NCBI RefSeq assembly: GCF_000006445.2 | Contig: NC_006046.2 | Coordinates: forward strand, 868,001-932,000 | Direction: 5' to 3' | Length of the DNA: 64,000 nucleotides | Source of the DNA: Debaryomyces hansenii CBS767 | Lineage: Eukaryota; Ascomycota; Pichiomycetes; Serinales; Debaryomycetaceae | Part shown: one piece after another, positions 1 through 64,000 of the stretch | How positions within the stretch are numbered: the stretch's first letter is position 1 | Layout: each line of letters starts with the position of its first letter | Notes under the pieces: generated by a model | The model's input: only the letters and a program-made list of their open reading frames with translations | What the model was told of the DNA's origin: nothing | Databases searched by the model: none | Program-made: the position numbers and the translations under genes

Positions 1-690
1 TCTACCGCCATACCAATTTATCACTATATTCTGTGCCCTGTTATCTTTCCTTTCTTTGGTTAGCCTAGTCGCTGCTTGAATACTTGATGCGGCAACCAAA
101 TTCACATATTCTGACATAAACGGAAATATATAGCAATCGTGTAGTAAACCGTAGGTTTCAAGCTCTGCATTATCTTCTTCTTGAGTTTCTGCATCTTCAA
201 ACGGTGTTATTTCATCAAAGGAGTCACTCAATTCCAGCCCGCTATCATTCGAATCACTCTCCTGTTTTCTATTATACTTCTCTCCAAGTTCGTTCCCCAA
301 TTTAACTATATCAATATTTTCCTCGGGTGCTAGCGCCGGAACTTTTGGTGTATCTTTGAACTCTCCAATTTGTAAAGCCTCCTGTATCCTTTTTAAGCCT
401 GGTGAATTAACATCAATATATGATCTTTTTTTTAGTAATACAAATAGGAATTGTTTCCCGTGAAAAGACTCTAAATCCTGTCTTTTAATTCGTGTCACCC
501 CAATTATATCTTGACATTTACGGTCTAATTCATAAGCTTTGATTAAAGAAGTTACTAACGACAGTCTACCCTTATTTGCTGGAAGTAGATCTACTATTTC
601 AGATAAGGGTTCGGATGAAGTAATCCATACTTTCCTGGCTATTGTTACATCTGTTGGCTCCTTCGAATTGACATTATTTTCGAATAACAT
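1..690 (-). CDS. HOS1: Histone deacetylase Hos1, N-terminal part (3' end beyond window)
   Basis: The minus-strand frame starts at ATG 690-688 and stays open for 230 codons to the window edge, so this is a 5' fragment with the catalytic C-terminal part missing. Near residue 25 the protein reads IVDLLPANKGRLSLVTSLIKAYEL, shortened here to its key DLLP and SLIKAYE blocks, which match the start of the class I deacetylase fold of yeast Hos1 from memory. At the edge it reads VINWYGGR; Hos1 has INWDGGRHHA at the same place. An acidic stretch around residues 145-180 separates the two blocks, as in Hos1. Class I deacetylases remove acetyl groups from lysines using zinc; Hos1 also acts on cohesin Smc3 in S. 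cerevisiae. The ATG lies only 44 bp from the stop codon of REV1, on the same strand, so its promoter must overlap the REV1 3' end. Rpd3 or Hos2 is less likely because those have INWAGG-type motifs. Confidence 0.8.
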   Translation of the reverse strand, partial: MLFENNVNSKEPTDVTIARKVWITSSEPLSEIVDLLPANKGRLSLVTSLIKAYELDRKCQDIIGVTRIKRQDLESFHGKQFLFVLLKKRSYIDVNSPGLKRIQEALQIGEFKDTPKVPALAPEENIDIVKLGNELGEKYNRKQESDSNDSGLELSDSFDEITPFEDAETQEEDNAELETYGLLHDCYIFPFMSEYVNLVAASSIQAATRLTKERKDNRAQNIVINWYGGR

Positions 691-734
691 TAGTTAAAAT
701 CTGTATTTTGATATTATATAAAATTTCGCGTCCA

Positions 735-3700
735 TTAAATAATCGTATCTATATAATTATGAGTACAGTACTCATTTATTACTGGAACAATGTATTTAGT
801 TATTACAGTATTCCAGTCATTGATTGCCAATTTTACAAGCAGATCGTCCTTCTGGCTGCTTCGCTTTACTTTTTGTATAGAATTTTGATATTCTAGATTG
901 CAACGCAAGCATTTGACCAAATTCAAGCATCTACTCAAATTGTCTTGTTTTAGTAGCTCTCTTAGATAATCTGTAAATATCTGTACGTCATCTAAATGTG
1001 GACCACCCTGATTTAATGACATAAAAACCCATCCATCTATAGATTTGCTAATTTCAAAAAATGAGCCCCCTTGGTTTAAAAATAGTGGGGCATTAATCAA
1101 CTTTGGTTGCATCGAAATCCATTGTTGAGTAATTTTGAATTGACCAACACTATTCTTTTTCTTGTATTTCCTATCCATCTTCTCTCTCATTGGAGTTAAA
1201 TCAAAGTTCTTAATTTTGTTTTTATACTCTAAGTCCTTCAAAACTGCTGTTTTAATAGACGACGGTAATTCGTTCAAAACTGAATCATCATATGACCCGG
1301 AATCGTTGTAAACATTTGACGTTTGTTTTTTAACAGGAGATGGTGATGTCGAAACCTTCTTTCTCTTTCTGGGTGATTTTGACGGTGATCTAGTTGGCGA
1401 TTCTATAACTCGAACATATTTGGGAGGTCCCTTTAATTGAGAAGGTATCAATTGTTGCAAATATGCTTTAGGCTTTTTGAGGTCAGGCACAATACATATT
1501 TCCTCCTTTTTTGGACTTTTTCTTGGTTCTATAAATTGAGCATCCTTCTTCGAAATACCACGCCGAGAAAGCTCAGATTGTAGCTCGTTTTTTATTTCCT
1601 CGGGTAATTCATTAAATACTTCCCAATCAATATTCTCGTTTTCCAACCGATCATGATACTTCTTCACAGCAGATGGTTTGGCGGGCGTATCCTTTTCATG
1701 GAAGTTATTCCTTTTTACTTGATTAAAAGGTAATCTCATCTGCCTTATTTTTTTTAAATTCTCAACATCTTCGAGCTTATTCATGGTGATAGCGATACCA
1801 CGTAGCTCTTTAACAGGAACATTAACCATTCTAAATAAAGCCTTTATTTCAGATCCCATAATACCCCAGTCATTAGTCGGAACACCCAATTTGGAAGATT
1901 TACTAACAAAATCACATAAGCCCATACCTAAATATTTTGGGGGGTCAATAGGTGCATCATGAGCCCTCTTGGCTAATCTTAATGTAATACTCGAACCACA
2001 CATTCCTAATGAGATCAATCGTGAATACATTTCTTTAGATAAGTTCATCAAGAATGCTTCGACTTGAGGTACGGTATCGAATCTTATACCAAAATTAACA
2101 TCAACGGAGACTGATTTTCGTCCGAGGACTGACTCGCTATTATTTAAATCTAGTTTAATACTTGAATTATCGATTCCTCTTGCAAATTGGTATAGCTTTG
2201 TACCGGTCTTCTTTCCAAAAATATTCATCAACTGTAATTCTGTGAATGGTTTTAAGTCCTTTATTAGTGGTTCTTGGCTAGACATGTCTTGGATTTCTTC
2301 TATTAATTTGTATTTAATACTGTTCCCAATACCTGGTAGATCTCTAACTGGAATATTATCTAAAAATTCATCAACCTTTTCGTGAAGATAAAATTGTCCG
2401 TTAGGTTTTGCCTTTTTCAAGGCTAGTTTGGCTAGTAAAACATTATGGGACGCCCCGACGCTAACAGAGCAATTTGTAAGGCTGAAAATACCTTTCCTTA
2501 TTGTTTGTGAAAGCTCGTTGATAATATCCTCGCGTAACCTCCCACTTTCCAAGCAAAAGGAAGTTGCATCTAGCAATACCTCGTCAATCAGCACTGGGAA
2601 TATATGGTCAAATATTCCACGAGAAATCAAATAATCATAAAATTTAGCCGAACATCTCTCATATGCATCAAAATCATAATCTAATTGAATTAATTCAGGA
2701 CATAATTGTTTCGCTTTACCAGACCACATGCCGTTGCGAACTCCAAATTTTCTTGCTACATAATTACAACTGGCAATATCAGATGTACGTCCACCGTGAG
2801 TGACAGCAATTGGATCCTTGTTTATATCTAAATTAGGATGGTTCAAACATGAAGCTGTTGCAAAGAAGCAATCAAAATCTACATGTAGAATAGCCATTTT
2901 CTCGGAATTTTCTGGTATATGGCCCCGATTACCTTCATTTTGCTTCTTCTCGAGTACAACCTTTCTTAAGAACTTCAATCTGAGATCTGCCTTCCAGGTG
3001 CTTAAATGATGAAGTCTTGAATTTGCAAAAAAGTGCTTGAGGAAATCTGGATGCTTTGCATCCATCGCAATTTTCTGAATTCTAGAAACAACTTTGTCTG
3101 GTGCTTCTTTAATTGAGAGTTCTTTTTCTAACTCTGGGAGTTCATTCTCCTCCATGTCATCTTCAGGTTGCTCCGATAGAATTTTGTCAAGTATACTCTC
3201 ATTATGCGACTCTTCTTCTTTTTCTTCTTTTTCCTCTTTTTCTTTATCTTCATATTGCACTTCTGATCCTTCTGTTTCTTCTCCCATTCCTCCTTTACTT
3301 TGATGATCTTCTATATCTTCCTCCGTTGCAAAATTTAATCGTTTTTGGCCGTACGACACATCTTGCATTAATCGGTAGTTAGTCCAATCTAGCAAATCAT
3401 TCTGCTCAATGCAATCGATGATCCATTTGGCACGCACCACTCTATAGTTCTTGAATTCAATTCTTTTTCTGGGCGTTAGTCTATCACACACAATATGAGT
3501 AGCAGAACCTTTGCTTGATAAATAGCCTAGAAACTTTCCTCCGTGAAGAATTACTAGACGGTGGATTTCATTAATTGAAGGAACAGTATGGCCATTAACA
3601 TGAATTACACAACCTTCGAATATAGGCTTACGTATCTCCATATTTTCATCTTGATTTTGATATTTTCTCCTTTCAAGGTCCCATCTGATATATTCTTTAT

Positions 3701-4262
3701 CCGCCTTTTGCTGTTTTACATGCTTGTTATGGAAATAAGTAGCGTAATCCCCAAATTCGTGTTTCGGCAACATTTTACTCTCGTTTTCACTTCCTCCTTC
3801 AGAGCTATCTTCCACGTAATCGGCCACACGATCAACCTCCGATTGTCCCTCTTCGCTTTCGGCTGAAAGTACCTCTGGCACCGCAAAATTCCGTTCCGCT
3901 GGCCTATCTTCGCCCAGTCCCTGGTTCTTGTATCCACCACTACTAGCATGACTGATCTCAAGTAATTTACCTGTAAAACTCGTCCGTCTCGAATGTATAT
4001 TCGCCAAAACATCATCCAATCCATCATCAAATGGATCTGAACTTAACGACACCATGCTCCTAAAACTGGAATTAACATCTTCCAAGACACCTTTTCCTGC
4101 TTCCACGGGAGTTGACTCATCCTGTATGTCATCTAAGACTATGCTGTGGCTTTTCAGCTCCTGTTGGCTCAAACTATTGATATGAGAAATCAACTGACTA
4201 TCATCTAAACATCGTAAAAACCTTTGGTACTGACTACCATTTTCCTCATTTTCTTCACTCAT
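735..4262 (-). CDS. REV1: DNA repair protein Rev1 (Y-family deoxycytidyl transferase)
   Basis: A 1175-residue translesion polymerase subunit; the start is the ATG at 4262-4260. Domains in order: acidic N-terminus; BRCT domain at about residues 207-300 (IFEGCVIHVNG to WIIDCIEQNDLLDW); Y-family catalytic core from about 450 with ILHVDFDCFFA (metal-binding Asp) and PV-x-IDE near residue 558; little-finger region to about 830; two ubiquitin-binding motifs (NELPEEIKNEL near 884, LNELPSSIKTAVL near 996); and a C-terminal domain from about 1065 that in the family binds Pol zeta and other polymerases. Rev1 inserts dCMP opposite abasic sites and scaffolds mutagenic bypass in the nucleus. It is somewhat longer than S. 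cerevisiae Rev1 (985). The x in the SIDE motif is encoded by CTG (2589-2591), which makes sense only if CTG is serine. The upstream neighbour CMD1 is divergent, about 250 bp away. Confidence 0.95.
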   Translation of the reverse strand: MSEENEENGSQYQRFLRCLDDSQLISHINSLSQQELKSHSIVLDDIQDESTPVEAGKGVLEDVNSSFRSMVSLSSDPFDDGLDDVLANIHSRRTSFTGKLLEISHASSGGYKNQGLGEDRPAERNFAVPEVLSAESEEGQSEVDRVADYVEDSSEGGSENESKMLPKHEFGDYATYFHNKHVKQQKADKEYIRWDLERRKYQNQDENMEIRKPIFEGCVIHVNGHTVPSINEIHRLVILHGGKFLGYLSSKGSATHIVCDRLTPRKRIEFKNYRVVRAKWIIDCIEQNDLLDWTNYRLMQDVSYGQKRLNFATEEDIEDHQSKGGMGEETEGSEVQYEDKEKEEKEEKEEESHNESILDKILSEQPEDDMEENELPELEKELSIKEAPDKVVSRIQKIAMDAKHPDFLKHFFANSRLHHLSTWKADLRLKFLRKVVLEKKQNEGNRGHIPENSEKMAILHVDFDCFFATASCLNHPNLDINKDPIAVTHGGRTSDIASCNYVARKFGVRNGMWSGKAKQLCPELIQLDYDFDAYERCSAKFYDYLISRGIFDHIFPVLIDEVLLDATSFCLESGRLREDIINELSQTIRKGIFSLTNCSVSVGASHNVLLAKLALKKAKPNGQFYLHEKVDEFLDNIPVRDLPGIGNSIKYKLIEEIQDMSSQEPLIKDLKPFTELQLMNIFGKKTGTKLYQFARGIDNSSIKLDLNNSESVLGRKSVSVDVNFGIRFDTVPQVEAFLMNLSKEMYSRLISLGMCGSSITLRLAKRAHDAPIDPPKYLGMGLCDFVSKSSKLGVPTNDWGIMGSEIKALFRMVNVPVKELRGIAITMNKLEDVENLKKIRQMRLPFNQVKRNNFHEKDTPAKPSAVKKYHDRLENENIDWEVFNELPEEIKNELQSELSRRGISKKDAQFIEPRKSPKKEEICIVPDLKKPKAYLQQLIPSQLKGPPKYVRVIESPTRSPSKSPRKRKKVSTSPSPVKKQTSNVYNDSGSYDDSVLNELPSSIKTAVLKDLEYKNKIKNFDLTPMREKMDRKYKKKNSVGQFKITQQWISMQPKLINAPLFLNQGGSFFEISKSIDGWVFMSLNQGGPHLDDVQIFTDYLRELLKQDNLSRCLNLVKCLRCNLEYQNSIQKVKRSSQKDDLLVKLAINDWNTVITKYIVPVINEYCTHNYIDTII

Positions 4263-4511
4263 CAAACATTAAAACAGCTCCTACTGTCCGTGCCACCTTC
4301 AAATTGTCCATATATACTATACGAACCACCTTGCAACCGTAATCAAAACTACCTTTGTCTGAAATCAGATCAGAAATATGGAATAATGCGGTCATGTGAT
4401 TTATGGATTTTTTTTAATGAACAGCGCAAGTTAAACCTGTTGATGAATCAGAAGATAAACAAAAGATAAATAGACCAAAGAAGTTTAATAACGTTATTAG
4501 ATTAATCCATA

Positions 4512-5117
4512 ATGGTACGTAAAACGCGGTAGTTTGGTATTTTAATTATTGGAATAAGCAACGTAATGAATTTAAATTGAGTATTAAGAATTGAGATTAA
4601 TACTATTGGTTGTTTCTATAAATAGAGGCGTTTATGATTGAAATAGAAGTACTAACTGAACTTATTCCAGGCTGAAAAATTATCTGAGCAACAAATCGCT
4701 GAATTTAAGGAAGCATTTTCCTTGTTCGATAAGGATGGAGATGGAAAAATCACGACTAAGGAATTAGGTACTGTAATGAGATCGTTAGGGCAAAACCCAT
4801 CAGAAAGTGAATTGACTGACATGATTAATGAAGTTGACGTCGACAGTGATGGATCTATTGATTTCCCAGAATTTTTGACCATGATGGCTAGAAAGATGAA
4901 AGATACCGATTCAGAGGCTGAAATTGCAGAAGCTTTTAAAGTTTTCGACAGAAACGGAGATGGTAAGATCAGTGCTGCTGAATTAAGACATGTTTTGACC
5001 TCCATTGGTGAAAAATTATCCGATGCTGATGTCGATCAAATGATTAGAGAAGCAGATGTTAACAACGACGGTGAAATCGATATTCAAGAATTTACTCAAT
5101 TATTATCTACTAAATAG
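4512..5117 (+). CDS. CMD1: Calmodulin, two exons (first exon is the ATG alone)
   Basis: Spliced gene: exon 1 is just ATG at 4512-4514, the intron is 4515-4670 and exon 2 runs 4671-5117, giving 149 residues, the standard calmodulin length. Exon 2 begins [20 protein letters not shown]. All four EF-hand loops are intact: [36 protein letters not shown] and [12 protein letters not shown], each with acidic residues at loop positions 1 and 12. S. cerevisiae calmodulin has a degenerate fourth hand, so this protein resembles Candida calmodulin more closely. It is the calcium sensor for calcineurin, CaM kinases, myosins and the spindle pole body. An intronless reading lacks the N-terminal 17 residues or has to use a TTG start, so the spliced model is preferred. 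Confidence 0.95.
4515..4670 (+). other. CMD1 intron (156 nt)
   Basis: The 5' splice site is GTACGT, directly after the start codon. A perfect TACTAAC branch point lies at 4650-4656 and the 3' splice site is CCAG at 4667-4670. Removing the intron joins ATG to GCTGAAAAATTA, restoring the conserved MAEKL start. Confidence 0.93.
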
Positions 5118-5403
5118 ATCCTTTTCAATTGTTTGGCGTGTTTATTTCCTGGTTTTACATTGTCGTCATGATACTTAGTTCCTTATTTGCTACTATTATC
5201 TTTTAGATTGGTAGTTATTCTCTATTTATGTTTTATAGTTTTAGGTATGTATCCTTTTAATTTGTTGACTTCATTGAACTATGTATTTTCTATAGGATAC
5301 CTACCGCCGAAAGATTACATCTAAATTATTTAATTCGAATAAACAACACATTGATTAATATATAGCGATATACAGCACTTGGAGTATATTTAACAATTTA
5401 AAA

Positions 5404-8400
5404 TTAATTTCTTAATGAATGAAACCGCCCTATTTTACCCGATGATGGACTTCTTAGTATATTAGGAGGGGTGGACGATATCCTTGGTCTAGGAAGAGCA
5501 TGACGATCACCAATATCGTAGAGACCATCCTTATTATTTCCCGATTTATCACCCTCTTCAAAATGATCATTATCAAAGGTCAAATCGTCAACATTTCTGT
5601 TAATTAAATAACGCAAAGCATTATACCATATATTATGGCGTTGTCTTGTAGCACATGTTATTTTAATTGATCTATTCTGGGAATGAACAATAATACTTTT
5701 ATGGTATAAACCTGTTGGCAAAGGATTATTGTCTTCAACGCTTTGAACACCAATGATCGCAGCTGCTCGAGTTTTAAGTTCAGCCGGGTTGGTAAGTACA
5801 GGATTCGATGACGACCAGTAAAGTGTTAACGAATATGGATGAACCCAGAAATATCTTTCATGACGACTCTCTGAAATTGAGCTCAATGGGCCTAAACGGC
5901 GATAGTACTTGAATAAATATTCTCCAATAACAACTTGTGTAATTGCCGGTATCATAGATTTATCAGTTAATGAAACGTTTGTTGCCATTGAGAGAACACC
6001 AGTAGTGTGAAGTGAATCACTAATACTGTTGACATTGGAATAATGTGACAAATTGGATCTGATTGAATTGGATGCGGTTAAGGTGTTCATTTGCTTATGG
6101 TACGAACCGGTTGACCCAAATGATGGAGGACTCTTTATGTTTCCTCCTGGTGGTGGTTGCGAAAATTTTGAGACTAAATTCATTTCAGGACTTCCACTGT
6201 TTGATTTTGGAACAGCCTGTAAAGTATCCGTATGAGTATATCCACGTTTCTCTGCATACTTCTTGAAAGTTTCATCGGAAACTTTTTCAATGCACAAAGA
6301 ATCGTTTCTTGTTAATTTGTTATAATAAGTCGTCGGTATCACTGTCACCTTGTTCACATCAGCAGTCCTTGAAACTGTAGTTGCAACAAAGGCAGATTTC
6401 GGTACACATAAAAGTCCTAATTTTCTACCAACTTCAGTCAACTTATCCTTATCTTCTACTACTCTCGATAACTTTTCATACTTGGCAAAATCGTCTTCTG
6501 TAATAACTGATAACCCTAATTCGGAAGCCACTGAAGTAAGCTCAGCCACCGACAAATTTATCGGAGGAGGATTTTTACCGATATTGGCAAGCGATTTCAA
6601 TTCATGATAATCTTTCTTTTCTAATAAAACCATATCAATTTCTGACAGCTTGTTAATTAATGCTTCTTTACTAAAATCTGACTCTGAATTTCTACCCAAA
6701 TTAAATATTTGGAAATCTTTTTCTGCAATGCTTTGCTTCATCTTCAATATATCAACCTCTGGTACTAATGTGAGAGATAACTCTTTCGCCTGGTCTCGCA
6801 AGCGTTGTTCGCACAATCTTGGGTTTGAAAGCTCTTCATATTCTTGTTTGGAGATCACAACCATATCAATATTTGCTGCCTTTTTAGTCAACTCATCTGC
6901 ATCAAAGTCTCCAGTCAGATCGCTTCTACTGATACCGCTATACAAGTCCGGAACTGGTGCAGCCTTCTCTATAGAGATCTCCCCAGAGCTTACTCTATAA
7001 CCACGATTTTCTGCCATTTCAATAATCTCTGCGTCTGACACGTCTCTTAGTTTATCATCAATAGCCTTTTCGATAGATTCAAATTCCTCAATTGGCATGA
7101 TATGTAGACCACACTCTCGTGCTTTTGCTGAAAGAAATTCAGGAGTAGGCTTGTTCATTTGTGATTTCAAATTTTCATATTCAGCCTTGTCAATGGCTAC
7201 TAAACCAAGAGATTTAACTTTTTCATCGAAAGGTTGATTGGCTACAGACAGCAATTGCTCGTATTCTTCAATTGATAAGACTGTTAACCCATTCAACAAT
7301 GCATTGTTTTTGATGCTTTCAATTGACGGCTTGTTAGCTCTGACTAATAAGTCATTATATTCTTCCGGACAAATTATTTTCTTATCTGATTCTTTTGCAT
7401 GCTCTTCCAATGATCTATTCGCAACAGATTTCAAGCTATCATACTTCTCTGCTTCAACGATTCTATGTCTTTGAGAATACGCCTTCTCCATTAAGTATTC
7501 TAATGATGGATTTGCTATATTTCCTTGCAATTTATCAAATTCAGAGATTGATATGATTCGTTGCTTTCTACTTGCAGCTTTAAGTTCCAATGGCTCCTCC
7601 ATTGACTTACGTAACTCATCTAATTCCTTCGAATCTATAATAGAGAATCCACGAAGGTTTGCCTTTTCCAAGATATAGTCTAATGAAGGTGATTCAAGTT
7701 TTTGATATTCTTCCAATGTTAGCAACTTTAGATTTGCAGCCTCGGCCTTCAGAGTTAGTGGTTCAATTGCACTTTTCTCTAAATTCTTAAATTCGTCAAT
7801 CGGAATAATCTTCATTTGTACTTTAGCAGCCTTATCTTCTATAGACTCAGAAGCAACTTTTTGTAACTCCTCCAAATCTTTTGCTCCAATCAACTTCAAT
7901 GACAATTTATCGGCCCTGTTCTTAATTGACTCATTAGCTTTGCTCTCTAAGTCTATAAATTCTGGGCGGCTTATTACAATATGTTCTCGCTTTTCAGCCT
8001 TTTCTTTAATATGATCCAATGAAGGGCTATCTATTACACTTTTGAGTTCAGCTAATTCTCCAGTCAAAATTAGGGAATGATCATATTTTAGAGATTTCTC
8101 TTTAAGATGATCTAAACCTGGATCGTTAGCCTTATCACGTAAATCTTCGTACATAGATGTCTCTATGATCGTTTTGTTTAAAACATTGTTTTTATATTCG
8201 GCAGCTTCATCATTCAACTTCTCATATTCACTCTTAGGCACAACTAAGTGGTCGTGGATCTTCAGCTTCTCGGAAAGACTCTCCAACGTAGGGGTTTCGA
8301 CCTGCTTCTTCAAAGTCTCATATTCACTCTTAGGCACAACTAAGTGGTCGTGGATCTTCAGCTTCTCGGAAAGACTCTCCAACGTAGGGGTTTCGACCTG

Positions 8401-11400
8401 CTTCTTCAAAGTCTCATATTCACTCTTAGGCACAACTAAGTGGTCGTGGATCTTCAGCTTCTCGGAAAGACTCTCCAACGTAGGGGTTTCGACCTGCTTC
8501 TTCAAAGTCTCATATTCACTCTTAGGCACAACTAAGTGGTCGTGGATCTTCAGCTTCTCGGAAAGACTCTCCAACGTAGGGGTTTCGACCTGCTTCTTCA
8601 AAGTCTCATATTCACTCTTAGGCACAACTAAGTGGTCGTGGATCTTCAGCTTCTCGGAAAGACTCTCCAACGTAGGGGTTTCGACCTGCTTCTTCAAAGT
8701 CTCATATTCACTCTTAGGCACAACTAAGTGGTCGTGGATCTTCAGCTTCTCGGAAAGACTCTCCAACGTAGGGTTGTCAATCTGTTCCATTAGTTTGTTG
8801 TAATCAACAGATGAAATCGGCTTTATGTTTTGTCTTTTAGCTTTAACTTCGAATGGTTCATTGAAAGACGAAATTAAGTTGTCATATTTCTCTTGGGGCA
8901 CCGCCACATAATCATACCTATCCAACTTTTCAGTAATATGTTCTAACGAAGGTGACTCCACTTTCTCGATCACTTTCTGTAAGTTTTCTTTGAAAATACC
9001 GGTTTGACCCTTTTCAAGCGCCTTCGCGTCCATCTTCATATTCATACCAAAATGACACCATAATGCATCTAAGTCTGACATTGGTAAAGCAAGCATACTT
9101 GATTCTTTCGCAATTTCATGAACTGTCTTTTTAGAATGTTCTTTGAGCTTGCTGTATTCATCGTTGGTTATCATCACCATATCTAATACTTCTGCCTTTC
9201 CTGACAAGTATGAAGTAGATGGTGATGCGATTTCTTCTGTCAATTTATTGAATTCTTCGACAGAAAGTACCACCATACCAAGCTCTTCGGCCTTTTGATG
9301 AATAGGCTTCTCTGCATCATAATATAATTTACTCAAATCTGACGAAGGAATTACGGTGTAGCCATAATGTTCAGCTTTTCTAGTAATATGTTCAATACTT
9401 GGGTTATCGATACTCTTTTCCATCAAACCATAGTCTTCAATACTAATAACTTTCATATTTTCCTCATTTGCTCTGTCAATCAAAGATTTATTCGCATTCT
9501 TCAATAATGAAGAATGTTCATTTTTAGGTAAAACAATATGATCAAGTAACATGGCTTTTTCGGAAACATGTTCAAGAGTAGGACTTGTGACTTGTAAATT
9601 CAAAGCATCGTATTGACTGCTTTCCATCACAGTTAATCCTATTAATGACGCAACTAAATGTAAATGAGATTCATCCGGATGATGAGCTAATCTAACTAGG
9701 TCATCATGTTCGCTTTGATTCAATAAAACAAATCCGATTGATTTCGTTTTGTCTTGTAAATAATCTTTTGATGGGTTTAAAACTTTTTCATTTAATTCAT
9801 CAAATTCACCTTGAGGTATCATAGTATACCCGTTGTTTGATGCCTTCTCTGTTAAGAATGAAATCGATGGCGAGGAAATAGTTTCTTGGAAATTGTCATA
9901 TGTGGACTTTTCGATACCAATAAGTCCGATTTTGGAAACATACTCAAGTATTTTTTCACGACTTGGGTTGTTTATGTCTTTGTATTCATCCTTATTCAAA
10001 ATAACTAGCTCCTTACTTTCACCTTTTTGTCTTATGAAATCAATACTTGGGTTATCAATCTTTTCTCTGATATCTTTATAATCATACTCTGGAATTAAGC
10101 GATGTTCATTCTTGTTTGAATGCTGTATAAGAAATTCTAAAGAAGGCGAATTAATACTTCTTTCCATCTCAATAAACTGTTGTTTAGGAAGTATTACATG
10201 GTTTTGCTTCTCAGCGTGCTCTGTTAACAACTTTATAGTTGGATTTTCAAGCAGACTTTGCATTTCAATCAAATCTTCTTTCTTTATTAATTCGTAGCCA
10301 GAATGAGAGGCCGACTTGACAATGGTGTCAAAATCTAAATCACTTGAGTTATTTCGAGGCTCACATATTTTAGAAAGTAGCTGATCATGTTGATTCTTCG
10401 TTAAAGCTACCATTCCGACTAAAGAAGCCTTTTCAATAAGATGGTTTTTATTTGGTTTATTCGCTTTCAATGAAATCTCGTTATACTTTTCGTCTGATAT
10501 AGCTACTAATCCATATGATCGAGCATTTTTCAATATGAAATCTTTAGGATTACTTATAGTTTCATTATATTCGTCATGTTTTTGTTTAGATAACAACACA
10601 AAACCATGACTACTGGCATGTTTTTCAATCATTTTCTTGTTTGGATTAAGTAATTCTCCATATTTCTGTTCTGGTATCGAAAGGAAACCTATCTTCTTGG
10701 CTAGCGTATTTATACGTTCCTCAGATGGATTATTCGCTAATTTTTCCAACTTGTTAAAGTCTTCATTAGCAATAACAACATGCCCCTTCTTTGTTGCAAG
10801 CTTCTCAATATGAGAAAGAGAAGGGTCGTTCGCCAACTCCATCAAAGTATTATGCTTATCATGTTTGATAGCAATCATTCCAGCCTTTGAAGCCGCTTCT
10901 TTGATGAATTCAGAATTTGGGTTATTGCAAAGTTGCAATAATTTATCATGCTGGTCCTTCTTCATGGTGACAAGTCCTAATTTTCTTGCACATAAATCAA
11001 TATGCTTACTGTTAGGATTATTGGCTAAATTTACGAGGTCATTGTGTTGAGATTTACTCAAGGTTGTCAAATTCAATTTGGATGCTAATTCTGAAACTTG
11101 CTCTTTTGTTGGTTTATTTGCCAATGCCTCTAATTTCTTATGATCTTCCTTCTTGAGAATTGTACATCCCATAGCTTCAGCTCTCAATTGAATACATTCA
11201 AGAGATGGCTTATCTGCCCTGTTCTGTAAGTCTTTATATTCGGATTCATCTAAAACTCTCAAATTATTAGCAGACGCCTTTTGTTTTATACTGTCAACCA
11301 GTGGATTATTTGAAGATTTCACTAATATCTCATAATCAGTATTCTGCATAATAGTTAGTCCCAACTCCTTTGTTTTTTCAGTTAGATCATCTAAAGTTGG

Positions 11401-14400
11401 GTGGTACGCCATTTTTTGTAATTTTTCATGATCTTTTATAGACATTATGGTCATATCAAGATCCCTAGACTTTAATTTTACATGTTCAATGGAAGGTTTA
11501 TGAGCCAATTCATCCAACTTGTTATGTTCTTCAATTGTTAAAGTAGTTAATCCATTTTCGGCAGCTTTCTGCTTCAAATAATCAAGAGATGGCTTTTTCA
11601 GCTGTTCTACCATATCGTTGTATTCTTTAGCTTCCAAAATAATCAAACCTATTTCTTTCGCCTTAACTTCAAGTTGCAATTTGGTAGGTCTATGGAAAAA
11701 GTCTGATAATTCTTTATGATCCAGAACGGTGAGACATACTAAACCGACAGCATTAGATTTAGAAATAATATGATCAGCAGTAGGCTCATTAGCCAAGCTC
11801 TTCAAAGTTGTGAATTCTTTGCTGTCCACTGCAACCAAACCCTTCTTACCAGCGCTATTTTCGATTTCTTTAATTGTTGGGCTTTCGATTTTTTGACGTA
11901 GCTTTTTATGTTCCGGTTTATGTAAAACTACATAGTTTAACAAATCTGCCTTTTCTTTAATATACTTAATAGATGGATTACTTGCAATGTTCTCTAACTC
12001 CTTAAATTTATTTTCTTTAGTTACCACATACCCAATTGATTCTGCTTTAGAAATAAGATGTTGAATAGGTGGTTCCTCTGCTAACTTCTTTAAATCAGAA
12101 AGCTCTTCTTTCTTGATTGCTGAATAACCTAAGTTGTCTGCTTTAGAAATAAGATGTTGAATAGGTGGTTCCTCTGCTAACGTCTTTAAATCAGAAAGCT
12201 CTTCTTTCTTGATTGCTGAATAACCTAAGTTGTCTGCTTTAGAAATAAGATGTTGAATAGGTGGTTCCTCTGCTAACGTCTTTAAATCAGAAAGCTCTTC
12301 TTTCTTGATTGCTGAATAATCTAAGTTGTCTGCTTTAGAAATAAGATGTTGAATAGGTGGTTCCTCTGCTAACGTCTTTAAATCAGAAAGCTCTTCTTTC
12401 TTGATTGCTGAATAACCTAAGTTGTCTGCTTTAGAAATAAGATGTTGAATAGGTGGTTCCTCTGCTAACTTCTTTAAATCAGAAAGCTCTTCTTTCTTGA
12501 TTGCTGAATAACCTAAGTTGTCTGCTTTAGAAATAAGATGTTGAATAGGTGGTTCCTCTGCTAACTTCTTCAACTCGTTGTAGTCGCTCACTTTTGTGGC
12601 CACATATCCAGAATCTTTAGCCTTTGAATTAATATGATTAATAGAAGGCTTATGTGCCAATAGATAAAGGTCATCAAATTCTTCATTCTGAATAGTTTTG
12701 TAACCTAGCAATTTCGCTTTTTCTGAGAGGTGGTCAATATGAGGCTCGTTGGCCAATAAATCTAGCTTCTTGTAATCATCGATAGGAATTAATTGATGAC
12801 CGTGGAGTACCGCTTTGCTCTTTATGTGATCAATTGGTGGATTGTGAGATAATTTGTCTAATTCTTCATGATCTTTCTTTGCTACAATTGTATGCTCTGA
12901 TGCGTCTGCGTGTGATTTAAGATGTTCTAAATCTGGCTCAAATGCTAACTTCAAAAGATTTTGATGCTCATTATGTTCCATTATGTCATAGCCTTGTTTT
13001 GAAGCTTGGGCTTCAAGAAATCCTAATGTAGGATTATTCGAAATTGACTCAAGTGTTTTATAGTGCTTTTCCTCTACAAGCACAAGATCTCTATCCTTAG
13101 CTTTCTGCTCCATATATTCTAAAGATGGAGCATTCTTCTCTTCTATCAACATGTTGTATTGCTCTTTTTCAACAAGAATATTACCAAATACTTCAGCTTT
13201 ATTTCTTATATGGGCTATAGAAGGCTCGTGAGCTGCTTTGAATAGATCAGTATATTCTTCTTTTGTTAAAGTAATCAATCCATGTTCTTCAACCTTTGAT
13301 TTAACGTGGCTCAAACTAGGACTGTTAGCCAATTTATCTAATGTCAGATATTCTGAATTTTTTATAACCCTATAGTCTTTTTCTATTACTCGTTTAATAT
13401 GATCTACCGGTGGAGAATTAATTAATTGTAGTGATCTATAATATTCGTCCTCAGCAATTAATTTGTAATTCAAATCGGCTGATTTTGAAGTTAAATGGTC
13501 AAATGTCGGATTATGAGCTAAAACGTTTAATTCAGCATAATCCTTGTCGGAACATAAGACAAATCCATATTCCTTGGCCATTGAAGTTAAAGTTTCAATC
13601 GAAGGACTGATAAGTTTAGCATGTTCTTCATTGCTCAAAACATTCAATTTATTTTCTTTCGCCTTTGACTTGATGTGATCAACGGACGGATTTTGCGCCA
13701 AGTTTACCAAATCGTCATAAAACTTAGAAGGCGATACTATCAATCCTAATTCGTTTGCTTTATTAGTAATATACGCTTTAGTTGGTTTTTCCAATTCAAC
13801 TGTTAATTTTTGATAGTTCTCGTATGCATCATTCAGTAGAGCATGTAAGTTATAATCCTTACATTTTGAAATCAAATAATTCTGCGAGGGTTTATTATAA
13901 TTAACGACCTTCTTATTCAATCGCTGAAGATCTTCTTTTTCAATTATTTCGTATCCAGACTCGGCTGCCTTTGAAGAAAGGTATTCCATATCTGGCTTAT
14001 TATATGAATCATTAGTGTGCACCAAGTTTTCATGTTCATCAACAGGCAAGGTAACCAATCCTCTTGATTCCAATCTCTTTTTCATCTCATCTTCGTTCAA
14101 AAGTCTAGAATGTTCCTCCTTACTCATTATCATAAACCCTCTATCTTGAGCAATTTTAATGAAATCGTCCTTTGAAACAGATTGAGCTTCGTTCTTCATA
14201 AGTCCCTCATATTTATCATACAGTAACAAAATCAAATTATTCTCATTAGCGTAATCGTCTAATTGCTTCCTTGTAAAGCTAGTGTTCATCAATTCTTTGG
14301 ACAAGCTTTCTTTTTGTCCTTGAGATGGTGACACGTCTTCATCAGAATCAGAAGAATCAGTAAGATATGGAGCATCGTTATCTCTTGATTTTATATCAGT

Positions 14401-15702
14401 ATTAATATTCTTGAAAGACTCATCAGCAGAGTCAATAGTAGTGTTACCATGGTCCGTTGTATTAGGATTTAAGACCCGAGTAGGTGACCTACCTGCTGTT
14501 ATATTATCGTCAAGGAAATCTTCCCACTTACCGCCGTCATTAGGATATTGACTATTGTTAGACTCATCGTCTAATATAATTAACTTGGAGTTCCTCTTTG
14601 AAGGAGACAATGCGATAGAGTTACGTTTAGACTCATTATACTCATTCTTAGTGCCTCTCTTTTTATTAACTCTCAGTTTTATCGGGGTTTGTATCTCATT
14701 GTCATCCTTATCGAATCTATATCTTAGTAATGAAGCCCTCAATTTGGCTATGGTTCTATTCGAATGGTTTAATGTTGCTCTCAATGTTTCTAATTCCAAT
14801 GCAGGATTACTTGGGTCAGATACAGGTGGTATTTCAGGTTGTGATTCCTTTAATAAGCTATTGATATCTAAAGAATCCATCTCTGAATCTAAACTTTCAT
14901 TATGGATTACCGCATCTTTAAGTTCTGAACGATCCATTGTCTCCATCTGGCTTGTATTTGACTTATCTACTCCAGATAATTTTATATGCAATTGATCATT
15001 TTCATCATTCAATTCGTCAATTCTGTCTGATAACTCCAAGATTTCTTTCTTGTATGTTGTTTTCAACTTATCGTAATCTTTGGATAGAGAGGCATTTTTC
15101 AATTGTAAATCGTCATTCTGATTTTGAATGTGGCTCAATTTTGCTAATTGTTCCTGGTTCAGTTTCAATAACTTTTCTTTGGTCCCACTTAAACTTGTGA
15201 TCTTGTCGTTTAAACTCAATAAATTCGATTCCAATTCCCAATTTTTGTCCTTCAAGTCACTTTCGTTGTTGATCTGAAAATCCCGGGAATTCTGCAATGA
15301 TGAGTTTTGATCCTTGTAAGCTTGAATTTCTAACATCGTAGTCTTCAATTTAGCCTTATATTTCTGGTTTTCCGCCGTCAACCTACGGCATTCACCAAGT
15401 AAATTTTCACTAAGTCCCACCACGAAATTCATGTCATTACCCTTTGTTTCAGGTCCTAACGCCGGTGTCGGATGTGGTACCGACGAACCTAACGATCCTG
15501 AAGGATTCAAACTCTTATTAGAAGCCTGATGAGTGAGATTCGACTGGTCACTCAATAATGGTAGATTTGGGGGTTGCTTTTCATTAGTCTTATTCAGTTC
15601 GGTTTTATTTTGGCTAGATTTGCTAAATAACCTTTTCTGAATATCTGAAAACTGTCCCCGAAGGTCCTCCTTTGAAGAAGGCGGTTTTTGTTTCAGAGAC
15701 AT
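5404..15702 (-). CDS. NUM1: Num1-like cortical anchor protein with PH domain (3432 aa)
   Basis: Giant protein of 3432 residues. The N-terminus (to about 100) is Ser/Pro-rich; about 90-330 is predicted coiled coil, where S. cerevisiae Num1 has its membrane- and mitochondrion-binding domain. An acidic linker follows. From about 520 to 2870 the protein is a long series of degenerate repeats of about 32 residues with the pattern NPSxxHIxxKAxxLGxxxL, then a short EEYxxL segment. The C-terminus carries a PH domain at about 3245-3370 (GEYLFKYYRRLG to IWYNALRYLINR), as in Num1, where it binds PI(4,5)P2 at the cell cortex. Num1 captures dynein for nuclear migration and tethers mitochondria and ER to the plasma membrane. 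S. cerevisiae Num1 is 2748 residues; the extra length here lies in the repeats. Two repeat blocks are nearly identical at DNA level and listed separately. Start: ATG 15702-15700; the third codon is CTG (Ser in this code). Confidence 0.9.
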   Translation of the reverse strand: MSLKQKPPSSKEDLRGQFSDIQKRLFSKSSQNKTELNKTNEKQPPNLPLLSDQSNLTHQASNKSLNPSGSLGSSVPHPTPALGPETKGNDMNFVVGLSENLLGECRRLTAENQKYKAKLKTTMLEIQAYKDQNSSLQNSRDFQINNESDLKDKNWELESNLLSLNDKITSLSGTKEKLLKLNQEQLAKLSHIQNQNDDLQLKNASLSKDYDKLKTTYKKEILELSDRIDELNDENDQLHIKLSGVDKSNTSQMETMDRSELKDAVIHNESLDSEMDSLDINSLLKESQPEIPPVSDPSNPALELETLRATLNHSNRTIAKLRASLLRYRFDKDDNEIQTPIKLRVNKKRGTKNEYNESKRNSIALSPSKRNSKLIILDDESNNSQYPNDGGKWEDFLDDNITAGRSPTRVLNPNTTDHGNTTIDSADESFKNINTDIKSRDNDAPYLTDSSDSDEDVSPSQGQKESLSKELMNTSFTRKQLDDYANENNLILLLYDKYEGLMKNEAQSVSKDDFIKIAQDRGFMIMSKEEHSRLLNEDEMKKRLESRGLVTLPVDEHENLVHTNDSYNKPDMEYLSSKAAESGYEIIEKEDLQRLNKKVVNYNKPSQNYLISKCKDYNLHALLNDAYENYQKLTVELEKPTKAYITNKANELGLIVSPSKFYDDLVNLAQNPSVDHIKSKAKENKLNVLSNEEHAKLISPSIETLTSMAKEYGFVLCSDKDYAELNVLAHNPTFDHLTSKSADLNYKLIAEDEYYRSLQLINSPPVDHIKRVIEKDYRVIKNSEYLTLDKLANSPSLSHVKSKVEEHGLITLTKEEYTDLFKAAHEPSIAHIRNKAEVFGNILVEKEQYNMLIEEKNAPSLEYMEQKAKDRDLVLVEEKHYKTLESISNNPTLGFLEAQASKQGYDIMEHNEHQNLLKLAFEPDLEHLKSHADASEHTIVAKKDHEELDKLSHNPPIDHIKSKAVLHGHQLIPIDDYKKLDLLANEPHIDHLSEKAKLLGYKTIQNEEFDDLYLLAHKPSINHINSKAKDSGYVATKVSDYNELKKLAEEPPIQHLISKADNLGYSAIKKEELSDLKKLAEEPPIQHLISKADNLGYSAIKKEELSDLKTLAEEPPIQHLISKADNLDYSAIKKEELSDLKTLAEEPPIQHLISKADNLGYSAIKKEELSDLKTLAEEPPIQHLISKADNLGYSAIKKEELSDLKKLAEEPPIQHLISKAESIGYVVTKENKFKELENIASNPSIKYIKEKADLLNYVVLHKPEHKKLRQKIESPTIKEIENSAGKKGLVAVDSKEFTTLKSLANEPTADHIISKSNAVGLVCLTVLDHKELSDFFHRPTKLQLEVKAKEIGLIILEAKEYNDMVEQLKKPSLDYLKQKAAENGLTTLTIEEHNKLDELAHKPSIEHVKLKSRDLDMTIMSIKDHEKLQKMAYHPTLDDLTEKTKELGLTIMQNTDYEILVKSSNNPLVDSIKQKASANNLRVLDESEYKDLQNRADKPSLECIQLRAEAMGCTILKKEDHKKLEALANKPTKEQVSELASKLNLTTLSKSQHNDLVNLANNPNSKHIDLCARKLGLVTMKKDQHDKLLQLCNNPNSEFIKEAASKAGMIAIKHDKHNTLMELANDPSLSHIEKLATKKGHVVIANEDFNKLEKLANNPSEERINTLAKKIGFLSIPEQKYGELLNPNKKMIEKHASSHGFVLLSKQKHDEYNETISNPKDFILKNARSYGLVAISDEKYNEISLKANKPNKNHLIEKASLVGMVALTKNQHDQLLSKICEPRNNSSDLDFDTIVKSASHSGYELIKKEDLIEMQSLLENPTIKLLTEHAEKQNHVILPKQQFIEMERSINSPSLEFLIQHSNKNEHRLIPEYDYKDIREKIDNPSIDFIRQKGESKELVILNKDEYKDINNPSREKILEYVSKIGLIGIEKSTYDNFQETISSPSISFLTEKASNNGYTMIPQGEFDELNEKVLNPSKDYLQDKTKSIGFVLLNQSEHDDLVRLAHHPDESHLHLVASLIGLTVMESSQYDALNLQVTSPTLEHVSEKAMLLDHIVLPKNEHSSLLKNANKSLIDRANEENMKVISIEDYGLMEKSIDNPSIEHITRKAEHYGYTVIPSSDLSKLYYDAEKPIHQKAEELGMVVLSVEEFNKLTEEIASPSTSYLSGKAEVLDMVMITNDEYSKLKEHSKKTVHEIAKESSMLALPMSDLDALWCHFGMNMKMDAKALEKGQTGIFKENLQKVIEKVESPSLEHITEKLDRYDYVAVPQEKYDNLISSFNEPFEVKAKRQNIKPISSVDYNKLMEQIDNPTLESLSEKLKIHDHLVVPKSEYETLKKQVETPTLESLSEKLKIHDHLVVPKSEYETLKKQVETPTLESLSEKLKIHDHLVVPKSEYETLKKQVETPTLESLSEKLKIHDHLVVPKSEYETLKKQVETPTLESLSEKLKIHDHLVVPKSEYETLKKQVETPTLESLSEKLKIHDHLVVPKSEYEKLNDEAAEYKNNVLNKTIIETSMYEDLRDKANDPGLDHLKEKSLKYDHSLILTGELAELKSVIDSPSLDHIKEKAEKREHIVISRPEFIDLESKANESIKNRADKLSLKLIGAKDLEELQKVASESIEDKAAKVQMKIIPIDEFKNLEKSAIEPLTLKAEAANLKLLTLEEYQKLESPSLDYILEKANLRGFSIIDSKELDELRKSMEEPLELKAASRKQRIISISEFDKLQGNIANPSLEYLMEKAYSQRHRIVEAEKYDSLKSVANRSLEEHAKESDKKIICPEEYNDLLVRANKPSIESIKNNALLNGLTVLSIEEYEQLLSVANQPFDEKVKSLGLVAIDKAEYENLKSQMNKPTPEFLSAKARECGLHIMPIEEFESIEKAIDDKLRDVSDAEIIEMAENRGYRVSSGEISIEKAAPVPDLYSGISRSDLTGDFDADELTKKAANIDMVVISKQEYEELSNPRLCEQRLRDQAKELSLTLVPEVDILKMKQSIAEKDFQIFNLGRNSESDFSKEALINKLSEIDMVLLEKKDYHELKSLANIGKNPPPINLSVAELTSVASELGLSVITEDDFAKYEKLSRVVEDKDKLTEVGRKLGLLCVPKSAFVATTVSRTADVNKVTVIPTTYYNKLTRNDSLCIEKVSDETFKKYAEKRGYTHTDTLQAVPKSNSGSPEMNLVSKFSQPPPGGNIKSPPSFGSTGSYHKQMNTLTASNSIRSNLSHYSNVNSISDSLHTTGVLSMATNVSLTDKSMIPAITQVVIGEYLFKYYRRLGPLSSISESRHERYFWVHPYSLTLYWSSSNPVLTNPAELKTRAAAIIGVQSVEDNNPLPTGLYHKSIIVHSQNRSIKITCATRQRHNIWYNALRYLINRNVDDLTFDNDHFEEGDKSGNNKDGLYDIGDRHALPRPRISSTPPNILRSPSSGKIGRFHSLRN
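8221..8796 (-). repeat. NUM1 internal tandem array A: six 96-bp units
   Basis: The phrase ctcatattcactcttaggc recurs at 8221, 8317, 8413, 8509, 8605 and 8701, an exact 96-bp period. Over these six units the sequence looks identical base for base, until the last unit diverges at about 8775. Each unit encodes 32 residues with the core TLESLSEKLKIHDHLVVPKS, at about protein residues 2300-2495. Identity at silent sites means recent duplication or gene conversion. Confidence 0.97.
12041..12568 (-). repeat. NUM1 internal tandem array B: about 5.5 units of 96 bp
   Basis: The phrase tctgctttagaaataagatg recurs at 12041, 12137, 12233, 12329, 12425 and 12521. Units differ by only a few bases (aacttcttt or aacgtcttt; one gaataatc for gaataacc). 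Each encodes 32 residues with the core LAEEPPIQHLISKADNLGYS, at about residues 1045-1220. The sequence is unrelated in detail to array A but has the same 32-residue length and register. Confidence 0.96.
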
Positions 15703-15867
15703 TATCTCCTAGGGTATCAATATCTTAACGTGGTTTATAAGATATAATCTATATAGCAATCGCCTATGTGTTTGATCTGTATTTCAATTCATCAATAAAT
15801 GTAAACAAGAAGTGCGCGGTTCAAAATAAATGAGCATTGATTAAAAATATGTACATGAGAGTTCTAC

Positions 15868-17466
15868 TTAATTATTTGCGCTCTTCTGAGCTGCCTGAGC
15901 AGCTGCCTGGGCTCTCTTAGCCATGGTCTTCAGGAATAATTTGAGAACGAATGGAAGTAATAATGTAAATATTACCACCCAAGCAATGACAATTCCAAAG
16001 CTTCTTCCTAAATTGCCCTTATATGTATCGAATAGAATGACTTTTGTAATCTCGTAGGAATTATGAATAGGTAATCCATAACCATATCTGTAAAATTCGG
16101 GGCATAATGCAATTGGAGCAAAGGTTGGAGCAATATTTATAATAACCCAAAACAACATCCAAAATCCCATTAACGGAGGATATACCATAACACAGATAAG
16201 GGCCATGACTTCGTTGGCCATACCAACTGCCCACATTGTAAGGAATGTAATCATCCAGTATATTAAAAAGCCAGAGTTGCCAAAGGCCTTAGTGAAATCA
16301 ACCTGAAATGCCAATGAGGGGAAGGAGAAAAATAAACTTATGACAAAGAACGAAAGAACAGAAGAAAGTATTCTGTAAACAACGAAATGCATGGGTTTGA
16401 TATTTAACGAAGCAACACCCTTGTGTACATCCATGAAAAAGTTAACCTGGAAGAAAGTGATAATGATCATATAAATCAACCCAACTTGAGATGGAGCTGT
16501 TAAAACAGGATCGGTGAACGGGATTTTATCGATATATGTGAAGCTAATTGGCGTGGATAAAAGTTCGAGTGAGTTAGAATCGCTCAAGACGTCTGATCTT
16601 TCAGATGACGATAACTTGTTAGTTAACGACAAAGTCACATTAGCCAGTTTCTTCAACCACATTTGTTCAATAATCTTGATACTCGGGGTAACATACAGAT
16701 TCATACTGAGAAAGTCCCTGCCCGTTTCGTAGTATGACAAAATGGTATTGTCTGTAACGTTATACGATGCATCACCCTCAGAAATCGCTTTGTATAAATT
16801 ATATGATGCTTCAGGTTTCACATATATAGATGACCAATATTGTTGGTGATGTATAAGTCTTTGTACCTCGGCGTCAACATCATTCTTGTTCTTATCTGCT
16901 TGTTCCCGGATTTCTGATTGATTGAAAATGTGCCATTTACCATATGCCTTGGCAGCATCGGTATTTAATATTTCTCTAATGGTATTTCCAATGACGGGTT
17001 CAATTCCATCCACAGTATGGTCATCTTCAATTACCACCAACATATTCAAATTCTTGAGTCTCGAGTTTCTTTGGTAAAACGACCCCCAATATATCGAAAA
17101 CATCCCCAATATCAATGAACTCATCAAAAGATAAATCAATGCATATTTTATAACAATACCCTTTCTTTGCTTACCCAATTTCTCATGGAAGAACGAATAT
17201 TGTGATTGCACCTTCTCTAAAACAGTCAGATGTTTACTGTGTGTACTACCATGTGTACTATTGATACTGCGATTATCTTGATCTCTGAAATCACGTATTT
17301 CTCCTTCAGAATCTGAATAAAATTGTTCTTCCTCATCTTTAGCGTACGGCTGAGGACTAGAATTTTCTAACCTTTCTTGCCTTCTTGACATATCCTCGGA
17401 ATAATCTGTATCCTTATGAATTCCTTCCAGAGTCTTGGATAAGGAGTTAATAGCAGGACTCTCCAT
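15868..17466 (-). CDS. SNG1: SNG1 family multi-pass membrane protein (DUF3533)
   Basis: A 532-residue protein with a polar, charged N-terminus of about 100 residues. A first membrane segment lies near 105-130 (IKYALIYLLMSSLILGMFSI), then a long extracytoplasmic domain with VVIEDDHTVDGIEPVIGNTI and YWSSIYVKPEASYNLYKAI. A cluster of about five membrane segments covers 340-510, followed by a short Ala/Lys tail. This layout and the YVKPxASYN block match the Sng1/DUF3533 family from memory. Sng1 gives resistance to nitrosoguanidine in S. cerevisiae and is linked to plasma-membrane phospholipid asymmetry; the molecular activity is not settled. The gene is divergent from PMT6 across a 555-bp promoter region. 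CTG-clade yeasts have several SNG paralogues, so assignment to one copy is uncertain. Confidence 0.75.
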   Translation of the reverse strand: MESPAINSLSKTLEGIHKDTDYSEDMSRRQERLENSSPQPYAKDEEEQFYSDSEGEIRDFRDQDNRSINSTHGSTHSKHLTVLEKVQSQYSFFHEKLGKQRKGIVIKYALIYLLMSSLILGMFSIYWGSFYQRNSRLKNLNMLVVIEDDHTVDGIEPVIGNTIREILNTDAAKAYGKWHIFNQSEIREQADKNKNDVDAEVQRLIHHQQYWSSIYVKPEASYNLYKAISEGDASYNVTDNTILSYYETGRDFLSMNLYVTPSIKIIEQMWLKKLANVTLSLTNKLSSSERSDVLSDSNSLELLSTPISFTYIDKIPFTDPVLTAPSQVGLIYMIIITFFQVNFFMDVHKGVASLNIKPMHFVVYRILSSVLSFFVISLFFSFPSLAFQVDFTKAFGNSGFLIYWMITFLTMWAVGMANEVMALICVMVYPPLMGFWMLFWVIINIAPTFAPIALCPEFYRYGYGLPIHNSYEITKVILFDTYKGNLGRSFGIVIAWVVIFTLLLPFVLKLFLKTMAKRAQAAAQAAQKSANN

Positions 17467-18021
17467 TCTTTAATATTCAAATCTATTCAAAAATTACCAA
17501 AGGAGTAGGCCAGTCCCGTCTTATATATGATTAGAAATGGAAATGCTAACCTAATGCGGAAATGGGTGTTATTCCCGGTCCGCCTTATTTCCGCACTTCT
17601 AAACATGGACCATCATCGGCAGCAAATAGAAATTCCAAGGTTAGTCTTACATATTCTATTTCATTATTTATTTGACTAATATGCCATTCTGACTAATGCT
17701 CTTCGTAACCTGGATAAGCGCTAAAATCTGTATTTGTTCGTATTAGTAAAAATTGAGAAGGGGATTACTAAACCTACTATAAGCAACAATGTAACTTAAA
17801 ACCTCTCTCAATTTCCAACACACTGTTTGAATGAACGACGAATGTCATAGTTCAGAAACGAAAGGAATAATTAGCGTGCAATAGCTCTTCTGTGTATGAT
17901 TCATTTGTTTATAAGACATAGTAAATATTTTGAACGCGTGAGGCACAGTGGAGTGCTTAGGCCATTTTGACAGAAAGGTTCATAGTAATATTTTGTCCAG
18001 CTATTATAAGAGCAGAATAAG
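17467..18021. promoter_or_regulatory. Divergent promoter region SNG1 / PMT6
   Basis: 555 bp between two divergent starts. It holds an inverted repeat GCGGAAA (17556-17562) and TTTCCGC (17588-17594) with a CCCGGTCCGCC core between them, the kind of CGG/CCG arrangement bound by fungal zinc-cluster factors. No RNA gene or longer ORF was recognised. Confidence 0.4.
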
Positions 18022-20361
18022 ATGGCTAGCGGATCGGATATGTATGCTACAGGCTCCTCTAGAGGTACTGACTATTCGCATGTATCCAGAAGACGTCGTG
18101 ATAGTGATAATGGCGAGAATAATCTGAATGATAGCGAATTGGAAGACATAATCAGCAAGACATCCAGCTTGAAATTAAATCAAAACGAGGCCAATTCAAG
18201 GGACTTATCGGATATATTTATAAACTTGGTGAATCCGCTTTTATTGACAGCACTTTCGGCATTTCTCCGGTTATATAGGATTGAAGCAGCAAATAACGTG
18301 GTATGGGACGAGGCCCATTTTGGGAAGTTTGGATCGTACTATTTGAAAAGAGAGTTCTATTTTGATGTCCATCCTCCGTTAGGAAAATTATTGGTAGGGT
18401 TATCTGGATACTTAGCGGATTACGCTGGTGGATTCGATTTTGAAAGTAGTGATGCTTTCCCAGATGATTGTAATTATGTATTGATGAGATGTTTTAATTG
18501 TGCATTTGGAATATTATGTACTCCTATTGCTTATAAGACAGCAGTGGCATTGGGATATAGTCAATTGACTGTGTGGTTTATCTCGTTGCTGGTTATTTTT
18601 GAAATGATTTCTTTGACTTTATCCAAATTCATCTTGTTGGATTCTATGCTCTTATTCTTTACTGTTTTATGTTTCTATTGTTTAGTTAACATACACAGTT
18701 TAAGAACTAAGGATGAACTATTGACGAAAAAAGGGTTAACATGGTTATTGACAACTGGTATTTCTATTGGATGCGTTTGTTCGGTAAAATGGGTTGGTTT
18801 GTTTGTTACGGTTTTAATTGGATTATATGTTATTTACGATTTGTTCATTAAAACTTATCAATTGACGAGTTCAAGGTTCCCAATTTCACTTAGAAATTAT
18901 TTCACTCACTGGGTTTCAAGAATTACTACGTTGATCTTCGTACCCTTTGTTATTTACTTGGCTTGTTTCAAGGTTCACTTTGCTGTTTTAAAAAAATCAG
19001 GGACCGGAGATGGGTCAATCTCCACTTTATTTCAGGGTTCGTTAGAAGGTAATACTCTTCAGAATGGGCCTAGGTCTGTTGCATATGGATCTTTAATCAC
19101 ATTACGGTCTCAGGGATTATCGCCGAATTTACTCCACTCACATCCACATGTATATCCTGAAGGATCTCATCAACAACAAATCACTACTTATGGGTTTAAA
19201 GATGAAAATAATGAGTTTCTTGTGGAATTTGATTTGGAAGCTGGCTTGAGAGGTGAATTTGCAACTTATGAACAAGAAGGCAACGATTCATACTCTTTGG
19301 ATAAGATAATCAAGGATGGTGATGTTATGAGATTAGTTCATAAAAATTCCGGCTGCTTATTGCATTCTCATCAGATTATGTCTTCTATCCTGTCGTCGCA
19401 CTATGAAGTCTCATGTTATGCAAACTTAGATGAAAGTGACCTCAAGGATGAATGGGTTGTTGAACTTCAATCGCAAGAATTGTCACCTTCTGAAGATTTT
19501 CAGAACGAAGATCCAAAAGAATTACACCCTATTTCAACTAATTTTAGATTAAGACACAAGGTTTTGGGTTGCTATTTGGCAACGACTGGCTTCTCCTATC
19601 CACCTTGGGGATTCCAGCAAGGTGAAGTTGTTTGTAAATCATCTCTTTTCCTGACAGAAAAAAGCACTTGGTGGAATATTGAAGATCATATTAATGACAA
19701 ATTACCGGCCCCAGAAAGTCTCTACGTACCCCCTCCACCTAAGTTTTGGAAGGAATTCATTTTGTTAAATTACGGTATGATGGCCTCAAACAATGCATTA
19801 GTTCCAGATTCTGATAAGTTTGATAGATTATCTTCAGAATGGTGGGAGTGGCCAATATTGAAGTCCGGGTTGAGGATGTGTGGATGGACTTCAAATGAAG
19901 TCAAGTACTTCTTAATTGGACATCCCTTTATCACATGGTTTAGCACCTTTAATTTAGTCCTATTTGTCATATATATTGTTATTAAATTATGGATGTGGCA
20001 GAGACAGAAAATACACTTTCGTAAGGGTGTTTTTGATTTGGAATGGGAAACTTTGATAATTCAAGGCGTTACGCCATTTGTTGGTTGGGTTTTGCATTAC
20101 GTTCCATTCATTTTAATGGGAAGAGTCACATATTTGCATCATTATGTGCCAGCATTATATTTTGCTATCTTCATAAGTGGGTACATGATGGAATCAATAA
20201 TTCACCGTCATACCCATAAATACATCTCTTATCTATTATATGGAATCAGCTATCTTCTTATAATTGGAATTTTCTGGTATTTGAAAGATTTAGCTTTAGG
20301 AATGGAAGGCTCTTCCTCGAAATTCAAACATCTCAGACTTTTATCTAGTTGGATGATTTGA
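18022..20361 (+). CDS. PMT6: Protein O-mannosyltransferase, PMT2 subfamily (Pmt6-like)
   Basis: A 779-residue multi-pass ER enzyme that moves mannose from dolichyl-phosphate mannose to Ser/Thr of secretory proteins. The N-terminus (1-70) is cytosolic and polar. NVVWDEAHFGKFGSYYLKRE near residue 92 carries the conserved DE pair of the first luminal loop, followed by DVHPPLGKLL. The central luminal part (about 320-560) contains the three MIR motifs (LHSHPHVYPEG, LVHKNSGCLLHSH, LRHKVLGCYLA) and ends at STWWNIEDH. The C-terminal membrane block includes VTYLHHYVPALYFA. PMT2-type features (HFGKFGSYYL, LLHSH) are clear. It diverges from Pmt2 where Pmt2 has the NPFKRDKRTWWNIE segment, so Pmt6 is the best guess; Pmt3 has no CTG-clade orthologue I recall. 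Several CTG codons fall at variable positions. Confidence 0.8.
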   Translation: MASGSDMYATGSSRGTDYSHVSRRRRDSDNGENNLNDSELEDIISKTSSLKLNQNEANSRDLSDIFINLVNPLLLTALSAFLRLYRIEAANNVVWDEAHFGKFGSYYLKREFYFDVHPPLGKLLVGLSGYLADYAGGFDFESSDAFPDDCNYVLMRCFNCAFGILCTPIAYKTAVALGYSQLTVWFISLLVIFEMISLTLSKFILLDSMLLFFTVLCFYCLVNIHSLRTKDELLTKKGLTWLLTTGISIGCVCSVKWVGLFVTVLIGLYVIYDLFIKTYQLTSSRFPISLRNYFTHWVSRITTLIFVPFVIYLACFKVHFAVLKKSGTGDGSISTLFQGSLEGNTLQNGPRSVAYGSLITLRSQGLSPNLLHSHPHVYPEGSHQQQITTYGFKDENNEFLVEFDLEAGLRGEFATYEQEGNDSYSLDKIIKDGDVMRLVHKNSGCLLHSHQIMSSILSSHYEVSCYANLDESDLKDEWVVELQSQELSPSEDFQNEDPKELHPISTNFRLRHKVLGCYLATTGFSYPPWGFQQGEVVCKSSLFLTEKSTWWNIEDHINDKLPAPESLYVPPPPKFWKEFILLNYGMMASNNALVPDSDKFDRLSSEWWEWPILKSGLRMCGWTSNEVKYFLIGHPFITWFSTFNLVLFVIYIVIKLWMWQRQKIHFRKGVFDLEWETLIIQGVTPFVGWVLHYVPFILMGRVTYLHHYVPALYFAIFISGYMMESIIHRHTHKYISYLLYGISYLLIIGIFWYLKDLALGMEGSSSKFKHLRLLSSWMI

Positions 20362-20691
20362 TTTAATATACATAGACTTAGATAGTATTTATTTAAAGCA
20401 TTTATTTATTGGCAGACAATAGAAATATTCTACTAATTTTTGTCAATTTATTCGATTTTTGCAATGATTTAAGAATATTAAAGAAGATATAATATATTAA
20501 CTAGAAAGAGGATAAATAAACACAATTAAATTAAGAAACATGACAGAGAAGAGAACAATGATACATAAATCTTATTTGAAGTTTGTTAATGACAAAAAAC
20601 AAAGTTTAAAAGAAAAATATGTTAAGATGATATTCTCGTCCATGGATGCTATTTCATGGGCATAAATCCAAATAGTTTTAACAACGAACTA
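20362..20691. other. Intergenic, PMT6 3' region to tRNA-Gly
   Basis: 330 bp, AT-rich, with the PMT6 terminator region and the upstream flank of the tRNA. A 41-codon ATG ORF at 20540-20665 is present but has no recognisable family. Confidence 0.5.
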
Positions 20692-20762
20692 GCGCAAATG
20701 GTTTAGTGGTAAAATCCAACGTTGCCATCGTTGGGCCCCCGGTTCGATTCCGGGTTTGCGCA
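20692..20762 (+). tRNA. tRNA-Gly (anticodon GCC)
   Basis: 71 nt with acceptor stem GCGCAAA/TTTGCGC and discriminator A. The D-arm contains GTTTAGTGGTAAAA (A box), the anticodon stem-loop is CCAAC-GTTGCCATC-GTTGG with anticodon GCC, and the T-arm is CCCGG-TTCGATT-CCGGG (B box). It differs from my memory of S. cerevisiae tRNA-Gly(GCC) only by a compensated acceptor-stem pair. No intron. A run of T residues follows at 20764-20773 (TTTAATTTTTT), a Pol III terminator. Confidence 0.98.
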
Positions 20763-21214
20763 TTTAATTTTTTAGATTTTTGTTAATCTATTAATCGTTA
20801 TGTCGATCACTTGGCCAAATGAAACCGTCTAGCTTTAGTAGGCTACTCCATGATCAGAGATGAAGTAAAAAAGAGTCAATTCTATCAATTCTATCAATTC
20901 GTATAGTGTCGTACATTTTGCATTCATTTACATTGATAATCCGGTTTCGCATTTTTAATAGTCAAATTTTATTTCAAGTAAACAGTCTGAGTCAACGTTT
21001 TATAGATTTCCATAAAGCAAGCTTAAAGCATAAAATATCAATAGAATTGGAAACATAGGCGATATCGGTATATTGTATATATTAGAGTTCATTAACTATT
21101 ATTGGAGACTGATTATTCATAAGGAAGTTACAACGAGGGACGATTGAAAAATTCGACAGACTTAATTTGAATTCTAACTTCAACACATCAAATTCAACAA
21201 ATTAATACGAAATC
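20763..21214. other. HAP5 upstream region
   Basis: 452 bp. A short direct repeat (TCTATCAAT three times, near 20880-20905) is the only local structure; the rest is AT-rich promoter and leader. No RNA gene or ORF was recognised. Confidence 0.5.
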
Positions 21215-22154
21215 ATGGATAGATACGAGGAAAACTACTTGGACGGGTCGGAAATAGCCACTTTACAACACCAAGAGCAAGAGGAACAAGAAGAGCAAAT
21301 ACCATCTCATCCAGCACCTACTCAGAATATAGTAGATGAAGAAGAGTTGTTGGCAGCGCAAGCGGCAGCCGAGGCAGCAGCAGCAGCCCAACTGCAACAA
21401 CCAGGAGGCGCATTCAATAATGTTGGACAGGGTTTAACGGGAGTTTATAGAGATATGATGATGCAATATTGGCAGGAAACTATTAATTCGATCGAACACG
21501 ATGAACACGATTTTAAGAACCACCAGTTACCGTTAGCTAGAATCAAAAAAGTCATGAAAACAGACGAAGACGTTCGAATGATAAGTGCAGAAGCCCCAAT
21601 TTTGTTCGCCAAGGGATGTGATGTTTTTATAACGGAATTAACTATGAGAGCATGGATTCATGCCGAAGAAAACAAGAGAAGAACATTACAGAAGTCGGAT
21701 ATAGCTGCTGCATTAACAAAGAGTGATATGTTTGATTTCTTGATTGATATTGTTCCAAGAGAAGAAGAAAAGCCTAAAAAGTCATACTCATCCCTGTCCA
21801 GATCTGGAAGCTACGCTAATATCCCTCCAAATTCGAATCCAACATTGTCTAACGCAAGCCAGCAGCAAATACCCACAAGCCAGCCTAAGAATATTTCGCA
21901 CATTCCTGGGAATATCAACGAAGATCAAGACATAAAGAATGATGATAGGCAAATAAATGATCCGCAGATTCTCCACCAACAAATGCTCCAACAGCAAATG
22001 TTACAGCAGCAACAACAACAGCAACAACAGCAACAACAACCACCACCACCACCACAACAACCACAACATCAGCAACAGGCACAACATCAGCAACACCAGC
22101 AACAACTAGAGCAACAACAACTAGAGCAACAACAACTAGAACAACAACAACTAG

Positions 22155-22215
<61 letters not shown>

Positions 22216-22396
22216 GCAACAACAACAAAAAGATCAATCACAAGCAGAACAACCCGAGCCGCAGTTACCACCACAACAAATAAAACTGGAACAAAATTAT
22301 TCTGAGATGCCCCAGTTCCCAGAAGGAACTACACAACCACCCCAAATCAGCAACCGAAATGAATTTCAGAATTTCAACTTCCAAGTTTACGAATGA
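21215..22396 (+). CDS. HAP5: CCAAT-binding factor subunit Hap5 (NF-YC type)
   Basis: A 393-residue subunit of the heteromeric HAP complex that binds CCAAT boxes and controls respiration and, in Candida-type yeasts, iron genes. [19 protein letters not shown] precedes the histone fold; this fungal segment is the Hap4-recruitment region in the family. The histone fold runs from about residue 100 to 182 ([20 protein letters not shown], then [18 protein letters not shown] and [13 protein letters not shown]). The tail from about 260 to 345 is dominated by glutamine, with Pro-Gln and Gln-Leu-Glu insertions. It is longer than S. cerevisiae Hap5 (242) because of this tail. The CTG codons in the flanking low-complexity parts should be read as serine. 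Confidence 0.95.
21986..22230 (+). repeat. CAA/CAG microsatellite encoding the HAP5 polyglutamine tract
   Basis: Runs of CAA and CAG codons interrupted by CCA (Pro) and by four copies of CTAGA-type Leu-Glu spacers; the longest pure run is in the last third. Length variation between strains is likely for such a tract. Confidence 0.9.
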
Positions 22397-22737
22397 TATC
22401 TACAACGAGTACAAAATATCTAACAATTAACTAAATGTATTTAATTCTAAAGCGACTTATCAATGTTTTCCTTGTATTATGTGTTGAAAACTACGTATAT
22501 TTATGATTGTACCTTATAAAACGTATATATATATGATCATAGTAATAATGTAATGAACTTAATAATCAATGAATGAATACGGATCGGAGTAAATCGGATT
22601 TGGCTCGGCTACCCCAGAACGAGGGATAATTTTTTTATACTATATTTGCTTTAGAAAAGCAATGATTCACATTGCTTCTTTATAAACCAAGGCAATATAT
22701 AAGTAAATAATAATAATCTTCAAATATATTCAAGAGA
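22397..22737. other. Intergenic, HAP5 3' region and TFS1 promoter
   Basis: 341 bp, AT-rich, with a TATATATA stretch near 22525 and a poly-T run near 22630 (about 110 bp before the TFS1 ATG). No RNA gene was recognised. Confidence 0.5.
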
Positions 22738-23487
22738 ATGTTTACTGCCTCAAGGAGTATAATTAAGAACTCGACTCGGATTATACCTCGAACAAATTCT
22801 TTATTGACCAGAAATAGAATACCAACTTATAATAACTATAAACAAGCAATGAATTTGATGACAATTTCCCAATCTTTGGATGAATCATATACCAAGCATA
22901 AGATCATTCCTGATGTGGTTGATAAGTTTGACACTCAAGGTTTGTTGACAATTGAGTACAATGAACAAGACCATGTTGCGTTAGGAAATACCTTAAAAGT
23001 GGAAAATACTCAGCACCACCCTGTTATTCAGTTTACCCTTAATTCTCCAGGCCAAGAGAATGACTTTGAAATTTCGAATAATGATAAATTCACGTTGGTT
23101 TTGACCGATCCAGATGCACCATCTCATAAGGACCATAAGTGGTCTGAATATGCTCATTGGATTGTTACCGATTTACCATTGAATGCTAATAGTAACGACG
23201 TTGAGTCTGCAGAATCCTTGACTACTGTTTTGGATTACTCAAAGGGTAAAGAACTCTTGTCTTACCAAGGTCCAGCACCACCACCTAAGACCGGTAAGCA
23301 TCGTTATGTATTTTTATTATTTAGACAGGATCCATCGGTATCTAAGTTTGAGACTCCAAAAGATAGACCTAACTGGGGCACTGGTACTCCAAGTTCAGGT
23401 GTCAGAGATTGGATAAAGAAGAATGGGCCCGAACTGAAGTTATTGGGGGTCAATTTCTTCTACGCACAAAATGATACTCAAGAATAA
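22738..23487 (+). CDS. TFS1: Tfs1-like phosphatidylethanolamine-binding protein
   Basis: A 249-residue PEBP-family protein. VLTDPDAPSHKDHKWSEYAH near residue 121 holds the conserved ligand-pocket DPDAP and H residues. GPAPPPKTGKHRYVFLLF near 182 is the second PEBP signature. The NWGTGTPSSGV and NFFYA blocks match yeast Tfs1, the inhibitor of carboxypeptidase Y and the Ira2 RasGAP. The first 37 residues (MFTASRSIIKNSTRIIPRTN onward) are basic with hydroxylated residues and almost no acidic ones, like a mitochondrial presequence; S. cerevisiae Tfs1 starts near the Met at residue 38. Either this copy has a mitochondrial form or the second Met is the start. One CTG codon (near residue 238) aligns with a leucine of S. 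cerevisiae Tfs1, so it is not informative for the code. Confidence 0.88.
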   Translation: MFTASRSIIKNSTRIIPRTNSLLTRNRIPTYNNYKQAMNLMTISQSLDESYTKHKIIPDVVDKFDTQGLLTIEYNEQDHVALGNTLKVENTQHHPVIQFTLNSPGQENDFEISNNDKFTLVLTDPDAPSHKDHKWSEYAHWIVTDLPLNANSNDVESAESLTTVLDYSKGKELLSYQGPAPPPKTGKHRYVFLLFRQDPSVSKFETPKDRPNWGTGTPSSGVRDWIKKNGPELKLLGVNFFYAQNDTQE

Positions 23488-23548
23488 GTATCAATCTTAA
23501 TATTTTCGAATTATTATATACTATTTTATACATTTCTAATTTGAATTA

Positions 23549-23980
23549 TTATGGCCTACGACTCGAACTGTAATCTTTCGGACTTATCACCAAACCTTTA
23601 CCCTTTCTCGCTCCCCTATATATCGTCTCTATTATGTCAATCATTTCTTGCTTATCGGGCACCAAAAAATTTAGCTTATTATTATTCCCGGTACCAAAAT
23701 CACACATCATATGTTTATTTCTATAGAAAAACATTATTGTACACGGATCGTATAATTCATACATCGAATTGAAATCTGGAACTTCGTCGATATCACATAA
23801 GTATATTGTGGCAAAATTCTTAACCTTTTCTGCAATTCCAAATAAGACCTCATCAGTTATCATACAGTCTTTTTCATAATCTCTACCAAATCTTACTATC
23901 ACCAATCTTTCATCCTCAGATAATATAGCCTGGTCAACGTGCCATCCAGAATGCAAATGTGGAAGAAATACTGACCCCAT
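23549..23980 (-). CDS. DIB1: U4/U6.U5 tri-snRNP protein Dib1 (Dim1/TXNL4A)
   Basis: A 143-residue thioredoxin-fold protein of the U5 snRNP, the usual family length. HSGWHVDQAI at the N-terminus, FATIYLCDIDEVPDF in the middle, MFFYRNKHMMCDFGTGNNNK and IYRGARKGKGLVISP are nearly invariant across eukaryotes. Dib1 is present in the pre-B and B spliceosomal complexes and leaves at activation. It is convergent with TFS1 (61 bp apart) and divergent from the orphan gene at 24140. No intron. Confidence 0.97.
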   Translation of the reverse strand: MGSVFLPHLHSGWHVDQAILSEDERLVIVRFGRDYEKDCMITDEVLFGIAEKVKNFATIYLCDIDEVPDFNSMYELYDPCTIMFFYRNKHMMCDFGTGNNNKLNFLVPDKQEMIDIIETIYRGARKGKGLVISPKDYSSSRRP

Positions 23981-24139
23981 GTTATCTATTGTAGTCGTAT
24001 TAGGATTAGAAGCTTATAATTGTAAGTAAATGTTGAATTAAGTCCTCATCTGTCGATTGCGCGGGAACGCAACAACGGAACATTTTTTTTGAAGAGTTTG
24101 CATCCATCCACAAACAACATTAATTAAAACAACTTAGCA

Positions 24140-25416
24140 ATGGAAGGTCCAATTCAGTTAAAAAGAAGACACAGTTGGTTCTCTAAGAGTCACCATGATA
24201 ATGGAATAGAAATATTATCCTGTAATAATGAAGATATGCAGATTACAGATTTAGAAGAAGATATCAATCCAATCGATCAGAGCAGCCCTATACCAGACAC
24301 AGGTATTGACACAAGCTGGATCGATACAAAAAATGTTCATAATGATATAGAAGAATTGAAAAATTATACTAATCAGGCATCTTTGAATAAATTAAAGAGA
24401 AAACTGAGTATTTTAGGACTATTGAAACCAGGGAGCGCCCATGACGAAGAACAGGAGGAGAGTAGTTCTGAAGAACAAATCAGCATGGATAATGAGATGC
24501 CACAGTTGAAGTTTATTGCAAGATGCAAATCACAAGGATCCTTCGGTAAATCAGTCACTCCACTCAAGATTCGTGACAATATCAACCACTTCTTGAAACT
24601 ATGTCCTGCTCAAGAAAACCAAGAAATTTCTAACCAGGATAACTGTGGAGTATTTGAAAAGGTTAAGTCCATTTCTAAGACCCTGAGCAATAACAAATAT
24701 ATTAATTTGAATGGAGTTCCTTGTTCACGATTAGGACTAATAGACCACAACCAATGTGCTGCGTTTATGTTTCAACTAAATAATATAAGGAAGAACGTTG
24801 TTGACTATGCGTTTTATTTTGATTGGGTTGTATGGTTGGAAAGGATAAGCGGGGACAACAGTAAAGAGATGTATATGGATAGGATCATTGAAACTAAATC
24901 TGATTGTAAAGTTTCTCTAAAAGTGTGCAAAAGAATCATGGAAGAAGCCCCTCGTAAAATCCATATTTCCAAAGTTGGAACCACACCAAGAAGACAATCG
25001 AAAAATTTAATAGACAGCGGAACAGTTGAATTTTGTGTTCCATTTGAATATGAATACCCCATGTTTAAGGAACTATCCATTACCATCATGGATAATTCGT
25101 TGTACAACCCCCAGGATATCCAGTGTATGTATTTTATTTCGAAATTTCTCAAAATGGTGAACTAACTAAATTAGTGCCGGTATGTGCCGTTTCGTACAAA
25201 CGTATGCCAGCGTATTCGATTGTTTCCCTTTGGCTTCACCCTCCGAAACAAAAAGAATGTGACGACGAGATATTCCCACCCGATAGTCTCTTACGACTCA
25301 CAGAACGCATTAGAGAAATAATATCCGGATTTCTACAGGATATAGTTGACTCTGCAGTATTCATTGAAAATAAAACTCTTTCCACTAGAAATATCTACGA
25401 CAAGAAACTACAATAA
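24140..25416 (+). CDS. Orphan protein, two exons (408 aa)
   Basis: Proposed exons 24140-25124 and 25175-25416, joined by a 50-nt intron; total coding length 1227 nt, an exact multiple of three. Without splicing the frame stops at 25165, after 341 residues. The N-terminal 150 residues are acidic and Ser-rich. The folded-looking part (about 185-400) contains GVPCSRLGLIDHNQCAAF, DYAFYFDWVVWLERISG and, in exon 2, SYKRMPAYSIVSLWLHPP. I do not recognise the family; no signal peptide or membrane segment is evident. Exon 2 uses more CGC, CGA, CTC and CCC codons than exon 1, which leaves some doubt about the 3' part. Confidence 0.65.
25125..25174 (+). other. Short intron (50 nt) in the orphan gene
   Basis: 5' splice site GTATGT (25125-25130), branch point AACTAAC (25160-25166) and 3' TTAG (25171-25174). 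Splicing gives codon T+TG (Leu) followed by PVCAVSYKRM and an open frame of 80 more codons. All three signals fall at the exact place where the frame would otherwise end. Confidence 0.7.
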
Positions 25417-25510
25417 GGTAAAAATTAAATTATATATTAATACATTGGAACTACGAAACATATAAATCCAATATAAGAAATTCATAGCACACTACCTCAT
25501 AATCAATTGT

Positions 25511-25621
25511 TCAAACGATCACACAGAAGCGTGGAACTCCACCACTCCTCGTTCTCCACGAATAGTTATCTTTTGTTTCGTCTTGAGTTTGCTCTGTAGA
25601 ATTAGTATTTTGAGCTGCCAT
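25511..25621 (-). CDS. MFA1: a-factor mating pheromone precursor (36 aa, CaaX end)
   Basis: A 36-codon ATG ORF, the same length as S. cerevisiae Mfa1. The N-terminal part is Gln/Asn/Thr/Glu-rich (MAAQNTNSTEQTQDET). It is followed by KDN-Y, the residues around the Axl1/Ste23 cleavage site of Mfa1 (KKDN before YIIKG). It ends in C-V-I-V-stop, a CaaX box for farnesylation, -aaX removal and carboxymethylation; S. cerevisiae ends CVIA. Predicted mature pheromone: YSWRTRSGGVPRFC, 14 residues with farnesyl-cysteine methyl ester, unusually rich in arginine. In the family it is exported by the ABC transporter Ste6 and sensed by Ste3. A TATA-like ATATATAAG lies about 70 bp upstream on the minus strand, and an ATTGTC motif (25715-25720) resembles an HMG a2 site. 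The gene lies in the 804-bp gap before URA4. What is inferred is the function; the ORF and its end motif are directly visible. Confidence 0.82.
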   Translation of the reverse strand: MAAQNTNSTEQTQDETKDNYSWRTRSGGVPRFCVIV

Positions 25622-26220
25622 ATTTGTAGTCTGAATCAATATCAATTATTAATGAATGTATTGAAAAAGTAGAGATTATGTTGTTCACTTATATATGTCC
25701 ATTTTTATATGTTGATTGTCATCTCAACCTGAAGCTCATCTGTGCGATTCCGTTTAGACTTGTTGCAATGGTTTTTCAGGTGTTTTACTTGTCACTCGCT
25801 CTAACTCCTTTCAAGGGTCTACAATATGTTAGTATATTATATAGTAGTAGTTAAGTAGTATTTAGCGTTTATTATTTTGTTGTCCCATATCCAGCGTATT
25901 GTCAAGTCTCTTTTAGGGATTAAGCCTTACATTTTTGGTGAGACAACGAGATATATTTCTAATTTGGGATAAATGAAGCCTATTAAACTTAAAATCAATT
26001 CATCACTAATTGTTTACGATAAAATAATCGTACATCACATAGTTTAACTACTGTTAGTCAACTAGCTTTGATGACATCCAGGCATAGGTTTGGCCCTATA
26101 TGGCTGCAAACTATGATTACATAAGCTATACCCGGGGGAATTTTTTTTTCATAGTGAAAAATTTATTGATAACGAAAAGATGATTCTTACTTAGTGATTT
26201 ACGATTAAAAGCAGATAAAG
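25622..26220. promoter_or_regulatory. Promoter region of MFA1 (minus) and URA4 (plus)
   Basis: 599 bp. Near the MFA1 side: a TATATATA-type box around 25689-25697, CCATTTTTAT at 25699 and ATTGTC at 25715. TTTCTAATTTGGGA near 25957-25970 is an imperfect Mcm1-type element (8 of 10 core positions). Near URA4 there is a poly-T run at 26142-26150 and a CCCGGGGG stretch. Assignments to factors are tentative. Confidence 0.35.
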
Positions 26221-27303
26221 ATGGCCAAGGAAATCGAATTAGGTATCACCGCTGACATGCACGTCCACTTACGTGATGGTAAAATGATGGAGTTAATTAC
26301 ACCTACTGTTAGAGAGGGGGGTATATCGATAGCATACGTTATGCCGAACTTGGTTCCCCCAATTACAACTATCGATAGGGTAGTTGAATATAAGCAAAAC
26401 TTAGAAAAGTTGTCACCAAAGACCACATTTTTGATGTCATTTTATTTATCGAAAGAGTTAAGTCCTGAATTGATTCTGGATGCCGCCAAAATAGGGGCCA
26501 TTCATGGTGTCAAGTGCTACCCAGCTGGTGTTACTACCAATTCTGCTGCTGGTGTCGATCCCAACGACTTCACACCTTTCTACCCTATTTTCAAAGCATT
26601 GGAAGAGAATAATCTTGTTTTGAATTTGCATGGCGAAAAGCCACCATCGAAGGATGGCGAAGAGGATATCCATGTCTTGAACGCCGAACCAAAGTTCTTA
26701 CCAGCCTTAGAAAAATTGCATAATGACTTCCCAAACTTGAAGATCATCTTGGAACATTGTACAACAAAGGATGCAATCGACATGATTGAAAAAATCAATG
26801 CTGGTCACAAAGACGGTGATGATGTCAAGGTCGCTGCTACCATCACTGCTCATCATTTATCGCTTACAATTGATAACTGGGCTGGAAATCCTATCAACTT
26901 TTGTAAGCCAGTTGCTAAGTTGCCAGCTGACAAGCGTGCCTTAGTACAGGCTGCGACGTCTGCTAAACCATACTTCTTCTTTGGATCTGACTCTGCTCCT
27001 CATCCTTTATCCGCCAAGGCAAAACATACGGGCGTATGTGCCGGTGTCTACACCCAATCGCATGCTATTGCTTACTTGGCAGAGGTCTTCGAAAGTCAGA
27101 ATAGATTAGCCAACTTGAAGAAGTTTGTGAATGACAACGGTAAAGGCTTCTACGGAATTTGTGACCAAGATGTTAAATGCAAAGATAAATGCTACTTGGT
27201 ACAGAATGCCAACAATGTCCCCGAAATGTTTGGTAACAAGGATATTACTGTTGTTCCTTTCAAAGCTGGTGAAGAATTAAAATGGACAGTTGAATGGAGA
27301 TGA
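26221..27303 (+). CDS. URA4: Dihydroorotase (pyrimidine biosynthesis)
   Basis: A 360-residue amidohydrolase that cyclises N-carbamoyl-aspartate to dihydroorotate, the third step of UMP synthesis, in the cytosol. Zinc ligands and catalytic residues are visible: DMHVHLRDG (His16, His18), GVKCYPAGVTTNS (the carboxylated Lys), LNLHGEKP (His), LEHCT (His) and FGSDSAPHP (the catalytic Asp). Length and sequence match S. cerevisiae Ura4 (364) closely over the whole span. Codon 86 is CTG; S. cerevisiae has His there, so a polar serine fits better than leucine. The start ATG is preceded by AAAG, and no other in-frame ATG lies upstream. Confidence 0.97.
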   Translation: MAKEIELGITADMHVHLRDGKMMELITPTVREGGISIAYVMPNLVPPITTIDRVVEYKQNLEKLSPKTTFLMSFYLSKELSPELILDAAKIGAIHGVKCYPAGVTTNSAAGVDPNDFTPFYPIFKALEENNLVLNLHGEKPPSKDGEEDIHVLNAEPKFLPALEKLHNDFPNLKIILEHCTTKDAIDMIEKINAGHKDGDDVKVAATITAHHLSLTIDNWAGNPINFCKPVAKLPADKRALVQAATSAKPYFFFGSDSAPHPLSAKAKHTGVCAGVYTQSHAIAYLAEVFESQNRLANLKKFVNDNGKGFYGICDQDVKCKDKCYLVQNANNVPEMFGNKDITVVPFKAGEELKWTVEWR

Positions 27304-28015
27304 GCGATGCTGCACATGTGGTGATTCGCATCTATTTGCCTGTACCGGATAAGACCAATTCCTTGCAAAAGTTGCAATTTTGATCAGCCTCTACGTTTAT
27401 GACTTTATAACTTCCTTACACGTCTTATTGATTCGTATGTCGTGTAGTAACATTTGCTTTTAACTCCGAAATTAATTAGATCTACAAATTACCGTAAATT
27501 GATGAGGTTTCGCATACTTTTTTTCCTTATTTATGCTCTCGAAAACTTAATTAATATTTTTATGTAGGTTTGAAGTCTTTGAATACAGGGAAGTCGTCAT
27601 AGAAAAATTTACTCTAACTAGAACAATCAGCTATTGTGAACAATCGGTTACTGTGAACGCGTGTAGCCCAGGTGTCAAATAATGAAAAACCAAAATTTAA
27701 ACTTATGATAATAAGGTGGAAGTTCGTATATGACGTGCGGCTTGCGTATGATTCGAAGCACATGCAATTCTATTGGTCTCAACAAATAAAGATATTTGAC
27801 ATACTTCAACCACGTTCGTACTTCATTTAAATTCGTTGCTTACCTTAATCCTTCATTTGAAAAATTTTCATCACACGTTGCAGGCTATCAAAGTTAAAGT
27901 TTAATTTTGTCTATGTACATATTTTAAGACTATTATATCTTGTAAATAAATAGTGCTAAATTATTCTATTGTTTAATTCTCGGTTTTAAATCTTAAAAAA
28001 TAGAACAAATATAGG
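27304..28015. promoter_or_regulatory. URA4 3' region and promoter of the Git1-type transporter
   Basis: 712 bp without a gene. Two CACGTT elements (27811-27816 and 27874-27879) lie 140-205 bp before the transporter ATG. CACGTT is the medium-affinity form of the Pho4 site, and GIT1 is a phosphate-starvation gene in S. cerevisiae. Whether Pho4 acts here is inference. Confidence 0.35.
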
Positions 28016-29629
28016 ATGTCATCAAGAGATTTACCAAAATCATTTAATGAGCTAGCATTTAGTTGGAGAAGACATCTCAACGATGAAGTGACACTTCGTA
28101 GAAGACGTGGACCCGATATCGAACTTTCATCCGACTCTGAGGCAACTGATAAGAAAAAAGATAAGGTGCAGATGAAAACCCTCTGGCCTGCTTTTTGCTC
28201 TGGGGCAGGGTTATTTTCTGATGGTTACGTTAATAATTCGATTGGGACTGTGTCAACCTGTTTGAAATCGATTTACGGAGATGCATATTCCAAATCTAAT
28301 GCCATATCGAATGTTTCTTCGATTGCTTTTGCAGGTACTGTTGTGGGGCAATTGGTTTTCGGGTATATTTCTGATAACATTGCCAGAAAAGGAGGTATGC
28401 TCAGTGCTAACATTATGTTGATTTTTTTCACATTATTATGTACGGTTGGAACTTGGGAGAGAAATGGGGATCCTACTTCATTATTCACTGCACTTACAGT
28501 TTTCCGTTTTTTCTTAGGGATTGGAATTGGTGCTGAATATCCTACTGCTTCGGTTATTGCATCAGAATTTGCTAATCAGTTACCTGAAGGCAAGAGAAAC
28601 CGTTATTTTGTTTGGTTTACGAATTTCATGATTGATACTGGTTTCGTTGTAAGTGCTTTTGTTCCGTTGGTCTGTCTTTGGATATTCAGAGAACATAACT
28701 TGGAACCAGTATGGAGATTGACTTTAGGTATAGGTGCGATTCCACCCATTTCTTTATTTTTCATGAGATTGAAGATGAAAGATAGTGAATCATTTCAAAA
28801 AATGAGTATGAAAAAGGTCAAGAAGGTTCCTTATCTATTGATATTGAAATTCTACTGGTTTAGATTGACCATTGTTTCTTTAATCTGGTTTATTTATGAT
28901 TTCTCAGCCTACTCCTTTGGTATTTATTCATCAGTCATTCTTCAGCATGTTGTTCCTGATGGAAATTTATACCAGACCTTCGGATGGAATGTTGTATTTA
29001 ACTTGTTTTACATTCCTGGTGCATTTTTAGGAGCATTACTCTCGGATTACATTGGGCCTAGATTTAGTATCGTTCTAGGTACCTTTTTACAAGGCATCGT
29101 TGGGTTTATCATGTCTGGCTGCTATCCAAAATTGAAAGAGCATATTGGTGCGTTTGTTGTTGTTTATGGTATATTTTCTACCTTGGGTGAATTAGGTCCA
29201 GGTGATAATATTGGAGCAGTAGCTTCTAAAACGAGTGCAACTTCTGTACGTGGGACCTATTATGGTATTGCTGCCGCAATGGGAAAAATCGGTGCATTTG
29301 TTGGTACTTATGTTTTCCCTATTATCATTAAGAATGCTGGTGGTGAAGAAACTGATAAAGGTAACCAGGCACCTTTTTATGTTTCATCAGCGTTATGTAT
29401 GTTTTCAGCTTTTTTGGCTTTATTTTTCTGTCCATCAGTTGGACAGAATGCAATCAACCAAGAGGACTACGATTTCATTAATTATCTTAAGGCCAATAAT
29501 TACGACGTTAGTCAAATAGGTGATGGTTCTTTTGATAGCGACAACGGCATTGAAGAAGTCTTTGTTAATGATAAGGAAAAAAAGTCTGAGGGTATTAATG
29601 TTGAGTCAGATGTAGAATCTTCTGATTAG
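28016..29629 (+). CDS. Git1-type glycerophosphodiester transporter (MFS)
   Basis: A 537-residue major facilitator with about 12 membrane segments, related to S. cerevisiae Git1, the glycerophosphoinositol and glycerophosphocholine permease of the plasma membrane. Landmarks shared with Git1 from memory: SGAGLFSDGYVNNSIGTV (TM1), FRFFLGIGIGAEYPTASVIA (TM4), PYLLILKFYWFRL before TM7, and GDNIGAVASKTSATSVRGTY, aligned with GDMLGVISSEASATAVRGVF. The N-terminal 60 residues and the C-terminal 60 residues (acidic, Ser-rich) are cytosolic. CTG-clade yeasts carry several GIT paralogues (GIT1 to GIT4), some specific for glycerophosphocholine, so I do not choose a number. A phosphate permease of the Pho84 type is less likely. 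Confidence 0.8.
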   Translation: MSSRDLPKSFNELAFSWRRHLNDEVTLRRRRGPDIELSSDSEATDKKKDKVQMKTLWPAFCSGAGLFSDGYVNNSIGTVSTCLKSIYGDAYSKSNAISNVSSIAFAGTVVGQLVFGYISDNIARKGGMLSANIMLIFFTLLCTVGTWERNGDPTSLFTALTVFRFFLGIGIGAEYPTASVIASEFANQLPEGKRNRYFVWFTNFMIDTGFVVSAFVPLVCLWIFREHNLEPVWRLTLGIGAIPPISLFFMRLKMKDSESFQKMSMKKVKKVPYLLILKFYWFRLTIVSLIWFIYDFSAYSFGIYSSVILQHVVPDGNLYQTFGWNVVFNLFYIPGAFLGALLSDYIGPRFSIVLGTFLQGIVGFIMSGCYPKLKEHIGAFVVVYGIFSTLGELGPGDNIGAVASKTSATSVRGTYYGIAAAMGKIGAFVGTYVFPIIIKNAGGEETDKGNQAPFYVSSALCMFSAFLALFFCPSVGQNAINQEDYDFINYLKANNYDVSQIGDGSFDSDNGIEEVFVNDKEKKSEGINVESDVESSD

Positions 29630-29925
29630 GATTAACTCTTTTGACGACCTTTTATTTTTTCTCCAAAAATTTAGATTTGGAGCTTCAGTTCAATTTAGGC
29701 GTTGCATTCTATTTTTATTTATTTCTATTTGTTATTCACTTATAGGTGGATAGTCATTTTCACAATCAATTTCAGTTACCAGTTAGCTGTAAAATAAGTC
29801 AGTGACAATAGTATAATTACAAACTACACAATTTAATAAATCTTTTTTTTTCGTAAAATTTTAACACCTATATATTAATTTTATAATCCTAATCTATATA
29901 TTACCATACCAATAAACAGAGTTGA

Positions 29926-31767
29926 TTATTGTTCCATTGATGCATCTTCATATTGTTCATCTCTTTCAACACCGGCTTCCACGCTAGCATTCGAACCTTC
30001 GATTTGGTTAACAATTTCATCAGTGACGCTTTCATCTTCGCTTTCAACATTGATTGAAAGTATGTTCTCTTGATTTTCATTAGGAATTATTAATTCTAAT
30101 TCACCATTTCTTAAAAACTTAGCTTTAATTTGATTGAATTTTATAACTTTGTCAAATTGGAAATGCTTTTCAAATCTAATTTCGTGGTTTGCGAAATCTT
30201 GGATTAAAGATTCGGTATCTTCTTGAACTTCTTCAGAGTCAGAACTGTCGGAGTCTGAGCTCGAAAATTCAGAATCAGAATCAGAGTCATCTGATTCAGA
30301 AGAACTTGATGATTCAGAATCGGATAATTCCGAATCTGAGGATGATGATGACGATGATGACGATGACGAGGAGTCAGATGATGATGACGATGAAGCTTGA
30401 ACATCAGCAACGTCTTCGTTAGCTTCCTTGTCTTCTTCCTTTTCACCTTCAATTTCTTGAATTTCTTCTTGAATTTCTTCTTCAATTTCTTCGTCGTCAC
30501 TATCAGCATCAAAATTGAATCTACCACTAATAACTAATTCATTCTTATTTTTGATGAAATCTATTTTTAATTCGTCTTTCACTATTGATGGGAACCTTAA
30601 GTTTAATTTATACGTGTGATCATCTAAATCCACTAATTCACAGTCCTTACTGTTTTGTAAATCTTCAGATAAATCAATCATAGCAATTTCTTCATCGGAG
30701 TCATCAGCACGTAACAAAAATTGTTCTGGGATTTCTTCATCGGAATAGTCAGATTCAATTTCGTAGTCACTACCATAGCTATCTGGCAAGTCAAACCTAT
30801 GTCTGTAAATAGTAATACCTTCATCTTCAGATGAATCAGAGGACTCATCATAAAAAGCATCACATGCATCGCATATATCAAATTTTGATTCGTCTTCAGA
30901 GCCAGAGTCCATATCGGATTCCACTTCTATGTATTCAGTTTCTGAATCTAAGTCAGATTCAGATGGAACTGAGACCTCGTCTTCACTGACTAAATCATCT
31001 GCAAATACTTGTCTGACATTTTCGAGTTGTAATTGATCGGTTAAGTCTTCTTCGTCAGATGAATATTCAATATCAAGATCAGTTTCACTTTCACTATCCG
31101 AGTCCATATCAGAATCATCAGAATCATCAGAATCACTGTCAGATGAACTTTCATCGGATGCATCATCATACTCACCACCGGTGATTTGCTTTAAGGCTTC
31201 AGCTTGTAATTGGTCATTCAAGTCAATAATGTCCAATATGTCTTCTGGTTCGTACAACGCCAATTCAGCCTCCAATTCAGAATCGAATTCGGAATCAGAA
31301 TCTAATTCAGAATCCAATTCAGAATCCAATTCAGACTCAGATTCAGACTCAGAATCAGAATCATCATAATATCTTACTAACTCATCGTTTAAATCATAAA
31401 CTTTACCTCTTGAGTCTAATCTATCAATAGCAGCATTTTCTAACTCGTCATTCAAGTCTACGATATCATTATAATCTTCAGTGTCATAATCACTGCTTTC
31501 GTAATATTCAAATTCTGGTTGTTGATTATCGTTTAAGTCAAACTCGTATACTTCCGATTCTATATCGCAATCTTCAACTTCTTCGCTGTAATCAGTCTCT
31601 TCACTTTCTGGTTCACTTTCAAGTTCGCTATCTGGTTCCTCAACATAAACCACCTTGGATGGTTGTTGATGATAGTACTTTCTATATTGTTTTCCCTTAT
31701 TTGCCGTTGGCTTAGGGGTAAAATAGTTTTTTCTATTATATCTATTACTTGGTCTATAGGCTGGCAT
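29926..31767 (-). CDS. Very acidic small-heat-shock-like protein with a split alpha-crystallin domain
   Basis: 613 residues, dominated by Asp, Glu and Ser. The first 45 residues are basic and aromatic (Arg/Lys/Tyr-rich). Residues about 50-370 are acidic with a recurring DLNDxL motif (YEFDLND, DIVDLNDEL, VYDLNDEL, DIIDLNDQL, EDLTDQL). From about 384 to 415 the sequence YKLNLRFPS through ELVISGRFNF matches the first half of an alpha-crystallin (Hsp20) domain. At 532-566 FEKHFQFDKVIKFNQIKAKF then GELELIIP matches the second half. Between them lies an acidic insert of about 110 residues. Small heat-shock proteins hold unfolding proteins and form aggregates or oligomers; Hsp42 of S. cerevisiae also has a long disordered N-terminus. 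A four-unit heat shock element lies 274 bp upstream. The chaperone function is inferred. Confidence 0.7.
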   Translation of the reverse strand: MPAYRPSNRYNRKNYFTPKPTANKGKQYRKYYHQQPSKVVYVEEPDSELESEPESEETDYSEEVEDCDIESEVYEFDLNDNQQPEFEYYESSDYDTEDYNDIVDLNDELENAAIDRLDSRGKVYDLNDELVRYYDDSDSESESESELDSELDSELDSDSEFDSELEAELALYEPEDILDIIDLNDQLQAEALKQITGGEYDDASDESSSDSDSDDSDDSDMDSDSESETDLDIEYSSDEEDLTDQLQLENVRQVFADDLVSEDEVSVPSESDLDSETEYIEVESDMDSGSEDESKFDICDACDAFYDESSDSSEDEGITIYRHRFDLPDSYGSDYEIESDYSDEEIPEQFLLRADDSDEEIAMIDLSEDLQNSKDCELVDLDDHTYKLNLRFPSIVKDELKIDFIKNKNELVISGRFNFDADSDDEEIEEEIQEEIQEIEGEKEEDKEANEDVADVQASSSSSSDSSSSSSSSSSSSDSELSDSESSSSSESDDSDSDSEFSSSDSDSSDSEEVQEDTESLIQDFANHEIRFEKHFQFDKVIKFNQIKAKFLRNGELELIIPNENQENILSINVESEDESVTDEIVNQIEGSNASVEAGVERDEQYEDASMEQ

Positions 31768-31960
31768 TCTTGCTAAGTTTTTGTGTTTCTTGTACGTTTT
31801 TTCTTTCCAACTGTAATTATTGCAATGTCAGCAGACTATTTACTCTAATGTTACTATTTCAATTATTCCTTTATCTTACGTTAGAGGTATATTCTAATTT
31901 TTTTATAGATAAAATTTTTCAGACCCCAATGCATTTAGCAAGAGGATGAGATGTGCGGCG

Positions 31961-31965
31961 AGGGG
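31961..31965 (+). promoter_or_regulatory. STRE-like AGGGG
   Basis: AGGGG in the promoter of the acidic heat-shock-like gene, 195 bp before its ATG. This is the core of the Msn2/4-type stress element; a five-base match alone is weak. Confidence 0.3.
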
Positions 31966-32040
31966 TGTAATTTCCTATTTCGGTCAACTAACAAGTTATC
32001 TAATTTCTGACATTTTCTATCTGTTCCACCGTAATCTTAA

Positions 32041-32058
32041 GAAAATTCCAGAAGGTTC
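32041..32058 (-). promoter_or_regulatory. Heat shock element, four alternating units
   Basis: The sequence is GAAaaTTCcaGAAggTTC, four perfect inverted nGAAn units in exact 5-bp register, the optimal Hsf1 site. It is 274 bp upstream of the acidic small-heat-shock-like gene on the minus strand and also 215 bp upstream of the U2 TATA box. Confidence 0.85.
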
Positions 32059-32272
32059 CACTCGTAAAAAGTTTCTTATAAGTGCATAGTAACCAGGGTT
32101 TCTGTTCTGCTACTAAAAACAACCATAAACATTACGCCATAACACAATCGTGAACAATAGGATGAGTCCTCGAACAGATACAAGGTTCCACTGTGTAGAA
32201 GGCCGTAGTAAAAATATATTCGAGAGCCACACGACGTCTTTGGCGAAGAGGTTACCCGACCTTGATAAATAG

Positions 32273-32280
32273 TATAAATA
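32273..32280 (+). promoter_or_regulatory. TATA box of the U2 snRNA gene
   Basis: TATAAATA, about 40 bp before the predicted U2 5' end, as expected for a Pol II-transcribed yeast snRNA. Confidence 0.6.
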
Positions 32281-32316
32281 CTGGATATTCCCCTATGCTC
32301 CCTTTTTCTGCGCGCC

Positions 32317-32510
32317 AAATCTCTTTGCCTTTTGGCTTAGATCAAGTGTAGTATCTGTTCTTTTCAGTGTAACAACTGAAACGTCATCATTGATGACTTT
32401 TATAAAATGTTACCTTTATTTTTGGATTATTCGTTCGAAGGATTGATAAGCTTGCTTACACCTTTGGACACAGTGTCGTTGCTATTGCACCATATTGGCT
32501 TCTGACGCAA
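32317..32510 (+). ncRNA. LSR1: U2 spliceosomal snRNA
   Basis: The 5' part (32319-32380) reads ATCTCTTTGCCTTTTGGC, TTAGATCAAGTGTAGTATCT and GTTCTTTTCAGTGTAACAAC, identical to my memory of yeast U2 over about 60 nt. Stem I is GCC-TTTT-GGC. GTAGTA (32348-32353) is the branch-point-recognition sequence that pairs with TACTAAC. Stem IIa is TTTCAG/CTGAAA and stem IIb GTCATC/GATGAC. The Sm site ATTTTTGG is at 32418-32425. Near 32480-32490 TATTGCAC matches the stem-loop IV loop bound by U2B''/A', closed by GTGTCG/TGACGC. The 3' end is estimated from that stem; at about 190 nt this is far shorter than S. cerevisiae U2 (1175 nt) and close to the metazoan length. Confidence 0.95.
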
Positions 32511-32618
32511 TTTTTTAGGCTACCTATCGTGTGGACATGATGGTAGTTTAAAAGATTGTTGACAGTAGAGTTGTAGCAGTATATTGAATATTTGATGTTT
32601 TGATCGTTCGTCTATAGG

Positions 32619-32776
32619 ATGAGCTTAGTGGATTTTAAATTCCTGCATATGGTAATATTTATAAGTAGAGTAATATCGCTTCACAGTAATCAGGCATTCA
32701 CTGTCTGCTTATGACTACTCATAACACAAGTATACCAGTCGAAGATAATAGTAAAAATGGCCCATGGGGGGTCTGA
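32619..32776 (+). promoter_or_regulatory. Two overlapping upstream ORFs before SSY1
   Basis: uORF1 is 32619-32714 (31 codons). Its TGA overlaps the ATG of uORF2 (32711-32713) as ATGA. uORF2 (32711-32776, 21 codons) runs past the SSY1 ATG at 32757 in another frame. If the leader contains them, ribosomes starting at uORF2 would miss the main start. A TATAAG near 32658 suggests the transcript may begin after uORF1, leaving uORF2 only. Transcript start is unknown. Confidence 0.4.
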
Positions 32777-35270
32777 TCTGGAAGCATCATATTCAGAGCG
32801 TAACAATAATGATTTGTTTCCCAGTATTAACAGTTCGTCTAAAAATAATGATTTATTTCCTAGTATTAACAGCTCGAATGTGAAATACCCTACTATACAT
32901 TCAGATGAAGAGAGCGTAGATATAAGCGAGCACAGCTCAGTAAGACAGTTCAGAAACATATTCAATAAACAAAAAATCCTTAACAGATCCGCGGAATCTG
33001 TACTGGAGAGAAACCTATTCCAACTGCATTTTGATACTACGTCTGACATCGAATTGAGTACGTTATCGTCCAAAAGGGACATTTCTCTCGACGCTTCAAT
33101 TATTGGTAAGATACTGATTTCCGAAGCTCAGGAAAATGACGATAGGTTCCAATACTTGAAGGCGTATGAAAATTTAAAGAAACAACGAGGAGGGAATTTT
33201 GAGGAGGATGCATCTGTATTTGATTTATCTCTGATGGATGATTACAATAAATATATCAAGCAAACAGAGATAAATGAAGTAATCCATCAAGGTGTCATGG
33301 AGAAACATAAAGATAATGTTTTGAGCATTATCAAGTCAAGAGACTTAGCAGAGAACTTTTATCATGATAACAAAAGTGATGATTTGAAGCGGATCAAGTC
33401 CAAAAAAAAAAGCAGAATACCGTGGTATCGTATAGATAAGAAAATAACTAGGAAGGAAAGCTCTACGGAGTCATTATTTGATGGCGACGATACCATTCCT
33501 CCTTCTAATAAGAAGCAGAGCAAGTACCTTCAACGGAAATTGAAAATCAGGCATTTACAAATGATTTCTTTTGGTGGGACACTTGGAGTTGGATTATTTT
33601 TGAATAGTGGAAAGGCATTTGTTCTAGCAGGAGGATTCGGAACGTTATTGGCATTTACAATCTGTGGTTTAATTGTATTGGCTACTATGGTATCATTTTG
33701 CGAAATGGTCACCTTTGTCTCGGTGATTGATGGTGTATCTGGTCTCAGTTCAAGGTTTGTGGATGAATCATTTGGATTTGCTGTAGGGTGGTTGTATTTT
33801 GCAAGTTTTGCATTTGGGTTGGCTGGAGAGATTCTTGCTAGTGTAATGATGTTGAGTTATTACCCCAATTTGAAAATTACTCATCATGAAGGATCTATAG
33901 CTGGGTTTGTCACATTATTTTTAAGTCTGATAGTGATTAGTAACTTGGTGGATGTCAGGATATTTGGGGAAATTGAATATATCTCAAGTCTTATTAAAAT
34001 AATATGTGTATTGATTATGATGGTTATAATGATTGTGCTAAATACAGGCGGATTTGGTTCCGAAAAGATTGGATTTAAATATTGGCAACGTCTGAAGTCT
34101 GATTTTGAACATAATATAATATTTGGGTTATTCCGACCTTCATTCAATTTGAAAGACAATGGATCTACAAGTTCACGTCTTGCAATAGGTGGAGATAAAG
34201 GGAGATTTTTATCACTCCTAACTGCATTATTAGTTACCGCTTATGCATATAGTGGAACAGAGATTGTTTGCATTGCCGCATGCGAAGCAAAAAACCCAAG
34301 AAAGGCATTGCCATCTGCTACAAGAAGAGTATTTTGGAGAATTATTATTCTTTATTGTTTATCAATTTTTTTGGTGTCGTTGAATATTTATGCTGGTGAT
34401 CCAAGGTTATTACGATATCTTCTGGGAAACACAAGCATTAGTGGAGATGAGCACGAAATTAATGAATACACCATGAAATATGTCGGTGGTTTTAATTGCA
34501 ATTCTGACTCGACAGTTTTTGGTGGATTTGGAAGTGGATCTCAAAGTCCTTGGATTGTTGCTTTACAAAGTGCAAATCTTTGTAAATTCAGTTCAGTGTC
34601 AAATGCGCTTTTGACGTTTTTTGCTGTCAGTTGTGGTAATGCCCAATTATATGTTAGCTCGAGAACAATTTATTCTCTAGCCCTACAAAAGAAGGCGCCT
34701 AAGGTTTTAACCTATTGTAATAATTATGGAATCCCGTATAATGCAGTGTTATTTTCGGCATGTTTTGGATTATTTGCCTATCTTTGTGTATCAGAGAAAG
34801 CTACGATTGTGTTTCAGGATCTAACAAGTATCATCTCGTCGTCAGGAATTATTGCCTGGTTTGCAATGTGCTTGTCATTTATTAGATTTTATTATGGCCT
34901 AAAATTAAGACCCGATATTATTAGTAGAAACGATAAAGCATATCCATATAAATCCCCTTTCCAACCCTACAGTGCGATACTTGGCTTGGTAGGCTCGGGT
35001 TTAATTATACTTGCTATGGGATATGTGGTCTTCTTAGATGGTGAATGGGATACGTTGTTCTTCTTCTCGAGCTATGGTTCTTTAATGGTGTTCGTTATAC
35101 TTTATTTTGGCCACAGACTTGTAACAGGCTCGAGGACTCGAAGTTTGGAAACCCTAGATTATGATTCAGGAAGACGTGAAATGGATAGGTATGTTTGGGA
35201 TGCTGGCAGAGAATTCAATCTTAGAAGCTTTAAAGAAGTAGCCCAAAGAATTATATCATTCTTGGCTTAG
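32757..35270 (+). CDS. SSY1: Plasma-membrane amino acid sensor Ssy1 (Csy1)
   Basis: An 837-residue member of the yeast amino acid permease family with the long N-terminal cytosolic domain (about 255 residues) that distinguishes the non-transporting sensor Ssy1 (852 in S. cerevisiae; Csy1 in C. albicans) from ordinary permeases of about 600. TM1 carries the family signature ISFGGTLGVGLFLNSGKAF near residue 270. Loops between membrane segments are enlarged (for example near 440-480 and 560-610), as in Ssy1. The SPS sensor (Ssy1-Ptr3-Ssy5) detects external amino acids and triggers processing of the factors Stp1/Stp2. The N-terminal region has a duplicated NNDLFPSINSS motif at residues 16-40. ATG 32757 is the first in-frame start. 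Confidence 0.88.
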   Translation: MAHGGSDLEASYSERNNNDLFPSINSSSKNNDLFPSINSSNVKYPTIHSDEESVDISEHSSVRQFRNIFNKQKILNRSAESVLERNLFQLHFDTTSDIELSTLSSKRDISLDASIIGKILISEAQENDDRFQYLKAYENLKKQRGGNFEEDASVFDLSLMDDYNKYIKQTEINEVIHQGVMEKHKDNVLSIIKSRDLAENFYHDNKSDDLKRIKSKKKSRIPWYRIDKKITRKESSTESLFDGDDTIPPSNKKQSKYLQRKLKIRHLQMISFGGTLGVGLFLNSGKAFVLAGGFGTLLAFTICGLIVLATMVSFCEMVTFVSVIDGVSGLSSRFVDESFGFAVGWLYFASFAFGLAGEILASVMMLSYYPNLKITHHEGSIAGFVTLFLSLIVISNLVDVRIFGEIEYISSLIKIICVLIMMVIMIVLNTGGFGSEKIGFKYWQRLKSDFEHNIIFGLFRPSFNLKDNGSTSSRLAIGGDKGRFLSLLTALLVTAYAYSGTEIVCIAACEAKNPRKALPSATRRVFWRIIILYCLSIFLVSLNIYAGDPRLLRYLLGNTSISGDEHEINEYTMKYVGGFNCNSDSTVFGGFGSGSQSPWIVALQSANLCKFSSVSNALLTFFAVSCGNAQLYVSSRTIYSLALQKKAPKVLTYCNNYGIPYNAVLFSACFGLFAYLCVSEKATIVFQDLTSIISSSGIIAWFAMCLSFIRFYYGLKLRPDIISRNDKAYPYKSPFQPYSAILGLVGSGLIILAMGYVVFLDGEWDTLFFFSSYGSLMVFVILYFGHRLVTGSRTRSLETLDYDSGRREMDRYVWDAGREFNLRSFKEVAQRIISFLA

Positions 35271-35784
35271 TGGCTTTATTGTAATATAGAAGAATTTCAA
35301 TGTACTAATATGAGTATTATGTATGCAAATACTGATTCTCTCCGGTCTCAGTCTTATTTTGTAATTTAGAAATAAAGTACATAATTCAAAATTAATTATT
35401 TTATGTGATATTTAAAACATTAATGTATGTGCTGCATTATCTTGAGTCTTCTGCTGACCCCCTACATATGCTGCATGTTTAAACTATCCAAAAGTTTATA
35501 AAGTCTAAGAACAACTAAAAAGATGACCACATCAACTTGCTTAAAATTCATCTAAATAGTCTTCATTTTATACGGTTATATTACTTTTTAATTCCGTATT
35601 TCATATTAAGGACAGAAAAAAAAAAAGGTACTAAATCAAAAAAATTCCCAATTTGGGTTTATTATGAAATTTTTGGCAAAAAAAAATTTCAATATTTATG
35701 CGAGCCTTATTTAATACGTAGTGCATTAAAGGTATTCAATTAAGCTACTGAATACGCTTTCATTTGATATTATAAGAAGCCAAG
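35271..35784. other. Intergenic between SSY1 and DCK1
   Basis: 514 bp, strongly AT-rich with poly-A runs at 35616-35627, 35635-35644 and 35679-35687. Open frames here are low-complexity and lack support. No RNA gene was recognised. Confidence 0.5.
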
Positions 35785-38700
35785 ATGAATTGGGAACCCA
35801 CGAAAGCATTCTTACGAGGAAAAGTTGTTAAACCCTTCTTACCATTCGAAAAGCATCCCGATTTAATCAATGATAATTTGAAAAATTTATATCCCGGTGA
35901 CGAAGTTTACATTTTTGAGACAACACACAACAGTAGATGGGCAAGAGGACATACAATCAGCAAACCGTTTCCAAGTGATTTCACTATCACTTCTGTTAAT
36001 CTTGATGAAATACCAAGACAAAACATTGATATTGTAGTATTTCCATTGAAATATATCCAAATCGTTGAGGAAGTAGCATTATCGTCCACAGTTGACAATG
36101 AGCTCAAAGACTATGAAAATGGAACTACAATTCCTTCTATCCAAGATTTTGAAATGGCACATAGGCAAGCGTTAGAAGGTGCCTCCGATGATAAGGGGAA
36201 TTCATTCAGAGCGCGTATTCCACTGCTTCCCATTACAACTTTTGATGAGAATAATGATCTAATTGCAGAAATGAAATACGCCCTTGAGTTATTAACATCG
36301 CATATATTTGCTTTATATTCAATTGGAGAATTTAGGTTATTCCATAAATTATGCCAGATTTATTACAGTTTGGATGAGACTAGACTTAAATTGTTAGCGA
36401 ACGCTCTATGCTCAAGCGAATCACAAGTAGCTAAAGCGACTGCTATCCTATTGTTAAATAAGATTCCAAAGATGCTTGCGTCGCATAGTGAAAGATTTGG
36501 CGTCCAATTATTCGACCTGAGTAACGAAAAAGCAGATTCATCAGGCTATAAGGCAATCTTAGCAAGAGATGCATTAACAGGTAATTTATTGTCGAATTCC
36601 AATGCAATACCCCCTAGAATTGCATTAAACCAAGTTTTATGTTCCTTGTCTCCTGAATTCCCTATCAATGCACACGTCGATAAACTTAGTTATTCCCTTA
36701 CTCCTCAACCCAACCAGAGACTCGTTCCCAAACCAGTATCACACCTTCTAATTGACTTTAAGTCTCTCCAAGGGTCATCTACTTATCAACCAACTGGATC
36801 CTCAGGCATGGTTGTATATTTTTACATTCGTTATGATCGTGTAAGGTTAACTGAAACTTTTGCAGTCAAAGTTAATGCTGCGGACTCGTTTATCGATTCT
36901 GAAGAAATGCAAGCTGCGTTATTCAAGAATATACCATCAAACGAAATTACTTCCGGTAATGTCTATTTAGTAGCAGTGGTTACAGAAGAAATTGAATTAA
37001 ATACAAAAGATAGATCAAAAAAAGCCCAAGAGAAAAGTATCAAGAAGGGAGTTGCTGCAGGCGTTGCAGACATCAGCAAGCTTTTCACTAAAGAATATGC
37101 TTCTAAAGCTTCAGATGAGCAATTATTTAAAATCAGACTCTTTGGATCTTACATGGACCAGAATAAAGACTCCAAAAACTATCGTTTCGATAGTATTGTA
37201 AATAATGGGTTCGGTGAAGTTGTTGATAGAATAATTGAGGGATCAAAGACTGGTATTGCCATTAATCCAAGAGCTGAAACATTAACTGTTTCAATAAAAG
37301 ATTTTAAGCATCAAATTAAGACAGTTCTCGATGCTGATGATAATACTCCAAAATCAATTCCTAGGATAAGCGCGATTTATTTCGATCCATTAACAGAGAA
37401 ATATGAACGTCTTTATTTGAGGATGGGGAAGGTTACTTTGTTGGATGGAGGTGCCTCGGAAGATTTATTAACAATTGAAGCTAGTTCTCCAGATAATAGT
37501 TTGATTTCATTTTCAAAAGCATCTAACCAAAGCTTCCAGAAAAAATGGCAATTCTTAACTGTTTGTCCAAATGAATCAATAGGGGAAATAATAAAAGTCC
37601 ATGGTGTTGAGTTAAAAAATGACGACACAACAGGGGATGAATTCATTCTCTTTTCTTTATACTCTAACGGGAGCTTGATAGCTCAAGGAAAACTTATTTA
37701 TAAGTCAAAAGATCAGCTAGTTAGAATTGATAGTAAGAACCACATTATTGAACTTAAATCCGTTTTTCAAGGGTCAGCTATAGCAAGTGTAAAAATATCT
37801 ACGGATTATGTTGGTAAAACTTTCAACTACGATTTAGCCATTGATAACGTATTTCAGTATGAAAAGTTTTTTCAAAACGGGGACGAAGGTATTCTGCAAT
37901 TAAATTCTTCATTGGTTGCTTTTAAAGAATTAAAATTACATCAATTGGTGAAGTATTTTAAGGAATTATTGAAGGACTTGTTTTCTATTGTTGAAATATC
38001 AACAAAGCAAGAACCGTCTCCCTCTATTGACGAGTTGAAGTGGTCAACTTTCATTGCAATTGTGCATTTATTAGATGTTATTTTTGGCAAACAAAGTCGC
38101 TATTTATATTTACTTGATACTTTCATGGAAAAGCAAATTCGTTTACCACCAGTGGGAGCCTATGTTTTAGAATGTATATCTATTGTTTTATCTCAGGCAG
38201 AAAAAAAATGGGATTCAAGCTCGAGAGCATTGTGCAGAGTCTCTCCCATTCTTATGAAATTTGCAGTTCTTTCAATGGATGGTGTTACAGACCTAGGACA
38301 ATATTTCAAATCTTTGATTCGCATGTCCATGTCAGGTTCATATTTTCTTTCTATTGACTCGGAAGTCTTTGTCACCAGTCAGGTCATAATTTTGGAAATT
38401 CTCGATGATGTACTTTCCCGTAATCTTCATATTGGTGGGGTTGAAACTTTGAAATTCTTTGTGAACTATCTTGATTCGGTTGGAATTAGAGGGCTAGGAA
38501 TTGATAAGGATATATATTCCACCAATCGAACGGTTAGTACCGAGAAAGATCATAGAATTATTCTTAGTAAATTATTATTAATTTACCGTCTCTTCAATAC
38601 ATTTGTGATCAATGATGCTCCTTCACGTAAGCTTTTGATCTCCAAGGCGGTTGAATGGGCGATGCAAATTTTGCAAGGTCCAATAGACGTTGAAGCTTCA

Positions 38701-41445
38701 AGGCTCGCATGTGGTATATTGAACGCTGTTTGTTCTCTAATATGGAAGACTGTTTTTGTGGAGGGCCATTTGGATGAAATGCCATTATGTTATTCTTTGA
38801 GTAAATTTTTACCTGCAATATCAAGAGCTTTTGTTAGATACAACAAGTTTACTAGAGGAAATGAGAGTTTTAAACCGAAGAGAACATTTAGTCCATTATT
38901 CCCAACAGAATATCCATTTAAGGAAATATCTGTTGATCCTGTGGTGGGTGAAGAAGTTTTGGTTGAAGTCTTAGTCGAAATGGCAGTTGTGTTTTGTTTT
39001 ATTGCAAAGATTGGGAAAGAATCTGCTGGAGAAGCTGGTTTCAAAAAGGTACTCGATACAGAAGTTGAAGGGGATTTCTTTGATTCTTCCAAATATCTAC
39101 TAAATGAATTTGAAAGTAAAGACTTGATCAGTTTAATATCTGGCGTAAATATTATAAGACAAGGTAAGTTTATACCTGAAGATAAATGGTTATCCTTGAA
39201 TTCTCTTTTTGTTGAGGGTTGCTTAGTTTCTTTGGAGCTCATAAAGCCATTACTTTATTCATATTATATCCCTGGGGCTGAGAATCCAGAGAACTTCGAA
39301 AAAGTCCTTTGGGGTAATTATTTGAGATGTTTACTAAGGTTGGCCGTTGTTACACCAGTATCTATTGAATACTTGTCCGACGGTCCAAAAAAGGCTTGTT
39401 ATCAAATTACAGGCAATATCCGTGATCGAATTGCTCGTATATTAAACGAATCCTGGGATAATTTGGCTTGGGATTCCAATCAAGATGACTACGTCAGATT
39501 TAACGTTAAACGATTCGGAGGCTACCAATTGAAATTCATAAATACTGAATATGATATACTTCGTGACTTGATGTTATTTGCTTTACAGAAAGATTCGGAG
39601 TGTCAAGCAGTAGCTGTTAAAATATTATGGTCGATTATGGTATCCGAATTTATCGCGAAGGATTCAATTGTTGATGTTGAAAAGGCATGTCTTCTCGGGT
39701 TAAAAGAGATATACTATAGGAATGGCTATAAGCCAAGCTCAATTGAACAACAAAAGTTTATTGATGGATTAAGGCTGACAATCAGACTAGATGGTGAAGA
39801 TGAAGCGTTCAAGGTTGTCTATAAATTTGTCGAGACTTTAGAAGGATTTTTAAATGCTTTGAATGAATACAATACCGTTCCTGTTGGTTCTGAATTTAAC
39901 GACGATAGATCATTCCATCTATTGAATATTAAAGCTTATTTGAAAAATGCTAATAAACCTGAATTATTTGATTCATTCATTAATACTATGTACGAGGAAA
40001 ATATTAAGAAGCAGGATTATATTCAAGCTGCTTTAAGTTTGGAACTATTGGCTTCAACATGTACCTGGGACCACCAAGTAGTTTTACCCGCAAGTTTAAA
40101 ACCCAAGTTTCCTCAACAATCATCCTTCGAAAGGAAAGAAACATTATTTAATATGATTGCCAAAAACTATATTAGAGGAAATAGCTTAGAAAGAGCTACT
40201 GATACCTATAATGAGTTATTAGATTCTTACAATTTATATACATATGACTTGAAAAGTTTTGCTAATGTACATGGTAAACTTGCAAAGCTATACTTAGATC
40301 TAGAGACCTCGGATAAGTTGAGTCCATCATTCTTTAAAGTTGCGTTTATTGGGGCTGGTTTTCCAAAAAATATTAGAGGGAAAATGCAAATCTATGAGGG
40401 CCTACCATTCGAACATATCACGTCGATTCATGAAAGATTGTTGAAATTGTATCCTGGGGTAAGAATCATTACAGATGATGCGGAAGCGCAAAAATTAATG
40501 GAGAGGGTTCAAACAGGTCGGTACTTGTATGTCTGTAGTGTTGAACCTGTTAACGAGATTTCTGATAAACTCCTTAATGCGTCTGTTGGTGCCAGACAAT
40601 ATGCAAGGAACAAGAATTTAAGATTTTTTACGTCCATGAGGAGATTGCCAGGCGCAACATCTGTTTATGATTTATGGACAGAAGAAACTACATATGAGAC
40701 TTTCCTTTCCTTCCCAACTTTAATGAATAGGAGTGACATCAAAAGCAATGTGGTGGTTAAATTATCACCTTTGGATAATGCTATTAGAACTGTCGTACGC
40801 AAGAACAATGATTTGCTACAATCTGAAAGTATGCTTACCAATACGTTTAAAGAAAACTCAGAGTATTCAGGATTTTTAGGCGATTTATCTAGACTACTTG
40901 CCGGTACGGTTGATTCTCCTGTCAACGGTGGAGTTGGACAATATCGTAATTTCATCTATGATAATGAATACAGAGGTGATAAGCACCTTGCATCGCGCAA
41001 ATTATTAAGCGATGCCTTCAACGAATTGAGCACCATTTTGAACAGATGTTTACACTTACACGCGAAGCTAGTCACTCCTGACATGAGAGCGTCCCAGGAA
41101 GCGTTAGTCGATTTATACAAGAAGAATTTTGCTGAGGAAATTGAGAGTTTAAACATTTCAACCGACTATTCGACTGCTTACAATAATGGCATACAATACA
41201 CATCACCAGTTGCTTCTCAAAACACAGGAGATAAGCCATCCATATCAACTGGTTCTGGGTTATCTGGTAAATTTGCAGCTCCTCCTAAACAAGCTAGCTC
41301 CAACAATGGTTCTTCATCGAGTATATCGAGCCGTTCAAATGTCTCCGGCAATGGTTCTGTCGCCAATGGCTCGTCCATTAGTGTAGCTAGTCAATCGAGC
41401 AAACGAACAGCTCTCAACTGGAGAAATATAGTCAGAAGGAATTAG
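35785..41445 (+). CDS. DCK1: DOCK-family Rac GEF Dck1
   Basis: An 1886-residue DOCK180-type guanine nucleotide exchange factor. It starts with an SH3-like region (about 1-95). A C2-type DHR-1 domain with AETLTVSIKDFKHQIK and IYFDPLTEKYERLYLRMGKV falls near 490-560. A large helical middle follows, then a DHR-2 GEF domain at about 1390-1790 with FDSFINTMYEENIKKQDYIQ, ELLASTCTWD, ATDTYNELLDSY, FKVAFIGAGFPKNIRGKMQI and GVRIITDDAEAQKLM. The last 90 residues are Ser/Asn-rich and end in a basic tail. Dck1 with Lmo1 (ELMO) activates Rac1/Rho5-type GTPases; in C. albicans it acts with Rac1 in invasive filamentous growth. Length agrees with S. cerevisiae Dck1 (1932). No intron is needed. Confidence 0.9.
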   Translation: MNWEPTKAFLRGKVVKPFLPFEKHPDLINDNLKNLYPGDEVYIFETTHNSRWARGHTISKPFPSDFTITSVNLDEIPRQNIDIVVFPLKYIQIVEEVALSSTVDNELKDYENGTTIPSIQDFEMAHRQALEGASDDKGNSFRARIPLLPITTFDENNDLIAEMKYALELLTSHIFALYSIGEFRLFHKLCQIYYSLDETRLKLLANALCSSESQVAKATAILLLNKIPKMLASHSERFGVQLFDLSNEKADSSGYKAILARDALTGNLLSNSNAIPPRIALNQVLCSLSPEFPINAHVDKLSYSLTPQPNQRLVPKPVSHLLIDFKSLQGSSTYQPTGSSGMVVYFYIRYDRVRLTETFAVKVNAADSFIDSEEMQAALFKNIPSNEITSGNVYLVAVVTEEIELNTKDRSKKAQEKSIKKGVAAGVADISKLFTKEYASKASDEQLFKIRLFGSYMDQNKDSKNYRFDSIVNNGFGEVVDRIIEGSKTGIAINPRAETLTVSIKDFKHQIKTVLDADDNTPKSIPRISAIYFDPLTEKYERLYLRMGKVTLLDGGASEDLLTIEASSPDNSLISFSKASNQSFQKKWQFLTVCPNESIGEIIKVHGVELKNDDTTGDEFILFSLYSNGSLIAQGKLIYKSKDQLVRIDSKNHIIELKSVFQGSAIASVKISTDYVGKTFNYDLAIDNVFQYEKFFQNGDEGILQLNSSLVAFKELKLHQLVKYFKELLKDLFSIVEISTKQEPSPSIDELKWSTFIAIVHLLDVIFGKQSRYLYLLDTFMEKQIRLPPVGAYVLECISIVLSQAEKKWDSSSRALCRVSPILMKFAVLSMDGVTDLGQYFKSLIRMSMSGSYFLSIDSEVFVTSQVIILEILDDVLSRNLHIGGVETLKFFVNYLDSVGIRGLGIDKDIYSTNRTVSTEKDHRIILSKLLLIYRLFNTFVINDAPSRKLLISKAVEWAMQILQGPIDVEASRLACGILNAVCSLIWKTVFVEGHLDEMPLCYSLSKFLPAISRAFVRYNKFTRGNESFKPKRTFSPLFPTEYPFKEISVDPVVGEEVLVEVLVEMAVVFCFIAKIGKESAGEAGFKKVLDTEVEGDFFDSSKYLLNEFESKDLISLISGVNIIRQGKFIPEDKWLSLNSLFVEGCLVSLELIKPLLYSYYIPGAENPENFEKVLWGNYLRCLLRLAVVTPVSIEYLSDGPKKACYQITGNIRDRIARILNESWDNLAWDSNQDDYVRFNVKRFGGYQLKFINTEYDILRDLMLFALQKDSECQAVAVKILWSIMVSEFIAKDSIVDVEKACLLGLKEIYYRNGYKPSSIEQQKFIDGLRLTIRLDGEDEAFKVVYKFVETLEGFLNALNEYNTVPVGSEFNDDRSFHLLNIKAYLKNANKPELFDSFINTMYEENIKKQDYIQAALSLELLASTCTWDHQVVLPASLKPKFPQQSSFERKETLFNMIAKNYIRGNSLERATDTYNELLDSYNLYTYDLKSFANVHGKLAKLYLDLETSDKLSPSFFKVAFIGAGFPKNIRGKMQIYEGLPFEHITSIHERLLKLYPGVRIITDDAEAQKLMERVQTGRYLYVCSVEPVNEISDKLLNASVGARQYARNKNLRFFTSMRRLPGATSVYDLWTEETTYETFLSFPTLMNRSDIKSNVVVKLSPLDNAIRTVVRKNNDLLQSESMLTNTFKENSEYSGFLGDLSRLLAGTVDSPVNGGVGQYRNFIYDNEYRGDKHLASRKLLSDAFNELSTILNRCLHLHAKLVTPDMRASQEALVDLYKKNFAEEIESLNISTDYSTAYNNGIQYTSPVASQNTGDKPSISTGSGLSGKFAAPPKQASSNNGSSSSISSRSNVSGNGSVANGSSISVASQSSKRTALNWRNIVRRN

Positions 41446-41620
41446 TACATAGCAGTATATTACTACTTTATAGACGTAATTGAAAAATTGTATTGTATAT
41501 TGTGTATTACCTAAGCATTGGAAATTTTCAAACTTCCGGGAGGAATCTCAACTCAAAGAGACTAGAGTAATTAAATAAGAATCCTATATTTATACTAACT
41601 GCTACATACAATATTATAAG

Positions 41621-41968
41621 ATGTTTAGATTAGCTGTCCGTGCTGCCCGTGCCCCAGTTGCTAGAGCTCCATTAGCTTCCAACTTCGTTAAACCAATTCG
41701 TTTTTACGCAGTTGCACCAATCACAAAAGAGGAAGTTACCACCCGTGCTTTTGACGCTTTAAAGACCGTTGCCGCTTTACAAGAATCTAAGCTTTCCTTA
41801 GAAGCTTCATTCCAAAAAGATTTAGGTTTAGATTCGTTAGATACCGTCGAAGCTTTAGTTGCTTTGGAAGAAGAATTCGACTTAGAAATCCCTGATAAAA
41901 TTTCTGATGACATCAAGACTGTTGGTGAAGCCGTTAACTACATCTATGAAGAAGAACAGAAATTATAA
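41621..41968 (+). CDS. ACP1: Mitochondrial acyl carrier protein
   Basis: A 115-residue matrix protein. The first 30-35 residues form a presequence rich in Arg/Ala without acidic residues ([20 protein letters not shown]). The carrier domain has [20 protein letters not shown]; the Ser of DSLD takes the 4'-phosphopantetheine group. It works in mitochondrial fatty acid synthesis (octanoate for lipoate), in complex I of yeasts that have it, and in Fe-S assembly through LYR proteins. Codon use is strongly biased toward optimal codons (TTA, GCT, GAA). Confidence 0.96.
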
Positions 41969-42293
41969 GAGGTTTGATGAACAGATGGCTGTTTGAAATA
42001 TATTTCAATTATGTTTAACATTGTATATACTATTTCTTGATTGTTTTATTTCAATAGTTGCCGTGGTGAATACGTATAATTGTAATGCTTTTCACTATAG
42101 TTTAGACCGTTAATATCGAGTCCATAATACGTATTGAAGTAGTGTAGTGTAGGTTGATACCTCTGTAATGGCAAACTATCGTATTCTTATTGGATGGTTT
42201 ACTAATCAATTTGATCACGAGGGTTTTTTTTAGCTTAGCAATAAGGTAAGCTTCACTCTAATCAACTTTGGATAGTCAATTGTTGAAATCAAA
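41969..42293. other. Intergenic between ACP1 and SDS22
   Basis: 325 bp of 3' and promoter sequence. A poly-T run (42225-42232) lies about 60 bp before the SDS22 ATG. Nothing else was recognised. Confidence 0.5.
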
Positions 42294-43415
42294 ATGTCAA
42301 GTAACATGAAGGAGAGTGATCCAAACATTGTGGATGATAATGCAGTAGCAGATTCTGAATCTGTCGTCGAAGAAGAAAATATACTATCTCATACCGAAGA
42401 TGAGGGAGATGAAGACGAAGAGAATGACAAGAACGAGCCTTTGCCTGTGGAATACCCTGGTACTGTATTACCAGATGATCATCCGCAACACATTGATGCG
42501 GATGCAGACTTGACCAAAGGTTATGATTCAGATACTGATTATTTGGATTTAATTCATATGAAAATTGGGTCGATGGAGGACCTAAATTTGTCGAGATTCA
42601 ATAAGTTAGAGTCTTTATGCTTGAGACAAAACTTAATTACTTCAATGGTCGAAGTGAAAGTCTTACCGGGGGAAACATTGCAAGAATTGGATTTTTATGA
42701 CAATAGAATCAATCACATATCAAGTCAAATTAGCAAGCTTACAAACTTGACTAATCTTGATCTTTCATTCAACAAAATTAAGAACATTAAGAATTTAGAA
42801 TCATTGACAAAACTTGAGCATTTGTATTTTGTACAGAATAAGATCAAAGATATCAAGAATTTGGAAACTCTTCAAAATTTGAAGAATTTGGAATTGGGTG
42901 GAAATAAAATCGAAGTAATAAGTGAAACCCTTGATAAACTAGTTAATCTACAACAATTATGGCTTGGTAAAAATAAGATCGAAAAATTAGAAAACATGAG
43001 CAATTTGACAAATTTAAGAGTTCTTTCAATACAGTCCAATAGAATTACTAAAATCGAAGGTCTAGAGAACTTGGTTAATTTGGAAGAACTATACTTGTCT
43101 CACAATGGGATCACGAAAATTGAAAATTTGGATAAAAATGCCAACTTGCAAGTATTGGATGTAACCTCCAACAGACTTACGACTCTTGATAACTTAAATC
43201 ATTTAACCAAGTTGACTGATTTTTGGTGTTCGTATAACAAAATATCAAGCTTTGAAGAGATTGGTAAAGAATTAGGCAAGTTACCGGAATTGGATACTGT
43301 TTATTTCGAAGGTAATCTAGTTCAAACCCAAAACCCCACGGCTTATAGAAGAAAAATAAAGTTATATTTGGGCCCTAGCTTAGCTAAAATCGATGCAACC
43401 TATATCCGTGGTTAG
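42294..43415 (+). CDS. SDS22: Protein phosphatase 1 regulatory subunit Sds22 (LRR)
   Basis: 373 residues. The acidic N-terminus (1-70) is followed by about eleven SDS22-type leucine-rich repeats of 22 residues from about 90 to 330, each resembling NLTNLDLSFNKIKNIKNLES. An LRR cap follows (VYFEGNLVQTQNPTAYRRKI). Sds22 binds newly made Glc7 (PP1) with Ypi1 and controls its assembly and nuclear pool; it is essential in S. cerevisiae (338 residues). None of the roughly 58 leucine codons is CTG (all TTG, TTA, CTT, CTA), which fits a genome where CTG is serine. Confidence 0.96.
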   Translation: MSSNMKESDPNIVDDNAVADSESVVEEENILSHTEDEGDEDEENDKNEPLPVEYPGTVLPDDHPQHIDADADLTKGYDSDTDYLDLIHMKIGSMEDLNLSRFNKLESLCLRQNLITSMVEVKVLPGETLQELDFYDNRINHISSQISKLTNLTNLDLSFNKIKNIKNLESLTKLEHLYFVQNKIKDIKNLETLQNLKNLELGGNKIEVISETLDKLVNLQQLWLGKNKIEKLENMSNLTNLRVLSIQSNRITKIEGLENLVNLEELYLSHNGITKIENLDKNANLQVLDVTSNRLTTLDNLNHLTKLTDFWCSYNKISSFEEIGKELGKLPELDTVYFEGNLVQTQNPTAYRRKIKLYLGPSLAKIDATYIRG

Positions 43416-43479
43416 CGATTATTTCATGAATTATGTCAGGTTTACATTATAGATAAATAAATGAACTGTCAAGTAGGAT

Positions 43480-43497
43480 TTCTAGAAGTTTCTAGAC
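43480..43497 (+). promoter_or_regulatory. Heat shock element 1 of the interrupted Hsp20 locus
   Basis: TTCtaGAAgtTTCtaGAc: three perfect units and a fourth partial one in 5-bp register, about 175-190 bp before the ATG at 43670. Confidence 0.85.
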
Positions 43498-43539
43498 TAT
43501 TAATAATTGTAGCTCCGGCAATATCAGTGTTCCAACGAT

Positions 43540-43557
43540 TTCGCGAAATTTCCAGAT
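43540..43557 (+). promoter_or_regulatory. Heat shock element 2 of the interrupted Hsp20 locus
   Basis: TTCgcGAAatTTCcaGAt: three perfect units and a fourth partial one in 5-bp register, about 115-130 bp before the ATG. Two such sites in 80 bp make a strong Hsf1-responsive promoter likely. Confidence 0.85.
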
Positions 43558-43669
43558 AGCATTTGCAGCAATGACCCAGTGATCTAATAGATAATATATA
43601 TATGACGGAGCCAATCTTAGTATTATGATCTACTGTTAATCTATAACGACAATTTAAAGAATATAAGAA

Positions 43670-44332
43670 ATGCTTTCATTAAACAACAATTTTAAAAATA
43701 GTTTCTTTGACGATTTATTTTTTAATCGTGATAAAAATATGGCAGGACCAAAATCGACAAGGCTAGAAAGTAAAAAACCTAGAAGCAATATTTCTAAGTC
43801 ATTACAGCCAAGAAGAGATATAAGAAACAAACCAAACAGAGATGAACTGAGACTAATACTGTTTATTGACGATGGTTTTTTTGGTGGAGAGTTGAATTTG
43901 TTCAAGAATACAAACAGATTCTTTGATGACAATAGCCACTTCTAGGTTCAAGAAGATGCTTATAATTACTTGGTATCCTCTAAAGATACGGATATAAAAA
44001 ATAAAGTGTTAAATGTCAACTATCTTAAGGAGGAACAGGAATTAGTAGTTTCTTCAAAGATAAAGAAATGCGACAAACATACCGGTGGGAATGGTAATTC
44101 AGAAAGCACATTCTCCAGTACTTCTGAAACCCGTATCAGATTAGGTAAGCCTGTGGAATATGAAGCTATAAAAGCTACAATAGACAATGATTGTCTCAGG
44201 TTGACCATTCCAAAGCTTAAGACAGATGAAAACATTTTCAGAATTGAAATGGATAAAAATGAAGATAACGATAAAGACCAAAAAGTAATTACACCAGCTA
44301 TAACTGAAATTAACGAATCTTCTAAAGAATAA
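43670..44332 (+). pseudogene. Hsp20-type small heat-shock gene interrupted by an in-frame TAG
   Basis: One continuous reading frame of 221 codons contains a single stop, TAG at 43943-43945. Upstream are 91 codons from ATG 43670 (MLSLNNNFKNSFFDDLFFNR, a basic middle, then a Phe-rich FFDDNSHF). Downstream, 128 more sense codons run to TAA at 44330-44332. The downstream part is the alpha-crystallin-like domain: VQEDAYNYLVSS, VNYLKEEQELVVSSKI, then RIRLGKPVEYEAIKA and CLRLTIPKLK. It has no ATG in its own first 80 codons, so it cannot be made separately in full. Two heat shock elements precede the gene. The locus is either a recent pseudogene, a gene read through at TAG, an undetected splice, or a sequencing error. 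The lack of other damage points to recent loss or retained function. Confidence 0.65.
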
Positions 44333-44514
44333 TGACTCCGCGCTTATATATTCTATATGTTTAATGAATCAATTATATTTAATCAAAAATTGTAAAAACC
44401 CTGAAAATCCACAAATATGGAATTGTTGCATTCTTTTTTTTTTGCAATTTGTTTTATATATCTTAAAATTATTGTTGAAATGTCTGCAGCATTTTTGTAT
44501 ACATTTCATATACT

Positions 44515-45090
44515 ATGAAACTCATTATTGATTTAGAGGCGAATATGAGGCAATTTATTTGGCCAAGAGTAGGTAAATATTTAGAGAAATTTCAGGCTTT
44601 ACAGCCAAAGAAATCACTCTCAAATATCCCATATGAGACACTTGAATACAGAAGCATTTCTTCGAGCGAAAGCTTATTCACATGTTCAGAAAGCTTCAGA
44701 TATACAATGGATAATGAAATTATTCGAAATGGAAATAATCTTCATTCAGAATTTCGAAACCGTTCGCCGAATGAAATAGTCATAGTAAGTGATGAACTTG
44801 TGAGTATCATCAGCACCACAAACGACACAAATAGTTATAGGGACATTGATTTTTCTTGCATTTCTAGCCTTGAATTCCCATCATCCGAAATTAGACCTTC
44901 CAGACATATTTCTAAAGAAGGGTCTGAATGTTCTGCTCCATTATTCAATGATGAACTCGCAGGATTGATTGAGGATATGATACTGGTTCTTGAAGACCCT
45001 TACAGATCAGTAGAAAATCTTCCAGATATCAAAGAGTTAGAGGTAAATCTGGACTATCAAGAAGTGACAAGGGCCCTCAGTATAATCTAG
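44515..45090 (+). CDS. Hypothetical protein (191 aa)
   Basis: An intact 191-codon ATG ORF with no family I recognise. Residues 1-40 are mildly basic and hydrophobic (MRQFIWPRVGKYLEKFQALQ). The middle is Ser-rich and the C-terminus has an acidic helical segment (LFNDELAGLIEDMILVLEDP). No signal peptide or membrane segment. It sits between the interrupted Hsp20 locus and GCD7, convergent with GCD7 (127 bp). It is likely real because the frame is long for such AT-rich DNA and its codon use resembles its neighbours, but it may be lineage-specific. Confidence 0.55.
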   Translation: MKLIIDLEANMRQFIWPRVGKYLEKFQALQPKKSLSNIPYETLEYRSISSSESLFTCSESFRYTMDNEIIRNGNNLHSEFRNRSPNEIVIVSDELVSIISTTNDTNSYRDIDFSCISSLEFPSSEIRPSRHISKEGSECSAPLFNDELAGLIEDMILVLEDPYRSVENLPDIKELEVNLDYQEVTRALSII

Positions 45091-45217
45091 ACATATGCTT
45101 ACAGTTATCAAGTATATAGTATTGAATAATATGCTCTATAATTATTGATAGAATACTCTATATAATATAACGCGTTCACTATATAGTTACTTTATAAACA
45201 TTCATTATTCAAGTCGT

Positions 45218-46300
45218 CTAATCGAGTTTATTATCTTCAGAATCATAATTATCCAACACGATTCTATAAATGAATGAGGGAGAAAAACCTCCAATATTAG
45301 TTATATAAATGTCAATGTGTTCTGGAGGCACATAGTCATCTAATGGATTAGTAACTACCTCAACATTATCGATTAGTTTGAAATCGTCATAATTTAAAAC
45401 TTTACCAGAATTACCAACTTCAATTAAGTCATCTCTGTTGAATGGATATAATGGAGATATCTTATATAAACCGGCCACAGCAAACACTGGTGTCTTATGT
45501 TCTTTCGCACATTCAACTACATTAGAGACACCCGAAGCTGACATACAGCCACCATTAGCGAAGACTGCGTTAGAGCCAACAATGACTTTACCAACACGAG
45601 ACATAACAGCAAAAGTCGTCGTATCGGGTATTAATATGGTTTCAATTTTATGGTCTGCTAGCGTCTTAACGAACTTGTGGGCTTGTTGAATATCATTTGG
45701 ATAATTTTCAGTAACCAAAACGGTAAACTTTCTCTTAGCTCTGGCCTTGATTAGAAATTGTAACACTGTCTCGGATGTTGGAGTAGGCGTTAACAAAATT
45801 TCGTTATCATGAATCAAATCAGCAGACATTGTTTCGATACCTTCATTGATATTCGAAATTTCGTCGATTAAGTCTCTTATTCCTTGAATAATAATTGATC
45901 TTAAGTCACTGCTTTGTTTTTTCAGTTGTATTTGCTCTTTATTATCAGTGTGGTTGTTATTAGTGGATAATAAACTAAACATTGAATTCATCATTGGTGT
46001 ATTCGTCGAATTTTCTGCATCTTCAGTTTCTATTTCGTCTCTTATTAATGCTAATACTCTTCTTACAATGTTACCTGTAATAATTTCCCTTGGCTGAGCT
46101 TTAATAAGTATAACACCAACCTTCCTAATAACCGAAATTAAATCGTACGGATTAGTCCATCTAGCGGCCGATATAACTCTCATTAACAAATGTGAAATAG
46201 CCAATGCAATATCTTTAGCACCATTGAATTGATGGCGCTTTAACTGAGAAACCACGGGGTCTATTAAAGACAATATTTCTGGAGTAACTGCGTTTGTCAT
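45218..46300 (-). CDS. GCD7: eIF2B beta subunit
   Basis: 360 residues from ATG 46300-46298 (MTNAVTPEILSLIDP); an in-frame ATG at 46363 would add 21 residues that have no counterpart I recall. It is the regulatory beta subunit of the guanine nucleotide exchange factor eIF2B, which recycles eIF2-GTP and senses eIF2alpha phosphorylation. Blocks shared with S. cerevisiae Gcd7: LLMRVISAARW near 40, IRDLIDEISNINEGIE, ILLTPTPTSETVLQFLI, VMSRVGKVIVGSNAVFANGG, AVAGLYKISPLYPF and YVPPEHIDIYITNIGGFSPSF. The Rossmann-like C-terminal half is the alpha/beta/delta eIF2B fold. It is divergent from MED1 with 191 bp between the starts. Confidence 0.95.
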   Translation of the reverse strand: MTNAVTPEILSLIDPVVSQLKRHQFNGAKDIALAISHLLMRVISAARWTNPYDLISVIRKVGVILIKAQPREIITGNIVRRVLALIRDEIETEDAENSTNTPMMNSMFSLLSTNNNHTDNKEQIQLKKQSSDLRSIIIQGIRDLIDEISNINEGIETMSADLIHDNEILLTPTPTSETVLQFLIKARAKRKFTVLVTENYPNDIQQAHKFVKTLADHKIETILIPDTTTFAVMSRVGKVIVGSNAVFANGGCMSASGVSNVVECAKEHKTPVFAVAGLYKISPLYPFNRDDLIEVGNSGKVLNYDDFKLIDNVEVVTNPLDDYVPPEHIDIYITNIGGFSPSFIYRIVLDNYDSEDNKLD

Positions 46301-46491
46301 TATAATATACAAATTGCAGAGATTTACTGTCTTCAAGGATGAATCTTTACGTCTTGTCTTCAAGTCCTCTCTGATTCATAAAAAAAATCATAGAAGACCA
46401 AAATCACGTGCTCAAACATGTTTAAAGCGTAGACAAGCGAATGCCCATGATATACTTCCAATACGATGCCTTATAGAGAGTGCTATATTCA

Positions 46492-48354
46492 ATGTCTAGT
46501 TTCAATGATAGTTTAGATGATTGCTTGGTTACGCTATATGATTACTCCTCGAATTTCTATATTAATGTTGAATTAATTCAAAAATTGGCTCAACATTTGA
46601 AGTTGGATACTTTTGTTGATAAAGATGCTTATTCACATATTTTTGAACCTACCAAGAGCTCTGAAAGAGTTAAGTTCCAACGGTTATCAATAGCTGGGTC
46701 GTTTATTTTAATCGATATTGATTTCACTGAAATAAACAAGATTATAAAGGTGTCATTGTCTTTGGCAAACCATATTGATGAAACGAACGGGAATATACCC
46801 AACTTTGATTTAAAGAGCCATGTAACGATAGGGGAGAAAGACGAACAAGGGAATATGTTGGTGGAAATTGACTCCACCGAAAATAAGTTAACATTTCTAA
46901 CCAAGGGAAACCAGGAAGCAGAACCATCTGCTGATGACATTTTACTCTCGAGTCTACAGGCAGAGAAGTTAGGGAAATTTCCATTCAATTTGAAATTTCT
47001 AGCTACTTTAGATAGATTATCATCTACTGATGAAGATTTATTTTTGTATTTAGATAAGACTGCGGTGATATTGCAAACTGCATACTTGCTTGAAACTAAA
47101 CACAACGAAGATTGGTTATATACCGAGGGGCTTTATACCAGTGTTGGTAAAATATCGACAAACGATCCGAAAAGTTCACAATTGGGTGTTTTCATTGATT
47201 TTTGGAACGATTTTAGATATATAAACCACGAGTATACAACCTCGGATTCGAGTACACTCCTCATGGGTAATAGTTACAAAGGGTTCTTAAATATTAAAGC
47301 ATCCAATTCAACCCAAAAGGACTACCTACTTCAAAACAAAGAAAGTATTTGGAAATTAGTTGGTAGGGATGAAGTAATAGAAAGTTACAAACTTGCGTTC
47401 AATGATGGCCCACAACCAAAAGCACCTTCAACAGCAACATCATCAATCAAAAGCTCGAACAAAAATAATTCAAACTGGATACTTTCGTTGGACCTAAATT
47501 ATCCAGTTTTTGTACATTTACAGGTCCTTGAATTTCTTGGAATAACTGATTATGAAAAGAGTAATGAGAAAATAATCGATTCCGACCTATTCGATAAGTT
47601 GAACGATAGTAATGAATACAATTATAACTCGGGTATCAATAAAGATTCCCCTTCAAAATTGCATATAACACAACAAATTTCACAAGAATACATTCCGCTT
47701 ACTTCAGTGTCGCTCAATTCGTTAACGAATCTAATTCAGTTGATTCCATTATTCCGTAATTACATTGTTCTTGCCAATTTACTTCGTACTTTAATAAAGG
47801 AAACAGCAAGTAACCCGTTCATCTTTGTTGGAATAAATGGTGTCTCGACCAGGGCTGGCGAAATGTCTACAGAGACTAAGAATAGATTAAAGGCATCACT
47901 TAAATTACCCGATGATGTAACCGACGAAGAATTGATGGGATTGAGTGCTGTTTCTGATAATAGTGCGTTTTCAACAGCACAAATAAATAAACCAAATACT
48001 GTTGACTTGACTTCTTTTATGAATGATGGATTATCTGAAGTAGAAAAACCCCCGGCATCTATTGAGGATCTGTATATTCTGTTTTCGTTAGACGATATTG
48101 ATTATTGTTCTTCTACTTACGACTTATTAATATCAATAGATGGGTTATTGGTGAACTCAAAAGACGAACTTGTTGACTTTGAAGTGAAATTTAAAATACT
48201 GAATGGTGTTATGTCTAAAATTAAACCTGACGATCAAGAGGATGTTAATATGGACGATGACAACGAGCTGATTGACAAAAACGAAAAGTTCATTAAAGGA
48301 TTAAACGTAACCGAAGATATTATAAAAGTATTAAAATATGTTTATTTAGATTAG
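46492..48354 (+). CDS. MED1: Mediator complex subunit 1
   Basis: 620 residues from ATG 46492 (MSSFNDSLDDCLVTLYDYSS). It resembles fungal Med1 of the Mediator middle module: an N-terminal mixed alpha/beta region to about 330 with LEKLGKFPFNL-type elements (AEKLGKFPFNLKFLATLDRL), and a motif near 345 reading WILSLDLNYPVFVHLQVLEF, which corresponds to the Med1 L-x-L-x-Y-P-I-x-V-P segment as I recall it. The C-terminus is acidic (DDQEDVNMDDDNELIDK). S. cerevisiae Med1 is 566 residues. Mediator bridges activators and Pol II in the nucleus. Sequence conservation in this family is low, so confidence is moderate. Confidence 0.7.
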   Translation: MSSFNDSLDDCLVTLYDYSSNFYINVELIQKLAQHLKLDTFVDKDAYSHIFEPTKSSERVKFQRLSIAGSFILIDIDFTEINKIIKVSLSLANHIDETNGNIPNFDLKSHVTIGEKDEQGNMLVEIDSTENKLTFLTKGNQEAEPSADDILLSSLQAEKLGKFPFNLKFLATLDRLSSTDEDLFLYLDKTAVILQTAYLLETKHNEDWLYTEGLYTSVGKISTNDPKSSQLGVFIDFWNDFRYINHEYTTSDSSTLLMGNSYKGFLNIKASNSTQKDYLLQNKESIWKLVGRDEVIESYKLAFNDGPQPKAPSTATSSIKSSNKNNSNWILSLDLNYPVFVHLQVLEFLGITDYEKSNEKIIDSDLFDKLNDSNEYNYNSGINKDSPSKLHITQQISQEYIPLTSVSLNSLTNLIQLIPLFRNYIVLANLLRTLIKETASNPFIFVGINGVSTRAGEMSTETKNRLKASLKLPDDVTDEELMGLSAVSDNSAFSTAQINKPNTVDLTSFMNDGLSEVEKPPASIEDLYILFSLDDIDYCSSTYDLLISIDGLLVNSKDELVDFEVKFKILNGVMSKIKPDDQEDVNMDDDNELIDKNEKFIKGLNVTEDIIKVLKYVYLD

Positions 48355-48448
48355 GCAATTTATTAATATATATTTACAATAGAAAGATATACTTTTTGTC
48401 ACAGCATAAAGATGAGTGTTATTAAAAATAAGTCTGAGTTCTCGTAAT

Positions 48449-49384
<936 letters not shown>

Positions 49385-49530
49385 CTACATACATAATTTG
49401 ATTCGTTTAGGAGGTTTTAGATATCAGAAAATTGATTCGCACACACTGGAAAACTTTTCTTACTGGAGACGTTATATTAGGGTAGATAGATAAATTACAT
49501 ATAGTATATATGGCTCTATACGGGTTAAAA

Positions 49531-51045
49531 TTAAGCTTGGACAACCCTAACAGTGTTAGAGTGACCAGAACCTCTGGTCCAACCTTGAATAGTAACGATG
49601 GAGTCACCCTTCTTGATGATACCTAAATCAATAGCTTCAGAAACAGCCCATCTTAATCTGTTTTCGACATCTTCTTGCCAGTTGTCAACAGTTTTCTTTT
49701 CGTAGACAAATGGGTAGACACCTCTGTACAAGTGACAGTATCTAGCAGCTCTATGGTTTCTTGTAACCATCATAACTGGGACATTTGGCTTGTATTTGGA
49801 AACCAATCTGGAGGTGAAACCAGAGGTGGACAAAACAACAATAGCCTTAGCATCTTGTTCGTAGGCAGCTGAGACGGAAGCCATGGCACATGTTTCGGTG
49901 GTAGGTGTTGGTCTGTTAGCTAAAGACCTGATTTCGTTGTGTAAAGGTTGGTAAGCGATGGCCTTTTCAGCAATGATAGCGGTGTTGTGCATCATGGAGA
50001 CAGCTTCGAATGGGTAGTTACCCTTGGCAGTTTCACCAGACAACATAACACAATCAGCACCATCTAAAATGGCGTTACCGACATCAGAAACTTCGGCTCT
50101 GGTTGGTCTTGGGTTGTAAGTCATGGATTCCAACATTTGGGTGGCACAAATGACTGGCTTAGCAGCCAAGTTACACTTAGCAATCAATTGCTTTTGAACA
50201 ACAAAGACTTGAGGAGCAGGAATTTCAATACCTAAATCACCTCTGGCAACCATAACACCATCGGTTTCGACTAAGATTTCGTCAAAGTTGTTGACACCTT
50301 GTTGATTTTCGATCTTAGCAATGATTTGGATATCCTTACCTTCTTCACCTAAAACCTTACGGATTTCCTTGATATCGTCACCAGTTCTGATGAAAGAAGC
50401 AAAGATCATGTGGACACCGTTCTTGACACCGAATTTGATATCAGCCTTATCCTTTTCGGATAAAGCTGGTAAGTCAACATCGGTACCTGGCAAGTTAACA
50501 CCCTTGTGGGAACATATCTTACCGGAGTTGACGGATCTAACCTTCAAGGTCTTATCGTCGACAATTTGTAAAACTTCGAATGAAACAACACCATCGTCAA
50601 TATATATGATTTTACCGGCTTCGATGACCTTGGTGATATTCTTGTAGTCGATGAACATAACCTTGTCGTCACACTTCTTAGCGTAAGCTTCGTCAGTGGT
50701 GAAGATCATTTCATGGTTTGGTAAGATTGGGTAGTCCTTGTCGTCAATGGTAGTACCAGTTCTGATTTCTGGACCTTTAGTGTCCAAAGCAATGGCCAAT
50801 GGACGGCCCTTGTAGATTTCTTCCGATTGCTTAGCATTGTCAATAACGGATTGATGGTATTCGTAAGATCCGTGCGAGAAGTTCATACGAACAATGTTTA
50901 AACCGGCCTTTCTTAATTTGACCAAAACGTCAACGTTGTTGGTCTTTGGTCCAATAGTACCGATAATAGACGAACGACGTAAAACCTTATCTGGGGTTTC
51001 ACTGGTATTCAATTTGGTTAACCAAGATAATGATGCGTTAGACAT
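49531..51045 (-). CDS. CDC19: Pyruvate kinase
   Basis: 504 residues, the standard length. It makes pyruvate and ATP from phosphoenolpyruvate and ADP, the last glycolytic step. Motifs: [10 protein letters not shown] and [17 protein letters not shown] near the N-terminus, [12 protein letters not shown] (active site), [11 protein letters not shown] with the catalytic Lys, [32 protein letters not shown] and the effector-site region at the C-terminus ([14 protein letters not shown]). Codon use is extremely biased (TTG/TTA Leu, AGA Arg, GGT Gly), the mark of a highly expressed gene. PYK1 is a synonym. A TATATATAAA box lies about 70 bp upstream and a Gal4-type CGG-N11-CCG site 114 bp upstream. Confidence 0.98.
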
Positions 51046-51795
51046 TTCTAATGTAGTATAATATTTTAATAAACAAATATGCTTTCCTTTGAATTTTAAA
51101 AAGACTTGACTCCTTATATATATAAAATTTTTATGTCTATAAATATGAAAAATTTCTCCGGTTGATAGTGGGCCGTACTAAAAAATTTCCGGCCCTGCGA
51201 CTAATCTTTTACGTGTTTTTCGATAACAAGCCTACAATACACCAATTGGCTCCTAAAGGACATGCATGTCCATTATACACCATTTACACCTTCTCAACGC
51301 TGTATTTTCCCATAGAATGGCCTCTGATGTCCCATGTGTGCTGAAAAATTGACCATGTCATCGGCTCCCAGAAAAGTGCGAAATCAGAATTACGACGGAA
51401 TACTACGTTGCGCTTTTAGGTGTATCTGATACATGGGTGCCACATATCCGTAGATAACAACCGCATGTTTGCGGTGGGAAAGACAGCCATACGTGTGTAC
51501 ATTCTGGAAACGAAGAAAGGAAGTGCTGTAAGAATACGATATCAGTGAAATCTGTCAAGGGCCGTCGAAGAAACTCCGATGCATTCGGAATCGGAGTAGC
51601 GGAGCGTTCGCGAGCAAGTCGCAATCTAATCTACACCCAACCCGCGGGTTTAGAGCGGAGTAGAAGCTCAGCGGAAAAGAAAATCGCATACTGCATATAA
51701 ACAGGTCGATATGGATTTGGGGTGATTTGCGAGTATTCTATATGGCAAAATAGGTGCAGAGGGTAGTATTTAGAGGTAAATTTGGCAGCAGTAGG
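51046..51795. promoter_or_regulatory. Divergent promoter region CDC19 / MDJ2
   Basis: 750 bp, GC-richer than other gaps on its MDJ2 side. It contains TATATATAAA (about 51114-51127), the CGG-N11-CCG site (51159-51175), ACCGC-ATGTTT-GCGGT (51460-51475), ACTCCGAT-n9-ATCGGAGT (51573-51597) and the perfect palindrome AACCCGCGGGTT (51639-51650). These CGG/CCG pairs resemble zinc-cluster factor sites. Confidence 0.5.
51159..51175. promoter_or_regulatory. Gal4-type CGG-N11-CCG site before CDC19
   Basis: CGG at 51159-51161, 11 bases, CCG at 51173-51175, the exact Gal4 spacing, 114 bp before the CDC19 ATG. In C. albicans Gal4 controls glycolytic genes rather than galactose genes. Confidence 0.5.
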
Positions 51796-52227
51796 ATGGT
51801 ATTACCGATTGTGATAGGACTAGGGGCCACAATAGCTGCTTTGACCGCTAAGTCAACTATTTCTGCATACAGGAAGTACTTGTTATTGACACCACATATG
51901 ATAGCGTCGTTGAACAATATTCGGTTGAATTCGCCTACACCGACGACAGAAGGAGGAAAGCTTCACCCCCATGACTCGATACACCGGTTTTTGCGACAGA
52001 AGTACCCACGTACGGGATTCAACGATAAGATGACGGAGCAAGAGGCGTTGATGATTATGGGAATCGAGGGAGATGAGATCATGCACATGGACAAAAAGCT
52101 ACTTAAAGAGCGATACAGGAAGTTGATGGTGATGAACCACCCGGACAAACAGGGAAGCCAGTACTTGAGCCAGAAGATCAACCAGGCGAAGGATATTTTA
52201 GACAAGAGCTATTTATTTAAAAAATGA
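51796..52227 (+). CDS. MDJ2: Mitochondrial inner-membrane J-protein Mdj2
   Basis: 143 residues from ATG 51796 (MVLPIVIGLGATIAALTAKS), which coincides with the start of S. cerevisiae Mdj2 (MVLPIIIGLGVTMVAL, 146 residues). Residues 1-20 form the single membrane segment. The J domain occupies the C-terminal half, with TEQEALMIMGI, KLLKERYRKLMVMNHPDKQG (HPD tripeptide near residue 118) and INQAKDIL. It stimulates Ssc1 ATPase at the TIM23 import motor, a role overlapping with Pam18. An upstream in-frame GTG is not the start. The match to Mdj2 over the N-terminus rules out Pam18. Confidence 0.95.
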   Translation: MVLPIVIGLGATIAALTAKSTISAYRKYLLLTPHMIASLNNIRLNSPTPTTEGGKLHPHDSIHRFLRQKYPRTGFNDKMTEQEALMIMGIEGDEIMHMDKKLLKERYRKLMVMNHPDKQGSQYLSQKINQAKDILDKSYLFKK

Positions 52228-52308
52228 CTTTATAGACCGTACATTAATGATGAATATACACGTTTAACGACCAGCATTGGGACCCATATTTGTGGGCGGT
52301 GTAGGCGA

Positions 52309-55300
52309 CTAGTGGTCGCTGGAAGCATGTATGTGATTACCGTTCTCGTCGACGATGCCGTCGATTCCATCGCCAATTAGTTCCTCAACCTTTTGCATAA
52401 ACTCGTGGGGAATACCTTGCGAGGTGCCGTTGGCAGCACTGGTGGTACCGTTAGCCATGGCCTTCTCTTTGCCTCCCTCGAAATTCTCTCTCACCCGTAA
52501 GTAGTGCTCCAATTCCTCGGCGCTCACAGATGGCGCAAGTTCGCTTTGTGCTTTCTTGAAGTCCTCCATTTGAACTAATACGTCGATATCTTCTGGCGTT
52601 GCAGCATTATCAAACCACCATCTGGTAGATATTTCTTCTTTTCCTTGGGACGTCAACTCTTCGTTGAGCTTTTTGATCTTGGCATCCACTTCATTTGCCG
52701 TTCTGGTCATAGCATTTAACATCGAGTCCGAGCATAACGCATAGAAATCAGCCCCTGTAAAGGTAAAAGAACACCTCTTCGCAATTTCATACAAGTCAAC
52801 ATTGTCAGCCAACTTGAATTTTCTAGTCAATGCCTCTAAAATCTTGGATTGTTTTTCATCGGTATCTGAAATACCCAAGTATAACATCTTATCGAATCTA
52901 CCCGGTCTTAAAAGAGCTTCATCCAACAAATCAGGCCTATTTGTAGCACCCACTACGAAAACACCATCACCTCCGCCTTCAGCACCACCACTCATACCGT
53001 CTAATTCTGCTAATAATTGGGAAACAATTCTGTCCATAACCCCACCAGAATCACCTTGATTTCCTCTCTTAGGAGCCACAGAATCCAATTCATCGAAGAA
53101 GATAACGCATGGCTTTGCATCCCGGGCCTTTTGAAAGACTCGTCTAACATTTGCTTCAGATTCACCAATATACATGTTAAGCAATTCAGGACCTTTGACA
53201 CTGAAGAAATTTAACGAAAAGTTAGTAGCAATAGCCTTAGCAAGTAAAGTCTTACCAGTACCTGGTGGACCATAGAACAATATACCACTTCTTTTCTTAA
53301 GTCCATTACTAAATAACTCTGGATGCTTTAATGGCATATCAATGGTATCCATGATTTCATCCTTAACTAAATCTAAACCTCCAATATCTTCCCATTTAAC
53401 ATCTGGAATACGTGGTGCCCCAATAGAATCACTGAATTGGTTACGTGCATCATTAATAGCCTTATTAAAATCCTCTGGAATCCAAGTTATTAAACCACCA
53501 TTACCAACTTTAATTAATTTTTCTAAAGAAATATTACTGTCTTTAGCAAGGCCCATTAGTCTGCTGATTGCCAACCGCTTTGCCTTTTTAATTATAGACA
53601 TCAAGTCACGAGGTGTTAAACCTGCCGACTGTAAAGCTAACGAAGAGAAACTGATATCATGTCTTCTGCTAAATGAAACTGTGGATACATCAAACTGATC
53701 TTCAAATTCTTCCCTATCCTCAAATGGTTCCGGATTATTAGAATTAATAAGTTTGTGAGTTTCATTTTCGATTAAAAACTTAAAAACTTCCAATCTTTCC
53801 TTTTCATCGGGAACACTGAAATCAATTTGGAACTTAATTAACAGTCTCAAATTTTCATTCAACTTATCCAAGTCATTACAACTCATTATAATCATTAAAT
53901 TCGAGTAATCATTGAGATACTCATTCAATGTTTGAATAACCTTTAACGACAAAGAAGTCGTTATGTTTGCTCCCTGTTCATTTTGGTTACTCTGAGCACA
54001 TAGATTTTCAATATGTTTCAAATATATGACGTGATATGAGGAATCCGTATCTGTTGAATTTTCTTGTGCACCAATAAGTTTATCTATTTTACCCGTGAGG
54101 AGACCAATTGTCTTCAATTCAGCGCCCGGATTGATCAAGTCAAAACAATCTAATTCTATTAAATTAAGTCCCAATTCAGTAGAAACGCTTCTAACCATGG
54201 TCGTTTTACCCAAACCTCTAGTCATGGAATTCAATAAGATTGTAGTTTTCAAGTTAATCTTCGACCGAGAATTTAAACTTGTAGTTACAATTTTCTTAAA
54301 TTCGCTTACATATTTGAAACATGTAGGGTTTGAATCAATGGCTTTGTTGAAGTTAAATACAGGTGGTAGTTTCAAATATTGGTACCAATGAGTAAAATCA
54401 TTAGGCGGTAATTTAATAAATTCTACTCCTGATGAAATCAATCTTGTTTTCGTAGGATCTATGATAAATTGATTAGTTTCATTTTCATGAGACTCGCCAC
54501 TAATATCCACAATCTTAAACCATGCCACCTCATCTGGATCGCCGGTTGGAATTACCCCCATGTCGGGTGCATTCTCTTCTTCACCAGGTTGTAATTGTTG
54601 TTGCTGCTGAATAAGATTATTAGTATCGAACATAGTTTTTGCTAATACCGTATCAATAACCACAGGTACAAAGTCACCTCGTTTAACACACTTGAGGTTT
54701 TTATGAAAGGTTGTCTTCAACTCAGAAAAAAAATGTTGCTGATAAGTTTTATCCATTGTGATATGAGAGGAGACCCTTGATATAGTTACCGATTTAGCAA
54801 CTGGAAAGAAATTGGTAAATGGGTGATCTCTTTGTCTGATAGGTTCCAAGGTAACTTCACTATTCGAAGAAAGCTTCAAGTTAGCAAGTAATATAGGAGA
54901 TAGATAAAGCGTTCTTCTGCGAAAAGACTTGTTTGGCTCAATGAATGTAAAGAGTTTAACAATCATTTTGTCATTATTATAATTAAGTTTTACAGAATCT
55001 CCGTTAAACACTGGAAAGCCTAACTTTGGCAATTCTGCCGTATTGGCAAACACAAATAATTCCGTATCTTCTTTAAGCCATATAGGCGGTAACATGTCGA
55101 CACTCATTTTTGCTGGAAGTGGTTCAACCTTTAACTTGACAGAGTGGACTGCCGGTGAGTCAATTTGCAAAGACGACGACAAATATGTAGACAAATCCAA
55201 ATGTATTTCAGAATCCAAATCATCCTCAGAAACTTCCTGATCTTCTATTTCCTTTTCATTGTAGTCTATATCATCATTATTGTTTTCCACAGTTTTGATA

Positions 55301-55905
55301 AGCACAATGTTGGTATTATTGCTAACTATACCTTGAGACACAGGTTCACTTAACTTGACTTCACCATTTATAGACCTAATAATATCACCTGTGCCGACAA
55401 CCGAACCACTGTTCAACAAAAAAGTATTAATAAATTGTTCACGAATGGACGTCAGTGGTTTATCATGCAAAGTCAGATAAATATTTGGTGGAACCGAAAC
55501 AAACAATGATTCTATAGTAGGAATGCACGAATAATCGATCGACTGAATAACACAACTATTCAACGTTAATTGATTGTCGAATTTCAACAAGTTTGAATGA
55601 TTTATAAATATAACCGAATTGGACGTGGGTGCACTATGATCAATAGATGTAACCCGATAGATCTTGAATTCTTTAAAGTAATCTGGAGCACCCAACAATT
55701 TGATCAAGACGAACTTGTTTTCAGACATATTATTGGAATCATCGCTACCAGTGTCAGGGAACACACGTATGAAAAGTTCGAACGATAATTGAATGGTGTC
55801 GAACTGTTCACTTAGCGTAGGATCATTGATGAAATGGACATTAGCCGTAGTAGAAATGGACTTATTTATTTCATTCAAAGGCTTTTCTAATACTGCTGAC
55901 GGCAT
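52309..55905 (-). CDS. PEX6: Peroxisomal AAA ATPase Pex6
   Basis: 1198 residues from ATG 55905-55903 (MPSAVLEKPLNEINK). It forms the Pex1-Pex6 hexamer that extracts ubiquitinated Pex5 from the peroxisomal membrane. Two N-terminal domains are followed by a degenerate D1 AAA module near 560-760, with MTRGLGKTTMVRS in place of a full Walker A. The canonical D2 has GPPGTGKTLLAKAIATNFSL near 880, GESEANVRRVFQKARDAKPC, FFDELDSVAPKRGNQGDSGG (Walker B) near 932, GATNRPDLLDEALLRPGRFD and FTGADFYALCSD. The D2 is nearly identical to S. cerevisiae Pex6 as I recall it, including the NMYIGESEAN segment. A Gln-rich insert sits near residue 430. It is convergent with MDJ2 (81 bp). Confidence 0.97.
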   Translation of the reverse strand: MPSAVLEKPLNEINKSISTTANVHFINDPTLSEQFDTIQLSFELFIRVFPDTGSDDSNNMSENKFVLIKLLGAPDYFKEFKIYRVTSIDHSAPTSNSVIFINHSNLLKFDNQLTLNSCVIQSIDYSCIPTIESLFVSVPPNIYLTLHDKPLTSIREQFINTFLLNSGSVVGTGDIIRSINGEVKLSEPVSQGIVSNNTNIVLIKTVENNNDDIDYNEKEIEDQEVSEDDLDSEIHLDLSTYLSSSLQIDSPAVHSVKLKVEPLPAKMSVDMLPPIWLKEDTELFVFANTAELPKLGFPVFNGDSVKLNYNNDKMIVKLFTFIEPNKSFRRRTLYLSPILLANLKLSSNSEVTLEPIRQRDHPFTNFFPVAKSVTISRVSSHITMDKTYQQHFFSELKTTFHKNLKCVKRGDFVPVVIDTVLAKTMFDTNNLIQQQQQLQPGEEENAPDMGVIPTGDPDEVAWFKIVDISGESHENETNQFIIDPTKTRLISSGVEFIKLPPNDFTHWYQYLKLPPVFNFNKAIDSNPTCFKYVSEFKKIVTTSLNSRSKINLKTTILLNSMTRGLGKTTMVRSVSTELGLNLIELDCFDLINPGAELKTIGLLTGKIDKLIGAQENSTDTDSSYHVIYLKHIENLCAQSNQNEQGANITTSLSLKVIQTLNEYLNDYSNLMIIMSCNDLDKLNENLRLLIKFQIDFSVPDEKERLEVFKFLIENETHKLINSNNPEPFEDREEFEDQFDVSTVSFSRRHDISFSSLALQSAGLTPRDLMSIIKKAKRLAISRLMGLAKDSNISLEKLIKVGNGGLITWIPEDFNKAINDARNQFSDSIGAPRIPDVKWEDIGGLDLVKDEIMDTIDMPLKHPELFSNGLKKRSGILFYGPPGTGKTLLAKAIATNFSLNFFSVKGPELLNMYIGESEANVRRVFQKARDAKPCVIFFDELDSVAPKRGNQGDSGGVMDRIVSQLLAELDGMSGGAEGGGDGVFVVGATNRPDLLDEALLRPGRFDKMLYLGISDTDEKQSKILEALTRKFKLADNVDLYEIAKRCSFTFTGADFYALCSDSMLNAMTRTANEVDAKIKKLNEELTSQGKEEISTRWWFDNAATPEDIDVLVQMEDFKKAQSELAPSVSAEELEHYLRVRENFEGGKEKAMANGTTSAANGTSQGIPHEFMQKVEELIGDGIDGIVDENGNHIHASSDH

Positions 55906-57119
55906 GTTTAGATCCACTTATTTGTTTTTGTACAAGAGAGTCGAATTTTATCAATTTGACTTTTTTCCATATATATAGTGTTATCTCTATTCTATTGACC
56001 TCCATTATTCACATTTGCCTCGGGCTAAATTTTGTGGAGGTGGGGTGAGAGTGAGACTTAATGCTGAAAAATTGTAAGCTTATGAAAACCTATCCAGAAT
56101 AATATATAAATCAGTATTTACGACGCCCTATACTCAGAGATTTACCGATGTATTATATATGTATTATAACAGCCTTTCATCAGCGAATTTGTAGTCCTCT
56201 ATCTCATCCAATCTGTAGTTCATTTTGCTACTAAAAGTGTTGCGATGATATCTATAAAGAAAAATTGAACCGACATTAGAAAACGTATGATTATGAGGCG
56301 GAGAACGAAGTCTTTATACACTGTTAGCCTAAGTGTATGGGCATTATAGCCATTTCATGGCAGTAGGATACTCCCTAATAACCCTAACATGCTAGCATAA
56401 TTGTAGTTACCCGCACTTTTATATTTTTCAGCTGGATGTACAAAGTACTTCAAAGAATACTAAGTAGAAAACACCTACAATATTATAGAAGAATATTCAA
56501 CGGGAGTCGACGTGTTACAGTATGTATTAATCAAGATAAATGGCGCTGGATACAATCCGGATGCCTAAGAGACTTGAAAATAGATAGCTAGACCATTATG
56601 GTTTAGATGATGAAAACTTTTTTTTGTTCATACCACTTATAGAGCTTTCTTGGGAATCGTAACCGTTTTGGTTGCACATGGTTTCTATTGCAATGACCTG
56701 GTATTTTTGTCATAGTTACACTGATATATCTACGAGTTTCCACTGTTGTGTATTATGAATTAATTCTAACTAGTTTTTTTAGTATGTCTTCATTAAGATA
56801 AATATGTCAATAAATACGTTTCATTAAATGCTGACTGTAGATCACTATACTGTAGAAAACTCTTAATCCTGACCGCAGATCATATTACTTATTAACTCTT
56901 GAGGGACTAAATAATATACCAGGTAATAGATAGGTCTAGACATGCGGTAGTAGAACTGACCGTCCTTACTACAGACTAAACGGAGATAGAAACAATTAGT
57001 TTATTATAGGAATCATGCAATACAATTCAACTCGCAGATATAGATTAAATTCCTTATTATACATCAACTATAAAAACCATTAAGACAAATTTTATTTATA
57101 TATAGATTAATCAAAGAAT
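55906..57119. other. Long gap between PEX6 promoter and RPL31 3' end
   Basis: 1214 bp, the longest gene-free stretch. It holds a TATA-like TATATATAG near 55971-55979. An imperfect 38-bp tandem duplication starts at CTGACTGTAGATCAC (56831) and CTGACCGCAGATCAT (56869), with a third CTGACCG at 56956. No tRNA, snRNA, LTR ends or convincing ORF were recognised. A C/D snoRNA-like ATGATGA near 56607 and CTGA near 56728 lack a terminal stem. Confidence 0.5.
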
Positions 57120-57828
57120 TTAAGCTTCATCTTCATCAACAACAACGGTGTGTAAACCCTTGGCAGAAGCAACAGTGACTGGTTCGACTAAAGCAAATAA
57201 TTTTTCCTTAGCATTTTCTTCGTCGTTTCTCTTTCTAGAGATTCTTAATCTCATTCTATTTTCGACACCTTGGACACCTCTCTTCCATAATTGGACGTTT
57301 AATTTAGGATCTAATCTAACATCAGAGGTACCCATGTGTAAAGTGGCGAACTTCTTGATTTCCTTGACAGCATTTGGAGCTCTCTTCTTGAAATGAACAC
57401 CGTGCAACTAGATATTTGTTAGTACTCAACATTCGAAACTTTTTTCAGTCTGAATATACGTATTATGAACCAAATAGCCCCAGACCTCTTATTATTCAAT
57501 AAATTCTTGGTATCCCTCCTTCTATGTACATATTCTTTGTTCATCAATTTTTCTTCACTTCTTGTCTTTCTTAACCTTACTTCTATATTTTCAATTCTTG
57601 GTCTACGTTACGATCATCCTGTACCACTATATCATACGACTTTTATACATTTCGTATCATCATACAATACCGTGGTTATCGTACGTTTCTCTCTGATATT
57701 CTTTTATACCATTAGATCTTCCTGGGTTCATTTAATTCACAATACAAATACAAATTCCTCTCATTATAACATACTCTCTTGTGTAAGTTGATGGTGTATT
57801 CACGGGTAACAACGTCTTGTAATGCCAT
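57120..57828 (-). CDS. RPL31: 60S ribosomal protein L31 (eL31), two exons
   Basis: Exon 1 is 57775-57828 (MALQDVVTREYTINLHKR), the intron 57408-57774 and exon 2 57120-57407 (LHGVHFKKRAPNAVKEIKKF onward). The spliced protein is 113 residues, exactly the length of S. cerevisiae Rpl31. Conserved blocks are FATLHMGTSDVRLDP, LWKRGVQGVENRMRLRISRK and SAKGLHTVVVDEDEA. It lies at the polypeptide exit tunnel of the large subunit. Codon use is strongly optimised (AGA, TTG, GTT). The unspliced frame starts with TTG within exon 2 and lacks the conserved N-terminus, so the spliced model is clear. Confidence 0.97.
57408..57774 (-). other. RPL31 intron (367 nt)
   Basis: Minus strand: 5' splice site GTATGT at 57774-57769, branch point TACTAAC at 57424-57418, 3' splice site ATCTAG ending at 57408. 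The intron length is typical of ribosomal protein genes. An ORF on the plus strand inside it (57465-57791) is a chance frame. Confidence 0.95.
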
Positions 57829-58448
57829 TTTAACTATTGTTTATTCAGTTGATTAAAGGAACTTAACTGTTTCTGAACCTTTTTAATTATGTATGATAAT
57901 TTTTCACCAAACCTCTCGCACTGTACCGGTTCGTCATTGATGAGAAAATTTATCAAAACGCAGTCACAACTTTAAAAATCGAAAAAATCATAGAATTTAG
58001 TACACGTGAGAATACATAGGTCTGACACCTAATAATTGCAACATATGTAAGGACTAGTATGTATGAAGACAGTAACAGACTAGCTATACGGGGAGGCCTG
58101 CCTATGGAGACCTATGGAAAAGGTAAAAATTCCCTTAAACGGAAGAGTTCATGCGTTGATAACCATTGGGGATTAGAATGTATGAGAGAAAGCGAAAGTC
58201 AATGGTTAGGGCGATGTAGTTTGTTTGTAGTTACTGCAAAAAGGTCGCGGTAGAGGTTAGACGACTAGGATAATTAGGAGAGGGCCATAAGCATTACAGG
58301 AAGTATTTAACGTGGCTAAGATGGATACGGAAAAGGTAGCAGATTCAGTATGTGGGTACTACAAAAAGGATTCGGTGGGATTTATATGACTAGTATGACA
58401 AGAAAAACGACTAGTCTGTTTATTTCTGTAGGTCTATTGATCAATATA
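57829..58448. promoter_or_regulatory. RPL31 promoter and 3' region of the next gene
   Basis: 620 bp. CACGTG at 58003-58008, 175 bp before the RPL31 ATG, fits a Cbf1 site; Cbf1 and Tbf1 control ribosomal protein genes in C. albicans. A 64-codon ORF at 58059-58253 has no family resemblance and is probably chance. The purine-rich stretch 58060-58340 shows short repeats such as CTATGGAGACCTATGGAAAA. Confidence 0.45.
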
Positions 58449-59642
58449 TTACTCTAATCCGTATACCTTGTAAATAAACCTGCCCCAGTCGCTGGTCAAT
58501 TCATTGTAACACGACGACAAGTTATCGGAGGCATCACTGGGCTGGTGATTTAATTTAAATTCGTCATCTTTGGTCAAGGAGTATCCGTGCACATTCGAGA
58601 TATCCCACAAGCCTATTGTAGAACATATTATTCTTCCAGAGATATCACCCAGTAGAATCAATTGCACCAAATGCAGTATTGTTAGGGCACCCGGTGGTAC
58701 CGTGGCCATTTCTTCTGACGACGGGAGAGGCAGTATGTGGGACAACACATACGATAAACTGTTCATAGATAATTCATTGACATCGTTCTCAAATGTGTCT
58801 TGGTAGTGCTTGGTAATTATATCGGTTAACCTGTCCTTCTTTGTTCCATTTCGAACGTACACCATGATAAGGATAATCACCCATAGTAATGTCACGTTCG
58901 ATAGATACTGCCTATACATATCGGAAAGTTGGTTTTGTTTCTTCTGTAACACCAACTCATATCTAATCGACTCTAAGTAATTGAGTAACGTATGGTAATT
59001 CTTGGTGATACTGAGTATGACAATGATATCATAGCTCAAGTTGATCAACTTTAGTTGTAAGCCTACTTTCTCCTCTTCAGCGCCCGATGATCTTAGCCTC
59101 AACTGATAACATAGCTTGTATAACTCGTTGACGAGGCTCAAGTTCGGTATAGACCTCAATCTGAGGATCATTATCAACAAGCTATGGCCAATTAGGCCAT
59201 TATTATTTTTTGGTAAAGGATATATTGGTTGTAATCCGGGACTTGGACTTGGTGTATTTCCAATTCCTGAATTCATGGAGCTTGCTCTACTATCATTATT
59301 ACTATTTGGATTTTGGACTTGCTGACCTTGTGGTGGGGCGATATCGTTGTTTTCATTCAAGTACAATGCATTGTTTAAATTAATAGCTTCTTTCTTAGAA
59401 AACGTCAATTGGTTATTAAATAAATGCAATATTAGTCTAATCTCCCATATTTTAAGTAATTCCGATAACGATAAGGAATTATTCTTTAAAAGATAATATG
59501 TTAAATCTATAAGTTCATTATATGGTTGCTTGGATTTTATACCTACCAATAAGTCTTCAATATTGCACTCATCAAGTGGTACATTAGGAAACTTCAAGAA
59601 AAGTGACTCTTTCGAGAGGAATTGCTTATTAATTGTGTTCAT
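58449..59642 (-). CDS. Helical repeat protein, possibly TRAPPC12-like
   Basis: 397 residues, mostly predicted helices. The order of blocks follows TRAPPC12 as I recall it. ELLKIWEIRLILHLFNNQL near 60 resembles the LWEVRLTLLLHTKLF segment. After a Ser/Asn/Pro-rich linker (100-150) comes GLIGHSLLIMILRLRSIPNL near 150 (compare VPFSMRILHAEL). LKLINLSYDIIVILSITKNY near 200 resembles [22 protein letters not shown], where a TPR repeat begins. TRAPPC12 belongs to TRAPP III and the kinetochore in animals; a fungal role is not established. This is a pattern-level resemblance only. The gene is divergent from the small coiled-coil gene (107 bp between starts). No signal peptide; hydrophobic stretch near 245-260 (VTLLWVIILIMVYV) could be a buried helix or membrane segment. 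Confidence 0.4.
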   Translation of the reverse strand: MNTINKQFLSKESLFLKFPNVPLDECNIEDLLVGIKSKQPYNELIDLTYYLLKNNSLSLSELLKIWEIRLILHLFNNQLTFSKKEAINLNNALYLNENNDIAPPQGQQVQNPNSNNDSRASSMNSGIGNTPSPSPGLQPIYPLPKNNNGLIGHSLLIMILRLRSIPNLSLVNELYKLCYQLRLRSSGAEEEKVGLQLKLINLSYDIIVILSITKNYHTLLNYLESIRYELVLQKKQNQLSDMYRQYLSNVTLLWVIILIMVYVRNGTKKDRLTDIITKHYQDTFENDVNELSMNSLSYVLSHILPLPSSEEMATVPPGALTILHLVQLILLGDISGRIICSTIGLWDISNVHGYSLTKDDEFKLNHQPSDASDNLSSCYNELTSDWGRFIYKVYGLE

Positions 59643-59749
59643 ATGTAGTGATTAGTTGTTAGTGCTAGTAGAGTAATCAAAATTTAGCGAGAATTTAAGG
59701 CTCGGATCAGTCTCCAGACAAGAATAACAATTTTAGAACGACAAAACAT

Positions 59750-60226
59750 ATGAGTTCACAAGACGTACCACATAGCGACGAAGGTCAACAGTCCAATCTG
59801 CATGGAAACTTACTTCTACAAGCTAAACATAATCAAAAGAAACTATTACAGGAATCGTCACATTTATCACAACAATTACATAGGACCCTCGCATCCTTGA
59901 TACGAAGCAACTCATCTAATGGCAATGGGTGCCCACCTGTATTAGACAAGATAACGACGGTTCATCAATTGGACCAGGAAATTGATAGACAATTAAAAGA
60001 AGATGTGTCTGTGAACTATGAAGGACTTTTAAATGACAAACAAAAGCTCACAAACCTAATAAATAAAAGTTACAGGAGATTGCAATTCCACTCCCACGAA
60101 GATACTAAGAAACAAACCAGTTCAATAGATTTGTTTCAGCGAAGATCAGAATTAATCGACCAAGACTTGAGGATATTAGAAAATACATTAAAGCTCATTC
60201 AACTGAACAAAGATCGTACTAAATGA
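59750..60226 (+). CDS. Small coiled-coil protein (158 aa), unknown
   Basis: Intact 158-codon ORF. Helical, charged and Gln/Leu-rich: residues 15-50 (LHGNLLLQAKHNQKKLLQES) and 65-155 show heptad-like patterns (VHQLDQEIDRQLKED, LIDQDLRILENTLKLIQ). It is the size and type of subunits of BLOC-1, kinetochore or Mediator complexes, but I cannot place it in one. It shares a 107-bp divergent promoter with the gene at 58449-59642, and its 3' end faces the DUF4050 gene across an ATT-rich microsatellite. Confidence 0.6.
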   Translation: MSSQDVPHSDEGQQSNLHGNLLLQAKHNQKKLLQESSHLSQQLHRTLASLIRSNSSNGNGCPPVLDKITTVHQLDQEIDRQLKEDVSVNYEGLLNDKQKLTNLINKSYRRLQFHSHEDTKKQTSSIDLFQRRSELIDQDLRILENTLKLIQLNKDRTK

Positions 60227-60288
60227 TGATATGAAACCAATATTGTCATAAATGTGCACACATACATATATCTAACTATATATAACTG

Positions 60289-60362
60289 TATATTATTATT
60301 ATTTTTATTATTATTATTATTTTTATAACTATTATTATTATTATCTTATTACTCTTATTATG
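60289..60362. repeat. ATT/TTA microsatellite
   Basis: About 74 bp of nearly uninterrupted TTA/ATT triplets in the 158-bp gap between two convergent genes. Confidence 0.9.
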
Positions 60363-60384
60363 ACGATTAATATGGTTGTTGATC

Positions 60385-61347
60385 TTATGCTAAACCTTTG
60401 GCTGCTCGATCCCATCTTTCTTCTGCAATCCAACCAGCGTTAATAACCTTAATTAGATCACTTAAATTTATACGCTTGTCGTCTTTTAATAACCTTCCTT
60501 TGTCGACTAAATTATTATAAATTCGAACGTAGGAGTTTTTTGGAATATGTGCTATGGACAGCTGACGCAAGTGTTCCTCAGCCCTTAATTCTCCTTCAGG
60601 ATTTGTGATCAACCATTTACTCCGACGATATTCCCATAACATTTCTCCAAGGTTTATCTGGCTTCCTCTTTCACGCAAAGTAGACTTTGAGGTATCTGCG
60701 ATACTTTCCGATGAGACTATCTGTTTAAGCAGCAAGGATAAATCCTCTCTCATCTTACATATATCAACATCGTGATATGAAACCAGTTTTGAACCACCTT
60801 CTTCCTCTTCATCATCTTCGGAGTCGTTACAAGGGGTTTTTGACGAATTCGTAGTGTCGGAAATTTGCCGTATTAAGTCTTGCAACGAAAGACTTCCCTT
60901 TGTCTGAATATCAGAAGTTGCAGTTGTCGATGATTTCAATTCTTCATGTATAGGTTGGACCTTCTGTACATAGTCTTCATGCATTTTGTCTAGACTTTTG
61001 TGCTTTTTAAATTCTTTTAAAAATTGCTCTTCTGTTGATGCGTATCCTTTATTATTCCTTGCTAGCCTTTCGAGTGGATCGTCTAAATCGGTATCAACAA
61101 ATAGATCGTCCACTAGTTCGTCGGTTGTAAAAACTTCGTCAGATAATGATCTTACTTTTAACCTCAACAAGTTCCACAGTATAGAAATATTTTTAATGAA
61201 ACTAGACACTTTTTTTTTGGAGTTGGAATTTTTCCTGTCTGAGGGTGTAGTCTTAGACTGTAAAGTTAGTACTGATTTTGAATTCTTAAGAATAGATTTA
61301 GGTTGAAATGATGAATTCTCTGTCGATGTTTCTATGGTGTCAATCAT
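60385..61347 (-). CDS. DUF4050 (Gag1-like clamp) domain protein
   Basis: 320 residues from ATG 61347-61345. The N-terminus is Ser/Lys-rich; an acidic run sits near 175 (NDSEDDEEEEGG). The C-terminal 90 residues hold the recognisable part: LGEMLWEYRRSKWLITNPEG near 240, then SYVRIYNNLVDKGRLLKDDK near 275 and INLSDLIKVINAGWIAEERW near 295. This follows the DUF4050 pattern W-E-x-R-R-x-x-W, P-x-x-Y-x-x-L-V-x-x-G-x-x-L, I-N-L-x-D-x-x-x-I-x-x-x-G-W. Family members are fungal; some are linked to TORC1 signalling in fission yeast (Gag1). The function in this yeast is unknown. Confidence 0.6.
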   Translation of the reverse strand: MIDTIETSTENSSFQPKSILKNSKSVLTLQSKTTPSDRKNSNSKKKVSSFIKNISILWNLLRLKVRSLSDEVFTTDELVDDLFVDTDLDDPLERLARNNKGYASTEEQFLKEFKKHKSLDKMHEDYVQKVQPIHEELKSSTTATSDIQTKGSLSLQDLIRQISDTTNSSKTPCNDSEDDEEEEGGSKLVSYHDVDICKMREDLSLLLKQIVSSESIADTSKSTLRERGSQINLGEMLWEYRRSKWLITNPEGELRAEEHLRQLSIAHIPKNSYVRIYNNLVDKGRLLKDDKRINLSDLIKVINAGWIAEERWDRAAKGLA

Positions 61348-61661
61348 TAGAAGCTTCTGATTTCTTATGTAAATTTAACTGATAGCCTTTTTGGTTGTTT
61401 TTAATAAAAACTCCCCGATACAAAAATAAGTTTAGGAAATGGCACAGGCAAATATATATATAAAACAATGAATATCTATACTATATCTACTCTAGTACAT
61501 TTCAAACCAGTATCCTTTATCTACAGTTAAACTTTGGTCGGTAAGGTAAGAAAACAAAATAACTTTAAGCACCCAATCATGGGGAGAAATTTTAATGCAG
61601 GAGCAACTAAATGAAATTTGTTATAAACATTTATTAATACACGATAATGAACTATACAAAG
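61348..61661. other. Intergenic, promoter of the DUF4050 gene and RXT3 3' end
   Basis: 314 bp. A TATATATATA run near 61452-61461 is the only feature seen; no RNA gene was recognised. Confidence 0.5.
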
Positions 61662-63431
61662 TTAACTATTGTAGGTGATAGTCGAATCCTTAAGACTCCT
61701 TTCAGGATTCTGATTATCCAATGTTTCGAATTTATGCTTGAGCTTTTTGTAATACGCAAAATTGAAACTCCAGCCATTCTTAGATGATAATTCCTCTTTA
61801 GTTGTCTCCATATCATCATATAATTCGGTTTGATACCTTTTAAATAATGTCTTATCACGCAAATAGCTCCCATAACCTTCCCACTTGACATTATAGACCG
61901 CATACGACAAACCATTATGCTTATTGTAACGGATCCACAGCCTCGAATTAATACCGTTTGCATAATAACCATGATAATCCGGTAACGAAGGTAACAACAA
62001 AATTGTCACAGACAAGTCGCCGTGTATCTCGTTCGGATCGTTCTTAGCATCAAGCGGAGTTATGATATCATCGGAAGTCCATTTTTCATTCCATTCGGTC
62101 AAATCTATCTTTCCGTTAAAAAGACCTAAATGAGCGAGAACTAACAATATATCAGAATCGTCAGTGTATACAGCACTAGCACCACCCCATATTTGACGCT
62201 TGAGTGGAATATTGTCGTCATCTAGATCTTCCTTGAATAATTTAATAAACTTGTAAGGAATCTTAATTTCAAGCAAATAATTGATGTAATCGTTGGCAAG
62301 CGGTGGAATCATAGGTATATATTTGAAGTTATTTCTGAAATATTCTTCATTGAGTTTATCCTCATAATCTTCCTTTAGCTGTTGAAAGCGCTCATGATGT
62401 TCAGGCTTTAATCCTGTCAACTGTGCTGTTTGTAACGTTGACCAGGTAGTAGTTGGATTGTATACTAGAGTACCTAAGTTATGACGAGTAGGGAAAAGCT
62501 CTTTCAAGATTTCAAGTAATTGCGACTTCTCAATGGTAATTCGTTGTGATTTTTGACTTAGTGAACCATTTGGCGATGTTTCAACTACAGCATTCTCACT
62601 GGTCTCAGTAATATCATTAGCTAGTTGGGAATCATTTGTTTGATCTTGATCTTGTTCTGGTTGATTCTTTTCGCTGTTCGGTACTTCCTCTTCAGCCTCA
62701 TCGTTTGCTGGGCTCAAATCTAACTTCTCTGTATTGTTATTCTCACTCTTAATTTCGTCTGAACGGGGCGGGTCCACACGGCTTTCTGTGTTGTGAGCTA
62801 CGTCTCTTCGTTCGGCTACTGGTGTTTCATTTTCATCTCGTGCTACAAGGTGGACATGACTTCCATCATGTAAATTTGGAATGCCATTTGGTGACGATTC
62901 ACCAGGTGAATTGCGATGTATATGATGATGATGGTGGTGATGGTGGTGATGATGGGGATTTGTATGGGTATGTGGAATAGCGGATTGAGTATTGTGTGCT
63001 TGATTATTATGTGAATGATTGAATGAATTGGGGGACCCATGAGAATGTTGACCAGCAGCTCTATCCTGGACTTGCGTTTCGTTAGTTGGAGTAAATGCCA
63101 CATTTGGAGACAGCTTAGCTGCATTATAAAGACCTAGCAATGCCGACTTTTGAAGATTATTGTCTTGAGAGTGCAGTTCCGCATCAGTATCTTCCAATTT
63201 GGCCCTTTTGTTAGCACGTTCATCATTAGAATCTGGCGATTGACTTGAGTAGTTACTACCAGGATGTGACAAATACGAAGATATACCCATATTTGAAGCT
63301 GAAGGTAATTTGTTATGTTGTCTTCCATGCCCGGATAGAAAAGATATTGGAGGAAGTTTTATGTCTGAGCCGGAACCAGAACCATGACGCGACCCAGAAT
63401 CGGCATTAAATTTTGAGTCTTCTGAAGACAT
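61662..63431 (-). CDS. RXT3: Rxt3-type subunit of the Rpd3L histone deacetylase complex
   Basis: 589 residues. The first 300 are low-complexity: Ser/Asn-rich, a run of 11 histidines near 170 and Glu/Asn/Asp-rich segments. The C-terminal 280 residues are the Rxt3 domain: GTLVYNPTTTWSTLQTAQL near 320, IPMIPPLANDYINYLLEIKI near 375, KRQIWGGASAVYTDDSDILL near 415, LVLAHLGLFNGKID, GDLSVTILLLPSLPDYHGYY near 480 and YAVYNVKWEGYGSYLRD near 520. In S. cerevisiae Rxt3 (294) the domain makes up nearly the whole protein. It acts in Rpd3L in the nucleus. In C. albicans-type yeasts the long N-terminus is usual. Start ATG 63431-63429. Confidence 0.88.
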   Translation of the reverse strand: MSSEDSKFNADSGSRHGSGSGSDIKLPPISFLSGHGRQHNKLPSASNMGISSYLSHPGSNYSSQSPDSNDERANKRAKLEDTDAELHSQDNNLQKSALLGLYNAAKLSPNVAFTPTNETQVQDRAAGQHSHGSPNSFNHSHNNQAHNTQSAIPHTHTNPHHHHHHHHHHHIHRNSPGESSPNGIPNLHDGSHVHLVARDENETPVAERRDVAHNTESRVDPPRSDEIKSENNNTEKLDLSPANDEAEEEVPNSEKNQPEQDQDQTNDSQLANDITETSENAVVETSPNGSLSQKSQRITIEKSQLLEILKELFPTRHNLGTLVYNPTTTWSTLQTAQLTGLKPEHHERFQQLKEDYEDKLNEEYFRNNFKYIPMIPPLANDYINYLLEIKIPYKFIKLFKEDLDDDNIPLKRQIWGGASAVYTDDSDILLVLAHLGLFNGKIDLTEWNEKWTSDDIITPLDAKNDPNEIHGDLSVTILLLPSLPDYHGYYANGINSRLWIRYNKHNGLSYAVYNVKWEGYGSYLRDKTLFKRYQTELYDDMETTKEELSSKNGWSFNFAYYKKLKHKFETLDNQNPERSLKDSTITYNS

Positions 63432-63613
63432 ATCGATTGATTACCTATATCAGATCCTCTTCGTTAATATATATGTATATATCAAATGTTTTGACTTCAC
63501 AGGTTGTACACCTCCATATTACAACAGGCGATGGTGAGATTTATACTACAGGTTTGTGTAACGCACGCATCATCGTACTATTATTCGATAACTATCTATG
63601 TACAACTTATATT

Positions 63614-64000
63614 TCAAATAGTACCTAGTTGCTCTCTTTGGTAACAACCATAATGTGCTATCTGGTTATCTTTGCCAACACTCAACACACTGTAACCCAA
63701 TTTTTTGTTGCAAATGGTGCATAATTGCTTTCCACTTTCGACCGTGTATCCTTCACTTTGAGTGGTTTGCAATTTATCTTGTAATTTGGTAGTACCAACC
63801 TTATATAATTGACTCGCAACGCTGGTATCATGAACAAAATCCATCGAGGATCTTAATTGTTCACTGAGAAATTTTTCTAGCTTGTAAAGGGGGAATGTGT
63901 TTGGTAAACTGGTCAATATAAGAAGGATTGACATTTTAGAACCTTGGGTATACAATAATTTCTCGATGGAGGATATATTCTCGTTTGCGTGTTGTAGTAA
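63614..64000 (-). CDS. Vps39/Vps3-type vacuolar sorting protein, C-terminal part (5' end beyond window)
   Basis: The minus-strand frame is open from the window edge to TGA at 63614, 128 codons. No in-frame ATG before residue 23 of this piece is needed, and the frame continues past the edge, so this is a 3' fragment. SILLILTSLPNTFPLYKLEK followed by LSEQLRSS is the Vps39 domain 1-type repeat end. LCTICNKKLGYSVLSVGKDN and AHYGCYQ form the C-terminal C-x2-C...H-x2-C zinc-type motif of Vps39/TRAP1-like proteins. Candidates are Vam6/Vps39 (HOPS) or Vps3 (CORVET), tethers in endosome and vacuole fusion; I cannot tell them apart from this part. Confidence 0.7.
   Translation of the reverse strand, partial: LLQHANENISSIEKLLYTQGSKMSILLILTSLPNTFPLYKLEKFLSEQLRSSMDFVHDTSVASQLYKVGTTKLQDKLQTTQSEGYTVESGKQLCTICNKKLGYSVLSVGKDNQIAHYGCYQREQLGTI

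What the first reader, a model, noticed from the sequence alone, without database searches (positions are those of the whole stretch)
25511..25621. Probable a-factor mating pheromone gene hidden in the gap before URA4
A 36-codon minus-strand ORF has three marks of an a-factor precursor: the exact length of S. cerevisiae Mfa1, the KDN-Y junction used for N-terminal processing, and a C-V-I-V-stop CaaX box. The predicted mature peptide YSWRTRSGGVPRFC shares almost nothing else with Mfa1 (YIIKGVFWDPAC), and has three arginines, unusual for a hydrophobic lipopeptide pheromone. ORFs this short are skipped by gene finders, so the gene is likely absent from standard annotations. A chance 36-codon frame ending in a CaaX motif and carrying KDNY is improbable.
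Basis: partly seen in the sequence, partly recalled or inferred. Interest (0 to 1): 0.88.

Follow-up and report, generated by a model that had tools for sequence, protein, structure and literature searches.

The report
Likely a-factor mating pheromone gene
A tiny 36-codon gene next to URA4 in a Debaryomyces-type yeast probably encodes its farnesylated a-factor mating pheromone, a new sequence for a well-known kind of signal, in a yeast group whose self-mating is poorly understood.

Summary
The ORF is real: window 25621..25511 (minus) reads MAAQNTNSTEQTQDETKDNYSWRTRSGGVPRFCVIV-stop. In simulated sequence, ORFs of 25-60 aa with a CaaX end and KDN 8-24 residues before the Cys occur about 0.4 times per 12.18 Mb (12 in 352 Mb), or 0.002 per 64 kb; KDN plus a CVI-x end never arose. 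The ORF lies alone in an 800-bp gap with a TATATAAG at -74. The genome holds an a-factor-exporter orthologue (HST6/STE6), STE2, STE3, prenyltransferase, STE24-type and ICMT-family genes, and a mating locus with MATalpha1 and a homeodomain gene. CVIV has precedent in a-pheromones of Australozyma, though Metschnikowia uses CVIA (PMC12359140). Beyond the two motifs it shows no likeness to Mfa1/Mfa2. Conservation in sister species, the decisive test, could not be run: no other Debaryomyces DNA was obtained. Verdict: probable a-factor precursor gene, a new member of a known kind, perhaps already among the predictions of Srikant et al. 2023 (not held).

The parts
25511..25621 (-). 36-codon ORF, probable a-factor precursor (ATG at 25621, TGA at 25513-25511)
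   Evidence: the only match in the genome at E<=10, one candidate scored
25562..25573 (-). K-D-N-Y codons, putative N-terminal processing junction (cut N19|Y20 inferred by analogy to Mfa1, recalled)
25523..25564 (-). predicted mature 14-mer YSWRTRSGGVPRFC
   Evidence: translation; processing inferred
25514..25525 (-). CVIV CaaX box, putative farnesylation site
   Evidence: CVIV/CTIV predominate in Australozyma a-pheromones (PMC12359140)
25688..25695 (-). TATATAAG, TATA-box-like, -74 to -67 from the ATG, no ATG between it and the ORF
   Evidence: of 264 short ORFs in the window (this one among them) 18 have a TATAWAWR box at -130 to -31 and 7 have it with no ATG between; 6 of 28 larger genes have such a box. 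STE2 has one at -64
25807..25825 (-). ATTGT-AGAC-CCTTGAAAGG, possible HMG (a2) plus Mcm1-like composite site, about 190 bp upstream of the ATG
   Evidence: only match of ATTGTN{3,6}CCNNNNNNGG in the window, but 1.22 expected and 72 of 100 shuffles have at least one; pattern chosen after seeing it; weak
24140..25416 (+). convergent left neighbour, function unknown, relatives in Debaryomyces; 50-nt intron at 25125-25174 inferred
   Evidence: no Pfam family over its cut-off
26221..27303 (+). divergent right neighbour, dihydroorotase (URA4)
   Evidence: 6l0a, E 7.8e-169

Best explanation
The ORF is an a-factor precursor gene (MFA) of this Debaryomyces-type yeast. The 36-residue precursor is made from its own TATA promoter. 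By analogy with S. cerevisiae (established knowledge), the Cys of CVIV is farnesylated by a RAM1/RAM2-type enzyme, VIV is trimmed by STE24/RCE1-type proteases, the Cys is carboxyl-methylated by an ICMT (STE14 type), the pro-part is cut off after KDN, and the lipidated 14-mer YSWRTRSGGVPRFC is exported by HST6/STE6 to act on STE3 of mating partners. Shown: the ORF, its motifs, its rarity, and genes for the exporter, the receptors and the families of modifying enzymes that were searched. Inferred: transcription, every processing step, the cut position, and function.
For: ORF and motifs; 12 in 352 Mb for KDN+CaaX and 0 in 352 Mb for KDN+CVI-x; free-standing position with a TATA box and no ATG in between; HST6/STE6 orthologue: its first 833 residues are 84% identical to a D. 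fabryi protein and 44% to a C. albicans protein labelled alpha-factor-transporting ATPase; STE2, STE3, three PF00432 prenyltransferase matches, one STE24-type (PF16491) match, two ICMT matches, MATalpha1 and a homeodomain gene at one locus; CVIV/CTIV in Australozyma a-pheromones (PMC12359140); weak promoter hint.
Against: No conservation shown: the protein search with the 44-aa open frame found nothing, though unannotated short genes would be missed. Apart from KDNY and CVI the precursor is no more like Mfa1/Mfa2 than shuffles that keep the motifs (617 and 578 of 2000 reach the score). The mature part has three Arg. Only one copy was found, while Metschnikowiaceae often have several (PMC12359140). 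In Metschnikowiaceae of an earlier study the box is CVIA (same paper). STE2 lacks the composite promoter site, and with one mismatch allowed 6 of 28 control promoters have one. The pathway genes are general in yeasts. No expression data.
Confidence: 0.87

Rival explanations
1. Chance ORF: an untranslated or non-functional short frame that happens to end in CVIV and to hold KDNY.
For: CaaX-ending short ORFs are common by chance, about 200-220 per genome; 0.3 per genome even with CVI-x and a loose K/R-N junction. No homologue found.
Against: KDN plus CaaX is expected 0.002 times in 64 kb; KDN plus CVI-x was not seen in 352 Mb. A TATA box with no ATG in between is met by 7 of 264 short ORFs.
Confidence: 0.08
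2. A real small prenylated peptide gene that is not the mating pheromone.
For: A CaaX box alone does not prove a pheromone (PMC10569646, passages seen); the basic mature part differs from Mfa1.
Against: KDN-Y stands 13 residues before the Cys, against 11 in Mfa1/Mfa2 (recalled sequences). HST6/STE6 and STE3 are present and need a ligand gene.
Confidence: 0.04
3. A secondary or decaying a-factor copy, the main gene lying elsewhere. This overlaps the best explanation where the copy still works, so the odds do not add to one.
For: Australozyma a-pheromone loci number one to four and A. monospora has two pseudogene copies (PMC12359140). This genome could not be scanned by motif.
Against: Frame and both motifs are intact; no second copy at E<=10, although a diverged copy would be missed.
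Confidence: 0.1

Closest known systems
S. cerevisiae MFA1/MFA2 a-factor precursors (sequences recalled)
   Same: Length 36 vs 36/38 aa, polar pro-part, KDN-Y junction, C-V-I-x stop
   Different: Mature part 14 vs 12 residues, no likeness beyond the motifs, three Arg, CVIV instead of CVIA
a-pheromones of Metschnikowiaceae (Australozyma, Metschnikowia)
   Same: Same order (Serinales); CVIV or CTIV predominate in Australozyma (PMC12359140, passages seen)
   Different: The same paper says CVIA is conserved in the species of Lee et al. 2018; the sequences are in a figure and could not be compared residue by residue
Candida albicans MFA1 (Dignard et al. 2007, not held; title seen in reference lists)
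   Same: Farnesylated a-factor of a CTG-clade yeast (recalled); exporter orthologue HST6 present here
   Different: Sequence not available here; no comparison made
Saccharomycopsis fibuligera MFA1/MFA2 (PMC5106798, passages seen)
   Different: Two tandem copies there; sequences not seen
Genome-wide a-factor predictions in Saccharomycotina (Srikant, Gaudet and Murray 2023; not held; content recalled)
   Same: Used short ORF, CaaX and an upstream processing motif plus conservation, on 332 genomes, with candidates in 241 (recalled)
   Different: Whether this gene is in its list could not be checked

Membership tests
Ascomycete a-factor pheromone precursor | Short ORF (<100 aa) ending in a CaaX box | tested here: met
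   36 aa, CVIV-stop
Ascomycete a-factor pheromone precursor | N-terminal processing motif (Asn before the mature peptide) upstream of the Cys | tested here: met
   KDN|Y at residues 17-20, Cys at 33, giving a 14-mer with the Cys; actual cleavage not shown
Ascomycete a-factor pheromone precursor | No secretion signal; exporter STE6/HST6 in the genome | tested here: met
   Pro-part MAAQNTNSTEQTQDETKDN is polar by its composition (no signal predictor was run); HST6 orthologue
Ascomycete a-factor pheromone precursor | Conserved mature peptide in close relatives | not testable with these tools
Ascomycete a-factor pheromone precursor | Control by a2/Mcm1 (CTG clade) as an a-specific gene | tested here: inconclusive
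   Composite site in this promoter, relaxed form in STE6 (2 places), none in STE2 or STE3, relaxed form in 6 of 28 controls
Ascomycete a-factor pheromone precursor | Farnesylation, methylation, secretion, activity on alpha cells | not testable with these tools
   Enzyme-family and receptor genes present; AXL1, RCE1 and RAM2 not searched; no biochemical data

The most novel reading that the evidence does not exclude
This is the a-factor gene of a primary-homothallic yeast whose haploid cells carry MATa-type and MATalpha1 genes at one locus, so that a single cell may make both this ligand and its receptor STE3. The pheromone would then work between mother and bud of one clone, with an unusually basic, Arg-rich peptide.
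Probability: 0.35. Interest if true: 0.6.

Novelty: new member of a known kind. Interest (0 to 1): 0.42.

Why it matters
Krassowski et al. 2019 (PMC6692504, passages seen) class D. [quoted passage not shown] The a-factor gene, with STE2, STE3 and HST6, gives the reporters needed to test that: single-cell expression of MFA versus alpha-specific genes would show whether hidden a and alpha states exist. It also adds a basic, Arg-rich peptide to the a-factor repertoire.

Tried and rejected
The 44-aa open frame found no candidate sharing three 5-residue words; weak evidence, since short genes are seldom predicted. The same database does hold Debaryomyces proteins (5 relatives of the left neighbour, among them 98% from a JGI contig and 80% D. 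fabryi).

One scan each of viral contigs and of bacterial/archaeal genome contigs for a Debaryomyces neighbour, hoping for stray yeast contigs, found none: 4 and 13 stretches matched a pattern, none a relative. Pfam and PDB searches with the ORF gave nothing at E<=10.

The composite HMG+Mcm1-like promoter site was kept only as a hint. With no mismatch, the wider search finds 2 such sites in the window: this one, and one at 48628 that falls inside an ORF listed. One strict site per window is what shuffles give. STE2 (600 bp) and STE3 (383 bp) lack it, and relaxed versions occur in 6 of 28 control promoters. MATa2 at the mating locus was not confirmed: the spliced candidate gave no HMG match in Pfam at E<=0.1.

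Likeness to Mfa1/Mfa2 beyond the motifs was rejected (617 and 578 of 2000 motif-keeping shuffles reach the score). Equal length to Mfa1 was rejected as evidence. Two papers on yeast prenyltransferase specificity do not name CVIV in their main texts (PMC10320760, PMC11304957; term search and passages; supplements not seen).

In-print check: no title or abstract start in the listings of searches names a D. hansenii a-factor gene. Listings were capped (20 of 13,056; 20 of 43; 20 of 25); one search listed 17 of 20. Srikant 2023, Dignard 2007, Butler 2009 (id recalled), Michaelis and Barrowman 2012 and Heistinger 2018 are not held, nor is anything under a DOI that I recalled for Lee et al. 2018. 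So absence from print is not claimed.

Full report
What is there. Window 25621..25511 on the minus strand is an ATG-to-TGA frame of 36 codons, MAAQNTNSTEQTQDETKDNYSWRTRSGGVPRFCVIV. The codon list has no CTG, so the CTG=Ser code of this yeast group does not alter it. The frame sits alone in the gap between a plus-strand gene that ends at 25416, if spliced as inferred, and the plus-strand dihydroorotase gene (URA4) that starts at 26221. It is convergent with the first and divergent from the second.

Whose genome. The window is part of a 12,181,948-base genome in 8 contigs. The left neighbour is 98% identical to a protein from a JGI contig and 80% to a D. fabryi protein. The mating locus (below) agrees, as far as it could be checked, with the neighbouring MATa1, MATa2 and MATalpha1 described for D. 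hansenii and five other Debaryomyces species (PMC6692504, passages seen).

Chance. In the real window 264 ORFs of 25-60 aa were counted; 2 end in CaaX and 1 of these, this one, has KDN. In order-3 Markov sequence trained on the window's intergenic part (180 Mb) and on the whole window (172 Mb), 3250 and 2824 ORFs end in CaaX; 6 and 6 also have KDN 8-24 residues before the Cys; 32 and 32 end in CVI with A, S, V, M, T, Q or C; 5 and 4 have that end plus a loose K/R-N junction. None has KDN plus that end, and none has KDNY plus CaaX. Per 12.18 Mb this is about 200-220, 0.41, 2.2, 0.3 and none. Multiplying the fraction with KDN (12 of 6074) by 2.2 gives about 0.004 per genome for KDN plus CVI-x, if the two are independent (inference). 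These definitions were written after the ORF was seen.

Comparison with Mfa1/Mfa2 (recalled sequences). The KDN|Y junction and the CVI are shared, the rest is not. Free shuffles of the ORF reach the observed score 3 and 1 times of 2000; shuffles that keep the two motifs reach it 617 and 578 times. The predicted mature peptide would be the 14-mer YSWRTRSGGVPRFC against 12-mers in S. cerevisiae. The case rests on the two motifs and their layout, not on homology.

CaaX box. PMC12359140 (passages seen) reports that CVIV or CTIV predominate in the a-pheromones of Australozyma (Metschnikowiaceae, same order), that CVIA is conserved in the Metschnikowiaceae of an earlier study, and that a-pheromone loci run from one to four per Australozyma species. 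A CVIV end and a single locus are therefore within precedent. One search scored one candidate only and would miss a diverged copy. PMC10569646 (passages seen) stresses that a CaaX box is not exclusive to a-factor and that further evidence is needed.

Promoter. A TATATAAG lies 74 bp before the ATG with no ATG in between. Of the 264 short ORFs in the window, 18 have a TATAWAWR box at -130 to -31 and 7 have it with no ATG in between; of 28 larger genes 6 have such a box. Further up, ATTGT-AGAC-CCTTGAAAGG (25807-25825) looks like an HMG site next to an Mcm1 site, the arrangement that I recall for a-specific genes of Candida; a switch from positive control by MATa2 to negative control by MATalpha2 at these genes is stated in PMC2253631 (passages seen). 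It is the only strict match in the window, but 1.22 are expected and 72 of 100 shuffles have at least one, and the pattern was chosen after seeing it. In the wider search (either orientation, gap up to 8) the window has 2 such sites without mismatch, the other at 48628 inside an ORF. With one mismatch allowed the STE6 promoter has 2 places and 6 of 28 control promoters have one; 600 bp of STE2 and 383 bp of STE3 have none. The one control promoter with a perfect site is that of URA4, which shares this DNA. I count this as a weak hint.

The pathway. The genome has STE2 (E 2.0e-83) and STE3 (E 9.7e-85). It has an orthologue of HST6/STE6: the first 833 residues, read from locus L017, are 99% identical to a 1246-aa protein of unnamed source, 84% to a D. 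fabryi protein and 44% to a C. albicans protein labelled alpha-factor-transporting ATPase (the label is a misnomer, since STE6 exports a-factor, established knowledge). It also has three matches to the prenyltransferase family PF00432, one to the STE24-type PF16491 and two to ICMT. AXL1, RCE1 and RAM2 were not searched. Such genes are general in yeasts: they show that the pathway can exist, not that this ORF is its substrate.

Mating locus. Contig C5 near 1,588,000 holds MATalpha1 and, about 1 kb away, a homeodomain gene (E 3.6e-8). Beside that is a two-exon frame that could be MATa2, but Pfam shows no HMG box in it. This fits the contiguous primary-homothallic class in which PMC6692504 places D. 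hansenii. Mother-bud conjugation has been described in D. hansenii (PMC11078162, passages seen). If both sets of genes are on in one cell, the pheromone would act within a clone; if each cell expresses one set, this gene would be an a-state marker. Either result would be informative.

What could not be done. The genome could not be scanned by motif. There are no expression data. The paper most likely to list this gene, Srikant et al. 2023, is not held.

Verdict. A probable a-factor precursor gene (0.87), a new member of a known kind, possibly already predicted elsewhere. Interest is moderate: the class of thing is well known, but the gene is a handle on primary homothallism.

Noticed in passing
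window 24140-25416: The left neighbour appears to have a 50-nt intron (GTATGT...ACTAAC...TAG, 25125-25174) whose removal gives a 408-aa frame. All 5 relatives listed (D. fabryi among them) end at, or within about a dozen residues after, the residues CMY that reading into GTATGT would give, so the recorded proteins are probably truncated; one comes from a short contig of 1699 bases.
   Followed up: partly
L029 (G000:C5:1582500-1592400), 5455-8896 minus strand: Mating locus with MATalpha1, a homeodomain gene and a two-exon candidate MATa2 whose HMG box Pfam does not recognise.
   Followed up: partly
L033/L034 (G000:C7:455484-456915): Two ICMT-family genes lie back to back on opposite strands, their matches 0.9 kb apart; S. 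cerevisiae has one, STE14 (recalled).
   Followed up: no
G000:C6, promoter of the HST6/STE6 gene (L017 2500-2758): The STE6 promoter holds the 9-mer CCTTTCAAG next to an ATTGT; the same 9-mer, on the other strand, is in the promoter of the a-factor candidate.
   Followed up: partly
window 5404-15702 (-): An uninterrupted 3432-codon ORF, not identified.
   Followed up: no
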